A stretch of 64,000 nucleotides of DNA from Capsulimonadaceae bacterium (lineage in GTDB: Bacteria; Armatimonadota; Armatimonadia; Armatimonadales; Capsulimonadaceae), in contig JARLGU010000031.1 in NCBI GenBank assembly GCA_031292625.1, positions 186,001-250,000 of the forward strand, read 5' to 3'. The translations under genes were made by a program, and so were the position numbers. Shown piece by piece: positions 1-64,000 of this stretch; position 1 is the stretch's first letter, and each line of letters begins with the position of its first letter. A model generated the notes under the pieces. It worked only from the letters and a program-made list of their open reading frames with translations, was not told the DNA's origin and ran no database searches.

Positions 1-2
1 GC

Positions 3-491
3 GGCGAACTTGTCGGGAAACTGACAGAGCGATACCCGTACTTCGAGATCGGTAGCCTGGAAGTTCTAATGATGCTCAAGAACGTCGGGGAAGAATTGGA
101 CCTGGATTTGCTGGCTACGATCTTACCCCACGACTTAACCCAGGGGAAGTTCTACGTTTTGGGGCAGCTTCTCCAGGAGGAAATGCTCGATCATCCAGCG
201 CCTCGCCCGTCGGATCTGGCCGAAAGCCTCGCGGTTACGCGCGCGACGATTACAGGGCTTCTCGATGGTCTTGAGCGCTCCGGGCTCGTCAAACGTCTGC
301 GCCAGGCGGAGGACAGACGCGTGTTGACGGTGCACATGACCGATAAGGCGCGCGCGTTGCTCGACCAGATTTTGCCTCGTTTGTCCGCGTCGGTGTCACG
401 GTTAGGGGGGGCTCTTTCGGACGGCGAAAAGCGGGCTCTGGTGGAGATACTCGGAAAGCTGGAGCAGGCGCTCAAGGAGATAGACCGGTAG
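3..491 (+). CDS. MarR-family transcriptional regulator, 5' end outside the window
   Basis: Winged-helix repressor of the MarR family. Counting from the first ATG at 69, the recognition helix covers about residues 46-75 and the wing carries a D-R-R signature near 82-84. The reading frame stays open back to base 3, and the residues upstream of that ATG (ending GSLEVLMMLKNVG) read as natural protein, so the true start is probably before base 1 and this entry is partial. It lies 87 bp before an MFS exporter on the same strand, with a MarR-type dyad in between. This is the usual arrangement of a MarR regulator that controls itself and a neighbouring drug pump. The ligand cannot be told from sequence. 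Confidence 0.85.
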   Translation, partial: GELVGKLTERYPYFEIGSLEVLMMLKNVGEELDLDLLATILPHDLTQGKFYVLGQLLQEEMLDHPAPRPSDLAESLAVTRATITGLLDGLERSGLVKRLRQAEDRRVLTVHMTDKARALLDQILPRLSASVSRLGGALSDGEKRALVEILGKLEQALKEIDR

Positions 492-527
492 CGTGTTGCC
501 GGCTCCTCGTCGTGTTTCGCATTGATT

Positions 528-541
528 ATTAGGCGACTAAT
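528..541. promoter_or_regulatory. Probable MarR operator upstream of the MFS exporter
   Basis: A 14-bp dyad, ATTAG-gcga-CTAAT, sits in the 87-bp gap between the MarR gene and the exporter, about 38 bp before the exporter start. AT-rich inverted repeats of this size are typical MarR half-sites. Assignment to this regulator is inferred from position. Confidence 0.5.
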
Positions 542-578
542 TATTTGGGCGCTCATCGGGTGAAAGGGAGTTAGGATT

Positions 579-2219
579 ATGCAGGCAGATGTTGGAACGC
601 TGGACGGCATGCCGGCGCAATCCGTGGTGTCCGATTATGAGGCTCATCATCCCGCGATTGCCGCCAATAAGAAGTTCCGCTGGTGGATTCTGATTGGCCT
701 GGTGGTATCGGCGGTCCTTGAGGTGATGGACACGAGCATTCTGAACGTTGCGCTTCCGCAGATGGCTGGCAGCCTGGGCGCGACGACGACGGACATTGCC
801 TGGGTCTCGACGGCCTATTTGCTCGCGAACGTGGTCGTACTGCCGATGACGGCGTGGGTCGCACAGCGTTTCGGGCGGAAGAATTACCTCGTCGCATCGA
901 TCATTGTCTTCTCGATTTCACGTCTGATGTGCGCGTTTTCGCACGATCTCGGCACCGTGATCGTATGGCGGCTCATCCAGGGAGCGGCTGGCGCGTCGCT
1001 CATTTCCATATCGCAGGCGGTCATCGCCGACATCTTTCCCGCCGAGCAGCAAGGCATGGTGCAAGCAATTTTCGGGATCGGCCTGGTCGTCGCGCCCGCG
1101 GTTGCCCCGCTTTTAGGCGGCTGGATAGTCGACAACTCGACTTGGCGCGTCGTGTTTTATATCCACGTCCCGATCGCGCTCTTTGCGCTTTACCTCGTGG
1201 ACATCCTTTACACCGACGCTTCGACGCAATCGTCGCGAGCCAAAGCGGGCAAACTCGATGTTCCGGGGATTGCTTTTCTTGCCATTGGGTTTGGCAGCTT
1301 GCAGTATGTGTTGGAGGAAGGGCAGCGAAACGACTGGTTCAACGACGCTTTCATCGCGCGCGTTTCCATTGCGGCGGTTTGCGGGATCATCGCGATGATC
1401 ATATGGGAGTTGTGGCCAACAAACAAAGCGCCAATCGTCAACTTGCGCGTCTACGGAAATAGGGGATTGTGGTCTGCGGTCGTAATCAGCTTCATGATGG
1501 GCGTCGGCATGTACGCGGTGAACTATGCGTTTACCATGCTTGTCGAGTATGTCCTCGGGTTCACGCCGATCAAAGCAGGATTGGCCGCTCTGCCGCTCGG
1601 CGCTGGAGCCTTTGTCGGCCTTCTTATAATTGCAGCCGTGACGAACCTGGTTGATGTACGCATCCTTGTAATCATTGGCCTGCTCCTTTCCGCGACGGGC
1701 TCATGGATGCTCGGGTTTTGCTCCGCGAACACGGGCATCGAGCACACATGGATCTGCGTTGGGATGATTGGCTTTGGCATCGGTTTCGCAATGATCCCGG
1801 TCACCACGGCCGCATTCGCGGCCCTCGAGCCGGAAGAGAGCGCGGATGGCGCGGCGCAGCTTGGCCTGGGGCGTCAACTTGGCGGCTCGTTTGGCATCGC
1901 GATCCTCAACACCTATATCTCGCACATGAACGACACGCATCGCGCCGTGCTCTTGGAGCACCTTACCCGCACCAACCAGACGTTTACGCACGCGGTCAGC
2001 GGGATGGCTGGGATGTTCTCGCAGCACGGAATGCACGGCGGAATAGGACAAGCGGCGGCGATGGGGATTGTGTCGGAATTCGTGCAACTGCAGTCCGCGA
2101 TCATGGCCTACAACAATGGGTTTCAGCTGGTTTCGATAATTTTTCTGGCTTGCATTCCGCTGACGTTTCTTTTGAAGGCCCCCCCAATTGGCCAAGGCTC
2201 CGCAACCCCGGCGCACTAG
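579..2219 (+). CDS. MFS drug/H+ antiporter, DHA2 (EmrB/QacA) family
   Basis: Inner-membrane multidrug exporter of 546 residues, the usual length for 14-helix DHA2 pumps. The first helix carries the family signature MDTSILNVALPQMAG (about residues 50-64), followed by the cytoplasmic-loop motif A variant AQRFGRKNYL near 95-105. Hydrophobic segments continue to about residue 535. A 40-residue soluble insert lies near residues 455-505, before the last helix. The start ATG follows a GGGAG ribosome site at a normal distance. It is paired with the upstream MarR gene, so it is probably induced by its own substrates. Substrates are unknown; EmrB-like pumps need an EmrA partner in diderms, and none is visible here. 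Confidence 0.9.
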   Translation: MQADVGTLDGMPAQSVVSDYEAHHPAIAANKKFRWWILIGLVVSAVLEVMDTSILNVALPQMAGSLGATTTDIAWVSTAYLLANVVVLPMTAWVAQRFGRKNYLVASIIVFSISRLMCAFSHDLGTVIVWRLIQGAAGASLISISQAVIADIFPAEQQGMVQAIFGIGLVVAPAVAPLLGGWIVDNSTWRVVFYIHVPIALFALYLVDILYTDASTQSSRAKAGKLDVPGIAFLAIGFGSLQYVLEEGQRNDWFNDAFIARVSIAAVCGIIAMIIWELWPTNKAPIVNLRVYGNRGLWSAVVISFMMGVGMYAVNYAFTMLVEYVLGFTPIKAGLAALPLGAGAFVGLLIIAAVTNLVDVRILVIIGLLLSATGSWMLGFCSANTGIEHTWICVGMIGFGIGFAMIPVTTAAFAALEPEESADGAAQLGLGRQLGGSFGIAILNTYISHMNDTHRAVLLEHLTRTNQTFTHAVSGMAGMFSQHGMHGGIGQAAAMGIVSEFVQLQSAIMAYNNGFQLVSIIFLACIPLTFLLKAPPIGQGSATPAH

Positions 2220-2268
2220 CTCACTTCTACATTTGGGCCTTCTCAAATGCGGACGGCGGCGCACTGTG

Positions 2269-2790
2269 CTAGCAGGCGATCAGCGCCTGAACGTCGTACC
2301 CGGAGAGCTTGTCGCGGCCGTGCAGGAAGCTCAATTCGATGAGGAATGAATAGCCGACGACGCGTCCTCCGAGCCGCTCGATCAGAGCCGCCGTGGCTCT
2401 TGCCGTGCCGCCGGTTGCAAGGAGATCGTCGATAACCAGGGCGCGCTGGCCTTTCAATATGCTGTCCGTGTGGATCTCGACCGCGTTGACGCCGTATTCG
2501 AGCGCGTACTCCTCGCGGATTGTTTCCGCGGGCAGTTTGCCTACCTTGCGTACGGGGATGAACGGCCGCGAGAGCGCTAAGGCGACGGGCGCGCCGAAAA
2601 CAAAACCGCGCGACTCGATGCCGACGATGACGTCGGGCTGACGTTCGCTGGCGAACTCGGCAAACTGGTCGATCACTTCCTGGAACGCGCCAGGGCTTTG
2701 CAGGACCGGGGTAATGTCCTTAAAGATAATGCCGGGTTTGGGAAAATCCGGGATGTCTCGGATCAATTTCTCTGCAAGAAGTCGTGACAT
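2269..2790 (-). CDS. apt: Adenine phosphoribosyltransferase
   Basis: Purine salvage enzyme converting adenine and PRPP to AMP in the cytoplasm. The 173-residue product begins MSRLLAEKLIRDIPDFPKPG, the standard Apt N-terminus with the FPKPGI.FKDITP motif. The PRPP-binding loop VIDDLLATGGTA is at about residues 119-130 and the IESRGF motif near 58-63. The open frame extends 13 codons upstream, but the ATG at 2790 has a GGAGGAG ribosome site and matches the family start. It converges on the MFS gene and appears to be a single-gene unit. Confidence 0.95.
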   Translation of the reverse strand: MSRLLAEKLIRDIPDFPKPGIIFKDITPVLQSPGAFQEVIDQFAEFASERQPDVIVGIESRGFVFGAPVALALSRPFIPVRKVGKLPAETIREEYALEYGVNAVEIHTDSILKGQRALVIDDLLATGGTARATAALIERLGGRVVGYSFLIELSFLHGRDKLSGYDVQALIAC

Positions 2791-2943
2791 GATCTCCTCC
2801 GATTGCCTGGTCTCGTGTCGGGCTACCATGAGTTTACCCCGTTCGTGACGAGGGATCGAAGCGGGCGAGCCCAGAGAACGATTCCCGGGCTCTTCTCCGT
2901 GCCTCGCGCAACAGGCGCGCGGTGGGCCGAGAAGAACGCCGCG

Positions 2944-5274
2944 TTAGCGGCCCACGGCGACGTTCCCTTCGGCGATCACCGAGTTGGTCGTCGCCGGGTC
3001 GTAGATGACCGATGCGCGCTGAGGGGGTGGACCTGACCATATGTTGCCGGCGGCGTCGACATTGCTCGATAGGTGGATGTCGATCGCGCCGGAGCGTGGA
3101 TGCGCAAATGCCGACGCGCGGGCGGCGACGATCTTGTTGCCGTCGATAATCACATTCTTGCAGGAGAACAGCTGGATCGCCGGACCGAGAGGGTTGTCGA
3201 TCTCGTTGGCATCGATCAAAATGTCGTGAAACAGCGGATACGCGTAGGGACCGCCGGGCAGGTCGGGTTTGACCTGGATGACCGTGCCGTCGCGAAATCG
3301 GCGGTTATTTACATCTACAAACCGGTTGTGCGCGATGACGATGTTTGCATCTCCGTGACCTTCCGTCCAACGCCGCTCAACCTCGGTCTGCAGCTGAATC
3401 CCGGTGCTTGCCGTGTGTTCGAAGACGCAGTTTTCGATCGTCGCGGACTGCGCGCCCAGCAGGATGCCCCGGCCGGTGTTGTCGTGGAAGCGGCTGTTGG
3501 CGATCCGGACATTCTTTGTTTCGTCCGTGTGGCTCCAAACGATCGTGTCGGGGCTGATCGTCGCCGGTAACGTGTCCGCGAACTGGACGATTGCGGCGTC
3601 GCCATCGCGCGATACGGTCTGCACCTTCGATACATACGGGTAGGGCGAGTAATCGACGTGGCAAAGCTCCAGCACGTCTCCGTCGCGAACCGGGAATTGC
3701 CAACCGGCGCGCGGAATTCGCAGCGTGTGGTCATCGACGCGCACGGCCCCGAGGGCGCAGTCGTCGTGTATGTTAATGCAGTCGTCGCCGCAATTCCCGA
3801 TCTCGCAGGAGTCCATCAGGAAGTCGCCGCGCGATTGATTGAAATGGAAACCGTCGGCTCCGATCGGCAAGGGCTGGGCGTCGGTTGCCTGCCCGCCGAT
3901 CCGGCAATTTCGCATGCTCCAATGGTTCATCGAACCGCCAACCACCCAGGCGATTCCGGGGATCGAATTGACGACGACATGATCGAACTGCATATCCTGA
4001 CAATCCGTGGTCAGGATGCCGGCCATGTCGTAATAATAGTGACGGATCCAACACGCGTCGCCCGCGCGCAGGGGCGTGGGTTGCTCGACTGTCACGCGCG
4101 CGCTGTTCGCGCTCAGTTTTTCGAACTGCACGATTTTCGGCTTATGCACTCCTTGCGGGCCAGGGAGGCCGGTCGGACGGAGGCTTTCTATGGGGTAGAT
4201 GCCCATCCAGGGGACAGATTTGAGCAGATCCGTCGCGGCGCTGTCCAGCGCCGGGAAAGTCATGACAACCTGCTGGCCCCGTTCGCTCACGGAGTCGATA
4301 TGGGCAAGAGTGGCAATCGGTTCGACTGCCCAATCCCAATCGATTGACAGGCCGGTGACGACGCATCGCTTGCAGTGGGAGATGCTGAGTGACGCAGCGC
4401 CAAACTTGTGGAGGGTCTGGAAAAGCAGCGTCGCGCCGCGCGCATCGATCGTGACGTCGCTCAGCCCGTCGACAACGAGCGGCGTCGCGCTGGCGAAGCG
4501 ATAGATGCCGGCGGGAATCACCAGGCGCGATGCGTTCTGGCTTCTGCACGCGGCGATTGCGTTCTTAAAGGCATCGACATTCGCGCGGGCTGTCTCCGCC
4601 GATGAAACGGCGTCGCCAGTTGTTGCGCGTAGGCCGAAGTCGGTTGCGGCGAGGGCGACGCCGGAGCCGGGTCGCGGAGATTCGACCGTCAGGCCGCCTG
4701 CGCCGGATGCGCGTGGGATTGCCTCCGTCCGCGGCTTCGCGGATGGCGCTTCCGCGTGCGTCGCCGGAACTTCCCTGGCGTCAGTGCCCGAATCGATGCG
4801 CAGAGCGGTAACGCGGATCGCGCCGGAGCGATTGATGCCTAGAGTGAGCGTCCAATCGTCCGCGCCGCTGAGGATGAGAGGGAGACGTTTACGGCCAGTT
4901 TCGCCAGCCTTTCCGGTCCACTTTGCCCACTGGTCAGCGCCTTCGCCCAAGGACTCGGAGCGAGCGAACATATAAAATTGGAAACCGTCCGCCGTCGGTG
5001 TCACGATTTGATAATCCAGCACGACGGTGTATTCCGCCGGGGCTTTAAGGATGCCGGATGGGAGGGTGATATAGCCGTTCCACTCGCCTCCTTGCGCGGC
5101 GGCAAGCAGCGTAGGGGGCGGACCAGCTTCAACGGTTGTCGTAAGCGGGCCGTTCTTTGAGGCTATCGATGCCGTGGGAGACCATTCGTACACGGTTGTG
5201 GCGATCGCTGGCGTAGCCATGAGGGCGATGAGCGCGCTAACAGCGGCGTACGAGAGCCTGTAAATCGATTTCAT
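2944..5274 (-). CDS. Secreted right-handed parallel beta-helix protein, probable glycoside hydrolase or lyase
   Basis: 776-residue exported protein with a signal peptide at residues 1-25 (ending ATPAIA). About residues 26-200 look like a carbohydrate-binding-type beta-sandwich followed by a linker. From about 205 onward there are repeated beta-helix coils (SRLVIPAGIYRF, then many rungs of the N..I.NN.F type). A cluster of acidic residues, GDDCINIHDDC near residue 490, and the later rung DNTGRGILLGAQS resemble the active-site faces of GH110-like alpha-galactosidases and pectin-active beta-helix enzymes. The exact activity cannot be fixed by reading. A LacI regulator lies immediately upstream on the same strand, 85 bp away, which supports a polysaccharide-degrading role. 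Confidence 0.75.
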   Translation of the reverse strand: MKSIYRLSYAAVSALIALMATPAIATTVYEWSPTASIASKNGPLTTTVEAGPPPTLLAAAQGGEWNGYITLPSGILKAPAEYTVVLDYQIVTPTADGFQFYMFARSESLGEGADQWAKWTGKAGETGRKRLPLILSGADDWTLTLGINRSGAIRVTALRIDSGTDAREVPATHAEAPSAKPRTEAIPRASGAGGLTVESPRPGSGVALAATDFGLRATTGDAVSSAETARANVDAFKNAIAACRSQNASRLVIPAGIYRFASATPLVVDGLSDVTIDARGATLLFQTLHKFGAASLSISHCKRCVVTGLSIDWDWAVEPIATLAHIDSVSERGQQVVMTFPALDSAATDLLKSVPWMGIYPIESLRPTGLPGPQGVHKPKIVQFEKLSANSARVTVEQPTPLRAGDACWIRHYYYDMAGILTTDCQDMQFDHVVVNSIPGIAWVVGGSMNHWSMRNCRIGGQATDAQPLPIGADGFHFNQSRGDFLMDSCEIGNCGDDCINIHDDCALGAVRVDDHTLRIPRAGWQFPVRDGDVLELCHVDYSPYPYVSKVQTVSRDGDAAIVQFADTLPATISPDTIVWSHTDETKNVRIANSRFHDNTGRGILLGAQSATIENCVFEHTASTGIQLQTEVERRWTEGHGDANIVIAHNRFVDVNNRRFRDGTVIQVKPDLPGGPYAYPLFHDILIDANEIDNPLGPAIQLFSCKNVIIDGNKIVAARASAFAHPRSGAIDIHLSSNVDAAGNIWSGPPPQRASVIYDPATTNSVIAEGNVAVGR

Positions 5275-5359
5275 GAAGTAATCTTTCCGGCGCCTGGATG
5301 CGCTTCCGGCAGCCCAAATGGAAGAGAGCAGGCAATTCCGCGAGCGCGATGCCTTTGGC

Positions 5360-6394
5360 CTAGCGTCGCGACGAGTCGCGGACCACCAAACCGGGCGTGA
5401 TTACGGCTCGCTGCAACGGGGCGGAAGGATCGTTGATTCGATTGACCAGAAACGTCCACGCCGATTCGCACATCGTTTCGATCGGCACCTTGACCGTGCT
5501 TACGGGGAGCACCTGATTCTCGGCATCCTCGATGCCGTCGCAGCCGACGATCGCGATGTCCCGTGGGACCCGCGCGCCCAAGTCGAGAGCCGCGCAAAGA
5601 CAGCCGATCGCGACATCGTCGTTCTCGCACAGGAGTCCGTCGGGCAGTCCGTGTTCTTTTGCATACGCCGTGAGCGTTTCGCGAGCGCAGACGCGCGTGT
5701 CGACGGCGGCCTCGATGAACTCCGCGCGCCGGCCCGCATCGCGCATGACGGACGAATAGGCTTCGGAACGCATGTCGAACGGGAGGCGGCTAATGTAGGC
5801 GATGCGCGTGCAGCCTCCATCGACGAGATGGCGGGCGGCTGCCAGCATCCCGGGGACCAGATCGAGCTTCACCGAGTCGGTCGTGTCGACGCTCCATGCT
5901 CCGATGTTCACGATTGGCATGCGCTCTCTCGGATTCACGGCGAGGTAGGCCGCGACGGGGCCTCCGACATCGCATGCGATGACGCCGTCCATGGGCCAGC
6001 TTATCAGTTTGGAGAAGTCCTGTTGCTCGACTTCGTCAAGCACGACATCCTCCGCAATGCAGTTGTAGCCGTATCTTCTGGCAATTCGCTGCAGAGAATG
6101 CTGAATACGACCATAATAAGGAGAGTATTCAACGTGAGTTCGCATCCAGGTCGCGACGAGGTTCGTGCGGGCGTTAACCAGCGCACGCGCCGCGTGGTTG
6201 GGCCGGTACCCGATCTGCGCGGCAATTGCGAGCACGCGATCACGCGTGGGCTGGGAAATGGATGCGGACAGGTGACCGTTAATTGCCTGTGACACGGTCC
6301 ATGCGGAGACATTAGCCTCCCGTGCGATGTCCATGATGGTCGGTCGGCGGTTCGTTGAACTCTGAATGGATTGCTTGTCGATGGGTTGCGTCAT
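5360..6394 (-). CDS. LacI-family transcriptional regulator
   Basis: 344-residue sugar-responsive repressor. The N-terminal helix-turn-helix and hinge run from about residue 17 to 75 (TIMDIAREANVSAWTVSQAING, then YRPNHAARAL). The periplasmic-binding-protein-like effector domain follows, with recognisable pieces such as MDGVIACDVGG and VGCDGIEDAENQVLPVSTVKVP. It is upstream of the beta-helix enzyme on the same strand and probably controls it. An 18-bp LacI-type dyad lies just upstream of this gene, suggesting autoregulation. The effector is not known. Confidence 0.9.
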   Translation of the reverse strand: MTQPIDKQSIQSSTNRRPTIMDIAREANVSAWTVSQAINGHLSASISQPTRDRVLAIAAQIGYRPNHAARALVNARTNLVATWMRTHVEYSPYYGRIQHSLQRIARRYGYNCIAEDVVLDEVEQQDFSKLISWPMDGVIACDVGGPVAAYLAVNPRERMPIVNIGAWSVDTTDSVKLDLVPGMLAAARHLVDGGCTRIAYISRLPFDMRSEAYSSVMRDAGRRAEFIEAAVDTRVCARETLTAYAKEHGLPDGLLCENDDVAIGCLCAALDLGARVPRDIAIVGCDGIEDAENQVLPVSTVKVPIETMCESAWTFLVNRINDPSAPLQRAVITPGLVVRDSSRR

Positions 6395-6423
6395 TAGAGC
6401 GAGTAATTTCGGCGTCGTATTGC

Positions 6424-6441
6424 TAGCTAATCGTTAAGCTA
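6424..6441. promoter_or_regulatory. LacI-type operator dyad upstream of the LacI gene
   Basis: TAGCTAATCGTTAAGCTA is an 18-bp imperfect palindrome centred on CG, with the AA.CG.TT character of LacI-family operators and TAGCT/AGCTA outer arms. It lies 30 bp upstream of the LacI start, in the divergent gap to the first sedolisin. The left half (TAGCTAA.CG) recurs upstream of araA at 53582. Binding by this LacI is inferred. Confidence 0.45.
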
Positions 6442-6547
6442 ATGTGCAGCCAATCATACCACGGCGTATTTGGCGTGTCAAGAACAATATTGTCCCGCAA
6501 CTTCGCTGCCAGTGCACTGTTCGGCCTTGCCAGTGATTTACAAACGA

Positions 6548-6631
6548 TTCTTCATGAAAACGATCGCACGGACATGGTATGTTGATACGTGCGATCCGCC
6601 GCGATTGATCGTTCCGAAAGGATTCTTCCAT
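6548..6631 (+). promoter_or_regulatory. Conserved promoter and leader of sedolisin gene 1
   Basis: The 84 bp before the ATG can be aligned with the same region of sedolisin gene 2 (20179-20263, other strand). Shared blocks are TTCTTCAT, TGGTAT.(T/C)TGA with a -10-like TATGTT at 6578-6583, GATCCGCCG.GAT, and CGAAAGGAT as ribosome site. The rest of the two intergenic regions is not alike, so this block appears to be selected or duplicated with the gene. Confidence 0.5.
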
Positions 6632-9019
6632 ATGGTTCTCGCGATCACGCGATCTCGAATTAAGCTTTCGTGGCTGGTTGTTCTTTTGGCTGGCTGCGGG
6701 CTGGGCCTTCTCGCGAACGGCCCGGCCGCCGATGCTGCCGTTGCCTTGCCTGGTCATCTGGCGCCGCTTGTCGCCGGTAGCCAGTACTTGGGCCGCATGT
6801 CCGCCGCTGAGCGAATCGATCTTGCGATCGTCTTGCCTCTCCGCAACGCGGACGCGCTGAATGGACTGTTGCGCCGCATTTACGACCCGTCGGACACGCT
6901 CTACGGGCAGTATCTATCCCCGTCGTCGTTTGCGGAGGGCTATGGTCCCACACAGGCGGATTACGACGCCGTCAAGGCGTTCGCTCTTTCGCAAGGGTTG
7001 ACGGTTACGCACGAGCATTCAAACCGCCTCATTTTGGACGTCTCCGGACCGGCTGCGAACGTCGAGCCCGCCTTTGGCGTGACGTTGCGGCAGTATCAGA
7101 CTCCTGATGGCCGCGTCTACCGTGCGGCTGACGCGAATCCCACGGCGCCCGATGCGCTGGCGGGAAAAATCGCCGCCATTGCGGGCCTGAGCACGTCGAT
7201 AGTTCACACGGCGAAGTTGAAGATCCATCATGACAGCTCTTTGGCCCAGAGCGCTTCACGCAAGCCGCTTTCATACAGTGGACATAAGGGTTACAGCCCC
7301 GCCGATATTCTCGCGGGTTACGGGCTCTATAGCACGGTGACCGGAGGATCCGCCACGGGAAGCGGCGAGGTGCTCGCGGTACTGGAACTCGGCACTGGCT
7401 ATTCGGCGAGCAACGTCTCTGCGTACACGTCTTATTACTCGTCTTACTTCAATCTGTTTGAAGGAACGTCAAGCTCGTACGTTCCGCCGGTCGCGCCGGT
7501 TTCCGTCGACGGTCAGAGCACGACGTACCTCGATACGCAGGGCGAGGCCGAGGCAGACCTGGACATCGAGCTGACTCTGGCTCTAGCGCCAAAAGCGACG
7601 AAGGTTCTCGTTTACGAAGCGCCGAACACGGACGCGGGCTGGCTCGATGCCTTGAGCTTGATTGCCACGGATACGACTAACTCGGGCACGGGCTCGCTTC
7701 CGAATACGCTGAGCATCTCCTGGGGAAGTCCCGAGGTGGAGTACGCGGCTTCCGATGCATCGGTCCTGGTTGCGGAAAATTCGTTGTTTACCGAGATGGC
7801 CGCTCAGGGGCAATCGGTTTTTTCGGCATCCGGCGATGAAGGGGCTTACACCGACTTTTCGGATAACTACCCGGCAACTCCGTGCGTATCCGATCCGGCG
7901 GCTCAACCGTACGTATGCGGCGTCGGCGGTACGACGCTCAGTCTGAACGGATCCGGATCGACGGCGACATGGGCGAGCGAAACGACCTGGAACAACGGAC
8001 TCGCAAGCGGCGAGCTTGTTTCCGGCGCGAGCGGCGGCGGCATCAGCGTTTACTGGCCCATCCCGGCGTACCAGACCACATACATTTCGTCGTCAAACGA
8101 GGGCAGCTCGAGCGTAGCGAAGGCATCGAGCACAATGCGCAACGTTCCCGATGTCGCTTTGAACGCCGATCCCGATTCGGGCTACGATATTCTGACGACA
8201 TACAAAGGCGATACGACCTGGTTCGCCATTGGCGGAACCAGCGCGGCGTCCCCGCTCTGGGCGGCCTTCGCGGCTCTCGCCAACCAGACGCGCGTCGCAA
8301 ACGGGCTGCCCGTGCTTGGAGAGATCAACGCGTCCGTTTATCCGATCGCGTCGGGAAGCCATTATGGGACCGATTTCCAGGACATCGTTCTTGGAAATAA
8401 CCTCCTCTTCAACGCAGCGTCGGGATACGACTGCGCGACTGGCTGGGGCAGCTTCAACGGCTCGGCTCTGCTGGCCGACTTGGCCCCGTCAACCTCCGAT
8501 CGTACGTTTTCATCGGGGCTGACATTTTTCTCGGTTCCTTACGACTATAGCAAGGATACGCTGGCGGCTCTGTTCGGCTATGCATCGCCGTACGTGGTCT
8601 GGTGGAATCCCGCGACATCCGCGTGGACGACCGTCACCAATGTCGCCCTTGGCAAAGGGTATTGGGTGAGATTTCCGCAGGCCGTCACGCTTTCCGGAAC
8701 CGCGTCTCCTGGAGTGGCAACGACGAGCGTTTCGGGGTCGACTTACTTCCCGATCAGCCTATCGGCCGGATGGAACCAGATCGGAAACCCATTCCCGTAT
8801 GCCATTACGCTGTCCGACACATGCAAGGTTGGCGTATCGTCGACGCTCTACTCATGGTCCCAGGCGCTAGCGCGAGGATATGTTCTTCCGACGCTCTATT
8901 ACTACAATCCGAGCGTGAGCACGACGGCCTACCAGACAATCACGACGGGGAGTTCTCTTGCTCCGAAATATGGCTACTGGATCTACGCGACGGTGGCCGA
9001 AACCTTATACCTGCGCTAA
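6632..9019 (+). CDS. Secreted sedolisin (S53) serine-carboxyl peptidase with C-terminal extension, copy 1
   Basis: 795-residue pre-pro-peptidase of the kumamolisin/sedolisin type, which cleaves proteins at acid pH outside the cell. Order: signal peptide (residues 1 to about 36), inhibitory prodomain (about 40-195), catalytic domain (about 210-620), C-terminal extension. The catalytic triad is visible: E307 and D311 in EADLD, S537 in GGTSAAS, with oxyanion D402 in SGDEG. The calcium-site motif DFQDIVLGNN follows. The extension (about 625-795) holds two related modules, each ending in GYW. The frame is open further upstream, but ATG 6632 matches the start of the paralogue at 17710-20178, has a GAAAGGA site and begins the signal peptide. 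Confidence 0.92.
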   Translation: MVLAITRSRIKLSWLVVLLAGCGLGLLANGPAADAAVALPGHLAPLVAGSQYLGRMSAAERIDLAIVLPLRNADALNGLLRRIYDPSDTLYGQYLSPSSFAEGYGPTQADYDAVKAFALSQGLTVTHEHSNRLILDVSGPAANVEPAFGVTLRQYQTPDGRVYRAADANPTAPDALAGKIAAIAGLSTSIVHTAKLKIHHDSSLAQSASRKPLSYSGHKGYSPADILAGYGLYSTVTGGSATGSGEVLAVLELGTGYSASNVSAYTSYYSSYFNLFEGTSSSYVPPVAPVSVDGQSTTYLDTQGEAEADLDIELTLALAPKATKVLVYEAPNTDAGWLDALSLIATDTTNSGTGSLPNTLSISWGSPEVEYAASDASVLVAENSLFTEMAAQGQSVFSASGDEGAYTDFSDNYPATPCVSDPAAQPYVCGVGGTTLSLNGSGSTATWASETTWNNGLASGELVSGASGGGISVYWPIPAYQTTYISSSNEGSSSVAKASSTMRNVPDVALNADPDSGYDILTTYKGDTTWFAIGGTSAASPLWAAFAALANQTRVANGLPVLGEINASVYPIASGSHYGTDFQDIVLGNNLLFNAASGYDCATGWGSFNGSALLADLAPSTSDRTFSSGLTFFSVPYDYSKDTLAALFGYASPYVVWWNPATSAWTTVTNVALGKGYWVRFPQAVTLSGTASPGVATTSVSGSTYFPISLSAGWNQIGNPFPYAITLSDTCKVGVSSTLYSWSQALARGYVLPTLYYYNPSVSTTAYQTITTGSSLAPKYGYWIYATVAETLYLR

Positions 9020-9047
9020 GCCCGGCGAACGCGCGAGTCTCGTCAAC

Positions 9048-9083
9048 ACAGGCCCCGTACAACGCCTACGGGGCCTGTTTCCT
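9048..9083 (+). terminator. Rho-independent terminator after sedolisin 1
   Basis: A perfect 12-bp stem, ACAGGCCCCGTA/TACGGGGCCTGT, with a 7-nt loop is followed by TTCCTTT. It begins 28 bp past the stop codon. Confidence 0.8.
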
Positions 9084-9111
9084 TTGCAGAGCTGGCGTGC
9101 AAAATCGAGAA

Positions 9112-9165
9112 GCCCTTTAGAACGGCTCCCGGCCACCGTGGCCGTTTTTTGAGAAAGGGTCGTCG
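9112..9165 (+). repeat. Partial R2 element with an intrinsic-terminator hairpin
   Basis: The 54 bp resemble the inner part of the full R2 elements at 23256, 36853 and 38453 (ACGGCTcccGGCC.CCGTGGCCGTTTTT then AAAGGG.CG.CGC). It contains the hairpin CGGCCA-CCG-TGGCCG followed by six Ts at 9145-9150. It could be a decayed element that now acts as a second terminator. No terminal repeats remain. Confidence 0.5.
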
Positions 9166-9207
9166 CCCCGATTGAGCGCGGACGCTCTGCGCACCGGGCG
9201 GCATCCG

Positions 9208-10281
9208 CTATCGGTCCGTATCTCCGCCTCCCTTTCCTCGAACGGTCGTGGCCAGCAACGCGAGTAAGAGGGTAGCCTGGATCACGAAGCCGAGTTCGTG
9301 CGGGATCCCCGCGGCGCGCTCCATGTTTTCGCTGCCGGCCGCAAGCGCTCCGAAGAAGAGCGCGGCCGCAACCGTTCCGCCGACTTGGAGGCGGCCCAAC
9401 AGGGCGACGGCTACGGCGTTGAAGCCGTACTCGGGCGCGTAGCCTTCCGGCAGGTTGCCGAGGACGCCGCTAAGTTCGATCGCGCCGGCCAGTCCGCAGA
9501 GTGCGCCGCTCCATGCCATTGCGGCCGCGGTCACGCGCGCGATCCCGAAGCCATGCAGCGCCGCGGCGTCCGGACCTGCTCCGACGGCGCGGATCGCGAA
9601 GCCGGTCAGCGTTCGCTCTAGCAGCAGCCACACGACGATCGCCGCCGCGATGGCGATCAATAGCCCAGCGTGAAGCGATGTCTGCGGGATAAGTACGGGA
9701 AGGATGGCGTTTGCGCTGAGCTGTTCCGTGGCGGGCTGAGAGTGGTCCGTTCGCTGAAGAGGGCCGTTGACGAGATACGAGAGGAGCGCGATGGCGACGA
9801 AGTTGAGCATGATCGTCGAGATCACCTCGGGTACGCCGCGCGATGTCTTCAAAACGGATGCCGCGCCGGCCCAAAGGGCTCCAGCGACGATCCCGGCGAG
9901 CATCATGAGGCTCAGGAGCAGCGCATAGGGCAGCGACCGCGAGAGCGGGCATGCCGTCGCAACATACGAGGCGAGCAATGCGCCCGCGAGGAATTGCCCC
10001 TGTCCGCCAATGTTCCACAGCTTTGCGCGAAATGCGATTGCGACCCCGAGGCCGGTCAGCAGTAAGGGGCAGGCGCGGACCAGGCTGGTCGTAATTGCGC
10101 TTAGATCGTATGTCAACCCCGCCGCATGAAGGCGGGCGCCGCCGGGGAGCACATAAACCATCGGCCGCACATGCAGTCCCAACGCTCCGTCCCACATCGC
10201 GGAGAGCGCAAGCGCGACATTTCCGCCGCCCAGCTTAATGACGCACACCGTTAGAGCTAACGCAAGAAATCCCGCCGCCAA
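9208..10281 (-). CDS. ABC transporter permease, BPD_transp_2 family (nucleoside-type), start uncertain
   Basis: At least 357 residues with eight or more hydrophobic segments and the signatures ITTSLVRACPLLLTGLGVAIAF, LWNIGGQGQFLAGA and EYGFNAVAVALLG, typical of the inner-membrane permeases of BMP/nucleoside importers. The only standard start in frame is TTG at 10281, which has no ribosome site and trims the first helix. Coding-like residues continue upstream to a stop at 10360, and an AAGGGAG site at 10364-10370 points to a start near 10356 with a non-standard codon (ATC or CTG). No ATPase, second permease or lipoprotein is nearby, so the partners must be elsewhere or the gene is a remnant. 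Confidence 0.8.
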   Translation of the reverse strand: MAAGFLALALTVCVIKLGGGNVALALSAMWDGALGLHVRPMVYVLPGGARLHAAGLTYDLSAITTSLVRACPLLLTGLGVAIAFRAKLWNIGGQGQFLAGALLASYVATACPLSRSLPYALLLSLMMLAGIVAGALWAGAASVLKTSRGVPEVISTIMLNFVAIALLSYLVNGPLQRTDHSQPATEQLSANAILPVLIPQTSLHAGLLIAIAAAIVVWLLLERTLTGFAIRAVGAGPDAAALHGFGIARVTAAAMAWSGALCGLAGAIELSGVLGNLPEGYAPEYGFNAVAVALLGRLQVGGTVAAALFFGALAAGSENMERAAGIPHELGFVIQATLLLALLATTVRGKGGGDTDR

Positions 10282-10360
10282 CGCGCGCGTCAGCGGAGCA
10301 AAGAGCGACGCTCTCGCACGATCGGGTGTAGTTCCGCGGACAACGGGCAGGTTGATAGGT

Positions 10361-10376
10361 TAACTCCCTTGAGTTA
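10361..10376 (-). promoter_or_regulatory. Dyad enclosing the ribosome site of the ABC permease
   Basis: TAACTC-CCTT-GAGTTA is a perfect 6-bp-arm dyad. On the transcript of the permease the loop and 3' arm contain the AAGGGAG ribosome-binding sequence, so the site could be an operator or a small RNA hairpin that limits translation. This rests on sequence symmetry only. Confidence 0.35.
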
Positions 10377-10402
10377 CGGGCCACGATAAGGCCGGCGCCT
10401 CT

Positions 10403-11737
10403 TTATACGGGCGGCGGCAACTCATGGACCACGATGCGGTTGCCCGCGACCATCGTCACCTCGACCGGCGCTCCGGGTTTCACATACTCGCCGGTGGTCA
10501 CGACGTTGAGCCGCGCGCCGGCCACCTCTGCAATCCCCGACGGCCGGAGCATGGTGACCGCAATTCCGCTTTTCCCGACGAAGCCCGTATAGTCCGCTGA
10601 CGAGACGTAGCCCTCCGTCGCGCGCTGCTGCGAGTTCTGCCCGATCTTCTGCCAGACGCGGCTGCGCGGCAGGTACATGAAGAACGCGACCAACGCGCCG
10701 CACGTCACCAGGATGGCTCCGGAGAGTGACAGCATCGCGTTCGCGTGGCTTCCGCCAAGGGCCATGAACATCCCGACAAAGACCAGGACAAGACCCGCGA
10801 ACGCGGCGAGACCGTGACCAGGGAAAACGTGCGTTTCCACCAGAAAGAGGGCGACGCCAAGCAGGAAGAGCATCGCTCCCGCGACGGTCGCGACTCCTAC
10901 CGCAATGTGTGCGACGAAGACCAGCGCAAGAAGCGCGCCGCCGACGAGCGCCAGCAGACCATGGGTATGAAAGGTCAGCAGCTCCATCGCGATGAGCGCG
11001 AGCCCGCCTCCTAGGAGCAGAACGGTCACCCATGGGTTGATGATGAAGAGGGCGATCTCAAGCCATGCCCCAAGCTCTTCGTGCTGAACCGGCGCGCCGG
11101 AAAGCTTTAGGAATGCGAGGATGTCCGGATAGTCGTTTGCAACCACGTCGCAGTATCCGGCGTCTCGCGCCTGCCGGGTTGTTAGCGAAAGGATGTCGCC
11201 GGCTTTGATTCCCAGCGAAGGAATTGCGGACGGCGCTGTTACCATCGCGACCGCGACAGCCGGATTGCGCCCACGCATGTCGGCAATCGATTTGAAGCGG
11301 TTTTGAATCGCCTGGAGCAACTCGGCATCCGGCGAGCCGGTCATTCCGGGATGCGGCAGCGCCGAGCCGAGCGTCGCTCCTCCGGTCATCGCGATGTACT
11401 TGCAGGAGAGGGTGATCAGTGCGCCAGACGAGAACGCCTTATTGTGGACGAAGGCGACAATCGGGAAGTCGGTATCGTGCTCGTAGATGGCCTTTTGCAC
11501 TTCGTCCGCCGAATCGAGCATGCCGCCGTTCGTATCGACGTCTAAAATCACAGCCGACGCCCCGTTCCTCGATGCGTCGTCAATGCAGCGCGTCACGAAG
11601 TCCGCCTGAACCGGCCAGACCGGTCCGTGAAGATCGATGACGTAGACAGGCGCTGGCGAGGCGCTCACGCGCGGGCCGAGGGCGAGCGCGGCGAGCGCCG
11701 CGATGAGGATGAGATAATAACCTTTGTTGGGTCGCAT
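10403..11737 (-). CDS. NfeD-family membrane protein with ClpP-class serine protease domain
   Basis: 444-residue NfeD-long protein. It has a signal peptide (1 to about 27), then a ClpP/SppA-like domain (30-240) with DVDTNGGMLDSA and the nucleophile region AFSSGALITL (serine 103 or 104). Four to five membrane helices follow (about 255-375), then a C-terminal OB-fold NfeD domain (385-440). Such proteases cleave stomatin-type or other membrane proteins. The longer open frame upstream is unlike a signal peptide, so ATG 11737 was chosen. It is the third gene of a sigma/anti-sigma/NfeD row, 46 bp after the anti-sigma factor. No stomatin (SPFH) partner is adjacent, which is unusual for this family. 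Confidence 0.85.
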   Translation of the reverse strand: MRPNKGYYLILIAALAALALGPRVSASPAPVYVIDLHGPVWPVQADFVTRCIDDASRNGASAVILDVDTNGGMLDSADEVQKAIYEHDTDFPIVAFVHNKAFSSGALITLSCKYIAMTGGATLGSALPHPGMTGSPDAELLQAIQNRFKSIADMRGRNPAVAVAMVTAPSAIPSLGIKAGDILSLTTRQARDAGYCDVVANDYPDILAFLKLSGAPVQHEELGAWLEIALFIINPWVTVLLLGGGLALIAMELLTFHTHGLLALVGGALLALVFVAHIAVGVATVAGAMLFLLGVALFLVETHVFPGHGLAAFAGLVLVFVGMFMALGGSHANAMLSLSGAILVTCGALVAFFMYLPRSRVWQKIGQNSQQRATEGYVSSADYTGFVGKSGIAVTMLRPSGIAEVAGARLNVVTTGEYVKPGAPVEVTMVAGNRIVVHELPPPV

Positions 11738-11783
11738 AGTATTTTCTTGGAAAATGCCCTTCTTTGGCCCGGCGGCTTTATTC

Positions 11784-12173
11784 CTACTCCTTCGCCCTGA
11801 ACGGATCGTGAATAAGGTATTTCGCAAGCCGCTGGGCAGTTCGATCGGCCAGTCCGGCCGTGTAGAGGATTGCGCCTTCGGAGACGCGCGCCAACGCTTC
11901 GTCCCATCGCCGTCGGACGCGCAAGAGCACGGAGGCCCGCTCTTGGGAGGTGATTTCATCCATCTGCCTTGCGAACTCCGGCCAGAGGTCGAGCGCGGGT
12001 TCTTCCGCCGGGACCGCTCGTATGACTTCCAGCGTCCGGGCGAAGGCGCCGTATTCCGCGGCGCACTCGGCGCATTGCGACAGATGGTTGGTTATATACG
12101 CTCGCTCTTCCGGGCCAATAAGTTCATCGAAGTAGTCGGTGAACTCGTCCCGCACCTGTTGGCAACTGAGCAT
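11784..12173 (-). CDS. Zinc-finger anti-sigma factor (ZAS type), soluble
   Basis: 129-residue protein beginning MLSCQQVRDEFTDYFDELI with a HxxxCxxC zinc motif, HLSQCAECAAEY, at about residues 30-41. It directly follows the ECF sigma factor gene with a 61-bp gap, so it should bind and inhibit that sigma factor. No membrane helix is visible, so it would act in the cytoplasm, perhaps sensing thiol or redox state through the zinc site. The ATG at 12173 is preferred because it starts the conserved domain; a GTG at 12182 is possible. Confidence 0.8.
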   Translation of the reverse strand: MLSCQQVRDEFTDYFDELIGPEERAYITNHLSQCAECAAEYGAFARTLEVIRAVPAEEPALDLWPEFARQMDEITSQERASVLLRVRRRWDEALARVSEGAILYTAGLADRTAQRLAKYLIHDPFRAKE

Positions 12174-12234
12174 TTCACTCACCCGAACACCGGTCTTGCC
12201 CTCGAACACCGGGGGCGGCGCTCCGTGCCTTTCG

Positions 12235-12864
12235 TCACTCTTGAAAGTAATCGTCCAGCAGATCCATGTACGGCTGGAACATCTTCTTAAACGCAAGCCT
12301 CGCCCGGTGAAGCTTTGATTTGACGCTTGACAGCGGCAGTTCCGTAATCGCTACGATCTCTTCGTACGTCATCCCATCGAAGTCGCGCAACGAAATCAAC
12401 AGGCGCTGTTCCGGGCTCATTGCGGCCAGGATACGTCCTGCCGCTCGCTGCAGTTCGCGCGTCTCGGCGATTTTCTCGACGTTCAGATGCGGATCCGGCA
12501 GGTCGTCCATTGTCTCGTCGCTGCCGTCCGGATCCCATCCCAGCCCTTCCTCCTGCGCGTTCCTGCGCTTGAGGTCGCGACAGTGATTGTAACAAATATG
12601 CCGCGCGATCGTATAGAGCCAGGTGCGGAAGGAACATTCTCCGCGAAATGAACCTATGGATCGCAGTGCCCGAAGAAAGACCTCCTGCGTAATATCGTAA
12701 GCATCCTCGCCTCCAACCATGCGGTGGACCAACGCGTAGATCGGCCCCTGGTACTTGCGAAAAAGTCCTTCAAATGCCCCTTTTTCGCCGGTTGTCCGGT
12801 AGCGCCGGACAAGAGTGGCGTCTGGATCGATTATCCCCGTGGACGTAGTGACACTTTTAGTCAT
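12235..12864 (-). CDS. ECF RNA polymerase sigma factor (RpoE-like)
   Basis: 209-residue extracytoplasmic-function sigma factor. Region 2 is at about residues 25-95 (AYDITQEVFLRALRSIGSFRG, then FRTWLYTIARHICYNHCRD). A linker of about 40 residues follows, then region 4 at about 135-195 with the helix-turn-helix ITELPLSSVKSKLHRARL. First gene of the row with a ZAS anti-sigma factor and NfeD. A TATAAT-like -10 (12915-12920, minus strand) lies about 50 bp before the start, so it may be read by the housekeeping sigma factor. Confidence 0.92.
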   Translation of the reverse strand: MTKSVTTSTGIIDPDATLVRRYRTTGEKGAFEGLFRKYQGPIYALVHRMVGGEDAYDITQEVFLRALRSIGSFRGECSFRTWLYTIARHICYNHCRDLKRRNAQEEGLGWDPDGSDETMDDLPDPHLNVEKIAETRELQRAAGRILAAMSPEQRLLISLRDFDGMTYEEIVAITELPLSSVKSKLHRARLAFKKMFQPYMDLLDDYFQE

Positions 12865-13003
12865 GGAGATTGACCCGGCTCTTCTCGAAAAGTTGCGTTC
12901 GCGCGGGCGAAAATATTATACCGCTAGGAAAACGGACGAGGCGCGGCGTGCTCGCGGGAGGAAAGGCCGGTCGGCCGGACCCCAACGAAGAGAAAGGGGC
13001 AGG

Positions 13004-13220
13004 GCGATCGCATCTCCTAATATAAACGATTGTCACCGATATTGGCTCGGTCTCCGGCCGTGAACGACCGGCCTGAGATGCCAAACCCCATCAATCGGGC
13101 TGCCGGCTCACGAAAATGCTGGCCGTCTACCGATGAGGCCCGTTCACGGGCTTTCTCAACACAGGCCGGCCCTTTCAGGACCGGACTCGCGCCGCTGTTA
13201 ACAGTTATAGATGCGATCGC
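13004..13220 (-). repeat. R1 element copy a, MITE-like, 217 bp with perfect 12-bp terminal inverted repeats
   Basis: A non-coding block bounded by GCGATCGCATCT (13004-13015) and AGATGCGATCGC (13209-13220), an exact inverted pair. Its inside is over 90% identical by eye to copy b at 34477-34693 in the opposite orientation. Internal hairpins include GCCCG-TTCA-CGGGC. It fills most of the 371-bp gap between the sigma factor and the GGDEF-EAL gene. No open frame is conserved between copies. Confidence 0.8.
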
Positions 13221-13235
13221 TCTGAAAAGGGGCGG

Positions 13236-15614
13236 TTACGCGGCCTGCTGCCTGCCGTTGGCGTCCGCGATGGCGTATGCTCGTTCGTCGAACTGCTCGG
13301 GGATAAGCCGCATTCGGGAGGACTCGATGAGAGACGATGTATCGTCCACTGACAGTGGGCGGCCAAGGAGATAGCCCTGCACCCGGTCGCAACCCAGTTC
13401 AGAGACGCGCTCAAGCTGGTCGGTGGTTTCGATGCCTTCACAGGTTATGCGCAACTTGAGATTCTTGCCCAGGTCGACGATCGCGCGAACAATGGCGGCA
13501 TCGTCTGGCGACTGAGTCATTCGTACCACGAACGAGCGGTCGATTTTGAGCGTGTCGATCGGCAGGCTGCTTAAATACGCCATGGACGAGTATCCCGTGC
13601 CAAAATCGTCCACCGCTAGCCTTACGCCCAGCGCCTGAATGGCGCGGAGCTTTGTGATTGTGTTCTCGGCGTCCTCCATCATGCCCGATTCGGTAATCTC
13701 CAACTTCAGATGACATGGATCGAGACCGGTCTCCTCGAGCGTGCGCGCAATGTCCTCCACGAGGTGGCGCTCGCGGAGCTGGCGCGGCGCTAGGTTCACG
13801 CTAACGGTCAACGGCGCCATTCCCGAGAACTCTTCCTGCCAAACCTTTACCTGCTTGCAGGCGGAGCGGAGAACCCACTGCCCAAGCGGCACGATCAGCC
13901 CCGTTTCTTCGGCGAGCGGGATAAAAACGCCAGGCGGCAGGAACCCGCGCGTCGGATGCTGCCAGCGGACGAGCGCCTCGACCTCGGTCATCATGCCGGA
14001 CTCAAGATGGACGATCGGTTGATAAAAGACACGAAACTCTTCGTTATCCACGGCGCGGCGAAGGCCGCTCTCCATCTCAAGGCGATCGACCGCGCGCGCG
14101 TTCATGCTCAGGTCGAACACCGTCGTGCGTCCCTTGCCGCTGGTCTTCGCTTGTTGCATCGCGGTATCGGCATCTCGAAGCATTTCGTCGGCATTCGAGC
14201 TTGCGCCGTCCGACATCGCGATCCCGAGGCTAGCGGCCATAATCACGTCGCTGCCGCCAAGATCGATCGGACTGTTGAGAACGGCGGCGATTCGTTCGGC
14301 AACGCCAAGGATTTTGGTGTCGTCGACGCTGTTAAGCATAATGGCGAACTCGTCGCCGCCCAATCGCGCGACCGTGTCGCCAGGTAGCACGCAGGACTGG
14401 AGGCGGTTCGCGATCGTCATGAGCAATAGGTCGCCCGCGACGTGGCCGAGACTGGTGTTAACGAACTTAAAATTGTCTAGATCGAGGAAAATAATGCCGA
14501 CCGTGTCCGCGCCGCGCCGTCCTCGATCGAGACCTTGCTGCAGGCGCTCTACGAATAGAGTCCGGTTTGGCAGTTTGGTCAGGGGGTCGTGAAACGCCTG
14601 GAAGACAAGCTGATCTTGAAGCTGTCTGCGCTCGGAGATATCGCGGCAGGCCATCACCACTCCGCCAATGAGCGGCTCATCGATCAGGTTTACCGCAACG
14701 ATTTCGCTGTCGATCCAGGAGCCGTTTCCGTAGCGAATTGGGGTCTCCATAGTCACGTGAACGCGCGGCTGCGCGATCGCCTGAAGGAAGTGCTCTCTAA
14801 AAGCTTCATACCCCTCGGGAGGAAGCAGATTGGCGAATGGGGTCCCGACGAGGGACTGTTGGTCGTACCGCCATACGCTCTCGACGTTCGGCGCAACGTC
14901 CTTGATGATGACATCCAGGTCGACGATTAGCCCGACGTCGACTGAGTTGCGGGTCAACGCCTCGAAGCGCTCCTTGGTTTCGCGGAGCACTTCTTGCCGG
15001 GCAGCCAGACGATCCATCTTATTCTGGTCCGCATCGTAGCGCCGGAAAATCAGCCCGACACAGAGCATCGCGAAGACCACAGCAAGAACCGTGACGGCGT
15101 TGGCGATTCGGCTGGCCTCGTCGGCTGCGGCGTCAAGTGACCGGTTTGCCCGCCGCAAGGCCGCGTCGAGGAGCGTTCGACAGGGTTCAACGCGCCTCTG
15201 CGAGGCGATCCTCGCTTCTTGCTGGTTGCCGGCCCGGAGCAGCCTGGAGACTTCGTCGCTCTCCGCGAAAAACTGACTGTAGAGGAGCTTGATGCGGGAG
15301 AAGCTTTCGTCTCGCGGGTGCTTCGAGCGAATGTAATCAAGGATCTCACGGGCGTGCTCCGCATCGCGCCGTTCGATTGCGGCGTTTTCGTCATCAGCGG
15401 AGTTAAGCGATATTCCCTTCCATTGCTCGGCCGCTCTGTCCGAAACCTCATGGTCCAGTCGTGCGAGAAACAGAGCGTCGTTTGACGCCGTGTTCGACCA
15501 TTTTTGCATCGTAACGATGACGACGGCCGTCAGTATGGACACGAGTACGGCAAGGGCCAGGAACAATCGCTGCGCTCCGGCCTCCGACACCTGTTCATAT
15601 CGATGGATAACCAT
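13236..15614 (-). CDS. Membrane-bound PAS-GGDEF-EAL cyclic di-GMP signalling protein
   Basis: 792 residues. Two membrane helices (about 14-36 and 172-190) flank a periplasmic helical sensor region of about 135 residues. A PAS domain follows (about 215-325), then a GGDEF domain (about 340-505, GGDEF at 419-423 intact) and an EAL domain (about 515-765, with EAL at 546-548 and DDFGTGYSS intact). Both synthesis and breakdown of cyclic di-GMP are possible. The RxxD inhibitory site is missing (LPGD in its place), and the usual SLGH-preceding ND is NT. The frame is open to 15665; ATG 15614 was chosen because the first helix follows at a normal distance. It lies alone between R1a and a terminator. 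Confidence 0.9.
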   Translation of the reverse strand: MVIHRYEQVSEAGAQRLFLALAVLVSILTAVVIVTMQKWSNTASNDALFLARLDHEVSDRAAEQWKGISLNSADDENAAIERRDAEHAREILDYIRSKHPRDESFSRIKLLYSQFFAESDEVSRLLRAGNQQEARIASQRRVEPCRTLLDAALRRANRSLDAAADEASRIANAVTVLAVVFAMLCVGLIFRRYDADQNKMDRLAARQEVLRETKERFEALTRNSVDVGLIVDLDVIIKDVAPNVESVWRYDQQSLVGTPFANLLPPEGYEAFREHFLQAIAQPRVHVTMETPIRYGNGSWIDSEIVAVNLIDEPLIGGVVMACRDISERRQLQDQLVFQAFHDPLTKLPNRTLFVERLQQGLDRGRRGADTVGIIFLDLDNFKFVNTSLGHVAGDLLLMTIANRLQSCVLPGDTVARLGGDEFAIMLNSVDDTKILGVAERIAAVLNSPIDLGGSDVIMAASLGIAMSDGASSNADEMLRDADTAMQQAKTSGKGRTTVFDLSMNARAVDRLEMESGLRRAVDNEEFRVFYQPIVHLESGMMTEVEALVRWQHPTRGFLPPGVFIPLAEETGLIVPLGQWVLRSACKQVKVWQEEFSGMAPLTVSVNLAPRQLRERHLVEDIARTLEETGLDPCHLKLEITESGMMEDAENTITKLRAIQALGVRLAVDDFGTGYSSMAYLSSLPIDTLKIDRSFVVRMTQSPDDAAIVRAIVDLGKNLKLRITCEGIETTDQLERVSELGCDRVQGYLLGRPLSVDDTSSLIESSRMRLIPEQFDERAYAIADANGRQQAA

Positions 15615-15865
15615 GTATGTACATCCACATCCAGCGCGAAGCGGCTCGATGAGCCGGCGAACCACAATCGGCTGGCGAACGCCATGCGGACTGCTCGCGC
15701 GAGCGCCTTACTCGCTTCTTATGCCACAAAGCGAATTCGTTCAAACCAACAAACTAAGCGTTTGGCTACTTCCTGCAACCAAGCAAAGGAGCTTCACGCC
15801 GGCTGGGCAAGCATGACGAGTGTATTATTGGATAACTGTCCCAATTTTCACACCGGCAATAGTCC

Positions 15866-15923
15866 TAAAAATTTAAAAAGCCAGCCTGCTAATACGATAT
15901 TTTTTCGTACTGCCAGGCTGGCT
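15866..15923 (-). terminator. Strong Rho-independent terminator after isocitrate dehydrogenase
   Basis: The 10-bp arms AGCCAGCCTG and CAGGCTGGCT (15879-15888 and 15914-15923) enclose a second small stem. On the minus strand the hairpin is followed by TTTTTAAATTTTT. It ends the icd transcript. The remaining 15615-15865 holds only the region upstream of the GGDEF-EAL gene, and I see nothing else in it. Confidence 0.85.
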
Positions 15924-15935
15924 CAAGCGATTAAG

Positions 15936-17390
15936 CTATTGTCCCTGGCTGAGCGAGTATCCGGGAACTTCGTCGAAGGTCAACAGGCTTTCGAATTTCG
16001 TGATTGTCACGCCCGTGTTGCTCACGCGCTGCAACAGATCGAGCGCATCCTGCTGGCTGATTCCCTTGGACGACTCCGTCGTCTGAAACCGCGCTACCCA
16101 GCTGTCGACCGTAACCGTATCCTCAAATCCGTTTGGCCATACCTTCGTCCCCCGGCTCGATATCGCGACCAGGTGCAAATCGGCGCCGGCGGCCCCTTTA
16201 ATGCGCTCCGCGAGCGCGCTGGCGTTTGTCGCGGCATCCTGGATGAAGATGTCGATCCCGTCGAGGCGGCGCGTCCAGACCGGAACGGGGCTCGCGGACG
16301 GCGCTTTGAACGCCTCTTTTCGCGTCGTGTCGTACTGCGCGGCCTTCAGCCTTTCCGGGACTTTGCCCACTCGCTGGGCGACGGCATTCGCAAACTCACG
16401 CGTGCCGACTTTTTCCTTGCTGACGCCATCCGCATAGATGTCGTAGGTATGGATCCCGTCCTCCAGCGTACGCAGCCAGGCGTTGTGCACGAGCTGGGCG
16501 ACGTCGGCCTGACCGATGTGCACGAGCATTTGGACCGCGCCAAGCAAGAGGCCGGAAGGATTCGCGAGGTTTTGTCCGGCGCGTCGCGGCGCTGAACCGT
16601 GGATCGCCTCGAACATCGCATAGCGTTCGCCGATATTGGCCGAGCCGGCCAGGCCGACGGAGCCGGCGATCTGCGCCGCGACATCGCTCAGCACGTCGCC
16701 GTAGAGGTTGGGCATTACGATGACGTCGAAATTCTCCGGGGTGTCGGCAAGCTTTGCGGCGCCGATATCGACGATCCAGTGATCGGCCTCGATCTCGGGG
16801 TAAAGCGGCGCGATCTCGTTAAAGACCTTGTGAAAGAGGCCGTCGGTCAACTTCATGATGTTGTCCTTCACGAAGCATGTGACCTTCTTGCGCTTGTACG
16901 CTCGGGCGTATTCAAATGCGTATCGGACGATCTTTTCGGAGCCGGGTCTGGAAATCAGCTTCAGACACTGCGTCACCTGGTCGCTCAGCCGGTGCTCGAT
17001 TCCGCCGTAGGTATCTTCTTCGTTCTCGCGAACGATCACCACATCCATGACCGGGTGCTTGGTGTCGACGTAGGGATGGTAGGACACGCAGGGACGGATG
17101 TTGGCGTAAAGGCCCATCATCTTGCGCGCCGTGACGTTCAGGCTTTTGTAGCCGCCGCCCTGGGGCGTCGTGATCGGCGCTTTGAGGAACACGCGGGTTC
17201 GTCGCAGCGAGCCCCACGCCTCCGGCGCGATGCCGGCGGTATTGCCGGACAAATACACCTTCTCGCCGATCTCGATCGTATCGACATCGATTCTCGCGCC
17301 GGCCTCGCGCAAAATGTGCAGGGTCGCGTCCATGATTTCGGGACCGATGCCGTCGCCATGCGCAACGGTAATGGGAGTGTTCTCGGGCAT
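15936..17390 (-). CDS. icd: Isocitrate dehydrogenase, large (Thermus/Rickettsia-type) form
   Basis: TCA-cycle enzyme oxidising isocitrate to 2-oxoglutarate with NAD(P)+. The 484-residue length, with an extra C-terminal domain of about 130 residues, fits the long bacterial group rather than the 416-residue E. coli type. Visible motifs: VAHGDGIGPEIM (7-18), VIVRENEEDTYGGIEHR for substrate binding (about 116-132), MPNLYGDVLSDVAAQIAGSVG for metal and substrate (about 228-248), and FEAIHGSAPRRAGQNLANP for cofactor (about 262-280). Single-gene unit with its own terminator. The cofactor choice is not certain by eye. Confidence 0.92.
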   Translation of the reverse strand: MPENTPITVAHGDGIGPEIMDATLHILREAGARIDVDTIEIGEKVYLSGNTAGIAPEAWGSLRRTRVFLKAPITTPQGGGYKSLNVTARKMMGLYANIRPCVSYHPYVDTKHPVMDVVIVRENEEDTYGGIEHRLSDQVTQCLKLISRPGSEKIVRYAFEYARAYKRKKVTCFVKDNIMKLTDGLFHKVFNEIAPLYPEIEADHWIVDIGAAKLADTPENFDVIVMPNLYGDVLSDVAAQIAGSVGLAGSANIGERYAMFEAIHGSAPRRAGQNLANPSGLLLGAVQMLVHIGQADVAQLVHNAWLRTLEDGIHTYDIYADGVSKEKVGTREFANAVAQRVGKVPERLKAAQYDTTRKEAFKAPSASPVPVWTRRLDGIDIFIQDAATNASALAERIKGAAGADLHLVAISSRGTKVWPNGFEDTVTVDSWVARFQTTESSKGISQQDALDLLQRVSNTGVTITKFESLLTFDEVPGYSLSQGQ

Positions 17391-17514
17391 TGATTATCCT
17401 CGTAAGTGTTCTGAATTTGGCGTCAACGCGAAAGCGTTCGCCGCGCCGCGGCGCGGCAGATTATGGTGACAGGCCCGGCGCCGCCAAGATGGCGGGACAA
17501 GGCGAAACCACCAG

Positions 17515-17659
17515 AGCGTGTGTGATAAATGCAGACCGCTCGCGTCACGCGTTGAACGATGTGTCCGTGAAGAACGAGCCGCCCGCTCAAGCGGACGGAC
17601 CGCGCTTTCCAGCCACGGGGCTGCCCCCATGGCTACGGCGCGGAATTGTTCCACACGTT
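17515..17659 (-). repeat. Short R2 element (145 bp) with matching terminal repeats
   Basis: Left end AGCGTGTGTGATAAA and right end AATTGTTCCACACGTT match the terminal inverted repeats of the longer R2 elements. Read on the minus strand, its start (CGCCGT..CC then CCGTGGCTGGA.AG.GCGG) resembles the first 80 bp of the R2 copy at 38453. The inner half found in other copies is missing. It fills the gap between icd and sedolisin 2; the remaining bases there show nothing else. Confidence 0.6.
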
Positions 17660-17709
17660 CATAGAGTCGAAACGCAACTTTGTGGCCATGCGTTCCTCGC
17701 ATGCCGCAT

Positions 17710-20178
17710 TTACAAAGACTTCGTCGAACTCGTGGCCGTCGTAACCGCCGTCGAAGTCGTGGACGGCGACGGCAGATAGAGCGTCGCGTCGGCTGACGCA
17801 TAGATCCAGTAACCGAAGCCTGGTATGAGGTACGGACTGGCGCTCGATGAGGTGACGGTCAGATACTGCGTCGTGTCCTGGCTCGGATCGTAATAGTACA
17901 GGGTTCCCAAAATGGTCCCACTCCCTACAGCCGACGACCACGCGCTTTTGAGCGCATTCACCTTAATCGTATCGCCGATCGTGACATTGGTCGTAAACGG
18001 GTTGCCGATCTGGTTCCAGCCGGCCTGTAGCGGGATCGCGTAGTAGGTTGTTCCGGTCGTATCTCCCGAAAGCGTCGTGGTTGCAGTGCCCGGGATGCCA
18101 ATCGTGGTGATCGTGATGGATGACGGGAACCTCACCCAGTAGCCTTTGCCAAGCGAGATCTCGGAGGGGACGTTCCAAGCGCTGTTAACCGGATCCCAGA
18201 TCAGGATTCGTGGAGACGTATAGCCGAACAGGTTCGCGAGCGTCAGGCTGCTGTAGTCGTAGGGGATCGAGAAAAATTCGAGGCCCGACGCAAATGTCCG
18301 ATAGGTCGACGCTGGGGCCAGGTCGTTAAGCAGGTTCAGCCCGAGGAAGCTGCCCCAACCGGTCGTAAGGTCGTAGCCGGTCGCGGCGCTGTAGTTAAGA
18401 TTCGTGCCGGATGTGATATCGTGGTAGTCGTTGCTATAGCGGGTGCTGGCCGCGAACTTGTAAAGCGCCGGGTTGATTTCGCCGATCGCGGCCAAGCCGT
18501 TCGCAACGCGCTTCTGATTGAGCAGGGCCGTGAACGCCGCCCAAAGCGGCGTCGCGGCGCTCGTTCCGCCGACGGATGCCCATGCGTTCGTTGTCGCGGT
18601 TGCCGCAGTGTAGATATCGTACCCGGTCACTGGATCGCCGTTGAGGGCGACATCGGGGACGTTGCGCATCGTGTTTGATGCCGTCGCCGTGCTTGAGGAT
18701 CCCATGCTGGACGCGGGGATGTACGTCGACTGAAACGCCGGGATCGACCAGAATGCGCTAATGCCGCCGCCGCTTGCGCCGCCGGTTCCTGCTTCGACGA
18801 GCTTGAGCCCATTGTTCCAGGTCGTCTCGCTCGACCATGTCGTTGTGGCTCCCGTTCCGTTCGTCGTCAGCGATGTGCCGCCGACCGCGCAGACCAGGGG
18901 TTGCGACGCGGGATCGGAGACGGAGAGGGTTTTCGCATTATAGGCGGTAGTAAAGTTGTCGGCCGTATAGGCGCCCTGGTCGCCCGAGGCGATAAATGCC
19001 GATTGTCCTTGCGCCGCCATCTCCGTGAAGATAATGTTTTCGGCGTCTAAATCGGCTGTCGACGTGGTGATTTCTGGAGAGCCCCAGGACATGCTCATAA
19101 TGTTGGGAACGGAACTTGTCCCCGTGTTCGTAGTGTCCGTTGCGATTTCACTCAGTTCGTCGAGCCAGCCTGCGTCGGTGTTTGGTGCTTCGTAGACAAG
19201 GATCTTCGCTTGCGGCGCCATGGCGAGCGCGAGTTCGATGTCCAGTTCTACCTCGGTCTCAGCATCCAGACTGAGGGTCGTCGTACTCTGGCTGTCGACG
19301 GAAACCGCCGTGACCGGCGGAACGTAAGCCGTTTGGGACGTTGTCTTGAAAAGATTGAAATACGTTGAGTAATAAGTTGTATAAGTGGTGATATTGCTCG
19401 ACGAAAAACCGGTGCCCAGCTCGAAGAGCGCGATCACCTGACCGCTTCCCGTCAAGGCCAAGCTGGATATTGTGCTGTATAACCCGTATGCGGAAAGGTA
19501 GTCCGCCGGAGCGAACCCAGCATTCCCGCTGTAGGCGAGCGGCTTCAGGGATGCGCTGGAACTCTCTTCGTCGGGCTGCTTGATTTGATACTGCGGCGAT
19601 CGGAGCGTGGACGTATCCAGCCCGAGAACCGACGCAACCTTGCCTGAAAGCGAATTGGGAACGGCGGGGTTCGAGTCCGCGGCACGATACAAGCGCCCGT
19701 CGGAGGTCCGGTACTGGCGAAGCGTCACGCCAAAAGCGCTTTCGACGCTTGATGCAGGGCCGGAAACGTCAAGGATCGCCCGGTTCGAGTGCTCATGGGT
19801 AACCGTCAGACCTTGAGATGCCGCGTACGCTTTGACGGCATCGTAGTCCGCTTGTGTCGGGCCATAGCCCTCCGTAAACGCGGTGGGTGTTAGGTACTGC
19901 CCGTAAAGTGAATCCGAAGGATCATAGAGGCGGCGCAGCAATTCGCTCAGCGCTTGTTGATTGCGCAAAGGCAATACAATAGCGAGATCGACGTTCTGGG
20001 TGGCCGCCACTTGCCCGACGTACTGGCTGCCGGCTATAAGCGGCTTCAGGTGTCCGGGGAGTGTGACCGCGGCATTGGCGACGGAGCCAAAGGCCTGAAG
20101 AGCCAGACCGCAGCAGCCTATCGCGAGCGCACTCACCCACGGCCTCGTGATTCGAGATCGAGTGATCGCGAAAACCAT
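17710..20178 (-). CDS. Secreted sedolisin (S53) peptidase with C-terminal extension, copy 2
   Basis: 822-residue paralogue of the protein at 6632-9019 with the same order of parts: signal peptide (1 to about 36), prodomain (about 40-190), catalytic domain (about 215-625) and duplicated C-terminal extension (about 630-800), followed here by a short Ser/Thr-rich tail. Catalytic residues are E309 and D313 in EVELD, D400 in ASGDQG and S540 in VGGTSAAT. The first residues MV.AITRSRI are shared with copy 1, fixing the start. It is transcribed alone from a promoter and leader similar to that of copy 1. It should be active on proteins outside the cell at low pH. Confidence 0.92.
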   Translation of the reverse strand: MVFAITRSRITRPWVSALAIGCCGLALQAFGSVANAAVTLPGHLKPLIAGSQYVGQVAATQNVDLAIVLPLRNQQALSELLRRLYDPSDSLYGQYLTPTAFTEGYGPTQADYDAVKAYAASQGLTVTHEHSNRAILDVSGPASSVESAFGVTLRQYRTSDGRLYRAADSNPAVPNSLSGKVASVLGLDTSTLRSPQYQIKQPDEESSSASLKPLAYSGNAGFAPADYLSAYGLYSTISSLALTGSGQVIALFELGTGFSSSNITTYTTYYSTYFNLFKTTSQTAYVPPVTAVSVDSQSTTTLSLDAETEVELDIELALAMAPQAKILVYEAPNTDAGWLDELSEIATDTTNTGTSSVPNIMSMSWGSPEITTSTADLDAENIIFTEMAAQGQSAFIASGDQGAYTADNFTTAYNAKTLSVSDPASQPLVCAVGGTSLTTNGTGATTTWSSETTWNNGLKLVEAGTGGASGGGISAFWSIPAFQSTYIPASSMGSSSTATASNTMRNVPDVALNGDPVTGYDIYTAATATTNAWASVGGTSAATPLWAAFTALLNQKRVANGLAAIGEINPALYKFAASTRYSNDYHDITSGTNLNYSAATGYDLTTGWGSFLGLNLLNDLAPASTYRTFASGLEFFSIPYDYSSLTLANLFGYTSPRILIWDPVNSAWNVPSEISLGKGYWVRFPSSITITTIGIPGTATTTLSGDTTGTTYYAIPLQAGWNQIGNPFTTNVTIGDTIKVNALKSAWSSAVGSGTILGTLYYYDPSQDTTQYLTVTSSSASPYLIPGFGYWIYASADATLYLPSPSTTSTAVTTATSSTKSL

Positions 20179-20263
20179 ATCGGATTATCCTTTCGAGACA
20201 TTCGATCCCGGCGGATCGATTCGCTTCAGTATACCACGCCTAAAGGGTCGCGTTTATGAAGAA
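20179..20263 (-). promoter_or_regulatory. Conserved promoter and leader of sedolisin gene 2
   Basis: On the minus strand this region reads TTCTTCAT, then GTGGTATACTGA (a -10-like TATACT, 20228-20233), GATCCGCCGGGATCGAA and CGAAAGGAT before the ATG. The same blocks, in order, precede sedolisin 1 at 6548-6631. The -35 element is not obvious at consensus distance. Confidence 0.5.
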
Positions 20264-20500
20264 ACGACGGCGCATAAGTTCACGATTGGATGCGACTACG
20301 CCTGGAGACGCCCATAAATCTTCCGCGTTAGGCCCGCCGAGGCTCGGAGAACGTGCCTGGCAGCCTTTCTGACCGGCGTCGAGAATGTGCTAGAGGCCTG
20401 AGCCGACTCTCGTACAGGCATGAATATGCGTCGATTTAGATAGGGTACCATCATGGGCATGCGCATCGCACGAAGCGACTGCGCGCGGAGACCATGAGAT
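20264..20500. other. Gap between divergent sedolisin 2 and TPR gene
   Basis: 237 bp with no convincing open frame and no repeat shared with the other gaps. A possible -10 region for the TPR gene (TAGGGTACCAT, about 20440-20452) is the only signal I see. Confidence 0.4.
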
Positions 20501-22408
20501 ATGTCCGATGAGAGCAAGGCCGCCTATCAGCGCGGGTTGGAGCTGTTTCGAGAAGGGCTGATCGATGATGCGGAGGCGCTTTTTCGCGAGGCATCCGCCC
20601 TCGATGAGAGGTACGCATCCGCGTATGTCGGCCTCGGGATCGTCAAGGCTAGCCGCGGCGAGCGCGATGAGGCTATCGAGTTGTACCGGCGGGCGCTCGC
20701 GCTCGATCCCAACGAACCGGAGGCGCACAACAACATTGGCGTGCTGCTCTATCAAGCCGGCGACTGGGAAGGGGCCATCCGCGAGTATCAGGCGGTGCTG
20801 GAGTTTCTTCCCGATGCCGCGCCAATCCATGTGAACATCGGGAACGCGTACTTGCTCGGCGGGCAGCTTGAGCGGGCTCGCGAGTCGTATGACGCTGCGA
20901 TCAGGATCGCGCCAGACCTGCCCGAGGCGCACCATGCCCTTGCAATGCTCCATGCGCACCAGGGCGACACCGCCGGTTGGCTTCGTGAGCTGGAGGAGAC
21001 CGTCCGAGTCGCCCCGGAAACCCCGGGCGCTCACGCGGACCTTGGGTTCGCCTATTTCAACGCCGGGCGCTTTGAAGACACCGTGATCGCGCTCCAGCGG
21101 GCCGTCGATCTTGGCCTCCAGGATGCGCGCTTGTTCCTTGGGCTCGGGCTGGCGCATTTCAACCGGGGAGATGTTGCGCTCGCGCTTGGAAGCCTGCATA
21201 CTGCGAACGGTCTTTCGCCGGAAAACCCCGAAATCTTTCACCATCTAGGGTTCATTCAGTTCGTCACCGGCCAGACGGATGCGGCAATCGAGGCATGGGC
21301 TGAGGTGACGCGGCTGGCGCCCGATCAAGCTCAGGCGCATCAGAATTTGGGGAGCGCGCTTCTGGAAGTCGGGCGATACGATGACGCAATCGCCGAGTTT
21401 GAGACCGTGGCGGTTCTCGCGCCGGCCGCCTTCGAGCCGCTCCTGCTGATAGCCATCGCGAACGACCGCAAGGGCGATCTGGATGCGTCGCTCGCGGCGG
21501 TAGAGCGCGTCTACGCACTCGATCCGGGCAATGCTCCCGCTCACCACCAGCATGGCGTGATCCTTATGCAGCGCGGGCAAGAGGACGAGGGGATCGCGCA
21601 ATATCGCAAGGCGATCGAACTTGCGCCGGAGTATCCGGACCCGCACCTTTCGCTCGGCGTTTACTATGCCGGCAAAGGCAATGCGGACGACGCCATCGCG
21701 GAGTTGACGGAAGCCGGTCGCCTCAACCCGCAGGATGCCCGTCCGTTGACGCAAATTGGCGTCATCCACCAGGCGCTTGGACGCTCCGAGGAGGCTTTCG
21801 AGGCCTATTCCGCCGCGATCGAGCGAAATCCAGCGGATGCGCAGGCGCTGTTCAATATTGCGATGATTCTATGGACGAATAAACAACCAGACCAGGCGCT
21901 CGATGCCATGCGGCGCGCCGCGACCGCCGATCCGAATGACCCGGCGGCGCTTTCAAACCTTGGCGTGATGCTTATGCAGTCCGGCCAGGCGGAGGGCGCG
22001 ATCGAGACGTTTCGGGCGGCGACGAAACTTCTGCCGCAGAACTCGTCGCTGGAACATAATCTCGGACTCGCATTTTTGCAGACTCGGCAAACGCATGCCG
22101 CGGTCGCCGCGCTTCGCCGCTCGGTGACGATCGACCCCGAGAACGCGCACGCCCATTTCGACCTGGCGCGCTCTCTTATGGCAACCGGCGACCTCGCCAG
22201 CGCGACGGCCTCGCTCCGGGAGGTTGTGAGGCTTCGTCCCGACGACAAGGAGGCCGCCGAACTACTCGAACGGACCGTTGTCGCATCCGTGTCAGGCGAC
22301 GGCGTCGAGTCGCCCGCCGCAGAATCGGAAAGGGAGTCTTTAGAACCCGCTGCCGCCGCCGAAAAGGCTGGCTGGCTCAAAGGACTTTTCGGCAAGAAGC
22401 AGGGATAA
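20501..22408 (+). CDS. Tetratricopeptide-repeat protein
   Basis: 635-residue all-helical protein made almost entirely of about 17 TPR units of 34 residues, from residue 3 to about 585 (for example AYVGLGIVKASRGERDEAIE, then LGVMLMQSGQAEGAIETFR). An Ala/Glu-rich linker and the C-terminal tail KAGWLKGLFGKKQG follow. It has no signal peptide or membrane helix, so it is probably a cytoplasmic scaffold. The basic amphipathic tail could touch the membrane. It resembles O-GlcNAc-transferase-type TPR arrays but lacks any catalytic domain. The partner is unknown; no neighbour suggests one. Confidence 0.85.
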   Translation: MSDESKAAYQRGLELFREGLIDDAEALFREASALDERYASAYVGLGIVKASRGERDEAIELYRRALALDPNEPEAHNNIGVLLYQAGDWEGAIREYQAVLEFLPDAAPIHVNIGNAYLLGGQLERARESYDAAIRIAPDLPEAHHALAMLHAHQGDTAGWLRELEETVRVAPETPGAHADLGFAYFNAGRFEDTVIALQRAVDLGLQDARLFLGLGLAHFNRGDVALALGSLHTANGLSPENPEIFHHLGFIQFVTGQTDAAIEAWAEVTRLAPDQAQAHQNLGSALLEVGRYDDAIAEFETVAVLAPAAFEPLLLIAIANDRKGDLDASLAAVERVYALDPGNAPAHHQHGVILMQRGQEDEGIAQYRKAIELAPEYPDPHLSLGVYYAGKGNADDAIAELTEAGRLNPQDARPLTQIGVIHQALGRSEEAFEAYSAAIERNPADAQALFNIAMILWTNKQPDQALDAMRRAATADPNDPAALSNLGVMLMQSGQAEGAIETFRAATKLLPQNSSLEHNLGLAFLQTRQTHAAVAALRRSVTIDPENAHAHFDLARSLMATGDLASATASLREVVRLRPDDKEAAELLERTVVASVSGDGVESPAAESERESLEPAAAAEKAGWLKGLFGKKQG

Positions 22409-22420
22409 GCGGCCGTAATG

Positions 22421-22445
22421 AAAAAGCGCCCGCATCGCGGACGCT
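22421..22445 (-). terminator. Rho-independent terminator for the 96-residue exported protein gene
   Basis: Arms AGCGCCCGC and GCGGACGCT (22425-22433, 22437-22445). On the minus strand it is followed by five Ts. It may also stop the convergent TPR transcript. Confidence 0.7.
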
Positions 22446-22482
22446 AGGCAAAGGCGGGCGGCGGCGCTCTCAGCGAGACGCA

Positions 22483-22773
22483 TTAGCAGATCATCGCCGA
22501 GTAGTCTACGGCGGAAGCGTCCTTGTCTTCGTCCTCATCGAGTTGCAGAGTGTGCATCATCAGGTCCTGGTCGTCGGAGAGGTCCGCCGGTCGAATGGTC
22601 GCCGGCCGCGTATTTCCTTTTCCTTGCAACACGCGCATCTCGTCCATTTTGGATGAAACCGGCGCGAGCATGGCGGATCGGCTCGGAGCGATTACCCGGC
22701 TGCTGGCGAGGACGCACGTGCCGGACATCGTCAGCAGAATGATCGTCAGTACGAGAGATCTAATTTCTTTCAT
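22483..22773 (-). CDS. Small exported protein of unknown function
   Basis: 96 residues with a clear signal peptide (1-23, ending CVLASS) and a mature part rich in acidic residues near the end (LDEDEDKDASAVDYS). A GGGGAAT ribosome site precedes the ATG and a terminator follows, so it looks like a real single-gene unit. The mature chain is Met-rich and has one cysteine as its last residue. I do not recognise the family. Confidence 0.65.
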   Translation of the reverse strand: MKEIRSLVLTIILLTMSGTCVLASSRVIAPSRSAMLAPVSSKMDEMRVLQGKGNTRPATIRPADLSDDQDLMMHTLQLDEDEDKDASAVDYSAMIC

Positions 22774-22933
22774 CGTAATTCCCCAGACGCCGCTTTCACT
22801 ATCAATAAAACTCTCAAATTGTCGAAACTGTTCCTCGTGCTAGGCATGAAGTGTCATTCCGCCATCGGATGCGATTTCAAACTCAAGTTCCTAAAGAGCT
22901 GCCAGCGCCCGGTCGTGGGCCCGAAAAACGCGA

Positions 22934-22965
22934 AAGGCCATGATGCGGATTGGCATCATAGCCTT
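22934..22965. terminator. Probable bidirectional terminator below the zinc-ribbon gene
   Basis: Arms AAGGCCATGATGC and GCATCATAGCCTT (13 bp with one mismatch) around GGATTG. A T-rich stretch follows on both strands (AATTTTCC on plus, TTCGCGTTTTTC on minus). Confidence 0.65.
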
Positions 22966-23025
22966 AATTTTCCACGCGACGGTGCGCAGTTCTTATCTTT
23001 TTGCGTGCGACGTCCCCGCTGGGCC

Positions 23026-23223
23026 TTATAGCGCCTGGTTCTGATCGGCAACCGTGGCTCCGCAATTCGGGCACTTAGTCGCGGTTCGCGCCACATCGGC
23101 GTCGCATCGTGGACAAGCCACTGGGCCGGGTCGCGCGCTGCTGACGCTCGCTTTGAGCACAATCAACGGAATTGCAACCGTGAGAATCCCCACACACAGC
23201 GTTAGAGTTCCTTGAAGAGGCAT
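23026..23223 (-). CDS. Small membrane-anchored zinc-ribbon protein
   Basis: 65 residues: one N-terminal membrane helix (about 7-25), then a double CxxC zinc ribbon, CPRCDAD and CPNCGATVADQ, at about 37-56. Proteins of this shape often serve as anchors or protein-interaction modules, but no function can be assigned. An AAAGGCGGT site precedes the start. The terminal repeat of R2 element a begins 33 bp upstream, so the promoter may overlap the element end. Confidence 0.7.
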   Translation of the reverse strand: MPLQGTLTLCVGILTVAIPLIVLKASVSSARPGPVACPRCDADVARTATKCPNCGATVADQNQAL

Positions 23224-23255
23224 TTTCGACCGCCTTTCACTTCGCCGTTACTGAA

Positions 23256-23510
23256 AGCGTGTGTAATAAACTGGCGTATTGCGAGAAAGATTCAGGACGG
23301 CTCATGCCGCCGGGGCATTCTTTCGCCCGCGCCTCGTTCACGGCGGTGACTGACGTTGCCTCGTCAACACGCGAACGGCCTTTTGCCGCAGCCGTCCGAT
23401 CCCAGCGCACATCGTGAAGCAGTGAAAGCGATGCGCCGCCCTTTAATCAAAAACGGCCACGGCGGCCGCAGAAGCCGTCTTACAGAACCTTTCGATTTTC
23501 TACACACGCT
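23256..23510 (-). repeat. R2 element copy a, MITE-like, 255 bp with 10-bp terminal inverted repeats
   Basis: Bounded by AGCGTGTGTA (23256-23265) and TACACACGCT (23501-23510), an exact inverted pair, with CTGA close to each outer edge. Read on the minus strand it matches copies at 36853 and 38453 over most of its length, including CACTGCTTCACGATG.GCGC and GGCAAAAGGCCGT.CGC. It carries the hairpin CGGCC-GCCGT-GGCCG plus TTTTT, a terminator shape. It has no conserved open frame. The rest of the gap to 23682 shows nothing. Confidence 0.8.
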
Positions 23511-23682
23511 CTGAGCAAAGTTGAGTACACTGACCTCCATTATACCAGAGCCGCGCTCCGAATTGGCATGCGTCAATCGGCCGAAAAGGGGATATTCGGT
23601 TTGCTGCGCAAGAGAGCCTGCCGGTCCCATCGCTGATTTGCGGCACGGCAGGCCCTCAAAGGGCTCCATTGCTCTTCGCAGG

Positions 23683-24108
23683 CTACTGAGATGCGCCCGT
23701 AAACGTATAGGTGCCCGGCAGTGCGCTGTCCGTAATTGTGCAGACAAGCGCTCCATTCGTATTCGTGAAGGTCAGAACGGCCGTCGATGTGGAAACTGCG
23801 CCATCGGCGCTCGTTGTCGTTACGTCCAAGTTTGCGGTTCCGCTCGTCGCGCTCGTGACGCTCGCCGTTCCGGTGAATGTCGAATTGTCTCCGCTATTGG
23901 GAAAATTGGTAATGGAGCCGTTTGTCGCGCCATTGGATTTGAGCGTGACCGTCGCGGAACTCGATATTCCGCTGTGGACAAATGTTCCGGCGAACGTTCC
24001 AGAGAATGAGAAGAGATTGTTAACTGCATTCGATGCCGAACTGCAACCCGCCAATGAAATGGCGGCAGCGAGGACGGCGATCAGTGTCAGTGCGCGAGCG
24101 GTATGCAT
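23683..24108 (-). CDS. Small lipoprotein, tandem paralogue 1
   Basis: 141 residues with a lipoprotein signal ending in the lipobox SLAGC (about residue 20). The mature part is a Ser/Thr/Gly-rich beta-type domain beginning SSASNAVNNLFSFSGTFAGTFVHSG. It is clearly related to the next gene upstream (24272-24691). The start ATG 24108 (MHTARALTLIA) was preferred to the open-frame start 14 codons earlier, because it begins the signal peptide. Function unknown; it is probably a surface or periplasmic lipid-anchored domain. Confidence 0.75.
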   Translation of the reverse strand: MHTARALTLIAVLAAAISLAGCSSASNAVNNLFSFSGTFAGTFVHSGISSSATVTLKSNGATNGSITNFPNSGDNSTFTGTASVTSATSGTANLDVTTTSADGAVSTSTAVLTFTNTNGALVCTITDSALPGTYTFTGASQ

Positions 24109-24271
24109 GAAATGAGCTCCTGTTTTTGCGAAGTGCGCTTCTACGGACAAAGGCGTTGCCTTTGTTATTGTCCGCGAATTGGGTCCGGCTTTTAGATAAA
24201 ATCTAGTTTGTATTAGAATAATGGGAATACAGGCAGCATCGGTGCGCCGAAGTATTGCGAATCGCGTCGAT

Positions 24272-24691
24272 CTACTGCACCGTAAAGGTGAATATGTCCC
24301 CCGGCAAGGCGCTTGCGGTCAGCGTACACGACAGCACATTGTTTGCGTATGAGTATGTCAACACGGCCGTCGACGACGTTGTGGTGGTCCCATCGCTGTC
24401 CGAAACGTCCATGTCGACCGTGCCGGCCGTTAGCGAACTCGGCTTCGCTTGTCCCGTAAACGTGGCGGTGTCGCCGGTGGTTGGAAAACTTGTAATCGAT
24501 CCGTGAAAGGCGCCTTTGCCCGTGGCCGTGATTGTCGCGTTGCTCGTGATGCCGCTGTGTACGAACGATCCGGTGTACGTGCCGTGGAACGAAAGCAGGT
24601 CCGCGACGGCGTTAGATGCGGCGCCGCAACCGGCGAGCGCGCCCATCGCGGCGAGAGCGAGTATTAAGGTGAGTGCATGAACGATACGCAT
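24272..24691 (-). CDS. Small lipoprotein, tandem paralogue 2
   Basis: 139 residues. Signal peptide with lipobox ALAGC at about 17-21, then a domain starting GAASNAVADLLSFHGTYTGSFVHSG that parallels the neighbour at 23683-24108 almost position by position, including the GSIT.FP..GD..TFTG block. Each has its own ATG, and the gap between them (163 bp) is AT-rich. They look like a recent tandem duplication that has since diverged. The family is not recognised. Confidence 0.75.
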   Translation of the reverse strand: MRIVHALTLILALAAMGALAGCGAASNAVADLLSFHGTYTGSFVHSGITSNATITATGKGAFHGSITSFPTTGDTATFTGQAKPSSLTAGTVDMDVSDSDGTTTTSSTAVLTYSYANNVLSCTLTASALPGDIFTFTVQ

Positions 24692-24892
24692 AGGATAATC
24701 TCCTGCCTTAAAGTTTTTGGGCTTTTAAAGGCGCTGCAGTCTGACCGAGACAATTATCGGCAAAAGCAGGTAATTATTACAGGTTGAATCGATCTCGATC
24801 GGACGACCGTGTTTGCACGCTGTGCCGCGACGATTTAATGCGCCGCGGACATCTGATGGCCGCGTTATCGGCAGGAAGGGACAAGAAAATTT

Positions 24893-25855
24893 ATGGAATA
24901 TCGCAAATTGGGGAAATACGGCATTCGCGTGAGCGCGGTGTCGCTGGGCTCGTGGCTGACCTACGGCAACGCGTCATCGGACCAGTCCGCCGAGCAGTGC
25001 GTCGATCGGGCCTACGAGCTTGGAATCAATTTCTTCGATACCGCGAACGTCTATGCGGGCGGCGAGGCTGAACGAGTCGTCGGCAAAGCGCTCGCGAAAT
25101 ACGAACGCTCGTCGTACGTTCTGGCTACCAAAGTATTCTTCCCGATGGGCAGCGGCCCAAACGATCGCGGTCTCTCTCGTAAGCACATTTTCGAGCAGTG
25201 CCATAAATCGCTTGCCCGTCTTGGCGTCGACTACATCGACCTCTATCAATGCCACCGCTATGATCCGTCGACGCCGCTCGAAGAGACGCTCGTTGCGCTC
25301 GACGACCTGGCGCGGCAGGGCAAGATCTTGTATTACGGCGTCTCTGAGTGGAGCGCTCAGCAGATCGCGCACGCGACCGATGTGATTCGTCTACGCGGGC
25401 TGCATCCCATCGTGTCCAATCAGCCGCAGTACAATATGCTCAATCGCAACATCGAGAAAGAGGTGATTCCGGTCTGCGAACGCGAGGGAATCGGCCAGGT
25501 TGTCTTCTCGCCGCTCGCGCAGGGGCTGCTGACCGGCAAGTACAAGCCCGGCCAACCGTTGCCCGAAGGAAGCCGGGCTAGCGACCCCAAGCAGAACATG
25601 TTCATGGGCGGCGGCAAGCTTGACGATTCGCTGCTTGAGTCGATTCAGAAGCTGCAGCCGATCGCGGCGGAATCCGGCCTGAGCATGGCGCAGCTTGCCC
25701 TTGCCTGGTGCTTGCGCAAGGAAAACATCTCCAGCGTGATCATCGGCGCAAGCAAAACGTCGCAGGTCGACGACAACGTCGTTGCAGCCGATACGAAGCT
25801 GTCCGCGCACGTCGCGGCGAAGATCGATGAAGCTCTTGGCAAATCCGAGGCTTGA
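24893..25855 (+). CDS. Aldo/keto reductase, Kv-beta/YghZ-like
   Basis: 320-residue NADPH-dependent oxidoreductase with a TIM-barrel fold. The catalytic set is visible: D in FFDTANVYAGG (about 44-54), K in ATKVFFP (about 82), H in YQCHRYDPS (about 124). The NADPH-binding C-terminus is also clear (VIIGASKTSQVDDNV). The family resembles voltage-channel beta subunits and E. coli YghZ, which reduces small aldehydes such as methylglyoxal. A GGAAGGGAC site precedes the ATG. It begins a same-strand row with the UlaG-like hydrolase, nadD and kdsB with 27-37 bp gaps. Confidence 0.9.
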   Translation: MEYRKLGKYGIRVSAVSLGSWLTYGNASSDQSAEQCVDRAYELGINFFDTANVYAGGEAERVVGKALAKYERSSYVLATKVFFPMGSGPNDRGLSRKHIFEQCHKSLARLGVDYIDLYQCHRYDPSTPLEETLVALDDLARQGKILYYGVSEWSAQQIAHATDVIRLRGLHPIVSNQPQYNMLNRNIEKEVIPVCEREGIGQVVFSPLAQGLLTGKYKPGQPLPEGSRASDPKQNMFMGGGKLDDSLLESIQKLQPIAAESGLSMAQLALAWCLRKENISSVIIGASKTSQVDDNVVAADTKLSAHVAAKIDEALGKSEA

Positions 25856-25882
25856 GCGACGCCCACGAAGGGAGGCACGGCA

Positions 25883-26626
25883 ATGGCTCTGGAGAATGGC
25901 TCAAAGATAACCTACCTTGGCCACTCGACATTTCACATCTTGACGCCGGGCGGCAAGGCGATGCTGATCGATCCCTGGGTGCGCAATAATCCGCGCTGTC
26001 CGGCGGAGTGGCATTCCAGGGCTGAGAACGTGGACTATATTCTGGTGACCCACGGGCACTACGATCATATTGGCGACGCCGTGCAAATCGGCGTCGCCTG
26101 CCAGCCGCTCACCGTCGCTGTCTACGAGACCGCTGTATGGCTAGGCGGCAAGGGACTGACAAACGTCGAGGACATGAACAAGGGCGGCACGCTTGCGCTT
26201 GCCGGCAGCGATACGATACGCGTCACAATGGTGCACGCCGATCATTCGTGCGGAATTACCGATGGCGACCAGATCGTCTATGGCGGCGAGGCGGCCGGTT
26301 ACGTGATTGAGCTCGAGGATGGCTTTCGCATCTATCACGCCGGCGACACGGCCGTGTTCGGCGACATGCGCATCATCGCGGAAATCTACAACCCGGATCT
26401 TGTTCTCCTGCCGATCGGGGACCGGTACGTGATGTCGCCGCAAGAGGCGGCGTTTGCCACGCGGCTCCTCAACGCGCGCGCCGTTATCCCCATGCACTAC
26501 GCGACGTACCCGGTTCTCACAGGCGCCCCGGAGGCGTTCATCAAATTGGTCGACCCATCGGTCGACGTGATCGTGCTCGAACCAGGGCAGGCACACAAGC
26601 TACCGGCGGCCGAGGAGGGAGACTGA
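25883..26626 (+). CDS. UPF0173/UlaG-like metal-dependent hydrolase
   Basis: 247-residue metallo-beta-lactamase-fold protein. The metal motif THGHYDHIGD is at about residues 55-64, preceded by the strand LGHSTFHILTPGGKAMLIDPW. A downstream HAD.S and YHAGDTAVFGD supply further ligands. The family is widespread and often annotated as L-ascorbate-6-phosphate lactonase-like, but its natural substrate is not known. Second gene of the aldo/keto reductase row. Confidence 0.88.
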   Translation: MALENGSKITYLGHSTFHILTPGGKAMLIDPWVRNNPRCPAEWHSRAENVDYILVTHGHYDHIGDAVQIGVACQPLTVAVYETAVWLGGKGLTNVEDMNKGGTLALAGSDTIRVTMVHADHSCGITDGDQIVYGGEAAGYVIELEDGFRIYHAGDTAVFGDMRIIAEIYNPDLVLLPIGDRYVMSPQEAAFATRLLNARAVIPMHYATYPVLTGAPEAFIKLVDPSVDVIVLEPGQAHKLPAAEEGD

Positions 26627-26663
26627 AGACCACGTAGGGCGATTACCGGGGTACCATTACGAC

Positions 26664-27335
26664 ATGGCAACTGGACGCATCGCGATTATGGGCGGGGCAT
26701 TTGACCCGATCCATTACGCTCATCTGCTCTCGGCGGAAGAGGCGGCGAACGCGATGCAACTGGACGAGGTCCTGTTCATTCCGAACAACCAGCCGCCGAT
26801 TCCCAAACACGATGTCGTTTCGCCATCCGATCGCGCCGAGATGGTCCGGCTGGCGATCGCCGGCAACCCGCTGTTTAAGCTGTCGACGATTGAAATCGAT
26901 CGAGAGGGGCCGTCCTACTCGTACGACACCGTCCGTGCGATAAGGGCCGCCCGTCCGTCGATCGAGCGGCTCTTCTTCATCGTCGGCGCGGATGCCGTCC
27001 TGACCATGCCGAATTGGTACCGGATCGACGACCTTGCGCGCGAGTGCGAGTTTATCGTCACGACGCGGCCTGGCTTCGATCGCGATGCGCTGCTTGGTCA
27101 GCTTCCGGCTGCGCTAGAGACGCGCGTCCACCCTTTGACGATCCCGCATGTCGATCTCGCGTCCACCGTTCTGCGTGAGCGGATCGCGGACGGCCGCGGG
27201 GTTCGCTACTTGACGCCCGACGCCGTCGTCGGGTACATCCAGGAGAAGGGGCTCTATCGGACACTTGCCCCGCCCAACGATTATGCAAATTCTCGGAGTC
27301 ATACCCGCCCGTCTGGCATCCACGCGCCTTCCTGA
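26664..27335 (+). CDS. nadD: Nicotinate-nucleotide adenylyltransferase
   Basis: Cytoplasmic NAD biosynthesis enzyme that transfers AMP from ATP to nicotinate mononucleotide. 223 residues with the nucleotidyltransferase motif GGAFDPIHYAHLL (about 10-22), the FIPNNQPPIPKHD loop and FFIVGADAVLTMPNWYR. The usual C-terminal ISSTxIR is here ASTVLRERIADG. The C-terminal 17 residues overlap the start of kdsB by 53 bp and are not conserved-looking. The rsfS gene that often follows nadD is absent here. Confidence 0.92.
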   Translation: MATGRIAIMGGAFDPIHYAHLLSAEEAANAMQLDEVLFIPNNQPPIPKHDVVSPSDRAEMVRLAIAGNPLFKLSTIEIDREGPSYSYDTVRAIRAARPSIERLFFIVGADAVLTMPNWYRIDDLARECEFIVTTRPGFDRDALLGQLPAALETRVHPLTIPHVDLASTVLRERIADGRGVRYLTPDAVVGYIQEKGLYRTLAPPNDYANSRSHTRPSGIHAPS

Positions 27336-28014
27336 CAAGGTTCTGCGCGATATCGCCGGCAAACCGCTCGTCGTTCGCGTCTACGAAGCTGCCAAACGCT
27401 GCCCCCAATTGACCGATGTCGTTATCGCGACCGATGCACAGGTTGTGGTCGACGCCTGCCGCAGATTCGGGGCCGACGCGATGATGACATCGCCGCGCCA
27501 CCAATCCGGCAGCGACCGCCTTTTCGAGGTGCTCGAAGCGCGCCCCGCCGATGTGTACGTCAATATCCAGGGCGACGAACCGCTGCTGCGTCCCGAGCAC
27601 GTCTCGGCGCTGGTGGATCCATTCCTGGCCGGCGGCGGCGAAATCCAGGTGACGACGCTCAAAGTTGCGATTAGCGATGAGGAAGCAGCGGATCCGAATG
27701 TCGTTAAGGTCATCACGGATACATCAGGCCGCGCGATCTATTTCTCCCGCCTGCCGATCCCGTACGATCGCGATGGACGCGGCGTGCAGCGGTTCAAGCA
27801 CCAGGGCCTGTACGCTTACCGGCGGGATGCTTTGGCGAAGTTCCACAGCCTTGAGGCGACGCCGCTTCAGTTGACCGAATGCCTCGAACAGCTCAAGCTG
27901 CTTGAAAACGGCATGCCGATCCACGTGTACGAGACCCCGTTCGACACCGTGGGCGTCGACACCGAACAGGACCTCGAACGGGTCCGGCGCATTTTCGAGG
28001 GAATGACTGCGTGA
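27283..28014 (+). CDS. kdsB: 3-deoxy-manno-octulosonate cytidylyltransferase (CMP-Kdo synthetase)
   Basis: 243-residue enzyme that activates Kdo with CTP for lipopolysaccharide core assembly. Begins MQILGVIPARLASTRLPDKVL, the diagnostic CTP-binding N-terminus. Further motifs: SGSDRLFEV, VNIQGDEPLL, and RFKHQGLYAYRRDAL near 160-175. The open frame starts six codons earlier, but ATG 27283 is the family start. It overlaps the tail of nadD, which implies translational coupling. Its product feeds the WaaA enzyme encoded at 37106-38437. Confidence 0.95.
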   Translation: MQILGVIPARLASTRLPDKVLRDIAGKPLVVRVYEAAKRCPQLTDVVIATDAQVVVDACRRFGADAMMTSPRHQSGSDRLFEVLEARPADVYVNIQGDEPLLRPEHVSALVDPFLAGGGEIQVTTLKVAISDEEAADPNVVKVITDTSGRAIYFSRLPIPYDRDGRGVQRFKHQGLYAYRRDALAKFHSLEATPLQLTECLEQLKLLENGMPIHVYETPFDTVGVDTEQDLERVRRIFEGMTA

Positions 28015-28082
28015 TCTCTCGCGCGTGAGCCGGCAGAAGGCATTAGCAGCCATTCCGCCGGCCGCGCGTCACGCGACGGAAT

Positions 28083-28778
28083 CTACGCAAACAGCTCGGG
28101 AAGGTCGGTCCAGACGACGGCAGGATCGGCCGAGAGGATTGCGATCTTCTTCTCGAACGCCTGCCAGTCGTCTTCGTTCATGATCTCGTAGCTGTGTCCC
28201 CAGAAGTAGAACACGCCTCCCGATTGTTTTACGTGCTCAAAGCGCGCCCAGAAATCCGGCGAATGGAAGTGGCAGTTCGAGTGGAACGCCATCGGGTCCG
28301 CCGGCGGGAATACGTCGGCGACATTCTCGGTCGTACGCGCGTAAAGATGTCCGGCCTCGCGAACTGCGTTGCGAACCGCTTCGTTGTGCGTGCCGAACGG
28401 GTACGCGAACCCCAGGACTGGGTAACCGAAAATCTGCTCGAGCTGATCGCGTCCTTCGCGGATCTCGCGCACCGCGTCCGCGATTGGGATCGATTCCAGG
28501 TGAGGGTGGGCAAGAGAGTGATTGGCGATCAGGAAACCCTCGTAGACTGAAACCAGCTCGGGTCGGGAGATCCGGTACACCTCTTTGACGTCTTTGTATT
28601 TCCATCCGCTTTGACGCTGCGGACCGTGCGAGGCCGCGTTCAGGTTGAACGATCCCTTTGCGCCGTATTTGCGCAGGATCTCCATGACACGAATGTCGTC
28701 GTTAACGCCGTCGTCCCAGCATTGGACGACCCTGATGGTTTTCGGCGCCGTCTGGGCGTCTTGAGAAGAGTTGGACAT
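28083..28778 (-). CDS. Polysaccharide deacetylase (NodB-like)
   Basis: 231-residue carbohydrate esterase of family 4 type. The metal-binding set is visible: D-D in WDDGVNDD (about 20-27) and HxxxH in NHSLAHPHLES (about 92-102), with the later strand LGFAYPFGTHNEAV. No signal peptide is seen, so it may act in the cytoplasm or on small substrates. It has its own promoter region with a long dyad at 28810-28831, and converges on kdsB. Confidence 0.85.
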   Translation of the reverse strand: MSNSSQDAQTAPKTIRVVQCWDDGVNDDIRVMEILRKYGAKGSFNLNAASHGPQRQSGWKYKDVKEVYRISRPELVSVYEGFLIANHSLAHPHLESIPIADAVREIREGRDQLEQIFGYPVLGFAYPFGTHNEAVRNAVREAGHLYARTTENVADVFPPADPMAFHSNCHFHSPDFWARFEHVKQSGGVFYFWGHSYEIMNEDDWQAFEKKIAILSADPAVVWTDLPELFA

Positions 28779-28809
28779 GGGCTAGAACTCGCTTGATTTG
28801 AATTGAAGG

Positions 28810-28831
28810 TCAAACGCGCTTGCGCGTTTGA
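28810..28831. promoter_or_regulatory. 22-bp dyad in the leader of the deacetylase gene
   Basis: TCAAACGCGC-TT-GCGCGTTTGA has perfect 10-bp arms. It lies 32 bp upstream of the deacetylase start and downstream of a -10-like TATCAT on the minus strand, so it is placed to act as an operator or as an RNA hairpin. No neighbouring regulator gene is obvious. Confidence 0.5.
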
Positions 28832-28962
28832 GGAACGTGGTTATGATACACCAATCTGGACTGCGCTTAGCGCTCCAAACGCTGTAAATCGCGCCAAGAA
28901 ACCCGCCGTCCGCGCGCTTCCTCGGGCGATTGGGCGTGGAACCGGCCTCCCCTTCGACGAGC

Positions 28963-28984
28963 AAAAAACGGCCCGCCCAGCCGT
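28963..28984 (-). terminator. Rho-independent terminator after the MoxR operon
   Basis: On the minus strand the stem ACGGC/GCCGT with a 7-nt loop is followed by TTTTTT. It sits 41 bp beyond the moxR stop. Confidence 0.6.
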
Positions 28985-29024
28985 AGACGGCATTCTGAAT
29001 CGTCGAGCGTAATCCCCTGACAAG

Positions 29025-30173
29025 TTATCTCGGCACTTCCAGCCGGTCTACGATTGCCTCGATGATGCGATCGGCGGACACGCCTTCGATTTCCGCCTCG
29101 GGTTTCAGGATCAGGCGATGGCGAAGCACGGTCGGCGCAACTTGCTTGATGTCGTCCGGGATGACGAAATCGCGCTCGCGAATCGCCGCGAGCGCTTTGC
29201 TGACCTGCAGCAGCGCGATCGATGCGCGGGGGCTTGCGCCAAGGACGATCTGGTGGTGCTCTCTTGTCGCGCCAACGAGGGCGGTGATGTACTTGAACAG
29301 CGCCTCTTCAATCCGCACCGTCTTCACTTCCCGCCGCGCCCGCGCGATAGCCGCGCTGTCCGCGACGACGCGGATGCCGACCGTCGACAGGTCGTTGGGA
29401 TCGAAGCCGTCCTGGTAGCGTCGAAGGATGCGCTGTTCGTCGTCTTGCGACGGGTACGGCACCACGATTTTAAGCAGGAAGCGGTCAAGTTGCGCCTCGG
29501 GAAGCGGATACGTCCCCTCGAACTCCACGGGGTTTTGCGTGGCGAACACCATGAATAGCTCCGGCAAATCAAACGACTCGCCGTCGATAGTCACGCGGCC
29601 CTCCTGCATGGATTCGAGCAACGCCGCCTGGGTTTTTGGCGGCGTCCGGTTGATTTCATCGGCGAGCAGCAGGCCGGTAAAAATCGGCCCGCGCTTAAAG
29701 TGGAACTCGCCGCTCTGCATATCATAAACGCGTGCGCCAGTAATGTCGGAAGGCATCAGGTCCGGCGTAAACTGAATGCGGCCGAAGTCCGCGCCGATCG
29801 CGGCGGAAAGCGCCCGCACGAGCAGCGTCTTCGCCGTGCCAGGGACACCTTCGAGAAGCACGTGTCCTTCGGCGAACAGTCCTGCCAGCGACGCTTCGAT
29901 GACCGCTCCCTGGCCGACGACCGCCTTCTTCACTTCGGAGCTAATCGCCGCCGCGAGCGCCGCCACCGAACCTCCGGCAACAGGCGATCTCGGCTCCGGC
30001 TGCAGGGACGAATACGGGGCCGGCTGCGCGGCGTCCACTGGCTCGTCCAGCGCGGTTCGCGTATCTGGAGCCAGCTTGCCCTGATCGGCAAGAGCCTGCA
30101 GGTGCGCGACGTAATCCGGCTCGACCGGTGTTTCTCCCTGGTCCGGTGCGTTCTCTGAGATCTGATCAGTCAA
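29025..30173 (-). CDS. MoxR-family AAA+ ATPase
   Basis: 382-residue chaperone-like ATPase. The first 80 residues are a proline/acidic-rich leader. Walker A LLEGVPGTAKTLLVRAL (about 130-146), Walker B LLADEINRTPPKTQAALLE (about 189-207) and sensor-1 FATQNPVE follow. MoxR proteins act with von Willebrand-domain or membrane partners to mature enzymes or envelope complexes. The start is a TTG at 30173, overlapping the upstream gene by 8 bp, so it is translationally coupled. It is the last gene of the operon with the DUF4350, DUF4129 and membrane proteins. The DUF58 protein normally beside moxR is missing. Confidence 0.92.
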   Translation of the reverse strand: MTDQISENAPDQGETPVEPDYVAHLQALADQGKLAPDTRTALDEPVDAAQPAPYSSLQPEPRSPVAGGSVAALAAAISSEVKKAVVGQGAVIEASLAGLFAEGHVLLEGVPGTAKTLLVRALSAAIGADFGRIQFTPDLMPSDITGARVYDMQSGEFHFKRGPIFTGLLLADEINRTPPKTQAALLESMQEGRVTIDGESFDLPELFMVFATQNPVEFEGTYPLPEAQLDRFLLKIVVPYPSQDDEQRILRRYQDGFDPNDLSTVGIRVVADSAAIARARREVKTVRIEEALFKYITALVGATREHHQIVLGASPRASIALLQVSKALAAIRERDFVIPDDIKQVAPTVLRHRLILKPEAEIEGVSADRIIEAIVDRLEVPR

Positions 30174-31467
30174 TGCTCAGTTCCTTTCTAAAGCGCTCCA
30201 TCTGGCGCACGAGGTCGAGGAGCTCGTTTTCGGTGAGCGAACGGGTTTCGATGTGTCGCTCGCAGCGGCCGAGCAGCTTCTTGAGCTCGACCTCGTTGAC
30301 GTGTCCACGTCGTCCGGCCGCCTCGGCGAGCGCGGCGAGCGAGAGATCCGTCGGCACGTTGAGTCGCGTACAGAGGTCTCGCAGAAATTGCCGATAGATA
30401 AAATCAAGGGCTGGCGCGGCGGCGTGCGCGCCGCGATAGAGCGCGGCAAGCGACGCGACATATTCACCAGAGTTGCGGCGCTCGTTCGGTCCTGCCGGCC
30501 GGGCTGTGCCAAATCGCGGAGCGAGCACGAAAACCATCACGATCACGGCAAGCACCAGTTGAAGGCAGGCGCTCTGCGGGCCAAAACCCAGGGCGCTCCA
30601 AATGGTTCCTTCGCCGGCGATCTCGCCATGATGATACTCGTCGAAGAGCGCCTTCTGGCCCGGCTTGACGGAATCCGCGAGAATATTGCCAAGAAAAACC
30701 GCGTTATCGGCTCGGGCGAGGTTGCGATTGGACGCAAAAAAACCGTCGGCAACGAAGATTGCGCGTCCTTTGCCCACCGGCAAAACGCTGACGACCGGTT
30801 CGCCGCCGATTGGCCCTTTTCGTCGCAGCGCTGGGGGATTGCCGAACAGATCCACCGTGCTTCCCGCTATCCGGCGAATACGGTGCCCGCCGTGCAATTG
30901 AATCAAGTTCACCCCGCGTACGATGTTCACGGGCTGTTGAGGACCGTAGCTTGCTAAGCCGCCCTGGGCCGCAAGAGATTCTCCGATCGTGACGCCAAAC
31001 TCGTCGCCAAAATCGCCTCCGGGCAGGTTTGCGGCGGGCTGCCCCTGCGCCCTCGCCGCCGGAAGATCGTTGGTCAGAATCAGCGCCGTTCGGCCAGCCG
31101 CTAGCCAGGATTTGAGCGCAACGGCGTCGTGCCCGTTCAGCACGCCAGGCGATGTCTTGGAGCGCGGTCCGCCGCTGGAATCCGATCGCGTCTGCGGTGC
31201 GGCGACGACCAAAAGCGATGCGTCGGCAGGCAGTCTGCGCCAATCGTCGCGGTTCACGTCGACTTTGTAGCCGAGGCGCGATGTCAGCTCGAACAAACCG
31301 CGCATGCCGGAGCCGCGATCGTTGTAGATCGACGGATCTGGCTGCAAGTCCGCGCCGACCATGCTGCCCGATCCCGTGTCGTTCACCGAAAGGATTATCC
31401 CGGCCACGATAAACACGAGCATCAAGATCCCGATGCCGGCAACCTCTTTTGTGAAAAAATGTTTCAG
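30166..31467 (-). CDS. DUF4350-type membrane protein of the MoxR operon
   Basis: About 433 residues: an N-terminal membrane helix (VAGIGILMLVFIVAGIILSV), a periplasmic/GATase-like DUF4350 domain (about 35-260), a second helix near 280-300 (CLQLVLAVIVMVFVLA) and a helical C-terminus. The first standard start codons (TTG 31425, ATG 31422) would cut the first helix and have no ribosome site. A CTG at 31467 overlaps the stop of the upstream gene as CTGA and has GAGG 7 nt before it, so I take that as the start. Role: probable partner of MoxR in the envelope. Confidence 0.75.
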   Translation of the reverse strand: MKHFFTKEVAGIGILMLVFIVAGIILSVNDTGSGSMVGADLQPDPSIYNDRGSGMRGLFELTSRLGYKVDVNRDDWRRLPADASLLVVAAPQTRSDSSGGPRSKTSPGVLNGHDAVALKSWLAAGRTALILTNDLPAARAQGQPAANLPGGDFGDEFGVTIGESLAAQGGLASYGPQQPVNIVRGVNLIQLHGGHRIRRIAGSTVDLFGNPPALRRKGPIGGEPVVSVLPVGKGRAIFVADGFFASNRNLARADNAVFLGNILADSVKPGQKALFDEYHHGEIAGEGTIWSALGFGPQSACLQLVLAVIVMVFVLAPRFGTARPAGPNERRNSGEYVASLAALYRGAHAAAPALDFIYRQFLRDLCTRLNVPTDLSLAALAEAAGRRGHVNEVELKKLLGRCERHIETRSLTENELLDLVRQMERFRKELSID

Positions 31468-32573
31468 AGGGTGACCTCGCGTTGGGTTTGCAGGGCCTCG
31501 TACTGTCGAACGATCCGATCGTAGTCCCCGGCGGACGCTTGATGGAACCCATACCAGATGCAGTCGAAATCGCGGGTCGCAGGGAGCAGCTGATCGTATA
31601 GGGCGGGGAACTTGCCGTCGTTCACCGCCGCCAGGTACTCCCAGTTCGTCAGCGAGCGCTTGAGCTGCACGATGCCCTCGGAATCGAGCCGGACGAGGAT
31701 CGCGACATAGACCAGCCGGAACGCGGAGCGGTAATCGCCGCGCGATGCGTACCTGCGCGCAAGATCGAATAGCCTTTCGAAGTCCCGCAAAGCCACGAGA
31801 ACTGCTTCGTCCGCGCCGATTGCCAGATTCGTCTCAGGCGCAGTCCGGTTGCGCCCATACAGACGCTCGCGCATCCAATTGCTGATCGCGACGGCAAGCC
31901 CCACGAAAAATGCGATCAATCCCGCACGGAACCAGATGATGATGGCCACGGCCAGCAGCGCGATCGCAATCAAGATTGTCCGTGCAATGTGCTTGTTAAA
32001 AGCAAACGGCTTAAAGTGGACGCGCGGGCCTTTGAAATGCTTCGCCCAGAAATCGTCCCAGGCCTTTTGCCACTTCGCGAGGACCTTGTCCCACTTCGTG
32101 GGTTCGGGGACCGGAATCGATGAATAGGCCTCGCCGGAAAGCACCTTGCGCATCGCGGCGGCTTCGCGCTGAACCTGTCCCGGGGACGCGTGGCCGTCCA
32201 GACGCAATCCCTGGCGAGTCGCGACAATGTCGTCCCGGATCTCGCGCAGCAGGGTTGGCCTCGCCGCCGCCGATGCCGATTCCGCGAACGTCAGGCGCGA
32301 CATGAGACCGAGATTGTCGACGAAGACCAACGATGAGTCGCCGGGGAATATGACCTTGCACCTAAGATAGCGGGACAGGACGGCTGGGGCGGTGCGCGTA
32401 TTGGCTGTTCGGTCGCGATTGACCGCCGCTTGCACGCGGGCGAGCGCGCCATCGTAGCCCGCGCGGGTAAGCGTGGGCAATCCCTGCGCGCTTGCGGGGC
32501 CAATCAGAGCGGCGCAAACGACCGTCGCGGATAAAAGGCATTTGCCGAGTCGGCCTATCGATACACAGCTCAT
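31464..32573 (-). CDS. DUF4129-domain membrane protein of the MoxR operon
   Basis: 369 residues with a signal peptide (1-29, ending GPASA). A periplasmic region of about 160 residues follows, then one or two membrane helices near 195-230 (ARTILIAIALLAVAIIIWF). The cytoplasmic C-terminal DUF4129 module has typical pieces LARRYASRGDYRSAFRLVYVAIL and the DYDRIVRQYEAL ending. DUF4129 proteins are standard members of moxR clusters and of transglutaminase operons. It overlaps both neighbours (4 bp each side), so the four genes form one operon. Confidence 0.82.
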   Translation of the reverse strand: MSCVSIGRLGKCLLSATVVCAALIGPASAQGLPTLTRAGYDGALARVQAAVNRDRTANTRTAPAVLSRYLRCKVIFPGDSSLVFVDNLGLMSRLTFAESASAAARPTLLREIRDDIVATRQGLRLDGHASPGQVQREAAAMRKVLSGEAYSSIPVPEPTKWDKVLAKWQKAWDDFWAKHFKGPRVHFKPFAFNKHIARTILIAIALLAVAIIIWFRAGLIAFFVGLAVAISNWMRERLYGRNRTAPETNLAIGADEAVLVALRDFERLFDLARRYASRGDYRSAFRLVYVAILVRLDSEGIVQLKRSLTNWEYLAAVNDGKFPALYDQLLPATRDFDCIWYGFHQASAGDYDRIVRQYEALQTQREVTL

Positions 32574-33466
32574 GGCTGCGCCGCCTTGTCTGTCGTCGCG
32601 GTCTGGTCGATCGGCGGGTAGCCGAGCGAGCGCGCCAAGAGTTCGATGTCGTAGCCTTCCCTGCGAATGCGCAGGTCGAAATAGAACATCGTCACCACGC
32701 AGACCTGAAACGGCAAAAGCAACATGCAGGAGAGGCCGAACGCAATGGACTCGGCGACTTCCTTATGCAGAACGAGCAGCGGCATGAACGGAGCTGCGGA
32801 GTCGACGGCAAGATTGGCGACGATCTCGACCGCGCCGACTACCGCGGCGACCAGCACTCCCCAGAGGCACCAGTGGACAATGTGCCCGCCCAAAATGAAC
32901 GATCCGTTGCCGCTCGCAAGTTTCCATGAGCGTTTGAGCGGCTGATATACATCCCGCACGCCCTCGTTGAGCATGACATGTAGAAAGAGTTGCAGTGGGA
33001 TTGACAGCAAGATCACGAGAATGCCCGGCAGGACGCAAGTCATCGTGCCGCCAATCGTAGCGGCTGCGTACAGGGCAAGGAGAAGCGTCGCCTGTATGGT
33101 CACCGGCAGAGCCGCCCGGTAGGCCGTTGCCAGATTGACCGGCTCGTCCTTGTAGCGCGCGCAGGCGGCGGCCACAAGGGCGCTTAAGAGAAGCGCCGTG
33201 GAAAGCGCTGACGTGCCAAGAGTGAGCGCCGTCCAGCCCATGTCGGTTCGGAGAGCGTTGCCAAGGTTTGTCAGCCCGTCGATGCCCGTTCCCATGAGCG
33301 GCCGCAGAACGGGGGCTGCGACATAAGCGCCGATGCCGACGACGGGAACGTAGACGATCGCCGTAATCAGCAGGAACAGCGCAAAGTTGCTTTTGTAAAG
33401 ATCGAACGCTTCGTCGAATAGGTCGAGCAACCCCATCGGGCGATACCGGCGTCCATCGAATCTCAC
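32570..33466 (-). CDS. Polytopic membrane protein, first gene of the MoxR operon
   Basis: 298 residues with about six membrane segments (for example LFLLITAIVYVPVVGIGAYV, ALLLSALVAAACARY, VLPGILVILLSIPLQLFLHVMLNEG). It starts with a short amphipathic stretch, MGLLDLFDEAFDLYKSNF, that resembles DUF975/YciC-like and glycerophosphodiesterase membrane domains. No catalytic motif is seen. The 4-bp overlap with the DUF4129 gene (ATGA) ties it to the operon. Function unknown; it may be an envelope partner of the MoxR system. Confidence 0.72.
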   Translation of the reverse strand: MRFDGRRYRPMGLLDLFDEAFDLYKSNFALFLLITAIVYVPVVGIGAYVAAPVLRPLMGTGIDGLTNLGNALRTDMGWTALTLGTSALSTALLLSALVAAACARYKDEPVNLATAYRAALPVTIQATLLLALYAAATIGGTMTCVLPGILVILLSIPLQLFLHVMLNEGVRDVYQPLKRSWKLASGNGSFILGGHIVHWCLWGVLVAAVVGAVEIVANLAVDSAAPFMPLLVLHKEVAESIAFGLSCMLLLPFQVCVVTMFYFDLRIRREGYDIELLARSLGYPPIDQTATTDKAAQP

Positions 33467-33589
33467 GTTAGTTCCTTACCCGCTCGTATTCAAGCGCTTG
33501 CGCAGAGCGACGGCAGGTTCTCGAGCGCGTTTCGGCTTGCGGACCGCATCCTCGGGGCAGGGAGGTCTTGCAAACGCTGCCTAACCGCT

Positions 33590-34357
33590 CTACGACTTGG
33601 CCACTTTGACCAGAGCCGGCCGAATCAAGCGCCCGTGAAGCGTGTACCCGGCGCGCAACTGTGCGGTGACGGTTTCGTCGGGGGCATCCGAGCCTTCTTC
33701 CACCATGACCGCTTCGTGGACCGAGGAATCGAACGGTTCGCCGACTGCGGGAATCGCTTGCACGCCTTCTTTGGCGAGCACATCGACGAACTTGCGATAG
33801 ATTGCCGTAACGCCACTGATAAGCTGATCGTAGCTCTCGGTTCTTGACGCCGCATCGATTGCCAGTTCAAAGTCGTCGACGAGCGGAAGGATTTCCTTGA
33901 TCAAGCGCTCCGCTGCGTTCGCGCGGACCCGCTTGAGCTCCTCCTCGGCGCGGCGGCGAACATTGTGCAGGTCCGCGACGGCACGCAGGTGCTTGTCCTT
34001 CTGATTTTCGACTTCCGCCAGAAGAGCAGCTTCGCGGGTTGCGAATTCTTCTTGCGCGGCAGCCGCCTGGGCTTCAAGCGCCAGGAACTCGTCGCTTGCC
34101 GTCACATCCTCTCCGGAATCGCCGGCAGGCGCTTTCTCTTCGTTCAACTTGAACCGCCGTTTCCGCGGTTGGCTAAAGAGTTGTTCGAGCGACTCCGCGG
34201 AGAGTGGTTGATCGGACAGCTCGATCGGCTGACGCGCATTTTCGCCCAGGGGATCTTCGTTCGCCGACTGGACAATAACGGGCCGCATATCGGGGCTTTC
34301 CATCGGTTCCTCTTGCGACGGTTCATCGTCTTGGACGGGATCGGAATTATAGCTCAT
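33590..34357 (-). CDS. grpE: GrpE nucleotide exchange factor
   Basis: Cofactor that releases ADP from DnaK. 255 residues, longer than usual because of an acidic, disordered N-terminus (1 to about 95). The long coiled coil (about 95-150, with LRAVADLHNVRRRAEEELKRV) and the C-terminal beta domain with the family signature (VGEPFDSSVHEAV, then GYTLHGRLIRPALVKVAKS) follow. The gene stands alone: no dnaK, dnaJ or hrcA is beside it. A TATAAT -10 lies about 65 bp upstream on the minus strand (34421-34426), with a small CTCG/CGAG dyad just after it; no CIRCE element is seen. Confidence 0.95.
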   Translation of the reverse strand: MSYNSDPVQDDEPSQEEPMESPDMRPVIVQSANEDPLGENARQPIELSDQPLSAESLEQLFSQPRKRRFKLNEEKAPAGDSGEDVTASDEFLALEAQAAAAQEEFATREAALLAEVENQKDKHLRAVADLHNVRRRAEEELKRVRANAAERLIKEILPLVDDFELAIDAASRTESYDQLISGVTAIYRKFVDVLAKEGVQAIPAVGEPFDSSVHEAVMVEEGSDAPDETVTAQLRAGYTLHGRLIRPALVKVAKS

Positions 34358-34456
34358 ACTTCCATAGCCTTCTTATCGCGCGTCTGCAATTAATTCAGTA
34401 CCGCTCGTAATGTTCGAGATATTATACCTAACTGCATGGGCATGCCATCGCGTTTA

Positions 34457-34717
34457 CGGCCTTTCGCCCGGTGGAACGCATTGCATCTATAACTGTTAGC
34501 AGCGGCGCGAGTCCGGTCCTGAAAGGGCCGGCCTGTGTTGAGAAAGCCCGTGAACGGGCCTAATCGGTAGACGGCCAGCATTTTCGTGAGCCGGCAGCCC
34601 GATTGATTGGGGGTGACATCTCAGGACGGTCGTTCACGGCCGGAAACCGAGCCAATATCGGTGACAATCGTCTCTATTCATAGATGCGATCGCCCGGCCT
34701 TTCGCCCGGTGGAACGC
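34457..34717 (+). repeat. 23-bp direct repeats flanking R1 copy b
   Basis: The same 23-bp sequence, beginning CGGCCTTTCGCCCGG and ending TGGAACGC, occurs at 34457-34479 and 34695-34717, directly outside the two ends of R1b. Copy a at 13004 has no such flanks. It may be a duplication made at insertion or an older local repeat. Confidence 0.75.
34477..34693 (+). repeat. R1 element copy b, MITE-like, 217 bp
   Basis: Same sequence as R1 copy a at 13004-13220 but in the opposite orientation; the two differ at only about 15-20 positions by eye. The right end AGATGCGATCGC is intact (34682-34693). The left end (GCATTGCATCT) has lost part of the repeat. It occupies most of the gap between grpE and the next gene and has no conserved reading frame. 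Confidence 0.8.
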
Positions 34718-34724
34718 GTCGCTC

Positions 34725-35234
34725 CTAGCCTCGTTCCGCACCGCTGGCCGCGACAAGCGTCGCCCTTGCGTCTTGCAGCGCCGGCTCCATCTCGCCGGAA
34801 CCAGCCGCGATCGCCCTGTCGATGGAAGGAATTGCTTCGCTTGCCGCAAGTTCGGCGGCAGTCCCCGCGCCGATAACGGCTAGCCAGGGGTCGTGAGATT
34901 CGATTAGGCGTACGGCGACGTGGTTGACCGTGGGGCGAAGGGGGAGAGGCAGGTTTCCGGTATATTCTTTGAGCTGGACGGGGAGCCTCCGCGCTTCGTC
35001 CGCGTAGCGCCGGCGGTTGAGGTGCGTGAGGGTCGCGCGGATTTCCGCCATGACATCCGCGTCGTCGGCCGATTCGCGCGGCGTTGTTGCGATCTCCAGG
35101 GCGACAGCGCTGAAGAGCGGCAACTCCGCGTCGCGTCGCGTGCGCCGCTCGATCTTAATCCTTGCCAGAGCGCGCGACGTGAACGTGATCGCAAGAATGC
35201 CGCCCGCCATGATCATTCCGGTGCTTGTCAGCAT
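34725..35234 (-). CDS. Hypothetical protein with N-terminal membrane helix
   Basis: 169 residues: a short N-terminal helix (MIMAGGILAITFTSRALARI, about 7-26), then a charged helical region with an E..L..L.RRRYADEARRL pattern and an Ala-rich C-terminus. Codon use and GC match neighbours, and it lies same-strand upstream of grpE beyond the R1b element. I do not recognise the family, and nothing around it suggests a role. Confidence 0.55.
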   Translation of the reverse strand: MLTSTGMIMAGGILAITFTSRALARIKIERRTRRDAELPLFSAVALEIATTPRESADDADVMAEIRATLTHLNRRRYADEARRLPVQLKEYTGNLPLPLRPTVNHVAVRLIESHDPWLAVIGAGTAAELAASEAIPSIDRAIAAGSGEMEPALQDARATLVAASGAERG

Positions 35235-35321
35235 GGCGACCTATTGTACCTCGCGCCGGGCGCTGCGGGAAGGCGCGTTGCAAGGCACGGATATTCCTCG
35301 AAAACGGCAGCGGGAAATCGG

Positions 35322-35918
35322 TTACCGAACTCGGCGCGGCCGGCTGGGCACGACGCCAGGCGGCAGCGTGTTCTGTTGCTGCTGTTGCTGGGCCTCTCGC
35401 AGGGCCTTCTGGGCATCGAGATATTGCTGGGTGCGCTCCATCTCGTCGCTAACGTACCAGATCTCCCTTTGGCCGGCTGGCGGTGTTGCCTTGGCAGCCT
35501 TTTCGCTGACGACCGTAATGGCGGAGGTTTGCGTGATCAGTGTTGGGTTACCCTGCTGCCCAAGCCACTGAAGAGTCCTGACGATATCGTAGCACTGATC
35601 TCCCGTAGGCACTGGACGCTTCGCAGGCAGGTACAGGCGCGCCCAAGTCAGACCGGGCTCGACGCTTCTCAGGAAGACAAGCATCTCGTCCATGCTTGCA
35701 AACGATACCTTGGCTGGGCCCATATGGCCGTTCACCGTACCGTCGATCACCATGGTCAGGCCGCTCTCGGTCTGTAGGACCTGCAGAGCATCGGCAACCC
35801 TCGCTTGATCCTGTGAGATCGTTAGCGTCAAAGGCGGATAGGCGTCCGCACGGGCGACCGCAAACGAAGATGCGGCTACTGTGATGGCCGCGATAAAACA
35901 CAGGCGAGATATTCGCAT
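35322..35918 (-). CDS. Exported protein with secretin/TonB short N-terminal-like domain
   Basis: 198 residues with a signal peptide (1-26, ending ARADA). Residues about 30-90 follow the STN/secretin-N pattern: a strand, ADALQVLQTESGLTMVIDGTVNG, and then a helix that closes on LVFLRSV. The rest is a linker with a poly-glutamine run (seven Q, near residue 180) and a proline/arginine tail. Such domains form rings in secretins or contact TonB; here it stands alone and could be an accessory periplasmic piece. The assignment is pattern-based and moderate. Confidence 0.6.
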   Translation of the reverse strand: MRISRLCFIAAITVAASSFAVARADAYPPLTLTISQDQARVADALQVLQTESGLTMVIDGTVNGHMGPAKVSFASMDEMLVFLRSVEPGLTWARLYLPAKRPVPTGDQCYDIVRTLQWLGQQGNPTLITQTSAITVVSEKAAKATPPAGQREIWYVSDEMERTQQYLDAQKALREAQQQQQQNTLPPGVVPSRPRRVR

Positions 35919-35951
35919 AAGCTGTACCCTTGGTAGCGTCGGGAAGGCGTC

Positions 35952-36512
35952 TTAAACACCCACCTCGATGTCGGCGTCGGATTCGGTCGCGTCGTCGTCC
36001 TCCGGCTCCGATCCGCGAATCGGCGGAATAAACCGGCGGCTCACTTTTACGAGCTCTCGCAGCCGGCGGACTTCACGATCAACATCAATCAGCGCAATTT
36101 CCTTGCTGTCCAGCGCGTTGATGATTCTTTCCGCAAGGCGGACGCTCGCGAGAGCGACGATTTCGTTGTCGTAACCAACCGTCACATGAAATCGGCCGCG
36201 CGGGTCGATCGACCAGTTCCACTCGGTTTCGCCCGAGATCGATACGTCCGCGTAGATTCCCCGGCGGACCTGCTTCTGAATTTCAAGGAGCAAATGCTCG
36301 AAAAGGTGAGGAATCTCGGTTGCAAGAGCCTCGCGCCGGAACGAGTGGCCCTGCTCGTTAAAGCATCTTTGCGCCGCCAGGTACGGGAACATGCGAAAGA
36401 GGATGCGCGGCATGTTCGGCGCGTGCGTCGTTAGATACGCTTCTGTCTCCGGGATCTCGACAGTCAGTTTGACTTTGCCTGACTCGTCGAACGCTATCTC
36501 TGTCACGCGCAT
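35952..36512 (-). CDS. Free-standing homologue of the cyanophycin synthetase N-terminal domain
   Basis: 186-residue soluble protein that follows the N-terminal domain of CphA closely. It has a P.LFRMFPYLA helix, then a TEIPHLFEHLLLEIQ segment equal to the CphA GHIVEHVALELQ block. It continues with GETEWNW (CphA GRTRET), a strand ending VTVGYDNE (CphA VVIEYQNE), and the helix ASVRLAERIINAL. The ATP-grasp and Mur-ligase domains of CphA are absent. The last 25 residues are acidic and probably disordered. It could bind amino-acid polymers or act as a scaffold; no cyanophycin genes lie in the window. Confidence 0.6.
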   Translation of the reverse strand: MRVTEIAFDESGKVKLTVEIPETEAYLTTHAPNMPRILFRMFPYLAAQRCFNEQGHSFRREALATEIPHLFEHLLLEIQKQVRRGIYADVSISGETEWNWSIDPRGRFHVTVGYDNEIVALASVRLAERIINALDSKEIALIDVDREVRRLRELVKVSRRFIPPIRGSEPEDDDATESDADIEVGV

Positions 36513-36551
36513 GGTGATTTCCGAGACCTAAGGATTGATGAGCGCGGTCCC

Positions 36552-36581
36552 TTGACAAGCTGTTGTACGCTTGGATATAAT
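36552..36581 (+). promoter_or_regulatory. Consensus sigma-70 promoter of tRNA-Asn
   Basis: TTGACA (36552-36557) and TATAAT (36576-36581) are both perfect, separated by 18 bp and ending 12 bp before the tRNA. Confidence 0.9.
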
Positions 36582-36593
36582 GAAGTCCGTTGT

Positions 36594-36669
36594 TCCCTGG
36601 TAGCTCAATTGGCAGAGCGCCTGGCTGTTAACTAGGATGTTGCAGGTTCGAGTCCTGCCCAGGGAGCCA
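36594..36669 (+). tRNA. tRNA-Asn (anticodon GTT)
   Basis: 76 nt including encoded CCA. Acceptor arms TCCCTGG/CCAGGGA pair fully. The D arm (AGCTC...GAGC), the anticodon stem CCTGG/CTAGG around CTGTTAA (anticodon 36627-36629) and the T arm (GCAGG TTCGAGT CCTGC) are all present. A small GCGATGA/TCATCGC hairpin follows at 36684-36702, without a T-run. Confidence 0.95.
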
Positions 36670-36852
36670 ATTTCAAGCCTCACGCGATGACCGCCTCATC
36701 GCAGCCCCGCACTCCAAGTATACCATAGGTATTTTGACCGTGCCAGATCATCAAACTCTATTTTGATTTCGTTCCAATTCGTTGTCGAGTGAAACAATAC
36801 GAGTTCGTTCGATGGCAAACGTTGCGGCGAAGTTCCTTTCGTTGATCGGTTT

Positions 36853-37103
36853 AGCGTGTGTATATAAATTGAAACGCCTTGTAAGACGGCTTCTCGGCCG
36901 TCGTGGCCGCTTTTGAAAAGGGCAGTTACTGCGTTTCACTGCTTCACGATGTGCGCAGGGATCGTACGCTGGCGGCAAAAGGCCGTACGCATGTTGACGC
37001 GGCATCGTCAATCACCGCCGTGAACGAGGCGCGGGCCAAAAAAACGTCCCGGCGGCACGAGGCGTCCTGAATCCTTCTCGCAACGCTGATTGATTACACA
37101 CCA
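36853..37103 (+). repeat. R2 element copy b, MITE-like, about 251 bp
   Basis: Begins AGCGTGTGTA (36853-36862) and ends near TTACACACCA, touching the stop codon of waaA at 37106. It follows copies a and c block by block: a CGGCC..CGTGGCCG hairpin, CACTGCTTCACGATGTGCGC, GGCAAAAGGCCGTACGC, then CCGTGAACGAGGCGCGGGC. It has the same orientation as copy c on the other side of waaA. The stretch 36703-36852 shows only a small ATACC/GGTAT dyad. Confidence 0.8.
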
Positions 37104-37105
37104 AC

Positions 37106-38437
37106 TCAGGGATTGGCCTTCTTGCTCGCGTCCCAAACGCGATCAATCGTTTCCACGGCTGTAGCCGTCGCGCCCTTGCTTTTCTCGAAGAGCTCCTGCG
37201 CGGCTTTCCCCATCTTCTGAGCGCGCTCCGCATCCGATAGGAGCCCTGAGAACGCTTCAGCCATTTCTTCCGCGCGCGCTGAAACATCCCCCGGCGCAGT
37301 CAATCGGACGATCGCATCGGCTTCGAGAAATTCGTCCACCATATTGCCGAAGTTTTCCATGTGAGGCCCCACGACGATCGGCTTGCCGAACAGGGCCGGT
37401 TCCATGATGCTGTGCCCGCCGGCCGGCGCGATCGTTCCGCCGACAAACGCAACATCCCCGAACTGGTACGCCGCCGCAAGCTCGCCATGCGTATCGAGCA
37501 GCAGCACCTCGCTCCCGGACACCGGAGCGCCGCTTGAGCGCTGCGACACGCTGAAGCCATGCGCCCGGGCGAGCGCCGCGACGGATGCCGCCCGTTCGAT
37601 GTGGCGAGGGGCAAGGAGCAGACGCACGCCCGATGTCTCCGGCGCTTTGCGCAGGATCCGCAGCGCGGCCAGTACGACCTCATCCTCGCCCTCGTGCGTG
37701 CTTCCCGCGACGATCAGGGGGCCTTGAGCGCTCGTGATCCCAAGCGCCTCGTCCAGCGCGTCGCGCTGAGCGGATGAAATGTCCTTTGCCGCTACATCGT
37801 ACTTCATGTTGCCGCTTACGCGCAGGCGGCCGCCAGGCGCGCCCATCAGGCGGAAACGGTCGCCGTCGACCTGGTCCTTCACGAGAATCGCGTCGTAGCA
37901 TGCCAGCACGGGAGCGAGCAAGGGAGCGGCGTAGCGGTACCAACGAAACGATTTGGCGGAAATGCGGCCATTGACCAGCACCACCGGAATATTGCGCCGC
38001 CGCGCTTCCCGCAGCGTGTTCGGCCAAATCTCCGTATCTACGATCACGAGGATCGACGGCTGAACAAAATCGAGTACCCTGCGGACGACCCCGGGAAGGT
38101 CGATCGGGAAATAGAAAATCCCATCGCCGGCATACTTCGCGTATCGCTCGCGCGCGACATTTTGGCCGCCCGCCGTGATGGTCGAGATCACCAGTCGCGC
38201 ATCGGGATACCGCGTTGTCAGAGCCTCGACAAGCGGCTGAATGGACAGCGTCTCGCCCACCGAACAGGCGTGAATCCAGATCGTCTCGCGCCCGTCCCCG
38301 CGCAGCGCATCCGGCAGCCGTCCCGCTCTTTGAGCCAGTCCAGGAAGCGCTTTCTTCTTGAACACGGCGCGCCACCAAAGCACGGGCGCCATTGCCACAA
38401 GCCAAATCGTTAGGAGAATAGTGTAGAGCAGATACAT
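37106..38437 (-). CDS. waaA: 3-deoxy-D-manno-octulosonic acid (Kdo) transferase
   Basis: 443-residue inner-membrane GT30 glycosyltransferase that adds Kdo from CMP-Kdo to lipid A. The N-terminal anchor helix (YLLYTILLTIWLVAMAPVLWW) is followed by the GT-B fold with the signatures TIWIHACSVGETLSIQPLVEAL (about 53-74), DTEIWPNTLREARRRNIPVVLVNGR (about 134-158), SGNMKYD and the C-terminal nucleotide-binding GGHSIMEPALFGKPIVVGPH. It partners functionally with kdsB. It is bracketed by two R2 elements in direct orientation, 2 bp after the stop and 15 bp before the start, and has a weak ribosome site. Confidence 0.95.
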   Translation of the reverse strand: MYLLYTILLTIWLVAMAPVLWWRAVFKKKALPGLAQRAGRLPDALRGDGRETIWIHACSVGETLSIQPLVEALTTRYPDARLVISTITAGGQNVARERYAKYAGDGIFYFPIDLPGVVRRVLDFVQPSILVIVDTEIWPNTLREARRRNIPVVLVNGRISAKSFRWYRYAAPLLAPVLACYDAILVKDQVDGDRFRLMGAPGGRLRVSGNMKYDVAAKDISSAQRDALDEALGITSAQGPLIVAGSTHEGEDEVVLAALRILRKAPETSGVRLLLAPRHIERAASVAALARAHGFSVSQRSSGAPVSGSEVLLLDTHGELAAAYQFGDVAFVGGTIAPAGGHSIMEPALFGKPIVVGPHMENFGNMVDEFLEADAIVRLTAPGDVSARAEEMAEAFSGLLSDAERAQKMGKAAQELFEKSKGATATAVETIDRVWDASKKANP

Positions 38438-38452
38438 GGTTGAGGTCCGTTA

Positions 38453-38750
38453 GCGCCTGTGTAATAATCTCGCGCCGTTGCCCACGGGGTCGATCCCGTG
38501 GCTGGAGAGTGCGGCAAGCCCGCTAAAGCCGGCTCCGCGGCCGCCGTGGCCGTTTTTGACAAAGATGCGTCGCAGCGCTTTCACTGCTTCACGATGCGCG
38601 CTGGGATCGGACGCTTGCGACAAAAGGCCGTACGCGTGTCGACGAGGCATCGTCAATCACCGTCGTGAACGAGGCGCGGGCAGAAAATCGCCCCGGCGGC
38701 ACGAGCCGTCCTGAATCTTGTCCTCGGTACGCCCAATAACGGCACACGCT
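38453..38750 (+). repeat. R2 element copy c, about 298 bp, upstream of waaA
   Basis: Starts AGCGCCTGTGTAATAA and ends GGCACACGCT. Its right two thirds match copies a and b; its left 80 bp instead match the short element at 17515-17659, so it is a composite of two modules. It contains the hairpin CGGCCGCCGTGGCCG followed by TTTTT. Transcription of waaA must start inside or at the edge of this element. From 38751 to 38903 I see no gene or other repeat. Confidence 0.8.
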
Positions 38751-38903
38751 CCTAGCGTCATTATGACGCGTTAAGCAGGGGATAATGCCGTTGAAACGAT
38801 ATCGCTCTGGCATTCTTTCGCAGCCCATTCGCGGGCTGCCGGGATGCTTTGCGCAAATGATCGGAAATCGGCATTCTGCAAGAGAATGGTGTTTTCGACG
38901 CAC

Positions 38904-38955
38904 AAAAAAACGGCCTCCCTCTCTCCCGATGTTGCCGGTCGGGAAAGAGGGGGCC
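38904..38955 (-). terminator. Strong Rho-independent terminator after the E1 dehydrogenase
   Basis: Long arms GGCCTCCCTCTCTCCCGA and TCGGGAAAGAGGGGGCC with a short loop. On the minus strand the hairpin is followed by TTTTTTT. It lies about 55 bp past the E1 stop. Confidence 0.85.
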
Positions 38956-39009
38956 GGCGGGTTTGGCCCAGATGCGCGGACAATGACGTCCGCGCACGGG
39001 CCGGCCCAG

Positions 39010-41484
39010 CTAGACGCCGCTAGCGCTGCGGCGAAGGAGATCCGCAGTGTCCGTGCGGCGTACAACCGTGTATCCCGGCAGGCGGACGATGTGCTCGTGA
39101 ATGGCGTCCAGGAAGTCCGCGGTGAACGGGAAGAAGCTGTCTTCGATCTCGTCCGGCGGGGTGATCCAGTTGCGGGCGCCGAGAACGACCGGCGGGGCGT
39201 CCAGGTAGTTGAACGCGAACTGACCGATCTTGGCGGCCATCGTTTGCAAGACGCTGCCGCGCTCGCAGGCGTCGGAGGCCAGCAGGATCTTGCCGGTCTT
39301 CTTGACCGACTCGATCACCAGACTGTAGTCAAACGGAACGATCGATCGCGCGTCGATGACCTCCGTGGAAATGCCGTACTTCTCTTCGAGGACCTTGGCC
39401 GCCGCGAGCGCCCGGTAGACCGTTGCGCCGATGCTCAGAATAGTCAGGTCCTTGCCCGCCTTCTTGACATCCGGCTTGCCGATCTCGATTTCGTAGTAGC
39501 CGGTGGGAACGCCCTCCGTGTGGAACACTTCCACCTGGTTGTACAGACGCTGGCTCTCGAAGAAGATCACCGGGTCGGTGCCGCGCAGGGCCGAGTTCAA
39601 CAAGCCCTTCGCGTCGTACGGCGTGGCCGGGAAGACGACCTTAAGGCCGGGAATATGGGCGACCAGCGCGGTCCAGTCCTGGCTGTGTTGTGCGCCGTAC
39701 TTAGAGCCGACCGAGACGCGCATCACGACCGGCATCTTGAGGACGCCGCCGGACATCGATTGCCACTTCGAGAGCTGGTTGAAGATCTCGTCTCCCGCGC
39801 GGCCCAGGAAGTCGCAGTACATAAGCTCGACGAGCGCGCGTCCGCCTTCGAGGGCGTAGCCGACCGCGGTGCCTGCGATGGCGGCTTCCGAGATCGGGCT
39901 GTTGAACAGGCGATGATACGGAAGCGCTTCGGTCAATCCGCGATAGACGCCAAATGCGCCGCCCCAGTCGCGGTTTTCTTCGCCGTAGGCGATGAGCGAC
40001 GGATCGATCGAAAAGCGATGCAGAACCGACTCGAACACGGCGTCCTTGAAGCTAACCGCGCGGGTCGCCGGGAGGGACTTGCCGGATTCGTCCAGGCCGA
40101 AGCGGGCGAGCTTGGCGATCTGCTTGACGCGCGGGTTCTCGGCGTTCGGGATCGAAATCTCCGCCGGTTCGCCGGTGGTCTCGAAAGCGTCGACGCTCTG
40201 GTTGGAGAACATGGTGGATTCGAGCAGCCCGCCGGTGCCATACAAGTTGGCGCGCGGCGAAATCTCGATGTCGATCGCCTTCTTGTAGGCCTTAAGAACC
40301 AGGGCGTCGCCCCGTTCCCAAACTGCGGCGACGTCGGTTTCGCCGAGCAATCCGGCATCCACCAGCGATCCGCCGTAAGTTTTGACGGAGTCGATATCCT
40401 GCCACTCCTCGACTTCCTTCTTCTCGCGGTAGGACGATGCGTCCGACGGCGAGTGGCCGCTAAATCGGTAGGTGACCGTATCGAGCAGGACCGGACCGTC
40501 GCCGTTCGCGATGATCTCGCGCTTGCGGGCAATGGCATCGATTACGGCGAGCGGGTTGTAGCCGTCGATGCGCTCCGCGTGCATCTGGTCGGGGGTCAGG
40601 CCAGCGCCGAGTCTGGCGAGGACGCCGAAGCCCATCGTTTCGCCGACCGGCTGCCCGCCCATGCCGTAGAAGTTGTTTACGAAGTTCATAATCAGCGGAA
40701 GACCGCCGCGATGCGCCTCGTCCCACAACGTCTTAAACTGGTCCATCGTCGCGAAGCAAAGGCCTTCCCAAACCGGTCCGCATCCTAGCGACGCGTCGCC
40801 GATATTGCAAATGACCAGCCCCGGCTTCTTGTTGACTTTCTTGAACAACGCAGCGCCGACCGTAATGTCGCCGGAGCCGCCGACGATCGCATTGTTGGGG
40901 TAGACGCCGAACGGGGTAAAGAAGGCGTGCATCGAACCGCCCATTCCCTTATTGAAGCCAGCCTCGCGCCCAAAGATCTCGGCAAGCGTTCCGTAGATCA
41001 GGTAGTCGATCGCAAGATCCTTGACCGATCCCTTGGCATCCTTCTCGACAACGCGAAGGGTCGCGCCGTCGAAGAACGTCTCCATCGTCTTGAGGAGCGT
41101 CGCATCGTCGAGCTTTTCGATTGCGGAAAGGCCCTTGGCAAGAATCTCGCCGTGGCTGCGGTGACTGCCGTAGATGTGGTCGTCGACGCCGAGCAAAAAG
41201 GCCTGACCCACCGAGGCCGCTTCCTGGCCGATGGAAAGGTGGGCGGGACCACGGTGGTTGTATTCGACTCCGTGGAAATTGCCTTTGATCTTGACCTCGT
41301 TAAGCATGGTCTCAAATGTCCGGATGATGACCATGTCCCGGTGGATTCTCAAGAGGTCTTCGCTAGCAAAGCGATCTAATTCAGCGCTCAGCTTGCGTTG
41401 ATACTGGTTGATGGGGATCGGTTTGAACTCGATCTGCCCTGGTTTCCGCACGTCCTGCGGATGAATCATGAGTGATTTTGGCAT
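39010..41484 (-). CDS. Fused alpha-beta E1 component of a 2-oxoacid dehydrogenase
   Basis: 824-residue thiamine-diphosphate enzyme that decarboxylates a 2-oxoacid and hands the acyl group to a lipoyl E2. The alpha part (about 40-430) has [18 protein letters not shown] and the ThDP site [13 protein letters not shown]...NNFYG. The beta part (about 480-810) has [43 protein letters not shown] and [21 protein letters not shown]. Alpha and beta subunits are usually separate genes, so this is the fused form. No E2 or E3 is nearby. Upstream on the same strand are citrate synthase and threonine dehydratase, so the substrate could be 2-oxobutyrate; pyruvate and branched-chain oxoacids remain possible. 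Confidence 0.88.
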
Positions 41485-41690
41485 TACCTTCTCCGTTCCG
41501 GGGCTTGCCCGGGCTGTCCGTTGCCTTTGTATCCAAAGGGCTCCCTTGCCCCCTCTTTACGGGGGCAAAACGCACCTCACCCAGCCATCCCCAAACGCCG
41601 GAGGAGCCAATTGGCTCCCGCGGCGGCGGAATGGCCGGGTGACGATAACCGGGATTCGGGCGGAACGAGAGAAGCCTAATTAATGCAGGG

Positions 41691-42863
41691 CTACTCGCGC
41701 TCTCCGATTGGCTTCCACTCGAGGTCGCGCGGGCCGACATAAACCGAGTTTGGCCTGATCAGGCGGTTATCAGCGATTTGTTCGATCATATGCGCCGTCC
41801 ATCCCGCGGTTCGTCCAATGGCGAACACCGGTGTGAACAGCTCAGACGGCACGCCGACCGCATGCAGAATGAGTGCGGCGTACAGTTCGACGTTTGCGTA
41901 CAGGTCGCGTCCGGGCTTGAGTTCGCCCAGGATGCGGACCGTGGTCTCCTCGACCGCGTGCGTCAATTCAAGCAGCGAGCGGTCGCCGGTCAGCGCCGCC
42001 ATCTTATCGGCGGCGTCGCTTAGGAGCTCGGCTCTCGGGTCGCGCACCTTGTATACGCGGTGTCCGAACCCCATGATGCGCCGTCCCGAAGCCATCTCCA
42101 TGCGGATATAGTTTTCGGTGTTCTCGAGCGAGCCAATCGCCTTGAGCATCTTGAGCACGGGGCCGGGAACGCCGCCGTGCTTGGGTCCCTTCAGCGTGCC
42201 GATCGCGGTCGTTAGCGCCGAAACCATGTCGGAGTCGGTGGCGATCGTGACGCGTCCCGCGAACGTCGACGCATTCAAACCATGCTCGCTGACTGCAACC
42301 AGGTAGGCATTCAAGCCATCAATTCGCGCCTGATCGGGTTCGACGCCTTCGAGCATATAAAGGAAGCCGCCCGCCAGCGAATGTTCGGGCTTGGGTTCGA
42401 TGATCTCCTTGCCCAGGCCAAGCCGATAGGAATGGGCGACGATTGCGGCGATCTGGGCCTGCAGGCGCGCCGCGCGCCTGCGACTGCTCTCTATATCGAG
42501 AACATCGACATCCTGATCCCCGATCGACAGCATGGCCGCGCCCATTCGCAAGGCGTGCATCCCGGTTGCGTGGGGCGCCAGCACGCGGAGCGCATCGATT
42601 ACCGGTCCCGGCAAGGCGCGCGCGCGACTGATCTCCTCTTGCAGAGCCTTAAGCTCGGCGGCATTCGGGAGTTTGCCGTTCCACAAAAGGAACGCAACTT
42701 CCTCAAACGTAATCCGTCCCGACAACTCGCTGACATCGTAACCGCGGAGTGTCAGCTTTCCGCGGGAGCCGTCAACTTCCGCGATTTCGGTCGCGGCGGC
42801 TGTGACGCCTTCCAGTCCTCGGGCAACGTGAGGGTATAGAAATGTTTCGTTTTCCTGTGCCAT
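41691..42863 (-). CDS. Citrate synthase (type II-like, possibly 2-methylcitrate synthase)
   Basis: 390-residue enzyme condensing oxaloacetate with acetyl-CoA or propionyl-CoA. The catalytic histidines are in EHGLNASTFAGRV (about 186-198) and GHRVYKVRDPRAELL (about 269-283), with the usual GVPGPVLKMLKAIG helix between. The compact length fits Gram-positive and methylcitrate forms rather than the 427-residue E. coli enzyme. A GGAGA site precedes the ATG. It is 43 bp behind the threonine dehydratase gene, so they are probably co-transcribed. The choice of acyl-CoA cannot be settled by reading. Confidence 0.9.
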   Translation of the reverse strand: MAQENETFLYPHVARGLEGVTAAATEIAEVDGSRGKLTLRGYDVSELSGRITFEEVAFLLWNGKLPNAAELKALQEEISRARALPGPVIDALRVLAPHATGMHALRMGAAMLSIGDQDVDVLDIESSRRRAARLQAQIAAIVAHSYRLGLGKEIIEPKPEHSLAGGFLYMLEGVEPDQARIDGLNAYLVAVSEHGLNASTFAGRVTIATDSDMVSALTTAIGTLKGPKHGGVPGPVLKMLKAIGSLENTENYIRMEMASGRRIMGFGHRVYKVRDPRAELLSDAADKMAALTGDRSLLELTHAVEETTVRILGELKPGRDLYANVELYAALILHAVGVPSELFTPVFAIGRTAGWTAHMIEQIADNRLIRPNSVYVGPRDLEWKPIGERE

Positions 42864-42906
42864 ATGTCTCCGTTTTGTCCTGCCTCGTTAGAATGCGAAC
42901 TGTCTG

Positions 42907-44157
42907 TCACTCTTCGATACACCTGCGATCCTCGAGCATCTCGACTGGATAGTCGCGGGCCCTAAGCGCCTTCACAAGTTGACTGCCGTGATCCTTGTCG
43001 CGAACTTCGACGAGGACTTCGACCCCTGTCCACCCCAGCCGGATGTTCGGGCTCAGTCTATCATGATGTACGCTAAGCACGTTGGCTTTCTGTGACGCAA
43101 CCGCATCCAGTAAGTGCGCCAAAGAACCCGGCTTGTCCTGCACCGCCGTGAAGATTAATTGATAACGATTTTCTTTAATCATTTCACGCTGGATCAAGTC
43201 GGACAACAGCTTGGAATCGATATTACCCCCGCTCAGGAGCACGACAGTCTTCCCGCGCGGCTTAGCGCGTTCGGACAATAGGGCTGCCAGCGGAGCAGCG
43301 CCGGACGGTTCCACGACCAGCTTGATCCGCTGCACGAGCAGGAGGAGTGAGGACGAAACGGAAACATCGTCGACGGTCACAAGTTCGTCGGCGAATTTTT
43401 GGATATACTCGAATGTCAACGGCGATGGCGACTTCACGGCGATGCCATCACAAATGGTGTCGATGGGTTCGACGCGCGGCAAGAGACGCCCCGCGTGAAA
43501 GCTTCGCACCGCGTTATCGGCCCCAGCAGCCTGGACGCCGATAATGTGCACCTTGGGCTTGACCGCTCGAATGGCCGCGGAGACGCCCGCAAAGAGGCCT
43601 CCTCCGCCAATCGGGATCACGATGCAATCGAGATCGGGAAGGTCTTCGAGAATCTCGAGAGCAATCGTTCCCTGCCCGGCGATGACCGCCTCATCGTCGT
43701 ACGCGGGGATAAACAGAGCGCCCTTGCGCTTCTGGAAGTTGTGCGCCGCGATCACCGCTTCCTCGAAGGTGCGTCCTTCGAGAACGACGTCGCAGCCGTA
43801 GCCCTTGGTGGCCTGAATCTTGGCGATGCTGCCGGTTTCCGGCATGAACACCGTCGCGGGAATGCCCAGGAGGTTTGCGGCGAGCGCCACGCCTTGCGCA
43901 TGGTTGCCAGCGCTTGCCGTAACGATCCCCTTTGCGCGATCGCCGTCCGGTACGAAGGAGAGCCGGTTATAGGCTCCGCGAACCTTAAATGAACCCGTGC
44001 GCTGAAGCGTCTCCGCCTTCAGATACACGCCCTCGTCAGGCGCCGTCGAATCGCGATGACAGAGCGCGCTGATCGTTGGAGAGGTCATTAGCGGGGTGTG
44101 GCGAACCACCTTCCGCAGTGTCTCTCTCGCCCGCTCAATGTCTGAAAGATTGATCAT
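42907..44157 (-). CDS. Threonine dehydratase with C-terminal ACT domain
   Basis: 416-residue PLP enzyme that turns threonine into 2-oxobutyrate and ammonia. The PLP lysine is K58 in RTGSFKVRGAYN. The phosphate loop IPIGGGGLFAGVSAA (about 180-194) and the PLP-ring motif LLSGGNIDSKLL (about 310-321) follow. An ACT domain at about 335-410 (YQLIFTAVQDKPGSLAHLLDAV) gives allosteric control. It fits both the short biosynthetic IlvA and the catabolic TdcB-like enzyme. It is divergent from a DeoR regulator with 85 bp between them, and lies upstream of citrate synthase. Confidence 0.92.
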   Translation of the reverse strand: MINLSDIERARETLRKVVRHTPLMTSPTISALCHRDSTAPDEGVYLKAETLQRTGSFKVRGAYNRLSFVPDGDRAKGIVTASAGNHAQGVALAANLLGIPATVFMPETGSIAKIQATKGYGCDVVLEGRTFEEAVIAAHNFQKRKGALFIPAYDDEAVIAGQGTIALEILEDLPDLDCIVIPIGGGGLFAGVSAAIRAVKPKVHIIGVQAAGADNAVRSFHAGRLLPRVEPIDTICDGIAVKSPSPLTFEYIQKFADELVTVDDVSVSSSLLLLVQRIKLVVEPSGAAPLAALLSERAKPRGKTVVLLSGGNIDSKLLSDLIQREMIKENRYQLIFTAVQDKPGSLAHLLDAVASQKANVLSVHHDRLSPNIRLGWTGVEVLVEVRDKDHGSQLVKALRARDYPVEMLEDRRCIEE

Positions 44158-44161
44158 AATC

Positions 44162-44190
44162 TGGACAATCCTCTCCGTCTATGCTATAAT
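44162..44190 (+). promoter_or_regulatory. Sigma-70 promoter of the DeoR gene
   Basis: TGGACA (44162-44167) and TATAAT (44185-44190) with a 17-bp spacer and a TG extended -10 motif (ATGCTATAAT). It lies inside the divergent gap with threonine dehydratase, so a DeoR operator here could act on both genes. Confidence 0.75.
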
Positions 44191-44242
44191 ACATCAGAAA
44201 ACGAAAATAGTCAACAACCCAAAAGACAGGAAACGAAAATAA

Positions 44243-45025
44243 ATGTTTGTCGAGGAGCGACAACAAAAGATCCTCGAGATGCTGCGCGAGGAGGGCAAAG
44301 TCAGCGTCGACATCCTTGCCGACGTGTTTGGAGTTTCCGCTCCGACGATCCGCGCTGACCTGGGAGCCCTCGAAACCCGCCGACTTCTCCGCCGTACGCA
44401 CGGAGGCGCGATCCCCCTCGAAACCACCCTTTACGAACCGCCCTTTGGCGTCCGCGAGCAGTCCCAGCGCGATGAGAAGCGCCGGATCGCCCGGATCGCC
44501 GCAATGCGCGTTCGCGACAACGAAACCGTGCTGCTCGATGCGGGCACGACCGTCACCGAGATGACGCCTTTCCTCTTGGAACGGCGGGGCCTGACGGTTG
44601 TAACCAATTCGCTTCCCACCGCATTCGAGCTTGCCGAATCGGGCAGCGTGGCCGTGGTGCTGATTGGCGGTCAGGTGCATTCGGAACGCCGCGCGACCCT
44701 GGGGCCGCTCGCGACGGAGTTCTTGCGCGACATGAACGTCGACCGGGCCTTTATTGGCATTAACGGCGCCAATGAAGACGCGGGTTGGACGGTCATCGAT
44801 TTCGACGCCGCGCAGGTCAAAAGGTCAATGATGGCGCGCGCACGCGAGGTTGTGGTCGTTGCAGATCACTCCAAGCTCGGCGAGGCGACATTCGCGTCCA
44901 TCGGGCCGCTCTCCGCGGCACAGTATCTGATTACCGACGCGCCAATAGAGCGCGACTCGCTGCGGGTGGCGCTGGATGCGGCCGGCGTCGAGGTGATTCA
45001 GGAATGCGATCGTAAGGCGGCTTGA
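44243..45025 (+). CDS. DeoR-family transcriptional regulator
   Basis: 260-residue repressor with an N-terminal helix-turn-helix (ERQQKILEMLREEGKVSVDILADVFGVSAPTIRADL, about 4-39). The family motif RRTHGGAIP follows, then the DeoRC ligand domain with VLLDAGTTVTEM and DHSKLG. DeoR effectors are usually sugar phosphates. It is divergent from threonine dehydratase. It may control that row or carbohydrate genes elsewhere in the window. An AGGAA ribosome site precedes the ATG. Confidence 0.92.
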   Translation: MFVEERQQKILEMLREEGKVSVDILADVFGVSAPTIRADLGALETRRLLRRTHGGAIPLETTLYEPPFGVREQSQRDEKRRIARIAAMRVRDNETVLLDAGTTVTEMTPFLLERRGLTVVTNSLPTAFELAESGSVAVVLIGGQVHSERRATLGPLATEFLRDMNVDRAFIGINGANEDAGWTVIDFDAAQVKRSMMARAREVVVVADHSKLGEATFASIGPLSAAQYLITDAPIERDSLRVALDAAGVEVIQECDRKAA

Positions 45026-45045
45026 GCCGCATTGCGTTTTCCGGA

Positions 45046-45285
45046 TCACCCTTCCGCGGCTGCATGCTGCTTGGCGATGCGCCATCCTCGCCCGCGCGAC
45101 GAACTGATGCTCTCGGGTCGCGCGACGGTGTAGCAGATTCCGTTGCCATCGAGCACAGCCAGACTTTCGGGCGGAACGCAACAGACGCCGTCTTCGATGG
45201 CGACTTCAAAGCGTTCGCTGAGCAATTCGATCCCTTTTTCGGCGTCCTGTTCCGTTAAGAATCTTAAATAAATAAACTTGATCAA
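45046..45285 (-). CDS. Small hypothetical protein
   Basis: 79 residues if started at TTG 45285, which has an AAGGAT site 10 nt upstream; an ATG at 45318 gives 90 residues but no ribosome site. The chain MIKFIYLRFLTEQDAEKGIELLSERFEVAIEDGVCC begins like a small alpha-beta domain and ends in a basic tail. The frame has coding-like composition and is convergent to DeoR with a 20-bp gap. I do not recognise it. Confidence 0.5.
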   Translation of the reverse strand: MIKFIYLRFLTEQDAEKGIELLSERFEVAIEDGVCCVPPESLAVLDGNGICYTVARPESISSSRGRGWRIAKQHAAAEG

Positions 45286-45424
45286 GTGCTGTGATATCCT
45301 TAGGAGCATTCCGGCCATCCGAGCCGTCTATGATCTTACCAAGCACAATTTATGCCATCTTAACGCAAACTCATATAGACTTCGATTCTTGGGTCCTCGC
45401 GCGCCAACCTTGCGTTCGCTTTAC

Positions 45425-45452
45425 TTGACGAACCGCGCTGGGGCGGTATAAT
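45425..45452 (+). promoter_or_regulatory. Sigma-70 promoter of greA, giving a near-leaderless transcript
   Basis: TTGACG (45425-45430) and TATAAT (45447-45452), 16-bp spacer. The greA ATG is at 45462, only 9 bp past the -10, so transcription should begin 0-3 nt before the start codon. No ribosome-binding sequence is present. Confidence 0.75.
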
Positions 45453-45461
45453 AAAGCATCT

Positions 45462-45929
45462 ATGGAGCACGAAATCGTACTAACATCGGCGAAATATGCG
45501 GAGCTGCAAACCGAACTGCAGCGCCTTATTTCGACGGAACGACCTGCGATCGCCGAACGAATTCGCCAAGCGCGCGCTCTCGGCGACCTTTCCGAGAACT
45601 TCGACTATCAGGACGCCAAGCGTCAGCAGGGTTTCCTCGAAAGCCGCATCGCCAACATTAAGGGCATGCTCGAAAGAGCGTACGTCGCCGAGTATCAAAA
45701 CGGAAGCGATACGGTCGTCTTCGGCTCTCGCGTCAAGGTATTCGACCAGGAGTATGACGAAGAGATCGAATATACGCTCGTCGGCGCCGTCGAGGCCGAC
45801 CCCGCCAATTATCGCATCTCCAACACCTCTCCGTTGGGCAAATCGCTGCTTGGCTGCAAAGTGGGCGACATCATCGAAGTGCCGACGCCCGCCGGACGCG
45901 ATAAGTATAAAGTCATTGAGATCAACTAG
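45462..45929 (+). CDS. greA: Transcription elongation factor GreA
   Basis: 155-residue factor that enters the RNA polymerase secondary channel and stimulates cleavage of backtracked transcripts. It has an N-terminal antiparallel coiled coil (about 1-75) with the acidic tip DLSENFDYQDAK at about 43-54, and a C-terminal FKBP-like domain (about 80-155, ISNTSPLGKSLLGCKVGDIIEVPTP). Length and motifs are standard. It is probably translated from a leaderless mRNA and stands alone before the M42 peptidase gene (114-bp gap). Confidence 0.95.
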   Translation: MEHEIVLTSAKYAELQTELQRLISTERPAIAERIRQARALGDLSENFDYQDAKRQQGFLESRIANIKGMLERAYVAEYQNGSDTVVFGSRVKVFDQEYDEEIEYTLVGAVEADPANYRISNTSPLGKSLLGCKVGDIIEVPTPAGRDKYKVIEIN

Positions 45930-46043
45930 CGATGTTGCCTTTAAGTTCCTGACTCCGGACACAGATTGCCGCCCCATGGGGTGCGTCCGTTTATCGTCTC
46001 ACGCTGCCCGGCAGCGACAGCCGTTCAACACGATCCGAATCTA

Positions 46044-47213
46044 ATGAGCCAACAAGAAACGCCGTCGATCACGCTTTTGGAAGAACTCCTCTCCGCCCCG
46101 TCGCCTTCCGGCTACGAGCAGCCCGCATCGAGTCTGTGGCGACAGGCCGTTAAGGGCTACGCGGACGATGTGAAAGCCGACGTGCTCGGCAATTCGTACG
46201 CGATCCTCAACGCCGCGGGCAGCCCGAAAGTCATGCTGGCGGGCCACTGCGACGAAATAGGGTTCATCGTCCGGCATATCACCTCCCAGGGATACATCTA
46301 CTTCGGTCCGATCGGCGGACACGACGCCAATATTGTCGTCGGGCAGCGGGTTTACGTCCATACGATCGACCATGGCAAAATCCTCGGCGTGATCGGCAAG
46401 AAGCCAATCCACCTGATGGATGCCAAGGAGCGTGAGAAGAACACCGTGCTGCACGAGTTGTTCGTGGACATTGGCGCGACATCGGGAAAAGATGTTCTTG
46501 CCCGCGTAAGTGTCGGCGATCCGATCACTTATGCCGCGCCATTCCAGAGGCTCGAGGGCGATCTCGTTGTCGCGCATGCAATCGACGATAAGGTTGGCGC
46601 ATTTGTCGTCGCCGAAACCGTCCGGCTTTTGGCCCAGGAACGCGCGAGTGAGCTCCAGGCAGGCGTGTTCGGGGTCTGCACCGTACAGGAAGAGGTTGGC
46701 CTGCGGGGCGCTCGAACATCGTCGTATGTCACCGGCGCAACCGTTGGAGTCGCGATCGACGTCGGCCATGCCAGCGACTACCCGGGAGTCGACAAGCGTC
46801 GAACCGGCGAAGCGGATCTGGGCAAGGGCCCCGTCATTACGCGCGGCCCCAACATCAACCCCCAGGTCTTTAAACTGCTGATCGAAGCCGCGCATGCGGA
46901 GGACATCCCGTACCAGGTGGATGCCAACGGCGCCGGCACCGGCACGGATGCCAACGCAATGCAGCTCAATCAGGGCGGCATGGCGACCGCGCTCGTATCG
47001 ATTCCGTTGCGTTATATGCACACGCCTTGTGAAGTTATGTCGCTGTCCGATGCGCACAACGCGTCGCGCCTTCTCGCGGCGTTCATCCGCCGCTTGACTC
47101 CTGACGTCGACTTCACCCCGAGCCTCGAAAACTTGCGTCCCCCCCGCATACGCCGCGCCAAGGCCGCCGCCGACGCCGCGAGTGCGAGCGACGAACAATC
47201 GGAAGATTCATGA
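46044..47213 (+). CDS. M42-family metallo-aminopeptidase
   Basis: 389-residue cytoplasmic dinuclear-metal peptidase of the glutamyl aminopeptidase/FrvX type. Metal ligands are visible: H in GHCDEIGFIV (about 70), D in HAIDDKVGAFVV (about 180), E-E in VQEEVGLRGA (about 215), D in DVGHASDYPGV (about 240). The C-terminal H sits in RYMHTPCEVMSL (about 330). The open frame begins 26 codons earlier, but ATG 46044 starts the family N-terminus. A 4-bp overlap with the next gene suggests co-translation. It would form large tetrahedral complexes that trim oligopeptides. Confidence 0.9.
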   Translation: MSQQETPSITLLEELLSAPSPSGYEQPASSLWRQAVKGYADDVKADVLGNSYAILNAAGSPKVMLAGHCDEIGFIVRHITSQGYIYFGPIGGHDANIVVGQRVYVHTIDHGKILGVIGKKPIHLMDAKEREKNTVLHELFVDIGATSGKDVLARVSVGDPITYAAPFQRLEGDLVVAHAIDDKVGAFVVAETVRLLAQERASELQAGVFGVCTVQEEVGLRGARTSSYVTGATVGVAIDVGHASDYPGVDKRRTGEADLGKGPVITRGPNINPQVFKLLIEAAHAEDIPYQVDANGAGTGTDANAMQLNQGGMATALVSIPLRYMHTPCEVMSLSDAHNASRLLAAFIRRLTPDVDFTPSLENLRPPRIRRAKAAADAASASDEQSEDS

Positions 47214-47800
47214 ACCCTGAGACCCCACTGCCAGGACCGGCGCGCCAGCAGGGACCGAGCTGCTGGGCGGTCGGAGGCGTAAGCTGTCTGGTCCTGATAA
47301 TTTTAGGAATGATCCTTCTCTTTGTTGGGGTTCATCAGGCGCTCAAGTCCAAGGACGGCCATCAGTTCGTTGGCCAAATCCGGGCGCTTGTCCACAATAC
47401 GAGCGATGCCGTCGAATGCGAGGAGAAGCTGCGCGCCGTGTACGGAGCCATTGGCCGTTACCGCGCGAAGAACGGCGCCTACCCGGCGGATATCAAGAGC
47501 CTTGTGCCCAAATATCTGCCTCAAGCAACGTCTTGCCATTGCAGCCTAGATCCGAAACCCGATCCAGCGAACCTGACGTTCCTCTACGTTCCGCCTACCG
47601 CCGCCAGCAAACCAGGCGATGCCGTTCTTTCGTTTACCTGGAGCCAGCAGTTTGCGATGGGCGGGAAGACGTCAAAAATCGACACCCTCTACTACTTCAC
47701 GGTCTCCGGAAAGGAGATGGTGCGGCAGACGTCTACGGACTTCGACGGGCGTAGCGTCGTAACGCCTCCGCGCGAACAAGCGGGTTCGCCTCCGCTTTAG
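47210..47800 (+). CDS. Membrane-anchored protein with pilin-like periplasmic domain
   Basis: 196 residues: a short leader, one membrane helix (about 25-47, GVSCLVLIILGMILLFVGV), then an extracytoplasmic domain. That domain has IGRYRAKNGAYPADIKSLVPKYLP, similar to the region after the helix in type II secretion pseudopilins. There is no prepilin peptidase site, so it is not a true pilin. The start ATG overlaps the M42 peptidase stop (ATGA). Function unknown. Confidence 0.68.
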   Translation: MNPETPLPGPARQQGPSCWAVGGVSCLVLIILGMILLFVGVHQALKSKDGHQFVGQIRALVHNTSDAVECEEKLRAVYGAIGRYRAKNGAYPADIKSLVPKYLPQATSCHCSLDPKPDPANLTFLYVPPTAASKPGDAVLSFTWSQQFAMGGKTSKIDTLYYFTVSGKEMVRQTSTDFDGRSVVTPPREQAGSPPL

Positions 47801-47845
47801 GACGTCGCGACGCACTTGCGCATTTTCCTTCACAGTTCCGCGTTG

Positions 47846-48439
47846 CTAGTCCGGCGCCGCCATGGCGCCTGCCGCCGAATCGCTCTCAAATGCTTCTACT
47901 CCGATTGACATGAGGGCCTCGGGCAGAATTGGCAAGAGGATGCGGATGGCTTCGGCGGGTTTGGCGTAGCAGCCGGGGATGTTGACGATCAACGTCCGTG
48001 CGCGGCAGCCTGCGGTTGCCCGGCTGAGCGCCGCCGGCAAAAGCTCCTTGCCGCCAGGACGCAATTTCTGGCATCCCTGCCGCAGCATCTCCGCAAGGCC
48101 GGGGATCTCGCGTTGGACGACCGCTCGCAACGCGTCCGGCATTATGTCGCGCGGCGCGGGACCATCGCCGCCGAGGGTAAGGATCAGGTCGCAACGGGCG
48201 GCGGGATTGGGCGCTTCGCACCAATCCTTGAGCATCCGTTCGACCTCCTTCTGCTTTCCCCCATGGACGACAAGCGGCCGGACGATCGTAAAGGCCTCTG
48301 GAGGAAGCACCTGCTCCAATGCCAAGCCGCCGCTGTCCTGCCACGCGGAGAGACCGACGTTGGAAAGGAGCTCATCGCTGGTCGCAACCGTCACGATGCC
48401 AACCTGGATCGGACGGCTCAGAACAATCTGCCTGCGCAT
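47846..48439 (-). CDS. MoaB/MogA-like molybdopterin-binding domain protein
   Basis: 197 residues with the MoCF-binding fold: the N-terminal strand VGIVTVATSDELL, then LILTLGGDGPAPRDIMPDALRAVV (about 84-108), matching the TTGGTG..RD.TPEA motif of MoaB/MogA, and NIPGCYAKPAEAIRILLPILPEAL near the end. MogA adenylates molybdopterin. Here the usual GGTG reads GGDG, which may alter activity. No other molybdenum-cofactor genes lie nearby. The frame runs far upstream without a stop, but the added part is only a shadow of the rhamnosidase gene. Confidence 0.75.
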   Translation of the reverse strand: MRRQIVLSRPIQVGIVTVATSDELLSNVGLSAWQDSGGLALEQVLPPEAFTIVRPLVVHGGKQKEVERMLKDWCEAPNPAARCDLILTLGGDGPAPRDIMPDALRAVVQREIPGLAEMLRQGCQKLRPGGKELLPAALSRATAGCRARTLIVNIPGCYAKPAEAIRILLPILPEALMSIGVEAFESDSAAGAMAAPD

Positions 48440-48501
48440 GCAGCGATTATACCGTTCTGGAAGCAGCTTCTCGCGAAGACGCGTAAATGGTGCGGCGCTC
48501 C

Positions 48502-51468
48502 CTATCCCATATCCACCGCGACACGCGCGCGGCCGCCGAAGCTCTCCAGGATGGTTGGCGATTCGGCGACGATGCGGGGACCGCCCTCGATTACCTGGAC
48601 CTTGCCGGGGAACGGCAGTTGAACCGCCGTCATGATGCCCTCGGGCGTGTCGAATTGGATATCGAACAGCTTTTCGCCGCGCTTCCAATAGATCGTCACG
48701 ACGCCGTGAGGCGTCGGGACGCGCCCATGCGCCCAGCGGAGGTCGGCGGGCTGCGGCGCGATCTTGATTTTGCCGTAACCCGGTTCGAGCGGCTGGACTC
48801 CTAGCACATGCTGCGAGAGGAAGAACGTCGGCGCTGCCGACCAGCCGTGGCAGTGGCTGCGCGTGAGCCGCGCGGCGTGCGGGTGGTACTGCTCCCAAAA
48901 CGTCGTCGCGCCCGCCTCGATCTGCGGTCCCCAATAGTCGCGGATCGTGTTCTGCATCAGGTCGAAGCGTCCCTCGGAGACGAAGACTTCGAGCATAAAG
49001 AACATGAAGAACGGACTGCCGGCGGTGACAAAGCCCTCTGGCGGGCATTCGATAATCTCGCGGCAGCGAAGAGCGCGATCGCCTTGGGCGACGCCGGAGA
49101 TATAGGCCGCCGTGTGGGTCTGCTGGCTTAGAACCGGACTGAGCGTCCCGTCCGGCCGGATGCAATCCACGTAGGCGTCGTGCTCGGGGTTCCAAAGATA
49201 TTCGTTGACGCTCTGCGCCATTTGATCGGCAAGCTCATTCCAGCGGTCTTGACGCACGCGGTCGCCCAGCAGGATCGCGAGCGTGGCCGCCTGCCGCAGT
49301 CCAAGCACGGCGAGGCAAATGATATGCGTCACAATGCCGCTGTTGTGCGTGTCCATCGGCGCCCAGTCGAACATATTCCAGGCGTGCTTGTGGAACAAGC
49401 CGCGATCGTTGAGGTGGAGTTTGATGCCCTGGACATTGCGATCGATAAAACCCAGCGCCTCCCGGCCAAACTCGCGGTCGCCGGTCAGAACATAGTGTTC
49501 GTGCGCCCATCGCATCCATAGGAAGCTCCATGCTGGAAGGATATTTTCCCAACCGCTAGGCGTCTGGCTTTCCACCAGCGGCGACCGGTCGAGGCTTCGT
49601 CCGATCTGGGTCCAGCAGTGCCGGCTCAAGCGCGGGTCTCCGTTGGCCACCAGGTCGACCAACGCCTCATTACGCGCATCGCCCACCCAGTGGGTCTGTT
49701 CGTACGTCGGGCAGTCGGTGTACGTATCCTCCGAGCAGCAGCGTACGCTGTGCGCGCCCACCTCCCAGATCCGCGTCAGGGTCGCATCCGAACAGGAGAA
49801 ATCGCCGCCGGCCGCGGGAGGATAGGTGCTCATCAAAACGCGGACCGCGCGCAGTTTCACTGGCTCGTCAAAACCGCGCACGCTGATCCACGAATAGCGC
49901 AGCCCGCGCCGGACAAATGTCCTGTAGGTTTGATGACCCTTGCGGCATACGTAGCGGAATGAATTGTTCATCCCCTCCGCCAGATTAAAGCGGCCATCGT
50001 GCTGAATGAACTCGAAGTTGTGGAAGTCCAGGATCGCGCCTTCGGGGGCATCGACTTCAAACTCGTGGAATCCGACCACTTCCTTGCCAAAATCGATCAG
50101 CAGCCGCACATCGCCCGCTTTCGACGGATGGATTATCGCCCAGGAGGCGGTCTCGGCCGCAAGCGCGCCCATCTCGTCGATACGCGGGGAAGCGCCAGGC
50201 ACAATACGCTCGGATGCACACGATGCGTAAATATCGTGCGCGGCGATCCGGTTCGCGGCAGCGGGCGTTACCCAAGGCGCGCCGCGTTGTTCCGGCGACA
50301 GGTCGCCCGCTTCCCAAATCGACTTGAAAAGCTCGAACCTTGCATCGGGATGAATATTCTCGGCGGTGACGAAAACGTGAGAGTTCGATGCGCTGATGTC
50401 GACAAAGTCGTCCGGCGTGGAGAACGGTCCAATCACCGACCACGGCGACAAATGCTGCTTCTCGGGCAGCGCCGAAAATATTACGGGCGAATCGGTCCAA
50501 AAGTTCGCTGCGAGCGACCAGAGATGGTTGAGCCCCGGCATTCTAACAAGCAGCGTGTTCCAACCGCGTTTCAACCGTCCCGTCGCGACGCCGGTATCCG
50601 TGGCGTGCAGGCTCATGTCGTCAAACTTCAAGACCGCGCCGTTCAGCTTGAAATCATATCGGGCATGGTGCGGCAAATGCGCTTGGATGTCCTGGTCGAC
50701 ATCACTGTGAATATACGTTTCGAGCAGCATCGCGCCGATGAGCATGTTCGCGCTCAGGTCGGTTGCGTTCAAGTAAGGGCGCGGGTTGATCGACCACGTA
50801 TACGGAGCTGGCTTGACGATCTCCGCCGATACGACGCGAGTTGGTTCAACGGCTTCGCGACTGAGGAACGGAATATCGCGCGGCTCGAAACTCTCGTGCG
50901 GAGCCTGTCCCGCGGCGCGAACAACCGTCGCCCGCGCCCATGCGGCATCGTCGAACGCCGCCGTCGTCCACCCATCCCCCGGCTCGCGGCGAGCGTCGAA
51001 CTGTTCTTCCCAGGCCTGCTGGCATGAGATGCGCTGAGTGACGGTCTCGTAGCCATCGTGTTTGCGGACACGCCACGCGCCGTCCGTCACGACCGCGCGA
51101 CGAGAGCCATTGATATCCCATTCGACTTCCGCGATGAGGCCGGGATCGGCGGCAATATATTGAAAAGTGCTTATGCCAAAGTGGTTTACGAGAACGGCGA
51201 CGACATTCGGACCTTCACGGAGCAGATGCGCAATATCGTAGCTGTCAACCGGCCACGGAGACGGAAAGGAGCGAGCCGGGCCATGTCCCAGCCACTCGCC
51301 GTTTACGAACAGCTCGTAGCGCGAATCGGCGGTGATGCGCACGACGGCGCTCTCGGGTTGCGCAGGCAGGTCGAGAACGCGTCGAAACGCCAGAAAAAGG
51401 TTTTGGGTCTTGCCGGAATCGTCCGACCAGATCCAGGACGGGGAATGAGAAAATGCGGAATTATTCAT
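48502..51468 (-). CDS. Alpha-L-rhamnosidase-like glycoside hydrolase (GH78 type)
   Basis: 988 residues with no signal peptide. N-terminal beta-sandwich domains (about 1-480) lead into an (alpha/alpha)6 catalytic barrel (about 500-890). The GH78 acid region DCPTYEQTHWVGDARNE is at about 583-599, where the classical motif is DCPQRDERLGWTGD. It is followed by a WENILPAWSFLWMRWAHEHY helix. A C-terminal beta domain (GYGKIKIAPQPADLRWAHGRVPTPHGVV) closes the protein. It would release rhamnose from pectic or plant glycosides in the cytoplasm or after uptake. It lies between the MoaB-like gene and the NRAMP gene on the same strand. Confidence 0.85.
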   Translation of the reverse strand: MNNSAFSHSPSWIWSDDSGKTQNLFLAFRRVLDLPAQPESAVVRITADSRYELFVNGEWLGHGPARSFPSPWPVDSYDIAHLLREGPNVVAVLVNHFGISTFQYIAADPGLIAEVEWDINGSRRAVVTDGAWRVRKHDGYETVTQRISCQQAWEEQFDARREPGDGWTTAAFDDAAWARATVVRAAGQAPHESFEPRDIPFLSREAVEPTRVVSAEIVKPAPYTWSINPRPYLNATDLSANMLIGAMLLETYIHSDVDQDIQAHLPHHARYDFKLNGAVLKFDDMSLHATDTGVATGRLKRGWNTLLVRMPGLNHLWSLAANFWTDSPVIFSALPEKQHLSPWSVIGPFSTPDDFVDISASNSHVFVTAENIHPDARFELFKSIWEAGDLSPEQRGAPWVTPAAANRIAAHDIYASCASERIVPGASPRIDEMGALAAETASWAIIHPSKAGDVRLLIDFGKEVVGFHEFEVDAPEGAILDFHNFEFIQHDGRFNLAEGMNNSFRYVCRKGHQTYRTFVRRGLRYSWISVRGFDEPVKLRAVRVLMSTYPPAAGGDFSCSDATLTRIWEVGAHSVRCCSEDTYTDCPTYEQTHWVGDARNEALVDLVANGDPRLSRHCWTQIGRSLDRSPLVESQTPSGWENILPAWSFLWMRWAHEHYVLTGDREFGREALGFIDRNVQGIKLHLNDRGLFHKHAWNMFDWAPMDTHNSGIVTHIICLAVLGLRQAATLAILLGDRVRQDRWNELADQMAQSVNEYLWNPEHDAYVDCIRPDGTLSPVLSQQTHTAAYISGVAQGDRALRCREIIECPPEGFVTAGSPFFMFFMLEVFVSEGRFDLMQNTIRDYWGPQIEAGATTFWEQYHPHAARLTRSHCHGWSAAPTFFLSQHVLGVQPLEPGYGKIKIAPQPADLRWAHGRVPTPHGVVTIYWKRGEKLFDIQFDTPEGIMTAVQLPFPGKVQVIEGGPRIVAESPTILESFGGRARVAVDMG

Positions 51469-51586
51469 TGTGTCGAGGCTTTCAGCGATTCCCGCGCGGG
51501 CGGCGGGAGCGGTGCAAAACGTCCGTCAAAAAGGGTTTCGCTTGGTTCTCTCAGTGTACCCCGCAGCTGCCGTTCGAGGGAACGCG

Positions 51587-52861
51587 CTACGAACCGGCGG
51601 GCATAAAGAGCGTTCCAAGCAGGGCGACCGAAAGGAGGATCATGATGACCGTGGTTGCCCACGCGATCACATTGTACACTGGCGTGTTCACGTGCTGGCC
51701 CATCAGGCGGCGCTTGTTGACAAGCAGCAACATCAGCACGAGGATGATTGGCAGCAGAACTCCGCCCACGATGTTCGGCAGAATGATGAGATTGCCCAGG
51801 TTGCTAGGGAAGCACATCACGACGACCACGGAGCAGAAGATTAGGAAAGAGAAGATGCCGACGAAAAGCGGCGCCTCTTTGATCCGCCTTCCGACTCCCG
51901 ATTCCCATCCAAGGGCTTCGGTCACGGCATAGGCGGTTGAGAGTGGCACGGTGATTGCGCCAAAGCAGGAGGCGTTGAATAGGCCGATCGCGAAGATCGT
52001 CGCGGCGAATCCGCCCGCAACCGGTATGAGCGCCTTCGCCGCTTCGCCGGCGTCATTCAGGTTGCCGTTCGGAAAGAGCAGCGTACCGCAACAGACGATG
52101 ATCGCAAAGGCGATAAAGTTCGTGAAGAAGGCGCCAAAGAACACATCGAGGCGGACCATCTTGTACTCTTCGGGCTTGATGCCCTTATCGCGAATGCTCG
52201 ATTGAATGTAGAACTGGCCCCATGGCGTAATCGTCGTGCCGATCACGTTGATAATCATGAAGACGTATGGCTTTATCGCGCCAACATGACCAAAGCTCGG
52301 CGCGATGGTTTCCTTCATGACCCGGCCCCAGTGCGGGTGCGCAAGATAGGCATCCACGATGTAGACGAGGTAAACAAGCGAGGCCCAAAGCAAAAACTTC
52401 TCGAGCTTGCGGTAAGTTCCGCGAGTCACGAGCAGAAAGACGGCCAGCCCAACGAACGGCATGATCACCAGTCGCGCGACCTCGTGCGGAACGAACAATT
52501 GGATGGCCGCGAGGATCCCCGCGAACTCGGACACGGTGGTAGCAAAGTTGGCGACCAGAAGGGCGAGCATGGCAAACAGAGTGATTTTGACGCCATACTC
52601 CTCGCGAATCAGATCGGCGAGACCGCGTCCCGTCACCGCCCCCATTCGGGCGCAGATCTCCTGCGAGATTCCCAGCGCGACGGTTGACAGGACGATAATC
52701 CAGAGCATCCTGTACCCGTAGGCGGCGCCCGCCTGCGAATAACCGAAGATGCCGCTGGCGTCGTTGTCCGCATTGGCCGTTATGAGCCCTGGACCAATCA
52801 CGGCTAGCAAAAGCCAGACGCGACTTGGCAGGAAGCGTACCGATTGGATCCGCTTGAGCAT
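51587..52861 (-). CDS. NRAMP-superfamily divalent metal transporter with non-canonical metal site (NRMT-like)
   Basis: 424-residue inner-membrane transporter with 11 helices. In helix 1 the canonical DPGN is replaced by ADNDASG (D32, N33, D34). In helix 6 the canonical MPH is replaced by TPW (T212, P213, W214, in ITPWGQFYIQSS). The helix-6 methionine gives NRAMPs their preference for Mn/Fe over Mg/Ca, so its loss suggests a different ion. Both changes resemble the NRAMP-related Mg2+ transporter group. A GGGAAGG ribosome site and a 15-bp dyad lie upstream. It is probably a single-gene unit, 118 bp from the rhamnosidase. Confidence 0.85.
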   Translation of the reverse strand: MLKRIQSVRFLPSRVWLLLAVIGPGLITANADNDASGIFGYSQAGAAYGYRMLWIIVLSTVALGISQEICARMGAVTGRGLADLIREEYGVKITLFAMLALLVANFATTVSEFAGILAAIQLFVPHEVARLVIMPFVGLAVFLLVTRGTYRKLEKFLLWASLVYLVYIVDAYLAHPHWGRVMKETIAPSFGHVGAIKPYVFMIINVIGTTITPWGQFYIQSSIRDKGIKPEEYKMVRLDVFFGAFFTNFIAFAIIVCCGTLLFPNGNLNDAGEAAKALIPVAGGFAATIFAIGLFNASCFGAITVPLSTAYAVTEALGWESGVGRRIKEAPLFVGIFSFLIFCSVVVVMCFPSNLGNLIILPNIVGGVLLPIILVLMLLLVNKRRLMGQHVNTPVYNVIAWATTVIMILLSVALLGTLFMPAGS

Positions 52862-52875
52862 ACAAGCCTTCCCGC

Positions 52876-52890
52876 GTGACGATACGTCAC
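52876..52890. promoter_or_regulatory. Dyad directly upstream of the NRAMP ribosome site
   Basis: GTGACG-ATA-CGTCAC, perfect 6-bp arms, begins 15 bp before the transporter start and abuts its GGGAAGG site. It could be a metalloregulator operator or an RNA hairpin that hinders translation. I could not match it to a known riboswitch. Confidence 0.4.
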
Positions 52891-53264
52891 TGTGGCCGCC
52901 CAGGAACGAGTCCCGCGCGGCTGGCGTTAGGAAAGGTCATCGAGGGGAGATGAACGCAAGCGGCTCGGCGTGGTCGCCGCCGGCCGCAAATGCGCGGTTT
53001 ACCGCGCGAGGAGGCTAAGGCTGCGAGCAACCCGAGACGATGCGAAGCAAGCGCATCCTCGGTGACCACTGGTACTGTGACTAGGGTCGGTTGACATTTC
53101 TTCTTTTCGCGGAGCATCGTCTAAAAAAACATCTGCCGTGATGCCGCCTGCGAACGAGCCTATTATACCGGACGTTCTCTTGAAAGGCAACCGCCGCGCA
53201 CAAGAGTTCGATGCGAATGCGATTCGTCGATTGCGGACCCTATTGCGCCAGGCCAAGCCTGGCG
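52891..53264. other. Non-coding gap upstream of the NRAMP gene
   Basis: 374 bp without a convincing gene. It contains a 9-bp hairpin, GCGCCAGGC-CAA-GCCTGGCGC, at 53245-53265 next to the start of R2 copy e, and TTGACA at 53091-53096 with no matching -10. Nothing else is seen. Confidence 0.4.
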
Positions 53265-53530
53265 CACTGTGTGATATATCAAATCGCCTCGTACTACGGC
53301 TCCTCCCTGCAATAGAGCAAAGAGTTCGGAGCCTTCTCTGGCCGGCCCTTCGGCGCTCTCAGGGCGATGAGCTTGTCGAACCGGCGGGCCATATTTCGTG
53401 CGCTGAAGACGGCGATTTTGTCGCAAGCAGCTGGCTGTGATTAACCTGGAGCGAAGCGACCACGAAAAAATACCCCGGCGGCATGAACCGTCTTGAATCC
53501 GTCTCGCAACGCCGATTAATGGCACACCTT
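53265..53530 (+). repeat. R2 element copy e, divergent, about 266 bp
   Basis: The right third (ACCCCGGCGGCATGAACCGTC then CTCGCAACGCCGATTAATGGCACACC) matches copies a-c. The left end CACTGTGTGATATA resembles their left terminal repeat. The middle is different and carries the pairing block GGCCCTTCGGCGCTCTCAGGGC. It appears to be an older or recombined element. The gap continues to the araA leader at 53732. Confidence 0.55.
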
Positions 53531-53581
53531 CTTTGAGATCGCCATGAGCCGTTTACGGATTATAGGGCCGGGCAAAAGAAT

Positions 53582-53596
53582 TAGCTAACCGGTTAA
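53582..53596. promoter_or_regulatory. LacI-type operator-like site upstream of the arabinose operon
   Basis: TAGCTAACCGGTTAA contains the perfect 10-bp palindrome TAACCGGTTA. Its left half matches the operator-like dyad upstream of the LacI gene at 6424 (TAGCTAA.CG). It lies 136-150 bp before araA, upstream of a possible -10 (TATGAT, about 53639). Control by the LacI protein of this window is an inference. Confidence 0.4.
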
Positions 53597-53731
53597 AATC
53601 AGCCGCTGGACCGGTGAATCGCGCCCCGGCGATTAGGGTATGATAAAATCCGTAGGCCTGGATCGCCTGGAGTTTTCATAGAGATCCACGTCCCTCTTAG
53701 GCGCAAATCAAGTAGACGAGGAGTATCGACC

Positions 53732-55222
53732 GTGACCAATCATGCTAAGAAAGCCTCCCTCTGGTTCCTTACCGGCAGTCAACATCTCTATGGACCGGCA
53801 GCGCTTGCCGAAGTCGCCGTTCATTCGCGGCAAATCGCCGAAGCGCTCGGAGAATCCCTCGGCGCTGTCGCGGTCCAATTCAAACCCGTTCTTACCGGCC
53901 CCGATGAGATCCGAAACATCATTCGCGAGGCCAACGCGGCGGACGAGTGCATTGGAATCGTGACCTGGATGCACACGTTCTCTCCCGCCAAGATGTGGAT
54001 CGCAGGGCTGTCCGAGCTGCAAAAGCCGTTGCTTCACCTACATACGCAGTTCAATCGCGATATCCCATGGTCGACGATCGACATGGATTTCATGAACCTT
54101 AACCAGGCGGCGCACGGCGATCGCGAATACGGATTTATTGGCGCGCGCATGGATATTCCGCGCAAGATCGTCGTCGGACACTGGCAGTCTCCCGACGTCA
54201 TTGCGGATATCGCGAGCTGGGCCGGCGTCGCCCTCGGACATGCGGAAAGCCGTCGCTTAAAGATCGCGCGATTTGGCGACAACATGCGCGAAGTCGCCGT
54301 GACGGAAGGCGACAAGGTCGAGGCGCAGATCAAGTTCGGCTGGTCGACGAACGGCTATGGCGTCGGCGATCTCGTCAAGCTCGTCAATGCCTTCTCGGAC
54401 GCCGAGGTGGAAAACGTCCTCAAAGAGTACGAGGCGCTATACGATTTCGCCCCGATCCTTCGCTCAGCCGGCCCGGGCCGCGATTCGGTTAAAGTGCAGG
54501 CGAGGATCGAGCTGGGTCTGAGGGCGTTTCTCGCCCAGGGCGACTTTGGGGCTTTTACAACGACGTTTGAAGACCTCCATGGTCTCGATCAGCTTCCCGG
54601 CCTCGCGGTGCAGCGCCTGATGAGCGATGGATACGGATTCGCGGGCGAGGGAGACTGGAAGACAGCTGGTCTCGTACGCGTCATGAAGACCATGGCTGGC
54701 GGTAAGAAGACGTCGTTCATGGAAGACTACACCTACAACCTGGAGAGCGGGAACGAACTTGTTCTCGGCTCGCACATGCTGGAAGTCTGCCCGTCGATCG
54801 CATCCAATCGTCCCCGGATCGAAGTGCATCCGCTTGGGATCGGCGGCAAGGCGGATCCGGCGCGCCTCGTTTTCAATGGCCTGAGCGGTCGCGGCATCTG
54901 CGCATCGATGATCGATATGGGGAGCCGCTTCCGTCTGATCGTCAACGAACTTAATGCCGTCCCCGCCCCGCAAGACATGCCCAACTTGCCCGTCGCGCGC
55001 ATTCTCTGGAAGCCGGAACCGTCTCTGCGGGTCGCGGCGGAAGCGTGGATTCAGGCTGGCGGCGCACACCATACAAGCCTCTCGCTTGCGCTGACCTCGG
55101 GCCAGCTCAGCGACTGGGCGGAGATCGTGGGCATCGAATGCGTCATCATCGACAGCGAAACCAGGCCGCTTGCATTCCGCAACGAATTGCGGCGAAACCG
55201 CGCGGCGTGGCTGCCCCGGTGA
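53732..55222 (+). CDS. araA: L-arabinose isomerase
   Basis: 496-residue cytoplasmic enzyme converting L-arabinose to L-ribulose, the usual length. Family blocks: WFLTGSQHLYGP (about 11-22), VTWMHTFSPAKMWIAGL (about 77-93), GFAGEGDWKTAGLVR with FMEDYTYNL (about 305-340, holding metal-binding glutamates), and GAHHTSLSLALT near 448-459 with the catalytic histidine. The start is a GTG with a GAGGAG site 8 nt upstream. First gene of the operon araA, polyol dehydrogenase, araB, araD. Confidence 0.96.
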   Translation: MTNHAKKASLWFLTGSQHLYGPAALAEVAVHSRQIAEALGESLGAVAVQFKPVLTGPDEIRNIIREANAADECIGIVTWMHTFSPAKMWIAGLSELQKPLLHLHTQFNRDIPWSTIDMDFMNLNQAAHGDREYGFIGARMDIPRKIVVGHWQSPDVIADIASWAGVALGHAESRRLKIARFGDNMREVAVTEGDKVEAQIKFGWSTNGYGVGDLVKLVNAFSDAEVENVLKEYEALYDFAPILRSAGPGRDSVKVQARIELGLRAFLAQGDFGAFTTTFEDLHGLDQLPGLAVQRLMSDGYGFAGEGDWKTAGLVRVMKTMAGGKKTSFMEDYTYNLESGNELVLGSHMLEVCPSIASNRPRIEVHPLGIGGKADPARLVFNGLSGRGICASMIDMGSRFRLIVNELNAVPAPQDMPNLPVARILWKPEPSLRVAAEAWIQAGGAHHTSLSLALTSGQLSDWAEIVGIECVIIDSETRPLAFRNELRRNRAAWLPR

Positions 55223-55268
55223 TACATACAGGCTCTTGTTCCCGGTTCGGAACGAGGGAGCGTGAACA

Positions 55269-56291
55269 ATGAAAAGCTACAAACTAACCGGACTTCGGCG
55301 GTTCGACATGCTCGACGTGCCGCAGCCCGAAATCGAGCGCGACAGCGACGTTCTCGTCCGCATGCAGCGGGTGGGAGTGTGCGGCTCCGACATTCACTAT
55401 TACACGGACGGCAAGATCGGAAGCCAGCTGGTCCAATATCCCTGGGCCATTGGACACGAGGGGGCGGGCACGGTCGTGGCGACCGGTTCGCGCGTCACGG
55501 AGTTCAAGCCCGGTGACCGCGTGACATTCGACCCGGCGAAGTCCTGCGGCGAATGTGGACAGTGCCGGCAGGGACGCCCCCATACGTGCGAGAAGCTGCA
55601 GTTCCTGGGCTGCCCCGGACAGATCGAAGGTTGCCTTTCGGAATACATGGTATTCGATCAGCGGCGCTGCCTGCATGTCCCGGAGGGGCTCTCGCTCGAC
55701 GAGGCTGCGTTTGCCGAGCCGCTCTCGATCGCGCTGTACGGTGCATCGCTTTATCCGAGCATGAAAGGCGCGTCGGTCGGCGTTCTCGGCTGTGGTCCGA
55801 TCGGCCTGTGCGCGCTCCAAGTCGCGCTGGCGCACGGGGCCGCAAGGGTGTCTGTCACGGACAAGCTCGATAGCCGCCTGAAAGCCGCCCGCACGTTTGG
55901 AGCGCATTGGGCGGGGCTGCCGAGCCAATTCATCGACCGTCTGGAAAACGCGCAACTGGATGTCGTTTTTGAGTGCTGCGGCCAGCAAGACGCCATGGAT
56001 CAGGCGGTGAGAATTTTAAAACCAGGCGGCGAGCTATCGTTGATTGGCATTCCCGAAGCGAACCGGGTATCGTTCGATATCAATCTGCTGCGCCGCAAGG
56101 AGCTGCGAATTCAGAATGTCCGGCGGCAAAACGACGCCATGGGACGAGCGCTCGGCATGATCGAAAGCGGAAGCGTGAACGCACGAGCGATGATCACGCA
56201 CCGCTTCCCGTTCGCGCATACTCCCGAAGCGTTCGATCTCGTCGCGAACTACGCAGACGGCGTCATCAAGGCAATGATTTACTTCGATTGA
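55269..56291 (+). CDS. Zinc-dependent polyol/alcohol dehydrogenase (L-iditol dehydrogenase-like)
   Basis: 340-residue medium-chain dehydrogenase. Catalytic zinc ligands are C and H in VGVCGSDIHYY and GHEGAG (about 36-62). The structural zinc site is the four-cysteine CGECGQCRQGRPHTC. The Rossmann motif GVLGCGPIGLCAL is near 170-182. The best guess from context is oxidation of L-arabinitol or a related pentitol, or reduction of an arabinose-derived ketose, linked to the arabinose pathway. It lies between araA and araB with gaps of 46 and 11 bp, which is not the usual ara gene order. Confidence 0.88.
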   Translation: MKSYKLTGLRRFDMLDVPQPEIERDSDVLVRMQRVGVCGSDIHYYTDGKIGSQLVQYPWAIGHEGAGTVVATGSRVTEFKPGDRVTFDPAKSCGECGQCRQGRPHTCEKLQFLGCPGQIEGCLSEYMVFDQRRCLHVPEGLSLDEAAFAEPLSIALYGASLYPSMKGASVGVLGCGPIGLCALQVALAHGAARVSVTDKLDSRLKAARTFGAHWAGLPSQFIDRLENAQLDVVFECCGQQDAMDQAVRILKPGGELSLIGIPEANRVSFDINLLRRKELRIQNVRRQNDAMGRALGMIESGSVNARAMITHRFPFAHTPEAFDLVANYADGVIKAMIYFD

Positions 56292-56302
56292 GGTGGGATT
56301 CA

Positions 56303-57958
56303 ATGGCATCTTATACAATCGGTCTCGACTACGGGACGAACTCGGTTCGCGGTCTGTTGGTGGAACTCGGCGGAGGCCTGGAGATTGCGAGCAGCGTTTT
56401 CGAGTACCCGAGCGGAGCCGCCGGCATTATTCTCGATCCGCGAGACCCGCACGTCGCGCGGCAGAATCCGCAAGACTATATCGATGGCGCGCTCTCGGTG
56501 ATCCAGGGCGTTTTCGCGAAATCCGGCGTGGCTCCTTCGCAAGTGATCGGCATCGGAGTGGATACAACCGGATCGACGCCGATGCCGGTCGACGCCGCAG
56601 GGACGCCGTTGGCGCTGCTCCCCGAGTTCAAGGGCAATATCGACGCAATGGCCGTTCTCTGGAAGGATCACACTGGCTACGCCGACGCGCTCGAAATCAC
56701 GGCGCTGGCCGCCAAGATCCGGCCTCAATACCTGAAGAAGTGCGGCGGCGTCTATAGCGCCGAGTGGTTCTGGGCGAAGATCCTCCACAACCTTCGCGCG
56801 CATCCGGAAGTGTTCGACAAAGCCTATACGTGGGTCGAACACGCTGATTGGCTGCCCGCTCTCATGTGCGGCGCTGCGCATCCGTCAACATTGCGCCGCG
56901 GCATTTGCGCCGCCGGACACAAGGGCCTTTTCCACGCCTCGTGGGGCGGATACCCCGACGTCGAGTTCCTGTCGCAACTCGATCCCAAACTTGCCCGGGT
57001 GCGCGAAACGCTTCCGAACGAGGCATTCCATATCGGCGATCCAGCGGGAGCGCTCAGCCAAGAATGGGCAAAGCTGACTGGGCTGACCGCCGGCATCCCG
57101 GTATCGATCGGCGCGTTTGACGCCCATCTCGGAGCCGTTGGATCGGGGATCACGCCGGGGGCGCTGGTCAAGATCATCGGCACATCTACGTGCGACCTGA
57201 TGGTCGCGCCGCTTGACAAGCCGCTGCCGGATATTCCCGGTCTTTGCGGCATCGTCCCCGAGTCCATCCTCCCCGGCTACTTCGGCCTCGAAGCCGGACA
57301 GTCGGCAGTCGGCGACATCTTCAACTGGTACGTTAATTCCATCAAGCCTGCGCAAATGACGCATGAGCAGCTCACCGCCGAAGCCGAACGGCTCGCGCCC
57401 GGCGAAAGCGGCCTGCTTGCGCTCGATTGGCATAACGGCAACCGGACGGTTCTCGTCGACCAGCGGCTAACCGGCGGCGTGATTGGACTGACGCTGCACA
57501 CGACGCCGGGGGAACTCTATCGTGCATGGATCGAAGCGACGGCGTTCGGCGCGCGCGTCATTATGGAGCGCCTCGAAGAGAGCGGGCAAACGATCGGGCG
57601 AATTATCAACTGCGGAGGGATTGCCGCGAAGAACCCGATGGTTATGCAAATCTACGCCGATGTGATGGGACGTCCGATCGCGATATCGGCGAGCAACCAA
57701 ACTTGCGCCCTGGGCGCGGCGATTGCGGGCGCGGTTTGCGCCGGTGCGTTCCCTTCGTTCAGTGCGGCGACTAGCAAGCTCGCTCATCTTCAAGAACGCG
57801 TCTTCACGCCAATCGCGGAGAACCAGGCGCGTTACGAGCGGCTTTACGCGCTGTACAAGCGCATTCACGACGCCTTCGGCGTCAGCGGCGAGACCGGCGA
57901 TCTATACGACGTAATGAAGCAGCTTCTTGCGCTTCGCGAGGAGGTTCGGCATGTCTGA
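56303..57958 (+). CDS. araB: Ribulokinase
   Basis: 551-residue FGGY-family kinase that phosphorylates L-ribulose at C5. It begins YTIGLDYGTNSVRGLLVE, the ATP/substrate N-motif. It continues with GIGVDTTGSTPMPVD, a carbohydrate-binding block AEWFWAKILH and the C-terminal FGGY signature region with GGIAAKNPMVMQIYADVMG. The open frame extends upstream into the dehydrogenase gene, but ATG 56303 with a GAGGTGGGA site is the true start. It overlaps araD by 8 bp. Confidence 0.95.
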   Translation: MASYTIGLDYGTNSVRGLLVELGGGLEIASSVFEYPSGAAGIILDPRDPHVARQNPQDYIDGALSVIQGVFAKSGVAPSQVIGIGVDTTGSTPMPVDAAGTPLALLPEFKGNIDAMAVLWKDHTGYADALEITALAAKIRPQYLKKCGGVYSAEWFWAKILHNLRAHPEVFDKAYTWVEHADWLPALMCGAAHPSTLRRGICAAGHKGLFHASWGGYPDVEFLSQLDPKLARVRETLPNEAFHIGDPAGALSQEWAKLTGLTAGIPVSIGAFDAHLGAVGSGITPGALVKIIGTSTCDLMVAPLDKPLPDIPGLCGIVPESILPGYFGLEAGQSAVGDIFNWYVNSIKPAQMTHEQLTAEAERLAPGESGLLALDWHNGNRTVLVDQRLTGGVIGLTLHTTPGELYRAWIEATAFGARVIMERLEESGQTIGRIINCGGIAAKNPMVMQIYADVMGRPIAISASNQTCALGAAIAGAVCAGAFPSFSAATSKLAHLQERVFTPIAENQARYERLYALYKRIHDAFGVSGETGDLYDVMKQLLALREEVRHV

Positions 57959-58673
57959 CAAGGCGCTCGACAAACTGCGGGAAGCCGTCTGGAAAGCGAA
58001 CCTCGACCTCGTCAAGGCGGGGCTTGTCGTATTGACATGGGGCAACGCCAGCGCGGTCGACCGCGAGCGAGGGATTGTCGCGATCAAGCCGAGCGGGGTC
58101 TCCTACGACACGCTGCAAGCGGCCGATATTGTGCTCGTCTCGCTCGAAACCGGTCAGCCGCTGCCCGGGGAGCGGCTGCGGCCGTCGTCGGATACGCCCA
58201 CGCACGTGGCGCTCTACCAGCAATTTGGATCCATCGGCGGCATTGTCCACACGCATTCGCGACAGGCGACCAGTTGGGCACAAGCCTGTCGAGCCATACC
58301 CTGCTATGGGACGACGCATGCGGACACGTTCTACGGCGAGGTTCCAATCGTCAGGCCGTTGACGCCCGACGAGATTGAGAACGGCTACGAAAGCAATACC
58401 GGCGTCGCTATCGTGGAGCACTTCCGCAACGCGAAGCTCGATCCCGAGCACGTCCCCGGCGCGCTTCTCTCGTTTCACGCGCCGTTCGCTTGGGGCAAGA
58501 CGGCGGCGAATGCGGTCGAACACGCCATCATCCTCGAAGAAGTTGCCGGTCTCGCGATGCGGACGGAAGCGCTCAATGCCAGCGCATCGCTGATCCCGCG
58601 GGAGATCGCCGACAAACACTTCGAGCGAAAACACGGCGCCGGCGCATATTACGGACAGAAGGGCGAGCACTGA
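57951..58673 (+). CDS. araD: L-ribulose-5-phosphate 4-epimerase
   Basis: 240-residue class II aldolase-fold enzyme that makes D-xylulose 5-phosphate. Metal/catalytic residues are D81 and H100, H102 in VHTHSRQATSWAQ, with H176 in SFHAPFAWG. The substrate-phosphate motif TWGNASAVD is near 29-37. GAGGAGG precedes the start. Last gene of the arabinose operon. Confidence 0.95.
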   Translation: MSDKALDKLREAVWKANLDLVKAGLVVLTWGNASAVDRERGIVAIKPSGVSYDTLQAADIVLVSLETGQPLPGERLRPSSDTPTHVALYQQFGSIGGIVHTHSRQATSWAQACRAIPCYGTTHADTFYGEVPIVRPLTPDEIENGYESNTGVAIVEHFRNAKLDPEHVPGALLSFHAPFAWGKTAANAVEHAIILEEVAGLAMRTEALNASASLIPREIADKHFERKHGAGAYYGQKGEH

Positions 58674-58710
58674 GAGCGTGTCGCCGCACTGGTTTCCGGT
58701 CGTCGCAAGC

Positions 58711-59478
58711 TTACCCCTCCGCTTGTGCAATCCAGTTGCGCAGCGTTCGCGCATCCGCCAAAAACGCCTCGGGTTCGTCGCCGGCTACGAACTCGATCAG
58801 TAAAGAAGCCGGCACGCCCCGCTTAACGAGGATGTCAAGGTAGTTCCGCCACTCAGCGTCTCCATCGGACAGGGGCAGACGGTCTGTAGCCTTCCACTGG
58901 AATACGTGTACGTGTGCGAGGATCTCCGAAACCGCCTCGAGGCTCGCCAACCGCTCCGTGACCGTCTCGGTTACCGACGGCTGCCAGAGGGTTCGCAAAG
59001 CCGGGTGATTCGCGCGGGCAAGCAGCGCGAACGTCGCTGACGCCTTATCAGCGATGGTGCCTCGGTGATACTCGAATGCCACGATAATCCCGGCTGCCCG
59101 TGCAAGATCCGCAATCCGATGCGCGTCGGCGGCAACGTGGTCCACGTATGCTTCGTCCGCATCCGCCGAGTCGCGGTTTCCCGCCCAAACGCGGATCACC
59201 GGCGCGCCGAGCGCGACTGCCGTATCGAGAACGGCATCGAACTCCGGGCTGTCGTCGCCTCCAACGCGATAGTACGATCCGTACGCGGTGGTCGAGAGGC
59301 CGGCGGCCTCGGTCAGCCGCCGAACCGTCGCCGCGGTCTTCACGTCGCCGTGCGGAACGTGAACGTCGCCGCCCCACTCAATCCCGAAGAGGCCGGCTTT
59401 GGACACCAGCGTGACGACATCCGCTGGAATGAGTTTGCGAAACGTAATCGAAACGAGACCTGGAGTAAATAAGCTCAT
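58711..59478 (-). CDS. Sugar phosphate isomerase/epimerase, AP endonuclease 2-like TIM barrel
   Basis: 255 residues of the xylose-isomerase-like TIM-barrel family. Metal-ligand candidates are E in VAFEYHRGT (about 142) and H in ILAHVHVFQWK (about 190), with an E in LIEFVAGDEPE (about 231). These enzymes act on keto-sugars, inositols or sugar phosphates; the substrate is not fixed. A 4-bp overlap with the PfkB kinase gene upstream makes them a coupled pair. Confidence 0.78.
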   Translation of the reverse strand: MSLFTPGLVSITFRKLIPADVVTLVSKAGLFGIEWGGDVHVPHGDVKTAATVRRLTEAAGLSTTAYGSYYRVGGDDSPEFDAVLDTAVALGAPVIRVWAGNRDSADADEAYVDHVAADAHRIADLARAAGIIVAFEYHRGTIADKASATFALLARANHPALRTLWQPSVTETVTERLASLEAVSEILAHVHVFQWKATDRLPLSDGDAEWRNYLDILVKRGVPASLLIEFVAGDEPEAFLADARTLRNWIAQAEG

Positions 59479-60377
59479 CGAGCCGCCTCATCGTCAATCT
59501 GGCGAACGTCGTAAACAGGCGTTCCGCCGCTGCGGGATGCGACCAATTCCCCGGTCCGGCACGCTCGCGCCAACGCATCCGCAGGCAAGCGGCCGCCCAA
59601 CAGACTGGCGAGCAGCGCGGCCAGGAACGCGTCGCCGGAGCCGACGGTATCCTTCACCTCGACGGGACGCCCCGCCTGCCAGTGCCATTCGCCTTCCCAG
59701 AGCAGGCCCGCACCCCGTTCTCCTGCCGTCACGCAGACGCTCTTCAGCCCGCATCGCCGAGCCCAGCGCGCGGCGTGTTCGTGAAGGCTTGCGGGATCCG
59801 GCCGGCCAGCGCCCGGTATATCGTGCACGACCTCGACATCGTTCAGCTTAAGCAGATCGGCCCGCGAGGCGGCGAACTCGATGGAATCCGGCCGGTCAAA
59901 CGGCGGTCGCAGGTTGATGTCCAGAACTCGAAGCCCCTTAAAAACAGACAGCACGCTGTCCAGCGAGCGCCGGTTGTTCGCTTCGCGCATTGAGAGGGTC
60001 CCAAAGACCAATGCGGCGCATGCGGGCGCGGCGTCGATCAAGGCGTCGCTTGCCGGGATGCGGTCCCACGCGACATTTTCGACGATTGTGTAAACTGGGT
60101 TTGTTGGCACGGACGCGTCCACCTGAACGGTACCCGTTGGAGCATCGGCGATCGTCGCGAGAAAGTCAGTCGTCAGGCCCCAACCGGCAACTCGGCGGCG
60201 AACTTCATCGCCGAGAAAGTCCGCGCCGACGGCGGAAACGATGAGCGGGTCGCAGCCGTGCAGGGCTAGATGATACGCAACGTTAGTCGGAGCGCCGCCC
60301 ATAAACAGGCCGGCGGGAAGACAATCCCAGAGGATCTCTCCGAGACAGATAATGGAGGGGCGATTAAATGGCGACAT
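59475..60377 (-). CDS. PfkB-family carbohydrate kinase (fructokinase-like)
   Basis: 300-residue sugar kinase. It starts IICLGEILWDCLPAGLFMGGAPTNVAYHLALHG, close to bacterial fructokinases. The second signature DTVGSGDAFLAALL is at about 244-257 with the catalytic aspartate D251. Its context with the isomerase encoded immediately downstream suggests a ketose made by that enzyme is phosphorylated here. Single-base gaps are absent; the stop overlaps the next start. Confidence 0.88.
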   Translation of the reverse strand: MSPFNRPSIICLGEILWDCLPAGLFMGGAPTNVAYHLALHGCDPLIVSAVGADFLGDEVRRRVAGWGLTTDFLATIADAPTGTVQVDASVPTNPVYTIVENVAWDRIPASDALIDAAPACAALVFGTLSMREANNRRSLDSVLSVFKGLRVLDINLRPPFDRPDSIEFAASRADLLKLNDVEVVHDIPGAGRPDPASLHEHAARWARRCGLKSVCVTAGERGAGLLWEGEWHWQAGRPVEVKDTVGSGDAFLAALLASLLGGRLPADALARACRTGELVASRSGGTPVYDVRQIDDEAAR

Positions 60378-60460
60378 TCTGAGATTATACTCCTGTGGCG
60401 CTTACATCGGAGCGGCACTGCAATTGTGCGCATTAGCCGTCGGAGCCGCTGAGCGAACGC

Positions 60461-60724
60461 TCAGAACGGCCGGTACCAACCTGACGGCCGGCGTTTGCCC
60501 GCTTTCTGTGAGTCGTCCTCGTCCTCGTTTACGAGTAACGAGCCTTGCCGGCGCACGGCGCGCGCGCTTACCTTGAGTTCGCTGACATCGGCGTATCCCT
60601 GCCGCGCAAGATCCTCGATCTTGAGTTGCGCAGCCTTCTCACGCGCTTCCTCCATGCTATCCGCTTCGACCGAAACTGAAGCGACGCCGGTAAACGTAAT
60701 CGTCAATTTGTAATGATTCGCCAT
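60461..60724 (-). CDS. Small conserved-looking protein
   Basis: 87-residue soluble protein. The first 55 residues make a beta-alpha-beta unit (YKLTITFTGVASVSVEADSMEEAREKAAQL), similar to small DpnD/PcfM-like or dodecin-like folds. The tail is acidic then basic and probably disordered. Composition matches neighbours. I do not recognise the family. It lies upstream of the PfkB gene on the same strand (83-bp gap) and may belong to that unit. Confidence 0.6.
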   Translation of the reverse strand: MANHYKLTITFTGVASVSVEADSMEEAREKAAQLKIEDLARQGYADVSELKVSARAVRRQGSLLVNEDEDDSQKAGKRRPSGWYRPF

Positions 60725-60914
60725 TGCGATAGTTTACCTTGACGACATGAATCTAACGGCTCGAACTTCGCCGCGAATTTGCGTCTTATTTTCCATGGGA
60801 AGTCTTGTCATCGCCCTTCCGCCGCCGTCGCGCGGAGGTTCCCAGGTATACTTGGCAAAGCGTCTCGCATCCCCCCGAGATGCGCGATTTACGATTCACA
60901 TCGAGGAACAAAAC

Positions 60915-62468
60915 ATGCACGAAACACACGCATTCATAATGCGTTTGGTCGTCCTTATGTTGATTGCCGTCGTCGCCATGGCGACCGCGCAAGCGGCGCC
61001 CAAGCTGCCGTCATTCTTTTCCGACGGAATGGTGCTGCAACGCGACCTTCCACTCGCAATTTGGGGCTGGGCGCAGCCCGCCGAAAAGATCCATGTTGAA
61101 ATCGCCGGAAAGAGCGCCGACGCCGTAACGGGACCAGACGGCCGCTGGAGCGCCACCCTGCCGGCCCTGGCTGCTGGCGGCCCATTCACGCTGACGGTGC
61201 GCGGCGACGAGACCTTGACGCTAAACGATGTCTACGCGGGCGAAGTTTGGCTTTGCTCCGGACAGTCGAATATGGCGTTCACACTCAACCACAGCCTAAA
61301 GGCAGCGGATGAGATCGCAAAGGCGGACTTGCCGCTCCTGCATGTCTTTACGGTGCGCGAGCAGTTTTCGCTTACGCCGCTCGACAACGTAAAGGGACGC
61401 TGGACCGCGTGCACGCCTGCATCGGCGGGCGGCATTTCGGCCGTCTCATACTACTTTGGCAAGGATCTGGTCCGAGCGTTGAACGTCCCGGTCGGCCTGG
61501 TCGTCAGCAGCATTTCCGGGACCCCGGCCGAAGCATGGACAACCCGCGACGCCCTTGCAGGCGATCCGGCGTACGCCAGCCAGCTCGACCCGTGGAAAGA
61601 TGTTACCCCCAGCCAGTTCGTTGAAATCGGCAAGGCGTATACCGCATTTCAGCACGAAAGGGATGTCGTCCATCCAGCAGCTGTCAAGGAAGCCAAGGAA
61701 AAGGGCTTGCCCGAACCGCCCGCCCCCGTGTCGCCCAAGCTGCGGCTGCACGATTGTCCGGGCGCCGTTTACGACGGCATGATCGCTCCGCTCGTACCGC
61801 TCTCCCTGCGCGGCGTTCTTTGGCTGCAGGGTGAAAACAACAGCGGTCGCCCCGCGCAATATGCCAAACTGCTGCAAACGATGATCTACCTCTGGCGCGC
61901 CAATTGGAACCGTCCGGATCTCGCGTTCGATATCGTCGAAATCGCCAACTTCGAGGCGGTCACGCCGCAGCCGGTCGAAAGCGGGTGGGCCACGTTGCGC
62001 GAAAGCCAGCGAAAGGCCCTCGTGCTGCCCAATACCGGTCTTGCAGTCACAATCGATCTGGGCGAGGCCAACAATATCCACTATCTGAACAAAGCTCCGG
62101 CCGGGCAGCGCGCGGCGCGGTGGGCGCTCGCAAGCGTCTACAAACAGCCAGGAGTGGTCGCGTCGGGACCGATGGAAACGTCCGTGTCCGCCGAAGGCGA
62201 CACGCTTGTTGTGCATTTCGCGAACGTCGCGGAGGGCCTCTCGGCGCGCGGCGGCGGACCGCTCAAAGAGTTTGCGGTCGGCAACGGCGACGGTAAGTTC
62301 GTCTGGGCCGATGCAACCATTGCCGGTCATACGGTTCGCGTCCACGCGGACGGGGTCGTTAAGCCGTCAGTTGTTCGCTACGCTTGGGCGGACAATCCCG
62401 AAGGCGCGAACCTTGTGAACTCCGAGGACCTTCCGGCCGCTCCTTTTGAGGCCAGCGTCACGCGTTAG
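60915..62468 (+). CDS. Sialate O-acetylesterase-type SGNH esterase
   Basis: 517-residue exported esterase with a signal peptide (about 1-27, ending ATAQA). A beta-sandwich (KLPSFFSDGMVLQRDLPLAIWGWA) precedes the SGNH domain with the nucleophile in LCSGQSNMAF (about 112-121) and GVLWLQGENNSGR. Family members remove acetyl groups from sialic acids, xylan or pectin. In this window a plant-polymer role is more likely. The open frame starts 56 codons earlier, but ATG 60915 has a GAGGAA site and begins the signal peptide. It is 15 bp before the next gene. Confidence 0.85.
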   Translation: MHETHAFIMRLVVLMLIAVVAMATAQAAPKLPSFFSDGMVLQRDLPLAIWGWAQPAEKIHVEIAGKSADAVTGPDGRWSATLPALAAGGPFTLTVRGDETLTLNDVYAGEVWLCSGQSNMAFTLNHSLKAADEIAKADLPLLHVFTVREQFSLTPLDNVKGRWTACTPASAGGISAVSYYFGKDLVRALNVPVGLVVSSISGTPAEAWTTRDALAGDPAYASQLDPWKDVTPSQFVEIGKAYTAFQHERDVVHPAAVKEAKEKGLPEPPAPVSPKLRLHDCPGAVYDGMIAPLVPLSLRGVLWLQGENNSGRPAQYAKLLQTMIYLWRANWNRPDLAFDIVEIANFEAVTPQPVESGWATLRESQRKALVLPNTGLAVTIDLGEANNIHYLNKAPAGQRAARWALASVYKQPGVVASGPMETSVSAEGDTLVVHFANVAEGLSARGGGPLKEFAVGNGDGKFVWADATIAGHTVRVHADGVVKPSVVRYAWADNPEGANLVNSEDLPAAPFEASVTR

Positions 62469-62483
62469 CAGGTATGAGCCGGT

Positions 62484-63974
62484 ATGCCAAAGTGCGACGT
62501 CCGTAACATCGTCAATGGGGCTTTGCTTGTCGCCTTTGTCGCGGCGCTTGCCGCGGTCATGGCTCGTCATGAGCCGTGGGTCGATGAGGTGCGCGCCTGG
62601 CAGATCGTTGTGGACAGCCATAGCCCTGGCGACGTCGTCTCGCTCTCCCGGCACGAACTGCACCCGGCGCTCTGGTACTTTGCCCTCTATGCCGTCAAGC
62701 TCTTGCACGGCGGCATAGCCGGGATGCAGGTCGCGCATCTGCTGTTCGCAACAGCGGTCGCGGCGCTCATACTCTATCGCTCGCCGTTCCCCATGGCGTT
62801 GCGGGTTGCCTTCATCCTGAGCTATGTCTTGTTCTACGAGTACGGCGTAATCAGCCGCAATTATGCTCCGGGTATCTTGTTTCTTTTCGCCGCCTGTTCG
62901 GTCTCCGTGCGGACTGGCCGCGGTTTCTTGCTGGCGGCTATTCTCCTGGCGCTCGCGATGCAGGCGAATGTCTTTTCGTGGCTGATCGCGGCGGTTTATG
63001 GCGCTCTGCTCATCGGACGCGCACTCTTGTCGCGCCGCCGGGGCGCACAAGAGCCGGACGCGCGCCGCATTGTTGCCGCGAGCGCGATCATGCTTGGGGG
63101 CCTGTTTGTCTCGCTCGCACAGTTTTACCCGCCGTCCGACTTCGCGTCGCCCATCGAGCGAGTGCCGCTCAGCGGGATGGAACTCGTCGCAAGCGTGGCG
63201 CGAATCACCCGGGCGCTCTTTGCGGTTCCCGTTCCCGATGTTCACTTCTGGAACACCAACCAGGTTACCGCGAGCCTCGGAAGCGTACCGGCTGCGCTCC
63301 TTGGCATCGCGCTGCTGGCAATTTCCGGCTTTCTGCTGCGACGATCGCCGTTTGCCTTCACGTTCTTCGCCGCGGCGACGCTCGCCGTTCTTTTGGCAGT
63401 TTTCGTAATGGAGACGCGTGCGGCCAGGCATATCGATCACTTCTTCATCGTGCTCATCATGGCCATGTGGTTGGCATATGGCGAGCAAGATAACGTTCCC
63501 GAAGCCGAGCAGCGCTGGCGCACGCTGTTCCTCGCGATCATCGCGGCCGTGCAGTTCGCGGGCATGGCGGTCAGCGTTTGCTTTGATTGGCAGCTCCCGT
63601 TCGACCGGTCGCGCGAAGCGGCGGCGTGCATTCGGACAAACCATCTCGAAAACCTGCCGATCTTCGGTTATGAAGACTACAACGCGTCCGCGGTTGGCGC
63701 TTACTTGAACCGGCCGGTTTACTATCCCCAGTCGGGGCGCACCGAAACCTTCGTCCATCAAGTGCAAGGCCGCGTCTCCAACCTGCCTCCTCCACAGCTG
63801 GCTGCTTCGCTCGCTTCTTTTGTCGCCGGGCATCCTGAGGGCTCAATCATCGTCCTCAGCCCCGCCCAGAGAATACCGGGCGGCGACCAGCGATTGCGGG
63901 TGATCGGCCAGTTCGGCGAGCCGAGCATCACGGGACTGACCTACACGGTCATCCACGTCATGCCGGTCAAGTAA
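62484..63974 (+). CDS. Polytopic membrane protein, glycosyltransferase-39-like
   Basis: 496 residues with about ten membrane segments. An early acidic loop, ARHEPWVDEVRAWQIV (about 26-41), matches the DE-containing first loop of GT39/ArnT-type dolichol- or undecaprenyl-linked sugar transferases. A soluble C-terminal domain of about 110 residues is periplasmic. It probably transfers a lipid-linked sugar to an envelope acceptor. It starts 15 bp after the esterase gene, so they are co-transcribed. Confidence 0.7.
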   Translation: MPKCDVRNIVNGALLVAFVAALAAVMARHEPWVDEVRAWQIVVDSHSPGDVVSLSRHELHPALWYFALYAVKLLHGGIAGMQVAHLLFATAVAALILYRSPFPMALRVAFILSYVLFYEYGVISRNYAPGILFLFAACSVSVRTGRGFLLAAILLALAMQANVFSWLIAAVYGALLIGRALLSRRRGAQEPDARRIVAASAIMLGGLFVSLAQFYPPSDFASPIERVPLSGMELVASVARITRALFAVPVPDVHFWNTNQVTASLGSVPAALLGIALLAISGFLLRRSPFAFTFFAAATLAVLLAVFVMETRAARHIDHFFIVLIMAMWLAYGEQDNVPEAEQRWRTLFLAIIAAVQFAGMAVSVCFDWQLPFDRSREAAACIRTNHLENLPIFGYEDYNASAVGAYLNRPVYYPQSGRTETFVHQVQGRVSNLPPPQLAASLASFVAGHPEGSIIVLSPAQRIPGGDQRLRVIGQFGEPSITGLTYTVIHVMPVK

Positions 63975-64000
63975 GAACGATCGATGGGGTTGGAGTAGCG

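Follow-up and report, generated by a model that had tools for sequence, protein, structure and literature searches.

The window analysed here, a 64,000-nucleotide stretch of the genome of a Capsulimonadaceae bacterium, contains three clear copies of a short repeat, R2, together with one R2 fragment and two relatives that have the same ends and other cores (Table 1). The initial annotation had delimited copy a by a 10-bp inverted pair at 23256-23265 and 23501-23510. Those letters are exactly as written, but they are not the boundary of the element: alignment of copies places the longer sequence GAG(C/T)GTGTG(T/C)AA at both termini, and in copy a the first G of the end is mutated to A. The two arms are imperfect inverted copies of each other over about 70 bp.

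BLAST of a 255-bp copy a query against the window returned matches at 36853-37101 (83%, E 2e-61), 38526-38750 (83%, E 6e-58), 53449-53527 (77%, E 6e-12), and 9090-9173 (71%, E 4e-8), the first two covering almost the full length, bearing out the claim that copies occur in both orientations. Of the six positions originally listed as copies or parts of copies, 23256, 36853, and 38453 belong to R2, although the last two are end positions of reverse-oriented copies rather than starts, and 9112 stands as a fragment. The remaining two have R2-kind ends and are not R2 proper: at 17515 these enclose a different core, ~147 bp in extent, and at 53265 the R2 ends and hairpin module accompany a second core type, which we call R2b. 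The R2 10-mer alone is barely above chance in the window (6 matches at ≤1 mismatch versus 1.8 expected), whereas chance similarity as the origin of the family is ruled out by the full-length match (E 2e-61) and by the 43 copies found per 1.21 Mb.

In copy c, the final ~70 bp of the right arm has been swapped for a different sequence containing a GCCACGGGG..CCCCGTGGC palindrome, and the TNA trinucleotides flanking the third core type on its two sides do not match. Beside copy b, the adjoining TNA (TCA on the plus strand, 37106-37108) provides the stop codon for a Kdo-transferase-like gene at 37106-38437 (Pfam PF04413), so that insertion preserved the end of the reading frame. Short palindromes (TGCGCCAGGCCAAGCCTGGCGCA; GCCACGGGGTCGATCCCGTGGC) abut or replace some R2 and R2b ends, at 53240-53270 and 38480-38505 in the window and at the right end of locus L021, as if yet another small repeat had been inserted there.

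Table 1. R2 and related features in the window, and ends of an unrelated multicopy IS elsewhere in the assembly (G000)
Feature	Position	Strand	Remark
R2 right-arm fragment	about 9090-9173	-	
Third core type	about 17514-17660	+	R2-kind ends (GAGCGTGTGTGATAAA ... CCACACGTTC)
Left target-site duplication, TGA	23252-23254	.	Basis: sequence
R2 copy a	23255-23511	+	Complete 257-bp element, single core unit
Left-arm hairpin, ATGCC-GCCGG-GGCAT then TCTTTC	23304-23318	+	Terminator-like for transcription arriving from left
Right-arm hairpin, CGGCC-GCCGT-GGCCG then TTTTT	23453-23471	-	Terminator-like for transcription arriving from right
Right target-site duplication, TGA	23512-23514	.	Basis: sequence
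R2 copy b	36852-37105	-	
R2 copy c	38455-38750	-	R2-like stretch 38526-38750
R2b element	53266-53531	-	Ends and hairpin module as R2, other core
Multicopy IS, left ends	C11:1-178, C14 end, C21:1-189, C32 end, C46 end, C52 end, C65:1-138		
Multicopy IS, right ends	C31, C38, C47 ends		

Copy number, cores and range

The genome comprises 5.77 Mb in 65 contigs, with a completeness of 96.4%. A profile search of 1.21 Mb (three whole contigs plus a 40-kb piece that was picked for having R2 and contributes 3 of the 43) recovered 43 R2 elements, and we estimate, given even density, a genome total of about 200 copies. Across the whole genome, copy a gave at least 45 matches with 40 of 254 candidates scored, TNAGAGCGTGTGNAA gave 82 matches versus 6 for its reversed control, and the hairpin module gave 169 versus 0. 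R2 elements are mostly 246-258 bp long, and a consensus of 256 bp cannot accommodate a transposase, in agreement with the lack of coding capacity first noted for copy a.

Longer elements, up to 710 bp, carry tandem cores with a period of 93 bp, which reach 5.8 copies in locus L075, and the palindrome CCGGTCACGGACCGG lies between tandem core units. Of the 77 complete copies, 57 contain a single unit, 11 contain two, five contain three, three contain four, and one contains six; the 93-bp unit has thus undergone expansion in some copies, to a maximum of six. An R2b query returned 51 genome matches, many covering only the module common with R2, and relatives of the third core type occur at C41:249042-249211 (66%) and near 93.3 kb of C34 (61%). 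Several cores behind one type of end are the usual picture for MITEs mobilized by one transposase.

R2 matched none of 100 relatives and none of 290 other genomes of the same phylum, a set that overlaps the 100, and a search of 60 relatives for the exact end motif found none. Furthermore, the exact hairpin core matched neither named species genomes nor viral contigs, R2 had no match in plasmids, and an Rfam search gave no known RNA family at R2. Among named genomes, the top match to one window protein came from Capsulimonas sp. (56% identity), which on that single protein makes a Capsulimonadaceae-like member of the Armatimonadota the probable host. A lack of further copies genome-wide, or conserved presence at orthologous places in distant relatives, had been proposed as evidence against a mobile family; many further copies were found, and R2 is absent from all relatives tested. 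Most copies differ from the consensus by 4-20% and are therefore not recent. The R2 family is real and is new in both sequence and host; as a kind of MITE it is ordinary, and it is unusually abundant.

Ends, target duplication and empty sites

We scored target-site duplication in 57 R2 copies with both ends recognizable. TNA adjoins the element on the left in 35 and on the right in 40; it is present on both sides in 27, and the middle base agrees in 23 of these versus 7.5 expected (the highest value in 20,000 shuffles was 16). Since the middle bases match directly (G-G, T-T, A-A, C-C), TNA is a duplication and not a further part of the terminal inverted repeat (TIR). C precedes the TNA in 37/57 copies and G follows it in 37/57, which gives C|TNA|G as the R2 target.

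Several R2 copies interrupt a different dispersed repeat, at ...CCTCATCTTCTC|TTA|CAAAGCG.... Uninterrupted, this host repeat has a single TTA (loci L253 and L261, and also L239 with one nearby change); where it bears R2, TNA stands on both sides of the element (L036, L011, and C38 near 206 kb, with TAA in C38). All R2 copies within the host repeat point the same way, so a single insertion may be ancestral to some of them; even so, these sites require at least one R2 insertion with TNA duplication. The host repeat (GCGGCTTGCCAACAGGCTGAGTGTTAAGCGG ... GGCCAGCCCGGCCATGGAGGGCATCTTAATCCTCATCTTCTCTTACAAAGCG), which itself has palindromes, was seen at L253:1504-1600, L261, L239, L220, and C60:145697-145770.

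R2 is thus short, multicopy, and dispersed, with TIRs, a 3-bp TNA duplication, paralogous empty sites, and no capacity to encode a transposase. Together with its absence from the tested relatives, these properties sustain the original proposal of a non-autonomous MITE. REP/BIME or ERIC-like repeats, in contrast, are marked by the absence of target duplication.

Transposase source and described relatives

Very probably, R2 elements are MITEs that an IS5/PHIS-type DDE transposase mobilized in trans, and their inward hairpins would keep the cost of insertion between genes low. Such an enzyme would insert R2 at C|TNA|G and duplicate the TNA; its source, missing from the assembly, may have been lost or may be an unassembled multicopy IS. 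The IS5/PHIS assignment is our best guess from target and ends: NuwaII elements of PHIS, a eukaryotic relative of IS5, likewise use C|TNA|G as target and duplicate 3 bp (PMC4482050), and the IS5-family elements and MITEs ISPg1, ISPg4, ISNme1, and BrickBuilt have GAG-starting 12-bp TIRs (PMC4596501). NuwaII is itself eukaryotic, and R2 offers no coding sequence for comparison. These same parallels argue against a transposase from another TIR-dependent, TNA-duplicating family, an unlikely alternative that the absence of IS5-type domains from the assembly would nevertheless favor.

A transposase gene with R2 ends had been named as the expected support for mobility. None was found in the assembly, where the IS5-type families looked for are either absent or lack these ends. 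Pfam searches of the genome gave no match to PF13340 (DUF4096), PF13586 (DDE_Tnp_1_2), or PF13359 (DDE_Tnp_4), and six PF01609 (DDE_Tnp_1) genes, tried as R2 partners, were rejected because their loci have no R2 ends. No autonomous element with GAG(C/T)GTGTGTAA ends was found in the assembly, which misses recent multicopy IS. TIR pairs 60-3500 bp apart in the 1.21 Mb included no convincing autonomous element; one pair, of 1066 bp, has TGA on both sides but poor ends. The autonomous same-ended partner that is usual, though not required, for a MITE is accordingly not seen in this assembly.

Contig ends C65, C14, and C46, where R2b ends run into a shared 130-bp tail, were also considered as an autonomous partner and rejected. 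At C11, C21, C32, and C52, however, this tail is preceded by unrelated sequence, and at C31, C38, and C47 R2b picks up again beyond another end; thus, a different IS has inserted into R2b. This multicopy IS is visible only at ten contig ends (left near GCTCTGGAAATAGAACGCACTC, right near GAAGCGCCTAAGGATTC; Table 1), and its gene is missing from the assembly. Its copies are nearly identical over about 140 bp, which we take as recent, have no obvious TIRs, and directly follow hairpin-plus-T-run sequences, in several cases within R2b. The R2 family also helps explain where the assembly breaks.

With this unrelated multicopy IS represented solely by its ends, at contig termini, the assembly is unable to reveal recent IS copies. 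Together with a completeness short of 100%, this leaves room for a variant of our preferred reading, possible though doubtful, in which the autonomous partner persists as a recent, near-identical multicopy IS unplaced by short-read assembly and R2 may still be mobile. The examined TNAGAGCGTGTGNAA matches, contig ends included, lead however to R2, R2b, other short elements, or chance and to no gene, and the divergence of most R2 copies also weighs against a surviving partner.

Among described systems, the closest relative of R2 in kind, with no sequence relation claimed, is BrickBuilt of Porphyromonas gingivalis. Like R2, BrickBuilt and MITE464/PgRS are non-coding intergenic MITEs whose 12-bp, IS5-like TIRs begin with GAG and whose core, set between a leader and a tail, consists of variable-number tandem repeats (PMC4596501). 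BrickBuilt differs in having 19 copies versus about 200, units of 23 or 41 bp versus 93 bp, inconsistent target-site duplications versus a clear TNA, and known parent IS5 elements in P. gingivalis, whereas none was found for R2 (PMC4596501). ATR (AT-rich repeat) of Neisseria meningitidis, an IS5-derived MITE with a GAG-starting TIR and the proposed offspring of ISNme1 (cited in PMC4596501), is of different sequence, with 19 copies, and AT-rich, whereas R2 is G+C-rich with inward hairpins.

What distinguishes R2 is its copy number, its precise target, its tandem-repeat core, and the inward hairpins at both ends. The IS1031-like group of the IS5 family likewise combines GAG-starting TIRs with a 3-bp TNA duplication; R2 differs in having no transposase gene, and the genome yielded no such gene between R2 ends.

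Inward hairpins and genomic placement

A MITE of ~200 copies in one bacterium of a poorly sampled phylum provides a concrete case for asking whether bacterial MITEs shape transcription-unit boundaries. In each R2 arm, a hairpin precedes an inward-reading T-run, which makes the element terminator-like in both directions, and both signals are intact in 44/67 copies. Conservation within R2 is highest in the left hairpin region (93% mean identity). In the right-arm stem, standard pairs occur in 99-101 of 103 rows at five positions, and about a dozen stems show double changes from CGGCC/GGCCG to TTGCC/GGCAA; this covariation could partly reflect exchange between the two arms. A terminator scanner found matches among R2 copies, although the left-arm T-run of copy a is too weak for it. 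Folding of the consensus was more stable than that of shuffled sequences (z -4.3), as expected anyway for an element with inverted arms, and RNAalifold on whole copies preferred arm-to-arm pairing with almost no covariation support. Judged from sequence, it is plausible that the hairpins act as transcription terminators in the cell. An R2 copy would then stop transcription arriving from either side, which would make insertions between genes low in cost.

Placement was evaluated with a simple hexamer-based gene caller on copies that are not fully independent. Within the 1.21 Mb, 42 of 43 R2 copies lie outside predicted genes, though 84.5% of the sequence is called coding. Against expectations weighted by the length of intergenic sequence, 12 copies fall in convergent gaps versus 4.8 (P 0.0016), 21 in tandem gaps versus 26.8, and 9 in divergent gaps versus 10.3. 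The convergent excess fits the low cost of a two-way stop; it is also consistent with tolerance of insertion at gene 3' ends or with a benefit from termination.

These features, namely hairpins in both arms, the convergent excess, and an almost exclusively intergenic distribution, could also be read as those of a host-maintained structural repeat (a dispersed two-way terminator or REP/ERIC-like) propagated mainly through recombination, or through copying at the 3' ends of genes, rather than by a transposase. The many incomplete or recombined R2 copies, the tandem dimers, and the failure to find a transposase point the same way. We regard this as very improbable, however, because precise ends, direct TNA duplication, and single-TNA empty sites are the mark of transposase-made integration; in addition, convergent gaps account for only 12 of the 42 intergenic copies, and 9 occupy divergent gaps, where termination brings little benefit. 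Transposition of a MITE in trans remains our preferred account. A more speculative extension, to which we give rather low credence, is that a transposase-driven family has spread ~200 two-way terminators whose hairpins are kept by selection, which also favors convergent gaps, so that R2 would be a domesticated insulator of transcription units.

The sole genic copy among the 43 is a four-unit R2 at C41:5088-5599 inside a predicted gene (3234-5669, plus strand), where it may extend or truncate the encoded protein. Elsewhere, an R2 copy stands beside a 5S rRNA gene, confirmed by Rfam, at two loci with matching flanks (L050 and L051, the starts of contigs C47 and C48).

Follow-up and report, generated by a model that had tools for sequence, protein, structure and literature searches.

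A Kdo transferase gene flanked on both sides by a modular MITE in a Capsulimonadaceae genome: separation of waaA from kdsB and a bracket probably formed by independent insertions

In the 64,000-nucleotide stretch of Capsulimonadaceae DNA analysed here (the window; C60:186001-250000 of a 5.77-Mb draft genome in 65 contigs), the gene waaA lies between two copies, A and B, of a short repeated element, R2, and apart from kdsB, its usual upstream neighbour in family relatives. This arrangement is best explained, with a probability of roughly 0.7, by a genomic rearrangement that parted waaA from kdsB and by two independent, old MITE insertions. R2 would be a high-copy, non-autonomous MITE that inserts between genes at C-TNA-G and duplicates TNA; two of its copies would have landed independently, long ago, one on each side of waaA, and a separate rearrangement in the host lineage would have parted the gene from kdsB. 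Against this explanation, the relocation and both R2 copies coincide at waaA, which a causal link would explain as well, and separate insertion of A and B cannot be proved from target duplications this short and decayed. If correct, it distinguishes a real evolutionary change, in which one lineage ceased to have kdsB and waaA paired, from an apparent cassette of the kind that dense MITEs yield by chance. The features concerned are listed in Table 1.

Table 1. Positions of waaA, the R2 copies and neighbouring features in the window.
Feature	Position	Strand	Details
R2 fragment, left arm	9101..9164	+	
R2, third full copy of the window	23255..23511	-	Ends nearly intact, with matching TCA target duplication
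kdsB	27283..28014	+	Normally lies just upstream of waaA in family relatives; 3' side (28015-28082) free of R2
tRNA-Asn	36594..36666	+	Next to gene 35952-36512
R2 copy A	36852..37105	+	Single-module copy lying 3' of waaA; decayed at both ends (TTTAGCGTGTGT on the left, CACACCAAC on the right)
waaA (kdtA), Kdo transferase	37106..38437	-	443 aa; NCBIfam and Pfam profiles
waaA stop codon TGA, TNA target site at the right end of copy A	37106..37108	-	Reads C-TCA-G on the plus strand
Left arm of copy B	38451..38530	+	Resembles another dispersed short repeat
R2 copy B	38453..38751	+	5' of waaA; non-standard left arm
Intrinsic terminator of the upstream pyruvate dehydrogenase gene	38890..38965	-	Hairpin and U run; z -5.07; 0/200 shuffles as good
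Fused pyruvate dehydrogenase E1	39010..41484	-	Present neighbour of waaA
R2 fragment, right arm	53465..53527	+	

Profile searches identified the gene between the two copies. The only NCBIfam models matched by the waaA product were those of lipid IV(A) Kdo transferase, all under their curated cut-offs (best WaaA model 346 bits, against a cut-off of 438), and Pfam Glycos_transf_N (PF04413) scored 197.5 bits against a cut-off of 23.9. One match was obtained across the assembly, with no second or partial waaA in the genome, and among named relatives Capsulimonas sp. RYN_270 has the closest waaA (56%). As the original prediction had it, waaA is the sole content between two R2 copies of the same orientation, with no other gene in the interval. 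The limits then given for the two copies were borne out on one side: 15 bp do separate copy B from the waaA ATG (38435-38437), but the gap of 2 bp described after the stop codon disappears, as copy A ends at 37105, directly at that codon.

R2 copies align end to end across about 256 nt and range in size from about 256 bp to 718 bp, with no transposase or other coding gene. Their ends read TNA-GAGYGTGTGTAA, with GAGYGTGTGTAA as an inverted terminal repeat at both ends; with one mismatch allowed, this repeat had 90 matches in the genome against 2 in the reversed control, and it formed facing pairs in the copies inspected. In 24 of the 55 full-copy rows both flanks read TNA, and the middle base was identical in 20 of these 24 (16 of 20 once repeat views had been taken out by hand); the target site is C-TNA-G, and TNA is duplicated. 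By its ends, its target duplication and its absence of coding sequence, R2 is a MITE, and we take its TNA duplication to resemble that of some IS5-family elements. The element consists of a left part of 112 nt, a module of 74 nt whose 19-nt linker gives a 93-nt period, and a right part of 70 nt; the number of modules ranges from one to six, and the longer elements keep the same ends. The linker contains CCGGTC-CGT-GACCGG, and the module pattern, with up to 3 mismatches, matched the genome 228 times and the reversed control not once. A similarity search of the genome with R2 gave 46 matches from the best 40 of 229 candidates, and 31 copies or fragments were found in the 864 kb sampled, window included. 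Among 76 distinct ungapped modules (consensus 113-186), variation was lowest in one of the three phases (0.046, against 0.086 and 0.095), a bias that may hint at a former coding role or may be due to chance.

R2 is confined to the host lineage among the genomes searched. All six family members were negative, and across 40 relatives, with up to 17 candidates scored per genome, nothing was found but one 42-base match (E 7.9e-4) in the genome of another family. None of the six PF01609 (DDE_Tnp_1) loci carries a matching terminal-repeat pair, and profile searches of the 65-contig draft with PF13359 and PF13586 gave no match, three transposase families having been tried in all. As no autonomous partner was found, we can only infer that R2 was mobilised by an unseen transposase acting in trans; the partner itself may have been lost.

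No published account of MITEs in Armatimonadota, or of IS1031-type TNA MITEs, was found in the open-licence literature. Bacterial MITEs, in the features that one account sets out (PMC10969869), resemble R2 in being short, non-coding, intergenic and high in copy number, with inverted terminal repeats and a short target duplication, but the assembly that holds R2 yielded no autonomous element to match it. The BOX elements of Streptococcus pneumoniae, as outlined in PMC3049150, likewise have two end modules, variable tandem middle modules and insertions between genes; size, host and phylum differ, however, and R2, with the part lengths given above and its TNA duplication, is BOX-like in plan only. 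BrickBuilt of Porphyromonas gingivalis is also a MITE with an internal tandem repeat and, according to the relevant part of PMC4596501, always intergenic; its repeats are 23 nt long without spacer and it lies 49-591 nt from genes, whereas the period of R2 is 93 nt and the element frequently abuts stop codons.

Copies A and B, in the same orientation, are 85% identical over 193 nt, with an ungapped common core of 109 nt at 90%, and copy A is 82-88% alike to other R2 copies, so that the pair is no closer than the rest. At the right end of copy A the sequence reads ...CACACCAAC-TCA-G, in which TCA is the complement of the waaA TGA stop; neither end of this copy was caught by the one-mismatch terminal-repeat search. 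The R2 consensus aligns with copy B at 38526-38719 only, positions 38453-38525 being without a match to it, and the likely target duplication of this copy is TTA (38450-38452) / CTA (38752-38754). With their ends decayed, the outer flanks of A-waaA-B read TTA or GTT at the left of copy A and CTA at the right of copy B. A repeat like the left arm of copy B is also present at window positions 17600-17655, at L226:17064-17112 and at L220:11633-11670. The RNA fold of copy A is hardly better than that of its shuffles (z -1.03; 28/200 as good), and tRNA was the only match in an Rfam scan of the window.

The spacing of the two copies at waaA is expected by chance. Among the matches listed, merged into 93 places (the module being represented by 100 of its 228 matches, and copy B having been added by hand), two adjacent gaps were shorter than 1.5 kb, that at waaA being one of them, against 2.2 expected, and nine were shorter than 6 kb, against 8.6; these expectations presume random placement and rest on an incomplete list of R2 copies. 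In addition, a second single gene, at L249:13389-14483, is enclosed by two R2 pieces that share a direction and lie about 1.35 kb from each other. With close pairs at the level of chance and another gene bracketed, the bracket around waaA is what a dense element gives. The second locus (L249:13184-14899) adjoins a gene that resembles mnmG by eye.

These observations bear on the idea that A-waaA-B is a mobile cassette, which the original prediction had raised and which the locus does little to sustain. A composite cassette carried from the kdsB site, through a transposase acting in trans or through recombination between A and B, would account for the fact that waaA did part from kdsB and that both copies point in the same direction and enclose the gene tightly, and MITE-bounded cassettes are known to have moved other genes, as one part of PMC10969869 relates. 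It is nonetheless very unlikely: no trace of R2 is present 3' of kdsB, A and B are as diverged from each other as copy A is from other copies, the ends of copy A escape the one-mismatch search, no outer target duplication is clearly legible, the genome holds no second waaA, and the gene at L249 is bracketed alike. TIME-COMPs (PMC13367494) and a mobile insertion cassette with a MITE (PMC5444012), so far as those descriptions extend, resemble A-waaA-B in having a gene between two non-autonomous copies, but A-waaA-B gives no sign of movement as a unit, its ends are decayed, and its content is a vertically inherited core gene. Because the kdsB side is without R2, the A-B pair is no closer than others and the ends are decayed, nothing links R2 to the move, and R2 would have had no causal role in the relocation of waaA. 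The bracketing would instead result from MITEs crowded densely into short intergenic gaps, with no working cassette involved.

The separation of waaA from kdsB emerges from comparison with relatives. In all five family relatives with upstream DNA (G001-G005), kdsB lies directly upstream of waaA on the same strand; the contig of G006 stops 105 bp from waaA. The pair is also present in three Acidobacteria loci with upstream DNA (L062-L064), and kdsB was found beside waaA in none of 23 loci from other Armatimonadota (L038-L060, flanks up to 1.5 kb). In the window, waaA on the minus strand lies 9 kb from kdsB on the plus strand, and no R2 is present between kdsB and its next gene. The present neighbours of waaA belong to groups that exist without it elsewhere: tRNA-Asn and gene 35952 are paired in all four relatives having that gene (six were searched), waaA not being found beside the pair, and citrate synthase and pyruvate dehydrogenase E1 are grouped in G001 and G005, with no waaA beside E1 in the stretches examined. 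Given the pair in relatives and these conserved waaA-free groups, the waaA-kdsB pair is broken in the host lineage. Of the relocation proposed earlier, the movement of waaA relative to kdsB therefore stands, and its connection with R2 is not supported. R2 is absent from six of six family members and the kdsB-waaA pair is ancestral there, which is compatible with either order of the two events. The product of gene 35952-36512, paired with tRNA-Asn here as in the four relatives, is cyanophycin-synthetase-N-like, and a sigma-70 consensus (12/12) lies at 36552-36581, ahead of tRNA-Asn.

Flipping 28015-38437 on paper brings waaA next to the 3' end of kdsB and onto its strand, the called genes of this block lie on the minus strand, and copy B sits at the distal breakpoint that such an event would require. 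A single inversion with breakpoints at 28015-28082 and 38438-39009, the latter marked by copy B, would thus part the two genes in one step, yet it appears highly improbable: the proximal breakpoint is without R2, so that R2-R2 recombination was not the cause; some 0.7 Mb separate kdsB-waaA from the tRNA-Asn/35952 pair in G002; and genes of the window block were not found downstream of waaA in the relatives examined, the predicted ancestral order remaining unseen. An inversion between two R2 copies was separately considered as the cause of the move and rejected, there being no R2 3' of kdsB and the inverted copy at 23255-23511 not bounding that gene. Alternatively, kdsB may have been the mover, to its place after nadD, with waaA staying in place amid a reshuffled neighbourhood. 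For two operon genes flanking kdsB-waaA in G001 and G003, the host genome gave no match, which accords with this alternative and leaves no third marker for which gene stayed. We consider it distinctly unlikely, however, as both groups that now adjoin waaA, tRNA-Asn/35952 and the pyruvate dehydrogenase cluster, are conserved in relatives without waaA, and nadD lies <8 kb from kdsB in G002.

Phylogenetic analysis placed the window sequence within the family clade of waaA (support 95/90), as sister to G002 and G006 (100/98). waaA is vertically inherited within the family, and a foreign origin of the gene in the host species alone was ruled out by the tree. Congruence of the waaA phylogeny, named earlier as a point that would speak against mobility, was found within the family, where it counters foreign acquisition; an internal move still fits. 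The family clade joins Acidobacteriota, not other Armatimonadota (forks 97/87 and 96/96), and this grouping suggests that the kdsB-waaA pair may have been transferred at an older stage, to judge from the waaA tree.

The position of both copies against the ends of waaA was compared with that of R2 elsewhere in the genome, with genes predicted by a simple codon-usage model trained on the window. The 55 full-copy rows comprised 48 distinct copies after subtraction of seven repeat views (L001, two in L004, L014, L201, L203 and L208), and copy B was left out of this count for its odd left arm. No full copy (0/48) lies inside a predicted gene. The nearest gene ends (n=82) were 40 stops and 42 starts; on the stop side, 17 of 40 neighbours lie within 20 bp and six at -1 to 0 bp, copy A among the six, and on the start side 10 of 42 lie within 44 bp. 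The placement of a start against a mobile end, previously called unusual, is thus no oddity in this host genome. Insertion at C-TNA-G leaves TNA in two copies, so that a stop codon of the form TGA or TAA can be regained, and a C-TNA-G site that overlaps such a stop would be usable without loss. Following this target rule, copy A may have inserted at the waaA TGA, with the stop restored by the TNA duplication. A modular MITE in a Capsulimonas relative would then be able to hit stop codons precisely and leave them intact, and such stop-codon-sparing insertion would help explain how elements of this kind crowd compact genomes.

The terminator of the upstream pyruvate dehydrogenase gene is strong, so waaA needs a promoter of its own between 38437 and 38894. 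Within this interval copy B fills 38453-38751, and the 143 bp above it (38752-38894) are free; a promoter inside the element, which had been put forward as a necessity, is possible but not forced, since the free stretch is also available. That copy B serves as a functional waaA promoter or 5' leader and was kept for that is possible but doubtful, and would be compatible with independent insertions. It is favoured by the need for a start in an interval made up mostly of copy B and by the fact that BOX (PMC3049150) and BrickBuilt (PMC4596501) elements can affect or drive expression, as portions of those reports indicate. However, a sigma-70 scan, which says little in this phylum, gave no minus-strand match there, the free 143 bp could equally hold the promoter, and R2 copies favour neither starts nor stops (42 and 40 neighbours).

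The shared direction of A and B has a counterpart across the genome. Adjacent R2 copies agree in orientation in 47 of 56 cases (93 places, high-similarity, among the matches listed), and all nine pairs <6 kb apart among those matches have the same orientation. Concordance of orientation within contigs lay above all 20,000 shuffles (93 places, among the matches listed), 18 of 23 exact-module copies agreed (shuffle p 0.006), and in 19 of the 20 stretches sampled the majority direction was opposite to the GC skew. Replication effects on transposon orientation are described in part of PMC5371812. Intact R2 might be oriented by chromosome replication, with wrong-way copies lost or truncated, and with the modules acting as polar motifs or the transposase being guided by the fork; on this view, the common direction of A and B at waaA would be one consequence of a rule that holds across the genome. 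This reading is rather unlikely. In the wider 864-kb sample, the rule was followed by 15 of 31 copies or fragments (full 7/10; partial 8/21), truncated copies faced the wrong way in 13 of 21 cases, and on the count of 15/31 the rule was downgraded as a firm explanation of the direct pair at waaA. Should R2 orientation follow replication, the element would offer a tractable case of fork-guided MITE insertion. Elsewhere in the draft, R2 ends lie <600 bp from the starts of contigs C32, C47, C48, C56 and C65, and R2 arrays may therefore break the host assembly.
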